NCBI GenBank assembly: GCA_022510885.1
Contig: JAFLSP010000026.1
Span: 1-16,252, forward strand
DNA: 16,252 bases
Reading direction: 5' to 3'
Origin: Treponema sp.
GTDB lineage: Bacteria; Spirochaetota; Spirochaetia; Treponematales; Treponemataceae
The notes under the pieces were generated by a model. That model did no database searches. It worked only from the letters and a program-made list of their open reading frames with translations, and was not told where the DNA came from. A program made the translations under genes and the position numbers. Shown piece by piece: positions 1-16,252 of this stretch (position 1 is its first letter; every line of letters starts with the position of its first letter).

Positions 1-90
1 TCGATGCTCATGCGGGCAAGTATAGCACAGAACGCGGCGGAGGACTAGCAGAAAATTCTCGCACATTTTTCCCCGATTTTGTGCATTCCG

Positions 91-99
91 TGGTATAAT
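91..99 (+). promoter_or_regulatory. Extended -10 promoter for the GH13 gene
   Basis: A perfect TATAAT hexamer at 94-99 is preceded by TG at 91-92, the TGnTATAAT arrangement of an extended -10 promoter. No convincing -35 hexamer is visible at 16-18 bp spacing, which is common for extended -10 promoters. Transcription would start near 106, about 38 nt before the start codon at 144. A Shine-Dalgarno AAGGAG lies at 133-138, five bases before that ATG. Confidence 0.7.
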
Positions 100-143
100 G
101 AGAGACGCAAAGCCCCTGGCGGCGCACATGACAAGGAGTTTCC

Positions 144-3100
144 ATGCGTATTTCCTACAATGAATTTCATATTTCCCGGGCAGTCCGCGATGCCTGCGAG
201 TTTCCTGCGCGGCTGTATGCGTCCACGGGCAACGTCATACTGGCTGACCTCAAGGCGGTGCGCGCCTTTGCCGTCAAACTGAACGACTATCTGAAAAAAT
301 CGGGCGAGCCTGAGAGCGCGCTCGTTTCCGCCGGGACGCTCAATGCCATGGGGCTGCTCGACGAGATTTTCCATTTTGCCGCCATGATGTACCGCAAGAC
401 CAAGTATCCTGCCGCCATGACGGAGCTGATGGCCGACCTTGACGCGCGGTTCGGCAGCGAGAACATCGACCGCCTGCTGCTCGAATTCACCGCCGAATTC
501 CCGCCGACGGAAGTCTATCAGGGCAAGGTGACGGCGGAGGAATACCTTGCGCGGACGGCGTTCGACGCGGGCGCGGAACGCGAGCGCAGCAACCGCGAGG
601 CGACCTTTGAGGAGCTGATGCTGCTGCACCTTGCCAACGAGGACCCCGCGTTCAAGCCGTTCTTCGTGCTGTTCAACGACAAGGCGCTCAAAAAGAACCC
701 GCTCTACGCGCAGACCTGGAAGCACACGGCGGCGTTCTTCAAGAAGCTGCCGTACTGGGGCGCGTTCAACAACGACCTGATTCACTTCCTCAAGGAGCCG
801 GTCAACTTTGCGCCCACCGACATCTACAAGCAGCTTGAGTACGTGCAGAAATACTGGGCGGACCTGCTCGGCGACTGGCTGCGCCGCCTGCTGATGGGCC
901 TGGACATCCTGCGCGAGGAGGGCAAGCCGCGCTGGCATCCCACCAACGGCGGCGACGCGGACATTCCTGTCGCGAGCTACGACTACTTGCAGCGCGAGTA
1001 CGAGCGGTTCAGCCCGGACAAGGAATGGATGCCCAAGGTCGTGCTGATGGCAAAGACGGTGCTCGTGTGGCTGTTCCAGCTTTCCAAGAAATACAACCGC
1101 GACATCTCGCGGCTCGACCAGATTCCCGACGAGGAGCTTGACGCGCTGCGCGACCAGGGCTTTACGGGGCTGTGGCTCATCGGCCTGTGGCAGCGCAGCG
1201 ACGCGAGCAAGCGCATCAAGCAGATTTGTGGCAACCCGGAGGCGGCGGCAAGCGCGTACAGCCTGAACGACTACGAGATTGCGGACAACCTCGGCGGATG
1301 GGACGCGCTCGCCAACCTGCGCACGCGGCTGTGGCAGCGCGGCATCCGCCTGGCAAGCGACATGGTGCCGAACCACACGGGCATGGACGCAAAGTGGGTG
1401 GTGGAGAAGCCCGACGTGTTCGTGCAGCGGCGCGACAATCCCTATCCGCAGTACACCTTCAACGGCCCGAACCTGAGCGGCGACGGGCGGGTCGCGGTCT
1501 ACCTTGAGGACCACTACTATTCCAAGTCGGACTGCGCGGTGGTCTTCAAGCGGGTGGACACGGCGACGGGCGACACGCGCTACATCTACCACGGCAACGA
1601 CGGCACGGGCATGCCCTGGAACGACACCGCGCAGATTGACTTTTTGAACCCGGAGGCGCGCGAGGCGGTCATGCAGGAAATCCTGCACGTGGCGCGCAAC
1701 TTCCCGATTATCCGCTTTGACGCGGCAATGGTGCTGGCAAAGAAGCACATCCGCCGCCTGTGGTATCCCGAGCCGGGGCACGGCGGCGACATCGCCACGC
1801 GCGGCGAGTACGCGCTCATGCCCGACGACTTTGAGAAGGCGATTCCCACCGAATTCTGGCGTGACGTGGTTGACCGCGTGGCGCAGGAAGTTCCCGACAC
1901 GCTCCTGCTCGCCGAGGCGTTCTGGATGATGGAAGGCTACTTCACGCGCACGCTCGGAATGCACCGCGTCTACAACAGCGCGTTCATGAACATGCTCAAA
2001 AAAGAGGAGAACGCCAAGTACCGGCAGACGGTGCGCAACACGATTACCTTTGACCCGCAGATTCTCAAGCGCTACGTCAACTTCATGAACAATCCCGACG
2101 AGGAGACGGCGGTCGCGCAGTTCGGCAAGGGCGACAAGTATTTCGGCGTGTGCACGCTCATGGTCACGATGCCTGGCCTGCCGATGTTCGGGCACGGGCA
2201 GATTGAGGGCTTTGAGGAGAAGTACGGCATGGAATATATGCGCGCCTACCGCGACGAGCAGCCCGACCAGTACCTGCTCGACCGCCACTGGCACGACATC
2301 TTCCCGCTCGTCAAGAAACGCTACCTGTTCGCGGGCGTGGAGGACTTCCTGTTCTACGACGTGTGGTCGAACGGCTCCGTGAACGAAAACGTGTTCGCCT
2401 ACTCAAACCGTGCGGGCGACGAGTACGCCATCGTTTTCTACAACAACGTCTACAACCGCGCCGACGGATGGATTAACGTCTCCTGCCCCTACGCCGTCAA
2501 GACGGGCAGCGGCGAGGACGACAAGACGCAGATGACGCGCACGTTGGGCGAAGGGCTGCGCCTGACGCGCGGCGACGACCGCTTCATGGTCTTTCAGGAG
2601 CAGCGGTCGGGGCTGTGGTACATCCGCCGCAACAACGACATCATCGACCACGGCATGTACACCATGCTGAACGGCTTTGAGAGCCAGGTCTTCTGGAACA
2701 TCCGGCAGGAGCAGGACGACGCGGAGGGCAAGTGGAGCACGCTCTGCGCGTTCCTGAACGGACGCGGTACGCCCGACATGGAAATCGCGTGGCAGGAGTA
2801 CCACTACCGCGAGCTGTACGAAGCGTTCAAGGCCGTCATCTCGGCAGAATTGGTGGCACAGGCGCATACATTGCTGCTCACCGCAAAGGAACGGCGGGCG
2901 CAGAACGTCAAGGCAACGACTGCCGCATCCCTGTTCAATTTGGTACAAGCGGACGCACTGCGCTTCTACGAGACCGCGCTTGTCTTTGCCGCGCGCGAGC
3001 AGTCCGGCAAAAAGAAGGCGAAGAAACTGCCGACTGCCGCAAAGCAGCTCGCCGCATTCAAGAAGGCGCTGTCAGCAATCGTCAAAGCGGTGCCCAAGTT

Positions 3101-3797
3101 GACCAAGCCGCTTGCGGACGCGGACGGCGCGACCTTGTACGCTTCGCTTGCCAAGGCGACCGGCGCGGAGGACTTCATCTTTGCCGGCGCGCGCGCGCAC
3201 AACGAGGGCATCGTGCTGCTGATTGGCTACGCGCTCGTGCAGGGCATTGCCGCGGCGGGGCTGGCGCGCACCTGGGCGCTTGACCGCAAACTGCATGAGT
3301 TCTTGCAGGAAGCGGGCGCGGACACCGCCGGCGTGTGGAACGCCTACAGCCGCATCTTCGCGCTTGCCGCCGAAAAACAGCCGACGATGACCGCCAAGCA
3401 AAGCGAAAAAGACGCGGCCTTCCTGCTTGCACAGCGGCTTGTGCATGGCGCAGACGCATGGCTTTTGACCGAGGCGCACTGGTTCGACAAGGTGCTGTGG
3501 TTCAACAAGGAACTGAGCGACTCAAGCCTGTTCTTTGCGCTCGCGCTCCCGATGCTGACCGCCGCAAAAGAAAAACGGCAGAAACTGCTCGCGCTCTACA
3601 AGACGCTTGCCAAGGCAAAAGACAAGGCGAACTACCACGCCGACGACTTTGTGAAGCCGTTTGCGCCCAAGGTTGCCAAGCCGAAAAAGGCGGCTGAAAC
3701 GGCAAAGCCGACGAGCGCGAAGAAAGCGGCAAAACCGAAGGCTCAAAAGGAGACGGCAGACAAACCGAAGTCGGTAGATAAGAAGAAAAAGAAGTAA
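144..3797 (+). CDS. GH13 alpha-amylase-family enzyme with Lys-rich C-terminal tail
   Basis: Large glycoside hydrolase family 13 protein (1217 aa), probably acting on intracellular alpha-glucans because no signal peptide is visible. Residues 1-330 are a mostly helical extension before the catalytic barrel. The barrel shows region I (DMVPNHTG from D406), the nucleophile in RFDAAM (D526), the acid/base in LLAEAFW (E591) and the transition-state stabiliser in NNPDE (D652). In region IV the usual NHD reads NPD, a change also seen, as I recall, in GlgE-type maltosyltransferases. Residues from about 900 to 1170 are helical and of unknown role. The last 41 residues (1177-1217) contain 16 Lys plus Ala and Pro and end in five Lys, like histone H1-type tails. 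The start is fixed by AAGGAG five bases upstream. It is a single-gene unit with its own promoter and terminator. The GH13 family is certain; substrate and hydrolase-versus-transferase activity are not readable from sequence. Confidence 0.9.
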   Translation: MRISYNEFHISRAVRDACEFPARLYASTGNVILADLKAVRAFAVKLNDYLKKSGEPESALVSAGTLNAMGLLDEIFHFAAMMYRKTKYPAAMTELMADLDARFGSENIDRLLLEFTAEFPPTEVYQGKVTAEEYLARTAFDAGAERERSNREATFEELMLLHLANEDPAFKPFFVLFNDKALKKNPLYAQTWKHTAAFFKKLPYWGAFNNDLIHFLKEPVNFAPTDIYKQLEYVQKYWADLLGDWLRRLLMGLDILREEGKPRWHPTNGGDADIPVASYDYLQREYERFSPDKEWMPKVVLMAKTVLVWLFQLSKKYNRDISRLDQIPDEELDALRDQGFTGLWLIGLWQRSDASKRIKQICGNPEAAASAYSLNDYEIADNLGGWDALANLRTRLWQRGIRLASDMVPNHTGMDAKWVVEKPDVFVQRRDNPYPQYTFNGPNLSGDGRVAVYLEDHYYSKSDCAVVFKRVDTATGDTRYIYHGNDGTGMPWNDTAQIDFLNPEAREAVMQEILHVARNFPIIRFDAAMVLAKKHIRRLWYPEPGHGGDIATRGEYALMPDDFEKAIPTEFWRDVVDRVAQEVPDTLLLAEAFWMMEGYFTRTLGMHRVYNSAFMNMLKKEENAKYRQTVRNTITFDPQILKRYVNFMNNPDEETAVAQFGKGDKYFGVCTLMVTMPGLPMFGHGQIEGFEEKYGMEYMRAYRDEQPDQYLLDRHWHDIFPLVKKRYLFAGVEDFLFYDVWSNGSVNENVFAYSNRAGDEYAIVFYNNVYNRADGWINVSCPYAVKTGSGEDDKTQMTRTLGEGLRLTRGDDRFMVFQEQRSGLWYIRRNNDIIDHGMYTMLNGFESQVFWNIRQEQDDAEGKWSTLCAFLNGRGTPDMEIAWQEYHYRELYEAFKAVISAELVAQAHTLLLTAKERRAQNVKATTAASLFNLVQADALRFYETALVFAAREQSGKKKAKKLPTAAKQLAAFKKALSAIVKAVPKLTKPLADADGATLYASLAKATGAEDFIFAGARAHNEGIVLLIGYALVQGIAAAGLARTWALDRKLHEFLQEAGADTAGVWNAYSRIFALAAEKQPTMTAKQSEKDAAFLLAQRLVHGADAWLLTEAHWFDKVLWFNKELSDSSLFFALALPMLTAAKEKRQKLLALYKTLAKAKDKANYHADDFVKPFAPKVAKPKKAAETAKPTSAKKAAKPKAQKETADKPKSVDKKKKK

Positions 3798-3802
3798 GGC
3801 GC

Positions 3803-3830
3803 AATCCCCGGCAAACAGCCGGGGATTTTT
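3803..3830 (+). terminator. Intrinsic terminator after the GH13 gene
   Basis: A 10-bp perfect stem (3803-3812 with 3818-3827, sequence AATCCCCGGC and its complement) has a 5-nt AAACA loop and runs into a short T tract (TTTTT at 3826-3830). It lies six bases after the stop codon. It sits between two convergent genes; read on the - strand the hairpin is the same but no T run follows directly, so it is mainly a + strand terminator. Confidence 0.88.
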
Positions 3831-3848
3831 GTCCTGCGGCGGCTTCGG

Positions 3849-5159
3849 TCAGCGCAGGCTTTCCAGCGCGGAGATGACCGACTGGCGCGCGTTTGCGGCG
3901 AGCGGTCTTCCGATGTCCGTGGGGGCAAGGGCTTCCGCCACGTTCGCGGGCATGGCGGGCATCTCGCCGACGGTGTGCCTGATGTAGTCTGCGCTCAGGG
4001 CGGGATGGTCGCGCACCACGAGCACCACCACGCTCTCGTCGTAGTCGGTCAGGTCGCGGTTGTTGAGCGCGGCGGCGTATGCGGACGCGGTGAGCCGGTC
4101 GGCAAAAATGCCGTATTTCATAAAGAGCGCACGGCAGGCATCGTCAATCTGTCGGTCTGTCACCTGCATGGGGAAGACGAGGTTTTTGAGCATCAGCTCG
4201 TTGTTGTGGAACACGTCCTCAAGCCGCTCAAGGTTGGACGGACTTGCGGGGTCCGCACCTGCGCGCTTGGCAAAAGGAATCATGCCGTCCATCACGGTAC
4301 ACTGCCCCTGCATATCAAGAATCAGCTCGTCGGTCGTGGGGCAGATGAAGCCGTTGACGGGCAGCGAGAGCCGCCAACTGTACAGTCCTGCTACCAAATT
4401 GCTGTAATTGCCCGGTGCCATGGCGTAGTAGATGTCGGAATGCACGTCTTTTTTCAGGCGGCTGAAGGCGTAGGGATAGAAAAAGGTCTGCGGCATGAGC
4501 CGACCGATGTTCGCGGTGTTCGCCACGGTGAGGCGATAGTGTTCCACCAGCGCGCGGTCGGCAAAAATCTCCCGCACCAGCGCGTGGCAGTCGGCTTCCG
4601 TGCCGTCGATTTCCAGCGGATAGATGTTGCCGCCGTTCCAAATGTAATCGCTTGGGGCAAGCCCGCGCGGCGTACCCTTGGGATAGAGCAGTACGGCTTT
4701 GAGATACGATTTGCCGCGCAACGCCCGCGCAAGGCTCGCGCCTAGTTCGCCCACGGTCACGTCAAGAAAAACGGCGGAACCGCCCTTGAGCTGGAAAATC
4801 GTCTCCATGCAGTTGACGAGGTACGAAATGCCGAAGTCCTTGTGGCTGCCCGTGGGCGTTTCGCACAGTTCCAGCGTAAAAAAGCGGTCGTTGCGCTTGG
4901 TCAGTTTCGGCTCAAACGGGAAGGCGCGCGTCGCAATCGTCTCGCAGATAATCGGGCTGAATTCTTCGTTGATGCACGCGGACGTGAGCGCGCCGGCAAT
5001 GCTTGCGAACGGCGTTTTTTCGTTCGTGTACAGAATCCAACGGCGCAGGTCGGGGCTTTCGGACGGAATAAACAAACCGCCGTCCTGCGGCATACAATCC
5101 GTGACCGCGCGTTCAAAGTTGACAAACGTGTCGCTGCTTCGTGTGCTGTTAAATCTCAT
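3849..5159 (-). CDS. thrC-like: Threonine-synthase-like PLP-dependent protein
   Basis: A 436-aa fold-type II PLP protein resembling threonine synthase (O-phosphohomoserine to threonine). The PLP lysine is K107 in TGSHKDFG. Other family blocks are present: MPQDGGLFIP near the N-terminus, LYPKG, VANTANIGR and PSNLERL. Two cofactor/substrate loops are altered: the usual TSGDTG reads TVGELG and the usual PSGNFGD reads APGNYSN. The protein may therefore be a divergent threonine synthase or a paralogue with another substrate. I chose the ATG at 5159 because GGTGG lies 5-9 bases upstream; an in-frame GTG four codons earlier has no better site. It is the last gene of the five-gene operon, 36 bases after the DUF2156 gene. 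No other threonine-pathway genes (hom, thrB) are in the window. Family membership is fairly sure; enzymatic role is uncertain. Confidence 0.75.
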   Translation of the reverse strand: MRFNSTRSSDTFVNFERAVTDCMPQDGGLFIPSESPDLRRWILYTNEKTPFASIAGALTSACINEEFSPIICETIATRAFPFEPKLTKRNDRFFTLELCETPTGSHKDFGISYLVNCMETIFQLKGGSAVFLDVTVGELGASLARALRGKSYLKAVLLYPKGTPRGLAPSDYIWNGGNIYPLEIDGTEADCHALVREIFADRALVEHYRLTVANTANIGRLMPQTFFYPYAFSRLKKDVHSDIYYAMAPGNYSNLVAGLYSWRLSLPVNGFICPTTDELILDMQGQCTVMDGMIPFAKRAGADPASPSNLERLEDVFHNNELMLKNLVFPMQVTDRQIDDACRALFMKYGIFADRLTASAYAAALNNRDLTDYDESVVVLVVRDHPALSADYIRHTVGEMPAMPANVAEALAPTDIGRPLAANARQSVISALESLR

Positions 5160-5195
5160 GCTTCCACCCACAGAGAGTGTACAGGAAAAACCGAC

Positions 5196-6101
5196 TTAGT
5201 GCAATTCCGCGCGGTATTTGTTGACGAAGGCGCAGGGGCGGTAGGTCATTTTCGCTTGCCGCAGTCCTTCGTCGCCCAAGTCCTGCTCGCGGTTGATGAA
5301 CGCCACCGAGTCGGGCAGCGACTTTGCCTGCTCGTTGTTCACCGCCTGATAGATGCCGTGCACGCCGTCGATGCCTTTCTCAAAATGCGTGACGAACATC
5401 GTTCCGCCCGCGACCAGCTCGCCCAAACTGAATCCGGCAGGCTTTCCGTCCGCGTAGACGATGATGCCCGAAAGCTCCAGCTGCGCGCGGAACTGCACCG
5501 CAATGCTGCACACGAGGAAGTCGCCGTCGTTTTCGCCGCGTTCGAGTCGAACGTCGCGCCAACGGTGCAGGATTTCCAGTGCGTCGCTTGCGGTCGTATC
5601 GTCAATCGCCCTGACCTCCGCTGTGTGCGCCGCATGAAAGCCGTTCACGTGGTTTTTCTTTTTGTGGAGCGCCTTGCCGCGCAGGCGCGCCAGGTCCTCG
5701 CGCCGGTACAGGTAGTCGCAGTTGTCGCGGTCAAGGCGTGGCGAGAGTCCGAGCGCGGAAAGTACGCCTGCACCCTCCGTCACGTGCCGTTCGGACAGAT
5801 TCTTGATATACGCACACGGGCGCACTTCGGCGGAGGCGAGTATCGTGCGCAGCATTTCCTCATCGGGGAACGCGCCCATAAGCGAAAGAAATCGTATGCC
5901 GTCCGCATCGTGCCCGAGCAGCAACATCGTGTCATCGCTTGCCCGACTGATTTTGTAACGGTAGGTGTAGTTATCCAACAATAGCGAGGCAAACGTGCAC
6001 TCGCAGAGACCGTCTGTCTGTTTTTGAAAGAAAGGCAGCAGTTCACCGCGCATACAGGTTGAAACAGGCTTCCATTGCGGAAAATCGGGAAGTAATGGCA
6101 T
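5196..6101 (-). CDS. DUF2156 (phosphatidylglycerol lysyltransferase C-terminal-like) protein
   Basis: A 301-aa soluble protein recognised by the DUF2156 signature near its C-terminus, INREQDLGDEGLRQAK followed by TYRP, and by a GNAT-like segment with IIVYADGKPAGFSLGE. DUF2156 proteins share the acyltransferase fold of the catalytic half of phosphatidylglycerol lysyltransferases (MprF). This protein has no membrane domain, so lipid aminoacylation should not be assumed. A basic stretch KALHKKKNHVN sits mid-protein at about residues 142-152. The ATG lies three bases from the stop of the DUF3943 gene, so it is in the same operon and probably translationally coupled; only a weak AGG precedes it. 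No substrate can be read from the sequence. Confidence 0.75.
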   Translation of the reverse strand: MPLLPDFPQWKPVSTCMRGELLPFFQKQTDGLCECTFASLLLDNYTYRYKISRASDDTMLLLGHDADGIRFLSLMGAFPDEEMLRTILASAEVRPCAYIKNLSERHVTEGAGVLSALGLSPRLDRDNCDYLYRREDLARLRGKALHKKKNHVNGFHAAHTAEVRAIDDTTASDALEILHRWRDVRLERGENDGDFLVCSIAVQFRAQLELSGIIVYADGKPAGFSLGELVAGGTMFVTHFEKGIDGVHGIYQAVNNEQAKSLPDSVAFINREQDLGDEGLRQAKMTYRPCAFVNKYRAELH

Positions 6102-6104
6102 TGC

Positions 6105-7568
6105 CTATTTCAGCTGCAACTTTGCGTAGACGCTGGGGAAATTCGCAATTTGGAACACGTTGTCAATGTTCGGATAGAATGTCTTTTTGATATATATTTC
6201 ATCCCGCACGCCCAGGCGCACCCTCAGAGAAAGCGGCAGTTCGTAGCTCACCGTTCCCAACGCAATGCATTCCCAGCCTGTATCGGTGAACGACTGCTTT
6301 TGGCCGGCAAAATCATACATGAAGTATCCGTGCACGTCAACGGCGAGCGTATGCCCCGACGTATGCCGCCATTTCCAGCGCAGTACGGTCTCCGCGCCAA
6401 CGGTGTAACTGTATTCTCGTTCCATGCCTTCATCATAACAGAAATTACGGTACATCCTTGCCCAGTCCGTCGTACCAAGCACAATGCCTGTCAGGTGCAC
6501 TTGCCATTCCATGTCGGACTTTTCCTGCCGGACGCGCTGCTTGACCGCAAGACCCGACGCAAGCGAGGAAAGCTGCCACATATTGTTCCATATAAAGTCG
6601 TACTCAAGCACCAAGCCGAACGTCGTATCCGTCGTGTCGTCTTGCCGGGCACGCGAGATGAGCATACCGTCGCTCATGATGCGTACATCGTGGAAGAGGT
6701 TTTCGTTTGTTTTGGTCATGCCGCGTCCCGAGCCAACGCCCAACCCAACGATGATATCCAGATTGAACTGACTGTACGGATTGTTCGAGTCGTGCCCATA
6801 GGGGTCATTGTATACGATGCTGAGCCACGGGGAAGCAATCATGGGGAACGTTTCGCCGAGCGTTGCGCTGCCGAACGATGAGTGCATATACGCCATGCCC
6901 ATGTCCATCCCTACCGACATTTCGTAAATGTTCCCCACGGTTCCGCGCGGACGCTGACGCAACAACAGCTCCGACCACATCCGCTCGGGATTCACCAGGT
7001 AGCCGAGCGCCCGATGAATTTCACCCGCCTCAAGTGAAAGTCGGTACAGCATTTCTCCCACCGGAAACGCGCCGATTGACGAGTATATCAAATCGTTTTT
7101 TGACGGCAGGGTTTTCTCGCAGAAATACTCCCAGGTAAAATCAGCAAGCGTGGCAAGCGCGAACGACTCGATGCGGTTCAGGTTCGCGCTCCGCCCCGCC
7201 ATGTACGACATTGCCCCTTGGGCCGGATGCAGCACGAAATTCGTCCAGTACCAGTCATAGTCCCACTCCCATTTGTGCTCATAAAAATGGAAAATCCAAT
7301 CCCAGTTAACTTTTGCCCAGGACGAGCCTATGAGGTAACGGTCCCAGAACAGCACGGTGCCGACCCAAAGTGCCGCCCCGGAGAGCGCGACCAGATAATG
7401 TTTTTTGCCGTCGTTCTCTTCGTAGACGGGTATGCCGTAGGTCTCCTCTGCGGACAGCAGCCGCACCGCGTCAAAGGTGATTTCTGGGGATGCAGTGGAC
7501 GTATGTTGCGCGGGCAGCACGGAGCAGACCACGACCGCCGCCATAAAAACAAGGAATCGTCTTTTCAT
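6105..7568 (-). CDS. Secreted DUF3943 envelope protein
   Basis: A 487-aa protein with a clear N-terminal signal peptide (MKRRF, then a hydrophobic run, likely cleavage after LPA at residue 20). A second hydrophobic segment lies at about residues 57-80. Residues 83-180 carry the DUF3943 signature: aromatic-rich WxWDYDWYWTN, NFVLHPAQGAMSY, then a block around FTWEYFCEK and SSIGAFPVGEML. The remaining 300 residues alternate aromatic and polar positions and end in the aliphatic YAKLQLK, consistent with outer-membrane beta strands. The protein is probably periplasmic/outer membrane, function unknown. Its ATG overlaps the HPt stop codon as ATGA, giving tight translational coupling to signalling genes. 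A Cys at 15 lies inside the hydrophobic core and does not make a good lipobox. Confidence 0.8.
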   Translation of the reverse strand: MKRRFLVFMAAVVVCSVLPAQHTSTASPEITFDAVRLLSAEETYGIPVYEENDGKKHYLVALSGAALWVGTVLFWDRYLIGSSWAKVNWDWIFHFYEHKWEWDYDWYWTNFVLHPAQGAMSYMAGRSANLNRIESFALATLADFTWEYFCEKTLPSKNDLIYSSIGAFPVGEMLYRLSLEAGEIHRALGYLVNPERMWSELLLRQRPRGTVGNIYEMSVGMDMGMAYMHSSFGSATLGETFPMIASPWLSIVYNDPYGHDSNNPYSQFNLDIIVGLGVGSGRGMTKTNENLFHDVRIMSDGMLISRARQDDTTDTTFGLVLEYDFIWNNMWQLSSLASGLAVKQRVRQEKSDMEWQVHLTGIVLGTTDWARMYRNFCYDEGMEREYSYTVGAETVLRWKWRHTSGHTLAVDVHGYFMYDFAGQKQSFTDTGWECIALGTVSYELPLSLRVRLGVRDEIYIKKTFYPNIDNVFQIANFPSVYAKLQLK

Positions 7569-7909
7569 TGCGCCACTATCTCGTCCAGCTGCTTTTTGAG
7601 GGCAACGATGCGCGCGTACATCGCGGTGTAGTCGATGTCCTCCCGGCGGCGCAGTGGCTCAACGATGGCCTCAAGCGCGTCGGAAAGCGGTGTGAGCGAG
7701 ACGTTGGCGACGATGCCTTTGAGCGCGTGCGCGTCCTCGAACGCCGCCTGCAAGTCCTTCGCGATGAGCGCGGAGCCAAGCGACGCAAATTTCTCGTTCG
7801 CCGCCACCATCCGTATCATCTTGAAGTAAAAATCCTCTTTGTTCAGGCAGCGCGCCATGCCCTCGTCGTAGCTCGCGCCATACGCGAGCAGTGCATCTTT
7901 TGTCAGCAT
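7565..7909 (-). CDS. HPt domain phosphotransfer protein
   Basis: A stand-alone histidine phosphotransfer protein of 114 aa, about the size of one four-helix HPt domain. The phospho-acceptor is H61 in the motif HALKGIVANV, matching the HPt consensus HxLKGxxxN. Such proteins shuttle phosphoryl groups between receiver domains of hybrid kinases and response regulators. A textbook AAGGAGG lies six bases before the ATG, inside the 19-base gap after the upstream regulator. The obvious partner is the receiver domain of that regulator; no histidine kinase is encoded in the window. The stop overlaps the next start by four bases. Confidence 0.88.
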   Translation of the reverse strand: MLTKDALLAYGASYDEGMARCLNKEDFYFKMIRMVAANEKFASLGSALIAKDLQAAFEDAHALKGIVANVSLTPLSDALEAIVEPLRRREDIDYTAMYARIVALKKQLDEIVAQ

Positions 7910-7928
7910 ATTCCCTCCTTAAGTTCGC

Positions 7929-9686
7929 CTATTGCATCGGCCGGAGCCGTTCCTCAAATTTCTTCGCCGTCGCCGGGCTTTCGTTCTTAAGCGCCGTGCC
8001 CTGTTTTACCTGCTCAAGCAGCTCGCTCGTCGGAATCGGCTTGCCGAAATAGAAGCCCTGAATCTTCTCGCAGCCGTGCTTTCTGAGGAATTCCAGCTGT
8101 TCGGCCGTCTCCACGCCCTCGGAGAGCGTGTGGATGCCCAGTTCCTTTGCCATGGAAAGCAGCGCGCGCAGAATCACGCCGTTCTTGCCCGTCGGGTTGA
8201 AGTTGCGCATGAATCCGATGTCGAATTTCAGCAGGTCGAAGCTCATTTCCTGAAGCACGTTGAGCGAAGCGTAGCCGTCGCCGAAGTCGTCCATCCACAC
8301 CTTGAAGCCGAGCGCGTGGAAATGGTCAATCTGCTCCTGCAAATACGCCGCGTTGCGCGAGAAGCCGCTTTCGGTTACCTCAATCATGAGCATTTCGTGC
8401 GGCACGTGGTAGCGGTCCATGATTTCGGTGACGGCGGCAACCATGTCGCGCTGGTCAAAGTCCGTGCGGCAGAAGTTGAGCGAGACCGGCACGGGAGTCA
8501 GCCCGCCTTTCTTGCGGATTTCGTACTCGCGGCAGACTTCCTCCACCATGTACAAGTCCATGCGCACGCCGAGGTTGTAGTCCTCGATGACGGGGATGAA
8601 CACGCCCGGCGAGAGCAGGCCGCGCTGCGGGTCAATCCAACGGGCGAGTGCCTCGAAGTTGCAGACCTCGCCCGTCTCCGCGCGCACAATCGGCTGATAG
8701 TAGACTTTTATCCAGTGTTCTTCCAGCGCCTGACCGAAGTAGGCGAGAATGTGCTGCCGGTCGTCGGACTCCTTCATCAGCTTCTGGTCGTAGTAGCAGA
8801 GCGCGTCGTTGTAGTTGACGCGCAGCGTGGCGCAGGCAAGGCGCGCGTAGTCAATCGCCGTAATCACGTTCGGCGTGAGTCCCTCGCGCTCCAGGAAGAT
8901 GCCCGCGTGGACCTCCACGGACGTGCCTTTGCCCACCTGCCGCAGCCGCCTGCGGAAATCCTCCAGCTGCTGCTGGTGCGCGGCCGCGCTCGTCATCACG
9001 GCGAAGTGGTCGTCGGAGATGCGGCAGACGGGCATTCCGACAAAGGTATTCCGAAGGACTGCCGCCGTCTTCATCAGCAGCGTGTCGCCCTCGGTGTAGC
9101 CGAAACGCGCGTTGTAGCCTTTCATGTTCACGATGTCAATATAAATGAATGCGGGCGAATCGCTCTGCGCGATGAGCCGCGTCTTTTCCGCCTCGCACAA
9201 ACTCTTGAAATGCGACATGTTGGGCAGGTCAGTGAGCGGGTCTTTCTCCGTCGTCCGGATAATGTAGTTTTCTTCTGCCATGCGGATTGACTTTGCCACG
9301 CGCGCGAGAATCAGCTCGGGCATGTCGAAAGGCTTGGTGATGAAGTCGCTTGCTCCCTGCTCAAACGTTTCGATTTCCGCCTCTTTCTGCGCTGTCAGGA
9401 CGAGCACCGGGATGTGACGGAGCATTTCGTCCATGCGCATTTCTTTGAGTACCTCAAAGCCGTTCATCTGCGGCATGGAAAGGTCGAGCAGCACCGCCGA
9501 AAGGATGCTGCTGTAGCGGCGAATCAATTGCAAGGCCTCAAGACCATCGGATGCCGTCTCCACCTTGTAGCGTTCCTCAAGAATGTTGGTCAGCAACATC
9601 CGGTTGACTTCCTCGTCGTCCACCACAAGCACAAGCGGCTTGCCATGTATGCTCTCGTCAAGTTCAAAATCAGCAACGTCTACCAT
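7929..9686 (-). CDS. REC - degenerate GGDEF - EAL response regulator (c-di-GMP phosphodiesterase)
   Basis: A 585-aa three-domain response regulator. The receiver (about 15-140) has acidic D23-D24, phospho-acceptor D68 in LLDLSMPQMNG and K118 in TKPF, so it looks phosphorylatable. The GGDEF domain (about 148-305) has SDDHF at 224-228 in place of GGDEF and should not make c-di-GMP. The EAL domain (about 320-565) keeps the expected catalytic residues: NFEALARW (E345), LNF, IEVTES, DDFG, KFD, EGVET and QGF, so c-di-GMP hydrolysis to pGpG is likely. I chose the ATG at 9686 because GAGGAG is correctly spaced upstream; the longer frame begins with TTG inside the -10 region. First gene of the operon, followed by HPt, suggesting phosphorelay control of c-di-GMP. 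Confidence 0.9.
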   Translation of the reverse strand: MVDVADFELDESIHGKPLVLVVDDEEVNRMLLTNILEERYKVETASDGLEALQLIRRYSSILSAVLLDLSMPQMNGFEVLKEMRMDEMLRHIPVLVLTAQKEAEIETFEQGASDFITKPFDMPELILARVAKSIRMAEENYIIRTTEKDPLTDLPNMSHFKSLCEAEKTRLIAQSDSPAFIYIDIVNMKGYNARFGYTEGDTLLMKTAAVLRNTFVGMPVCRISDDHFAVMTSAAAHQQQLEDFRRRLRQVGKGTSVEVHAGIFLEREGLTPNVITAIDYARLACATLRVNYNDALCYYDQKLMKESDDRQHILAYFGQALEEHWIKVYYQPIVRAETGEVCNFEALARWIDPQRGLLSPGVFIPVIEDYNLGVRMDLYMVEEVCREYEIRKKGGLTPVPVSLNFCRTDFDQRDMVAAVTEIMDRYHVPHEMLMIEVTESGFSRNAAYLQEQIDHFHALGFKVWMDDFGDGYASLNVLQEMSFDLLKFDIGFMRNFNPTGKNGVILRALLSMAKELGIHTLSEGVETAEQLEFLRKHGCEKIQGFYFGKPIPTSELLEQVKQGTALKNESPATAKKFEERLRPMQ

Positions 9687-9730
9687 AGTTTCTCCTCGTG
9701 ACCCGATTTCGCGCGAAAAATAACGTCTCA

Positions 9731-9759
9731 ATTATAGCGAACGACGGAACTTTTTGCCA
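9731..9759 (-). promoter_or_regulatory. Promoter for the REC-EAL operon
   Basis: On the - strand a perfect TATAAT (9731-9736) is preceded, after 17 bp, by TGGCAA (9754-9759), a weak -35. Transcription would start near 9724, giving a leader of roughly 38 nt before the ATG at 9686. It lies just downstream of the tRNA terminator, so the operon starts fresh here. Confidence 0.65.
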
Positions 9760-9777
9760 TAGCAAAGCCCGTTTAAA

Positions 9778-9813
9778 ACAAAAATGATTACCCCGCAGGA
9801 TAATCATTTTTGT
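9778..9813 (-). terminator. Hairpin terminator after the tRNA gene
   Basis: A 13-bp perfect inverted repeat (9778-9790 with 9801-9813) encloses a 10-base GC-rich loop. Read on the - strand the descending arm ends ATTTTTGT and continues TTTAAA, a usable U tract. The stem is AT-rich, unlike the GC-rich terminator at 3803, but the position, between a tRNA and a fresh promoter in the same direction, supports termination. Being symmetric it could work in both directions. Confidence 0.7.
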
Positions 9814-9819
9814 CGCGCA

Positions 9820-9892
9820 TGGGCCGTCTTGGATTTGAACCAAGGACCAAAGGATTATGAGTCCTCTGCTCTGACCGCTGAGCTAATGGCCC
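9820..9892 (-). tRNA. tRNA, anticodon CAU; probably tRNA-Ile2 (lysidine type)
   Basis: All arms can be drawn. The acceptor is GGGCCAT against ACGGCCC, with one A6-C67 mismatch. The D stem is GCTC/GAGC. The anticodon stem is GAGGA/TCCTT around loop CTCATAA, and the T stem is CTTGG/CCAAG around TTCAAAT. The discriminator base is A and no CCA is encoded. Anticodon CAU fits elongator Met, initiator Met or Ile2. The TGGTC variable loop and the TTAGCTCAG start resemble bacterial tRNA-Ile2 (E. coli ileX-like), in which TilS converts C34 to lysidine to read AUA. It is not the initiator, because position 1-72 is a normal G-C pair. Confidence 0.93.
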
Positions 9893-9904
9893 AAAAGACA
9901 CCGC

Positions 9905-9933
9905 ATCATAGCATTTTTTCGCGATTAGTGCAA
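9905..9933 (-). promoter_or_regulatory. Promoter for the tRNA gene, inside the end of asnB
   Basis: On the - strand TATGAT (9905-9910) is preceded by TG at the extended -10 position and, 17 bp upstream, by TTGCAC (9928-9933). The -35 box lies within the last codons and stop of asnB. Transcription would begin around 9898, six bases before the mature tRNA 5' end. The tRNA may also be reached by readthrough from asnB, since no terminator lies between them. Confidence 0.6.
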
Positions 9934-11658
9934 TCGGTACGCGCTTTCGTGTACACCTGCAACGGCGCGGCCGCTCGGCTCGTCCATGGATTTCCAGGCG
10001 GCGTCCCATTCCAGTGCCTTTGCGGTGGAGCAGGCGACGCTCGCCTCGTGGGGAACGGTGCGGGCGGCGGTCTCACTGGGGAACAGACCCGCAAAAATCT
10101 CGCGGTAGTAGTAGGCCTCTTTGGTTGCGGGCGTGTTGACGGGGAAACGCCGCGCGCGGCTGGCGAACTGCGCGTCGCTTATTTTGCTTTCCGCCACCTG
10201 CTTGAGCGTGTCAATCCAGTTGTAGCCCACGCCGTCGCTGAACTGCTCTTTCTGCCGCCAGCAGATTTCCGGGGGGAGCAAGTCCTCGAATGCCTTGCGC
10301 AGCACCCATTTTTCGATGCGCTGGCTGCCGTCCGCCTGTTTGACGCACATCTTGTCCTGCGGGTTGACGCGCATGGCGATGTCGATGAATTCCTTGTCCA
10401 AAAACGGCACGCGCCCCTCCACGCCCCATGCCGAAAGGCTCTTGTTGGCGCGCAGGCAGTCGTACAGGTGCAGTTTGCCCATCTTGCGCACCAGTTCCTC
10501 GTGGAATTCGCGCGCATTCGGGGCCTTGTGGAAGTAGAGGTAGCCGCCGAACAGCTCGTCGCTGCCTTCTCCGCTTAAGACCATCTTGATGCCCATCGAC
10601 TTGATGACGCGGGCGAGCAGGTACATCGGCGTGGACGCGCGCACCGTGGTGATGTCGTAGGTCTCGATGTGATAGATGACGTCGGGCAGCGCGTCGAGGG
10701 CTTCCTGCACCGTAAAATGCACTTCGTGGTGCACCGTCCCGATGAAGTCGGCGGCTTTGCGCGCGGCGGCAAGGTCGGGGCTGCCCTCAAGCCCAATCGC
10801 AAAACTGTGCAGGCGCGGCCACCACGCCGTCTCCGTGCCGCCGGTCTCCACGCGCTTTTCGGCAAAACGCTGCGCAATCGCCGCGATAATCGAGCTGTCA
10901 AGCCCGCCGCTCAGAAGCACGCCGTAGGGCACGTCGCTCATCAGCTGCTTTTTGACGGCGGCTTCCAGTCCCGCGCGCAGGGCGGCGCGGTCGCTCTTGT
11001 TGTGCTCAACCGCCGCAAAGTCCTCCCAGTCGCGGTGATACCAGCGCACCGGCTCGCGCGTCGCCGCCGTACCCGCGCCCGCTCCGCCCACCAGATAGCA
11101 GCCGTTGGGGAATTCTTCTATTGTACAGCACGTGCCTTCCAGCGCCTTCAGTTCCGAGGCGACGTAATAGCGGCCGTCCGCGTCCCAGCCCTGATAGAGC
11201 GGAATCACGCCGATTTCGTCCCGCGCGATGAGGTACAAGTCCTTTTCGCTGTCGTACAGGGCGAAAGCGAAAATGCCGCTCAAGTCCTCCAGAAAATCCA
11301 CGCCCTTTTCCTGATAGAGCGGCAGAATCACCTCGCAGTCGCTCTGCGTCTTGAATGCGTACTTGCCCGCGTAGGCGGCGCGGATGTCCTTGTGGTTGTA
11401 GATTTCGCCGTTCACCGCAAGGATGACCGTGCCGTCCGTGCTGACCAGCGGCTGCTTGCCCGAAAGCGGGTCAACGATGGCAAGTCGCTCGTGGCTCAGC
11501 AGGGCGTTCTCTCCCGTGTACACGCCGCTCCAGTCCGGCCCGCGGTGGCGGATTTTCCGCGACATATCCAAAACCCGCGCGCGCAGCTCGTCGCGCAGCC
11601 CCTCGTCAATCGGCCTGCTTCCCGCCGCCAAATCAAACGCACCCACAAATCCACACAT
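9925..11658 (-). CDS. asnB: Asparagine synthetase B (glutamine-hydrolysing)
   Basis: Makes asparagine from aspartate, ATP and glutamine in the cytoplasm. The 577-aa protein closely follows the E. coli AsnB layout (554 aa). The N-terminal glutaminase domain has Cys2 as nucleophile (MCGFVG), RHRGPDWSG, VNGEIYNH and SDCEVI. The synthetase domain has the PP-loop SGGLDSS at about 250-256, SGEGSDELFGGY at about 362-373 and GRVPFLD. The start must be the ATG at 11658, because maturation exposes Cys2; AAGGAG lies six bases upstream. Longer readings begin inside the leader hairpin and are not plausible. It is separated from the ANTAR gene by a promoter and a strong hairpin, so expression is probably controlled by attenuation. 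A tRNA gene follows 32 bases after the stop. Confidence 0.97.
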   Translation of the reverse strand: MCGFVGAFDLAAGSRPIDEGLRDELRARVLDMSRKIRHRGPDWSGVYTGENALLSHERLAIVDPLSGKQPLVSTDGTVILAVNGEIYNHKDIRAAYAGKYAFKTQSDCEVILPLYQEKGVDFLEDLSGIFAFALYDSEKDLYLIARDEIGVIPLYQGWDADGRYYVASELKALEGTCCTIEEFPNGCYLVGGAGAGTAATREPVRWYHRDWEDFAAVEHNKSDRAALRAGLEAAVKKQLMSDVPYGVLLSGGLDSSIIAAIAQRFAEKRVETGGTETAWWPRLHSFAIGLEGSPDLAAARKAADFIGTVHHEVHFTVQEALDALPDVIYHIETYDITTVRASTPMYLLARVIKSMGIKMVLSGEGSDELFGGYLYFHKAPNAREFHEELVRKMGKLHLYDCLRANKSLSAWGVEGRVPFLDKEFIDIAMRVNPQDKMCVKQADGSQRIEKWVLRKAFEDLLPPEICWRQKEQFSDGVGYNWIDTLKQVAESKISDAQFASRARRFPVNTPATKEAYYYREIFAGLFPSETAARTVPHEASVACSTAKALEWDAAWKSMDEPSGRAVAGVHESAYRLH

Positions 11659-11691
11659 AGTCCGCTCCTTGCGCTCCTCTTCCCGGAGACG

Positions 11692-11747
11692 AAAAAAGGC
11701 ATCTGCCGCACCCGACTTGCGCACAAATCGGATGCGACAGACACCTT
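11692..11747 (-). terminator. Long hairpin with U6 tract in the asnB leader (candidate attenuator)
   Basis: Read on the - strand, 11745-11724 pairs with 11719-11698 as 22 uninterrupted base pairs (17 Watson-Crick, 5 G:U) around a TGCG loop; two further A:U pairs extend the base. Six T residues follow (11697-11692). The five wobbles would be A-C mismatches on the + strand, so the fold belongs to the - strand transcript. It lies 37 bases after the ANTAR stop, and asnB starts 33 bases after the T run, with no promoter in between. It therefore ends glmS-operon transcripts and must also be crossed by any asnB transcript. No Asn codon, T-box sequence or clear paired hexaloop is visible in the leader. 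Confidence 0.85.
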
Positions 11748-11759
11748 CGTCCTGCTCTC

Positions 11760-11788
11760 ACTATAGTGCATCGCGCGGCTTTCGTCAA
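11760..11788 (-). promoter_or_regulatory. Sigma-70-type promoter upstream of the asnB attenuator
   Basis: On the - strand TTGACG (11783-11788) and TATAGT (11760-11765) are separated by exactly 17 bp, the best two-box promoter in the window. Transcription would start near 11753, about six bases before the hairpin, giving a leader of roughly 95 nt. The -35 box overlaps the stop codon of the ANTAR gene. Confidence 0.75.
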
Positions 11789-12354
11789 TCACCGTAGCGG
11801 CGGATGATGTCCTGCGCGACCTCCGTGCGGCTCTGCCGGCTGTCCATGGCGATTTTTTCGATGTGGCGGTGCGCCTGCGGCTCGGTGAGGGCGAGGCGCG
11901 CAATCAGCAGGCATTTTGCGCGGCTGATGAGGCGGCTTTCGTCCAGTTTTTGTTGCAGGCGGCGGTTCTCGGCCTCAAGTTTGGCGAGCCGCGCCCTGCT
12001 TGCCATGAGCAGTTTGACCGCCTGATAGAAAAAGTCGGGGCTAATCGGCTTGGGGAGCACGAACACGCCGTCGTCCTCCACCTGCATGGCGATGTCGTCC
12101 AGTTTCTCGCGCTGCACGACCAGAATCACGCCCGCGGACGACGATTCCGCCGCGTGCAGGGCAAAGGCGTCGCCCAGCTCGTTGGAAAGCGGCGTGTCGA
12201 TGATGATGATGTCGAACGCGCCGTCGAGCAGACAGCGCCGCGCCTCCGAGCCGTCCGTGGTGGTGACGATGCGGCTGAATGCCTGGGACTGGAGCAGCTC
12301 GCTGATGATGCCCATCGTCGTGCTGGCGTTGGAAACGATAAGGACGCTCTCCAT
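11785..12354 (-). CDS. nitR-like: ANTAR-domain RNA-binding antiterminator with pseudo-receiver
   Basis: A 189-aa protein with a receiver-like N-terminal domain (1-115), a coiled-coil linker (about 118-140, LAKLEAENRRLQQKL) and a C-terminal ANTAR domain (about 135-187; SRLISRAKCLL, then LTEPQAHRHIEKIAMDSR and VAQDIIRRY). ANTAR proteins such as AmiR, NasR and EutV bind nascent RNA and prevent terminator formation. The receiver keeps D53 (IIIIDTP) and K102 (LPKP), but the acidic pair near the N-terminus is replaced by IVSNAS, so phosphorylation is unlikely. I chose the ATG at 12354, seven bases after the glutamine-synthetase stop; there is no good Shine-Dalgarno, so coupling is likely, and upstream extension would overlap the previous gene with Arg-rich sequence. 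The glnA-ANTAR order recalls glnA-nitR of clostridia. A candidate target hairpin lies immediately downstream. Confidence 0.88.
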   Translation of the reverse strand: MESVLIVSNASTTMGIISELLQSQAFSRIVTTTDGSEARRCLLDGAFDIIIIDTPLSNELGDAFALHAAESSSAGVILVVQREKLDDIAMQVEDDGVFVLPKPISPDFFYQAVKLLMASRARLAKLEAENRRLQQKLDESRLISRAKCLLIARLALTEPQAHRHIEKIAMDSRQSRTEVAQDIIRRYGD

Positions 12355-12361
12355 ACGATGC

Positions 12362-13615
12362 CTAGACCGTGCCGAACGCCGGGTCGTCCGCCTCCGCCGC
12401 AAGGAAAGCCTCGACCGTCGCCTGCGGCAGCACCGTGCGCACGAACGCGCTCTCGCGCGCGCAGGAGCGGGCTTCGGTCAGGTCGCGCGGCAGCGACTCG
12501 AACGATACGCCGCCGTCCCACCCGGGCGAATCCGCCTGTTTCGGCTCGGCAAGCGCGAGTCCCTGCTCAATGCCCTCCAGTCCCGCCGAAAGGATGAGCG
12601 CGAGCGCGAGGTACTGGTTGCACGAGGGGTCGGGCGAGCGCAACTTGAGATACGCGCCGTGCTCGGTCGGCTCGGGAACGCGGACAAGCTGATTGCGCTG
12701 CTCGCGCGTCCAGGCGATTTCACGCGGCGCGCCGTGCCAGGCGAGACGGTCATACGACTCCCGCAACGGATTCAAAAACGCCGTTATCTCGCGGATGCGG
12801 AACAGGATGCCCGCGATGAATGCGCGCGCTTCGGGAAAAAGCGACAAATTCGTCAAAAGATTTTTGTTGCCCTTGTACAGCGCGATGTTGATGTACAGCC
12901 CGCTTCCCGCGCCGTCTGCAACCGGCTTGGGCAGGAAGGACGCGAACAGCCCGTAGCGGTCGGCGACCGTCTTGACCACCGTCTTGAACGTGCTGAGGTT
13001 GTCCGCCGCGTCAAGCGGCGTTCCGCGCCGGAAATCGACCTCGTTCTGCCCCGGTCCTTTCTCGTGGTGGCTCGACTCCGGCTGCACGCCCATCTGCTCC
13101 AAAGTCAGGCAGATTTCACGGCGCACGTTCTCGCCCCGGTCGCGCGGCGCAAGGTCGCAGTAGCCGGCCGCGTCGTGCGGCGTTCGCGTGGGATTGCCCT
13201 TGTCGTCTCGCTGAAACAAATAGAATTCGCATTCCGTGCCGATTTTGCACTCGTATCCTTTTTCCGCCAGCCGCTCCACCGTCTGCCGCAGCAGCTTGCG
13301 CGAGTCGCCCGGGAACGCCGTGCCGTCAGCCGTGCGCACCGTGCAGAAAAAGCGCACCACGCGCCCGTCCTGCGGCCGCCACGGAAGCACGCACAGGGTC
13401 GCCGGGTCGGGGACGATGAACAAATCCTGCGCCACGCCCGCAAAGCCCGCCACCGCGTTCGCGTCAAAGGCGATGCCCGTCTCGAACGCGCGCGCCACTT
13501 CCGACGGCTGAATCGAAAGCGACTTTATCGCCCCGAACATATCGATGAAGAACAGTTTGATGAACTTTACGTCGTGCTCCTGCAAATAGGCCTGCGCCTC
13601 GTCCTTGGTGTACAT
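12362..13615 (-). CDS. glnA-like: Glutamine synthetase family protein, probably catalytically inactive
   Basis: A 417-aa type I glutamine-synthetase homologue (usual length about 440-470). Recognisable blocks are FIDMFG, FDANAVAGF, TECEFYLF (E128, E130), SHHEKGPGQNE (E185, E192), FLPKP, SGLYINIAL and RSPDPSCNQYL. Compared with Salmonella GlnA, first-metal ligands E131, E212 and E220 are kept. Second-metal ligands H269 and E357 are replaced by Y241 and K324, and flap residue E327 by G295. H271 is N243, which I recall also in active clostridial short-type enzymes. The protein ends in AEADDPAFGTV, apparently missing the usual last 20 or so residues. The frame is intact and codons read cleanly (TAC, AAG, GGC), so this is not a decayed pseudogene. 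It is third in the glmS operon and directly precedes the ANTAR gene. A regulatory or sensor role is inferred; altered catalysis is the alternative. Confidence 0.88.
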   Translation of the reverse strand: MYTKDEAQAYLQEHDVKFIKLFFIDMFGAIKSLSIQPSEVARAFETGIAFDANAVAGFAGVAQDLFIVPDPATLCVLPWRPQDGRVVRFFCTVRTADGTAFPGDSRKLLRQTVERLAEKGYECKIGTECEFYLFQRDDKGNPTRTPHDAAGYCDLAPRDRGENVRREICLTLEQMGVQPESSHHEKGPGQNEVDFRRGTPLDAADNLSTFKTVVKTVADRYGLFASFLPKPVADGAGSGLYINIALYKGNKNLLTNLSLFPEARAFIAGILFRIREITAFLNPLRESYDRLAWHGAPREIAWTREQRNQLVRVPEPTEHGAYLKLRSPDPSCNQYLALALILSAGLEGIEQGLALAEPKQADSPGWDGGVSFESLPRDLTEARSCARESAFVRTVLPQATVEAFLAAEADDPAFGTV

Positions 13616-13624
13616 TCCGCCTCC

Positions 13625-14383
13625 TCACGCCAGCAACGACTCGTCGCCGGTGTCCTTTTCAAATTCCGCCGCATCCATCGCGCGCGTAATCACGGCGGCA
13701 GAAAGCCCCGCGTAGTCCGCCCGCTTCGTGCCGAGCGCGGCAAGCTCCCGTGCGGCAATGCGCGCGAACGCGAACGCGCCGTCGGGACGCAGGTGGCTGT
13801 TGTCCGCCTTGCCGTCGGGAAAATTCTCGTACAAGCCGCCGTCAAAGTGCATGAAAAGCGCGCGGCTTGCCGCCTCGCCCCGCGCCGCAAGGTACGCGCC
13901 CGAAAGCGCCGTCATGTCGATGCACGGAACGTCCTGCGCGCGCGCGACCGCGAGGACGGCGGCGGGATAGTCGCCGTGCGTGTCCTCCAGCGTGTGCTCG
14001 GCGGAGAATTTGCGGCGGGCAATCGGCGTGAGCAGGATTGGCTTTGCGCCAAGCGCGCGCAACTCGCACACAAATCGCGTAAGGTTCGCGCGGAACGCGC
14101 CGCCCGCGCCGGGGTCGGTGTAGCGCGCGGCATCCTGCGCCTTTTCGTCGTTATGCCCGAACTGGATGAGCGCGAAGTCGCCCGCCCGCGCCGCCTGCTT
14201 CACCGCGTCAAAGCGCCCCTCGTCGATAAAACTTTTTGTGCTGCGCCCGTTCTTGGCAAAGTGCAAGAATTCCGTCTCCACGGGGAAAAAACGCGCCAAT
14301 TCCTGCACCCAGCCGGTCTGCGGATAGGTCGTGCAGTCGTTGTACTGCATGATGGAGTCGCCCAAACACAAGATTCTCATCAT
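13625..14383 (-). CDS. SGNH/GDSL esterase, rhamnogalacturonan acetylesterase-like
   Basis: A 252-aa cytoplasmic SGNH hydrolase with all four blocks: block I GDS (S10 nucleophile), block II NGRST (G46), block III GHND (N78) and block V DNSHLRPDGA (D194, H197). The spacing and the NGRST and HLRPDGA wording are closest to rhamnogalacturonan acetylesterases (CE12), which remove acetyl groups from pectin fragments. There is no signal peptide, so the substrate would be internal, perhaps an imported oligosaccharide or acetylated sugar. Two ATG codons are adjacent; GGGGAG is better spaced for the second (14380). It lies between glmS and the glutamine-synthetase homologue with nine-base gaps, so it is co-transcribed with them; the reason is not evident. 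Confidence 0.82.
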   Translation of the reverse strand: MMRILCLGDSIMQYNDCTTYPQTGWVQELARFFPVETEFLHFAKNGRSTKSFIDEGRFDAVKQAARAGDFALIQFGHNDEKAQDAARYTDPGAGGAFRANLTRFVCELRALGAKPILLTPIARRKFSAEHTLEDTHGDYPAAVLAVARAQDVPCIDMTALSGAYLAARGEAASRALFMHFDGGLYENFPDGKADNSHLRPDGAFAFARIAARELAALGTKRADYAGLSAAVITRAMDAAEFEKDTGDESLLA

Positions 14384-14392
14384 CCGCTCCCC

Positions 14393-16237
14393 TTACTCGA
14401 CCGTGACCGACTTTGCCAGGTTGCGCGGCTTGTCGGGGTCGTTTCCGCGCTGCACGGCGCAGTAGTAGGCGAGCAGCTGCGCGGGAACAATCGCGAGAAT
14501 CGGCGAGAGCGCGTCGGCGACCGGCGGAATCGCAATCACCGTGTCAACCGCGTCCGTGAACGCGCCGTCCGTGTCCTGCGTGATGACCATCGTCGCCGCG
14601 CCGCGCGCCTTCACCTCCAAGATGTTTGAGGCGATTTTTTCGTACAGCGCGCGCTGGGTGGCAATGCCGACCACCAGGCTGTTTTTGTCCATGAGCGCAA
14701 TCGGCCCGTGCTTCAGCTCGCCGGCGGCAAAGGCCTCGCAGTGCATATAGCTCACTTCCTTGAGCTTGAGCGCGCTTTCGAGCGACGACGCGCTGTCGAA
14801 CAGCCGCCCGATGTAAAAAATCTTCGCCTTGTTGAACTGACGGCTCGTGAACTTCTGAATGTCGGTCTGATTGTCCAAAATCTGCCGCACCTTGTCCGGG
14901 AGCGCCGCCAGCTCGCCGAGCGTCTGCGCGTAGTCCGCCGCCGCAATCGTGCCGCGCGTCTGCGCCAGCTTGAGCGCGAGCAGGTACAGGCACATCAGCT
15001 GCGTCGTGTACGCTTTAGTAGAGGCCACCGCGATTTCCGGCCCCGCCCAGGTGTAGATTACCTCGTCCGCCTCGCGGCTCACGCTGCTGCCCACGCAGTT
15101 GGTGATGGCAATCACCTTTGCGCCCGCCGCCTTTGCCAGACGGAGCGCGGCAAGCGTGTCCGCCGTCTCGCCCGACTGGCTGATGACGATAAAGATGTCG
15201 TCCTCGCGCAGGATGGGATTGCGGTAGCGGAACTCGCTCGCCACGTCCACCACCACGGGAATGCGCGCGAAATGCTCGAACACGTACTTGCCCACCATGC
15301 CCGCGTGGTATGCCGTGCCGCACGCCGTAATCACCACGCGCCGCGCGTCCGCCCATGCCGCGCCCATGTCGATTTCGTCAAACTGAATGTCGCATGGTCG
15401 GCCGTCCTCGTCCAGCACCAGGCGCGGACGCAGCGTGTCGGTCAGCGCCTTGGGCTGCTCGTAGATTTCTTTCAGCATGAAGTGCGCGTAGCCGTCTTTC
15501 TCCGCGGACGAGATGTCCCAGTCCACGTGATACGGCTCGCGCCTGATTTTCTCGCCCGCCGCCGTAAAGAGGTCCACGTGGTCGTCGTACAGCACCGCGA
15601 CCTCTTTCTGCTCAAGGAAGTAGACGTCGCGCGTGTGCTCAAGAATCGCCGGAACGTCGCTCGCGATGAACTGCTCGCCCTTGCCCAGGCCGACAATCAG
15701 CGGGCATTCCTTGCGCGCGGCGATAAGGCGGTCGGGAAAATCCTTGCAGACGATGCCGAGCGCATAGCTGCCCTCAAGCTGCGCAATCGCCGCGAGGACT
15801 GCCTTGAAAATCTCGCCCGTCCTTTCGTAGTGGTAGGTGATGAGGTGCGTGATGACCTCCGAATCGGTCTGGCTGCGGAACACCACGCCCTGGTCTTGCA
15901 GCCACGCCTTGAGCGCGGCGTAGTTCTCGATGATGCCGTTGTGCACCACCGCGATTGACCCGCCCTCGTTGACGTGCGGATGCGCGTTCGTGTCGCTCGG
16001 CTCGCCGTGCGTCGCCCACCGCGTGTGCCCGATTCCCACCGAGCCGCGAATCGTCTCCTTTGCGAGGGCTTCCTCCAGGAAGGCAAGCGCGCCCTTCGCC
16101 TTGCGCACGACGATGTTGTCGCCGTCCATCACCGCAACGCCCGCAGAATCGTAGCCGCGGTACTCCAGTTTTTTGAGCGCGTTAATCAGGACGGGCGTCG
16201 CTTCCCGGTGTCCCACATAGCCAACAATTCCACACAT
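14393..16237 (-). CDS. glmS: Glutamine--fructose-6-phosphate aminotransferase (isomerizing)
   Basis: Makes glucosamine-6-phosphate from fructose-6-phosphate and glutamine, the entry step to peptidoglycan and amino-sugar synthesis. The protein is 614 aa (E. coli 609). The glutaminase domain has Cys2 (MCGIVGYVG), YRGYDSAG at 26-33, HTRWATHG at 71-78, NGIIENY at 100-106 and SQTDSEV at 122-128. Two SIS sugar-binding domains follow, with CGTAYHAG, SQSGETADT, AVASTKAYTTQ and GELKHGPIAL. The C-terminus DKPRNLAKSVTVE is the canonical ending, so the gene is complete. GGAGG precedes the ATG at 16237 by about six bases. It is first in the visible operon; its leader and promoter are beyond the window edge, so a ribozyme or other leader control cannot be assessed. 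Confidence 0.97.
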   Translation of the reverse strand: MCGIVGYVGHREATPVLINALKKLEYRGYDSAGVAVMDGDNIVVRKAKGALAFLEEALAKETIRGSVGIGHTRWATHGEPSDTNAHPHVNEGGSIAVVHNGIIENYAALKAWLQDQGVVFRSQTDSEVITHLITYHYERTGEIFKAVLAAIAQLEGSYALGIVCKDFPDRLIAARKECPLIVGLGKGEQFIASDVPAILEHTRDVYFLEQKEVAVLYDDHVDLFTAAGEKIRREPYHVDWDISSAEKDGYAHFMLKEIYEQPKALTDTLRPRLVLDEDGRPCDIQFDEIDMGAAWADARRVVITACGTAYHAGMVGKYVFEHFARIPVVVDVASEFRYRNPILREDDIFIVISQSGETADTLAALRLAKAAGAKVIAITNCVGSSVSREADEVIYTWAGPEIAVASTKAYTTQLMCLYLLALKLAQTRGTIAAADYAQTLGELAALPDKVRQILDNQTDIQKFTSRQFNKAKIFYIGRLFDSASSLESALKLKEVSYMHCEAFAAGELKHGPIALMDKNSLVVGIATQRALYEKIASNILEVKARGAATMVITQDTDGAFTDAVDTVIAIPPVADALSPILAIVPAQLLAYYCAVQRGNDPDKPRNLAKSVTVE

Positions 16238-16252
16238 ACAAGCCTCCGCAGC

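Follow-up and report, generated by a model that had tools for sequence, protein, structure and literature searches.

RESULTS

Genes and features of the locus

The window, by which we mean the whole stretch of DNA analyzed here (16,252 nt of contig JAFLSP010000026.1, from a Treponema sp. assembly), carries a glutamine synthetase (GS)-like gene within a run of genes on the minus strand. The features are listed in the order of that strand.

14393..16237, minus strand: glmS, encoding glutamine-fructose-6-phosphate transaminase (NCBIfam TIGR01135, 810.8 bits)
13625..14383, minus strand: GDSL hydrolase gene, upstream of the GS-like gene with a 9-nt gap
12362..13615, minus strand: gene for a putative GS-like pseudoenzyme of 417 aa, with an ATG start; H269, E327, E357, and R355 correspond to Y241, G295, K324, and Y322
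11785..12354, minus strand: gene for a predicted antiterminator of 189 aa (pseudo-receiver plus ANTAR domain), starting 7 nt past the GS-like stop codon
11760..11788, minus strand: sigma-70-like asnB promoter, TTGACG-17-TATAGT, whose -35 box overlaps the ANTAR stop region
11739..11752, minus strand: predicted antiterminator hairpin, GGAC(GAAGGT)GTCT, with a C-G-closed hexaloop carrying G4, expected at the RNA 5' end
11698..11745, minus strand: predicted intrinsic terminator, at least 20 pairs and then T6
9925..11658, minus strand: asnB, encoding glutamine-hydrolysing asparagine synthase (NCBIfam PRK09431, 873.5 bits; cut-off 499), behind the attenuator

We presume that glmS, the GDSL hydrolase gene, the GS-like gene, and the ANTAR gene form one operon with glmS first, the glmS leader lying beyond the contig end. 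In many relatives from group A, one of two paralogue groups of the GS-like family, glmS likewise adjoins the GS-like/ANTAR pair.

The GS-like protein keeps the fold and has lost catalytic residues

Pfam finds both Gln-synt_C (PF00120, 269.7 bits) and Gln-synt_N (PF03951, 62.6 bits) in the GS-like protein, which scores 301.8 bits against the NCBIfam GlnA equivalog TIGR00653, under the cut-off of 429.15. Its best sequence match in the PDB is the M. mazei GS (E of 1e-94). An AlphaFold2 model (pLDDT 86.9, pTM 0.90) was aligned by Foldseek to M. mazei GS 8tfk with a TM-score of 0.91, and the scores for 8tfk and 8s59 were about 0.9. By Pfam and Foldseek, then, the protein has the type I GS fold, with beta-Grasp and catalytic domain.

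The initial annotation of this DNA had proposed that three catalytic residues are missing. Alignments to E. coli GlnA and M. mazei GS (8s59) bore out the replacement of H269 by Y241, E327 by G295, and E357 by K324, and a check of the three columns found no substitute His or Glu in them. The n1 metal ligands, also as proposed, are intact (E131, E212, and E220 are E130, E185, and E192). For the n2 metal, E129 is kept as E128, and both H269 and E357 are among the residues replaced. Beyond the three columns named earlier, R355 is lost as well, with Y322 in its place, and the arginines R321, R339, R344, and R359 are retained as R290, R307, R312, and R326. The H271 column holds N243, which is normal in the GS-like family. 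The roles that we assume for these residues (n1 and n2 metals, flap, substrate arginines) are assigned from the Salmonella GS literature. A misaligned flap was ruled out, as close relatives with E at this column align without a further gap. Judged from these alignments, the phosphoryl-transfer half of the active site (n2 metal, flap, and R355) is dismantled and the glutamate side is largely kept, and the window protein looks like a catalytically dead type I GS.

The C-terminus had been estimated to be about 20 residues short. It is indeed shorter, by about 14 to 15 residues relative to the M. mazei and E. coli enzymes. After the same C-terminal column, 28 residues remain in the window protein, a median of 30 in the other GS-like rows, and 43 in E. 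coli; a short C-terminus is thus typical of the whole family and cannot be taken as a sign of decay.

A second GS, which the initial annotation had suggested looking for, is present in the genome: contig C6 encodes a 708-aa type III GS (glnN), followed by an AmtB-PII fusion. Type III GS is found in 188 of 196 genomes of the genus and in all 84 of those with a completeness of 90% or more and a contamination of 5% or less. The GS-like gene is not needed for glutamine synthesis in its own genome.

Catalytic losses define a conserved clade and probably occurred repeatedly

The same three changes (Y/G/K) are found in L055 and L056, which are two other genomes with GS-like proteins 98% identical to each other, in P0004 (a near-copy of L056), P0005, and P0006, and in the fragment P0014; P0007 has Y/G/T. 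Because other genomes and proteins carry these changes, chance is unlikely, as is a sequencing or binning error. The initial annotation had asked whether such proteins form a clade; in a quick tree of 138 rows, the Y/G/K proteins fall into a single one, with an SH-aLRT of 99. Its seven rows are those of our own genome, G221, G099, and P0004 to P0007, with G221, G099, and P0004 being mutual near-copies. H269, E327, E357, and R355 are replaced in all seven (E327 always by G; E357 by T in P0007), and R321, R344, R359, E131, and E212 are retained in all seven. R339 is lost in six.

Other members of the family have lost other residues. E327P and R339A are found throughout a sister clade of three (P0053, P0068, and P0074, the last identical with L070), two of which also carry E129K and E220Q. 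P0064, with the source name Treponema brennaborense, has E129D, R339L, and E357K. Throughout paralogue group B, E327 is replaced by K (30/30), and each of the other catalytic columns is kept in 28 to 30 of the 30 proteins. The set labeled A_rest (142 rows, many of them near-copies) includes the Y/G/K fragment P0014 and L070. As different residues are missing in separate lineages, the GS-like family probably lost catalytic residues on more than one occasion.

These patterns bear on whether the GS-like protein remains an enzyme and catalyzes a different reaction, for instance as a gamma-glutamyl ligase using another amine or by carrying out a partial reaction; its lost residues would then reflect a new substrate, and the ANTAR protein would simply regulate it. 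The retained n1 metal site and glutamate-binding arginines would suit such an enzyme, and the uniform E327-to-K change in the otherwise near-intact group B proteins would fit an altered amine specificity there. The Y/G/K clade, however, has also lost both variable n2 ligands and R355, and six of its seven members lack R339; moreover, the different set lost by the sister clade resembles released constraint rather than one new chemistry. We therefore regard a changed reaction as unlikely.

The initial annotation had also asked whether selection on the Y/G/K genes is purifying. In pairwise dN/dS estimates (NG86), the three Y/G/K pairs gave 0.24, 0.26, and 0.13, the range for the window gene versus L055 and L056 being 0.24 to 0.26. 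Eight pairs with the full catalytic set gave 0.03 to 0.11, with dS near saturation, and a ninth gave no value; the ANTAR gene gave 0.05 to 0.10. Selection on the Y/G/K genes thus appears purifying, perhaps relaxed. The higher values for the window gene, read against full-set pairs whose dS is near saturation, would suit a decaying remnant kept by operon position alone, but they lie far under 1; the three genomes have uninterrupted frames, four metagenome relatives have full-length ones, mean column identity is 61% over 30 family members, and the predicted GS fold is confident. Intact frames and dN/dS rule out a pseudogene, and we consider slow decay behind the shelter of the operon very improbable.

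The GS-like gene is paired with a pseudo-receiver ANTAR gene

The protein encoded immediately downstream matches Pfam ANTAR (PF03861, 58.7 bits; cut-off 27.3) and Response_reg (33.3 bits). In 54 of 56 loci, covering both paralogue groups, an ANTAR frame on the same strand directly follows the GS-like gene; at the two exceptions, L009 and L065, only 109 and 115 nt of contig remain. One of the loci comes from a Clostridiales MAG (L033). Many group A relatives whose catalytic set is complete have this ANTAR neighbor too, so catalytic loss is not needed for the pairing, and these relatives may still be enzymes.

In the receiver domain of the window protein, the acid pair reads S/N. Among 65 distinct ANTAR frames, S, T, or A takes the place of the first acidic residue in every case, the second is non-acidic in 56 (acidic in 9), the phospho-acceptor Asp is kept in 63, and the Lys is kept in 51. 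The partner therefore does not carry the full set of a phosphorylatable receiver (acid pair, Asp, Thr/Ser, and Lys). In the ANTAR domain, K147 is kept in 65/65 frames and M170 in 64/65, the remaining one having a gap. The leading PDB matches of the partner's profile are 1s8n and 6wsh, which we take to be Rv1626 and EutV, and AmiR (1qo0_D) ranks third. A receiver without the acidic pocket needed for phosphorylation implies that the input to the ANTAR protein must come from elsewhere, and the co-encoded GS-like protein is an obvious source.

A search with PF03861 found exactly one ANTAR domain in our own genome (G000, 88% complete), one in seven of the eight other GS-like genomes checked, and two in the eighth (G001), which has two GS-like genes. 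No PF03861 domain was found in 12 genomes without a GS-like match, one of which (G214) was classed as GS-negative by elimination.

The two proteins might nonetheless act separately, with the ANTAR protein constitutive or answering to another signal such as PII and the GS-like protein serving as an unrelated scaffold. PII-type sensing is common, and the AmtB protein encoded next to glnN in the same genome is fused to a PII domain. Against such independence, the genes stay adjacent in nearly all loci of both paralogue groups and in the Clostridiales MAG, whatever the state of the active site, as is expected of partners, and we judge it quite unlikely. The initial annotation had envisaged a pseudoenzyme selected for something else, such as sensing or protein binding. 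Conservation of the clade, the second GS, and the pairing with ANTAR support the first part of this idea, and a sensing or protein-binding role fits the near-fixed linkage to an antiterminator gene.

The asnB leader contains mutually exclusive hairpins

A strict search for dual-hexaloop ANTAR targets (both stems of at least 4 bp) gave 15 candidate pairs in the neighborhood loci, none of them before a consistent gene set. We therefore examined the asnB leaders directly. In the window, the -10 box ends 11 nt before a hexaloop, GAAGGT, that has G4 and carries G1 in place of the A1 seen in most relatives. The hexaloop and the 3' arm of its hairpin together make up the 5' arm of the terminator, so that the two structures are mutually exclusive. 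A pattern scan found this design in 10 of 11 asnB leaders; the eleventh (L087) has the terminator and an irregular hairpin. Exclusivity of hairpin and terminator was seen throughout the seeds, whose selection required both and whose counts lean that way.

The seed alignment (alignment A1) comprised 22 of 25 pattern hits, with L048, L095 (a copy of L049), and L046:10471 (which looked spurious) omitted. Paired bases filled 94.5% of the antiterminator cells and 98.7% of the terminator cells, compared to at most 53.6% and 60.4%, respectively, when the structures were slid along the alignment. Pairing was itself a criterion in choosing the seeds, which leaves the outer pairs and the slide test as the informative evidence.

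Similar attenuators precede glutamine and glutamate genes across the genus

In our own genome, the covariance model R1 matched the asnB leader (11686-11758, E of 1e-7; this leader is among the model's 22 seeds) and the leader of a GABA-transaminase-like gene (E of 0.006). A second model, R2, rebuilt from 50 leaders without the sources L051 and L132 (antisense match, duplicate), added the glnN leader (E of 0.009). The amtB leader of this genome has the same design by pattern alone, without a model match.

In each of eight GS-like genomes, the top R1 match had an E value between 2.5e-9 and 1e-4. The matches listed number 37, of which 36 were annotated; the other, an antisense match in G060, lacks the loop, as does its sense twin. 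Twenty-nine of the 36 lie upstream of asnB, gltB, gltD, glnN, gdhA, pyrG, purF, carA, or the GS-like gene itself. Of the remaining seven, five are found ahead of dapF (twice) and of genes for LL-DAP aminotransferase, an ABC-binding-protein-like product, and a relative of ornithine cyclodeaminase, and two have neither the loop nor a clear target. When 10 representative target genes were compared with NCBIfam, gdhA, gltD, pyrG, the LL-DAP aminotransferase gene, dapF, purF, and carA scored above the fitting cut-off, gltB (cut short by its locus) and the GABA-transaminase-like gene matched below it, and one gene had no match at E 1e-60. The remaining targets were named by cluster membership, Pfam, or sequence reading.

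Among 12 genomes without a GS-like gene, nine had no R1 match. The other three (G007, G034, and G065) gave seven weak matches, with E values of 7e-4 or worse, none with a C-G-closed hexaloop; the three in G065 carry a loop closed by A-T within an A/T run. At E 1e-4, R2 was positive in 167 of the 196 genus genomes. For the 186 genomes listed by name in both searches (a table that leaves 6 GS-negative genomes, 7 GS-positive genomes, and G214 outside), 161 had both a GS-like gene and an attenuator, 11 only the GS-like gene, 5 only an attenuator, and 9 neither (Fisher p of 4e-7, a value that ignores kinship). The 11 listed GS-like genomes without an R2 match at E 1e-4 include our own, under the stricter filters of that search. 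In the five attenuator-only genomes and in G214, which carries an attenuator as well, we found no GS-like match and no ANTAR domain; they are 65 to 92% complete, and incomplete assembly is the likely cause. In the R1 panel, the genomes whose only GS-like gene is from group A (G221, G099, and G070) have two matches each, suggesting that the regulon there is small or poorly modeled. Taken together, these distributions point to the ANTAR protein as the probable activator of a group of nitrogen genes, acting via small RNA hairpins.

A single hexaloop at the predicted RNA 5' end

Hexaloops were counted over 51 leaders, namely the 50 matches from which R2 was built plus the glnN leader of our own genome; the L051 asnB leader is outside this number. 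All 51 have a C-G-closed loop with G4, and the first position is A in 46 and G in 5, where it should be kept in mind that the pattern required G4 and that seeds were chosen for RAAGNN. The loops AACGGC, AGAGAG, AATGAC, AACGAG, AATGAG, and AAGGGC depart from RAAGNN and yet keep A1 and G4. A promoter-like -10 box ends 10 to 18 nt before the loop in 47/51 leaders, compared to 1.3 expected in shuffled upstream sequence. This position leaves little room for a second hexaloop upstream, and such a P1 hexaloop was detected in only 4/51 leaders versus 2.0 expected in shuffles. It also suggests that the RNA probably begins with the hairpin, the transcript start being a prediction. The leaders thus look like natural single-hexaloop antiterminators.

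ANTAR-target RNAs have been described as following an A1/G4 hexaloop rule within a two-hairpin design (PMC3369931, PMC8164766). Each ANTAR dimer is reported to engage just one hexaloop at any time, and one hexaloop is described as the minimal motif; the EutV/eut system nevertheless needs both in vivo (PMC8934654). The Treponema leaders bear on the puzzle noted by the authors of the EutV structure, that two hexaloops are needed though the dimer binds one (PMC8934654). With dozens of natural leaders, and one ANTAR protein per GS-like gene in the genomes checked, the genus offers a test bed.

DISCUSSION

A proposed sensor and its ligand

That GS can be both an enzyme and a nitrogen sensor is a textbook theme, and a lineage in which the sensor role outlived the enzyme would separate the two roles cleanly. 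From the combined gene linkage, active-site losses, and RNA designs, we think it probable that nitrogen state is sensed by the dead GS, which in turn controls a glutamine regulon by gating the ANTAR antiterminator with its pseudo-receiver. Phosphate signaling is unlikely, only one ANTAR protein was found in the genome, and the GS-like protein is co-encoded with it; a two-protein arrangement in the style of AmiC-AmiR or NasS-NasT is therefore the most economical. On the fuller proposal, in which the dead GS is a dedicated nitrogen sensor and the dead-receiver ANTAR protein serves a genus-wide glutamine regulon through single 5'-terminal hexaloops, one sufficing, our judgment is evenly divided. 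If it is true, the repeated losses within the GS-ANTAR pair make the genus a series from enzyme-sensor to pure sensor. The system suggests how Treponema spirochaetes may control nitrogen assimilation.

The GS-like oligomer would hold the ANTAR protein inactive, or would activate it, according to nitrogen state; the cue might be 2-oxoglutarate bound at the interface between subunits, an amino acid held in what is left of the active site, or both. Once released, the ANTAR protein would bind the nascent leader RNA at its lone 5'-terminal hexaloop hairpin and block the overlapping terminator, and polymerase would then read on into asnB, glnN, amtB, and further genes of glutamine and glutamate metabolism. 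The protein-protein binding, the ligand, the direction of the response, and antitermination itself are predicted steps of this model.

Glutamine had been put forward as a possible ligand by the initial annotation. Feedback of the B. subtilis type does not fit the window protein, in which Glu304 and Arg62 are G295 and G60; with both key contacts gone, this form of glutamine sensing is unlikely. For M. mazei GS, the contacts of 2-oxoglutarate are F24, R26, S38, R87, R172, R173, and S189 (PMC11957540). Six of these seven are identical in the window protein, the exception being R26, which is K20. The counterpart of R87 is R80, and this column holds R in all 186 non-E. coli rows. Several of the M. 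mazei contacts are common to other type I-alpha GS, so their conservation proves little. The 2-oxoglutarate site appears better preserved than the glutamine feedback contacts, and we treat this ligand as a lead only.

Relation to known systems

In a literature search with most subscription journals outside its scope, we found no report of a GS pseudoenzyme paired with an ANTAR protein, of a spirochaete regulon of this kind, or of single-hexaloop regulons. A GS gene beside an ANTAR gene in clostridia and ANTAR control of nitrogen genes (the latter in PMC3369931) are already known; the apparently dead GS, the putative spirochaete regulon, and the single hexaloops would be new.

A similar gene order is that of clostridial nitR and of C. 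thermocellum Clo1313_2031 (GS) and Clo1313_2030 (ANTAR), where, by locus tag, a GS adjoins a receiver-ANTAR protein in a nitrogen-assimilation cluster (PMC4676874). The available part of that account makes no mention of a dead GS, a pseudo-receiver, or single-hexaloop leaders (PMC4676874). The leaders themselves resemble the dual-hexaloop targets of EutV in a hexaloop that mostly follows the A1/G4 rule (the window's own loop has G1) and in a hairpin that excludes an intrinsic terminator, but there is one hairpin here, at the expected RNA 5' end, and EutV targets have two (PMC3369931, PMC8934654).

As binding proteins, AmiC and NasS have folds unlike that of GS. The systems to which they belong, AmiC-AmiR of Pseudomonas and NasS-NasT of Paracoccus, are like ours in placing a ligand-binding partner beside an RNA-binding ANTAR protein with nitrogen targets (PMC3795266, PMC3369936). 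In our system, normal kinase control of the ANTAR protein is unlikely. Unlike AmiC and NasS, the partner here would be a dead GS, in a pairing known from gene linkage. The nearest precedent for a GS as sensor is the GS-GlnR system. In the Gram-positive GS-GlnR and GS-TnrA systems, GS doubles as a nitrogen sensor, and GS and GlnR are encoded in one operon (PMC9249791). There, an active GS is combined with a DNA-binding regulator; here, catalytic residues are lost, Glu304 and Arg62 are gone, and the regulator is of an RNA-binding family (PMC9249791 for the Gram-positive side of the comparison).

Attenuators beyond the window

The putative ANTAR target, a leader in which a six-base-loop hairpin overlaps an intrinsic terminator, recurred on two other contigs of the window's own genome. 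An attenuator of the same hexaloop-terminator design preceded a row of genes on contig C23 (locus L151): the first encodes a GABA-transaminase-like protein, and genes for a cytidylate-kinase-like protein, an amino acid permease and an iron alcohol dehydrogenase lie downstream of it. On contig C6, a gene for an AmtB protein with a C-terminally fused PII domain lies immediately 3' of the type III glutamine synthetase gene (glnN) and has a separate hexaloop-terminator leader, with the loop AATGGC:

L054, 4399-6153: AmtB-PII gene

At three compared loci, glnN was preceded by tandem attenuators, each consisting of two consecutive hexaloop-terminator units:

L094, 7653-7803
L098, 11022-11159
L135, 342-502

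Attenuator matches were also present in six genomes of the genus (G072, G086, G138, G146, G154 and G214) in which our searches found neither a GS-like match nor an ANTAR domain, G214 being counted as GS-like-negative by elimination. These matches may reflect either incomplete assembly or orphaned terminators.

Other features of the window and of L081

Window 7565-9731, minus strand: receiver-GGDEF-EAL protein, then a small ORF
Window 12050-14629, plus strand: open frame of 859 aa that runs antisense to the GS-like gene and adjacent genes

The small ORF resembles what we take to be an Hpt domain. The 859-aa frame is probably not a gene; long antisense open frames of this kind are typical of GC-rich DNA. 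At the compared locus L081, short tandem repeats with a GCTCAAGC-type unit were seen on the minus strand (~8700-8849), between the ANTAR gene and the asnB leader, upstream of asnB.

Other GS-like paralogues

In the alignment, the flap glutamate was replaced by lysine in all 30 of the group B GS-like rows, and the remaining catalytic residues of these 30 were nearly intact. An ANTAR gene also follows the GS-like gene in group B loci (e.g., L012, L016, L040 and L098), and carAB, pyrG, gltBD, glnN or amtB lie nearby in various of them. A Clostridiales MAG carries a consecutive gene row:

L033, 1-10848: gltB-gltD-GSlike-ANTAR-carA-carB

Its GS-like protein is degenerate at other columns, where the alignment gave serine for E129, serine for E327 and isoleucine for E357.
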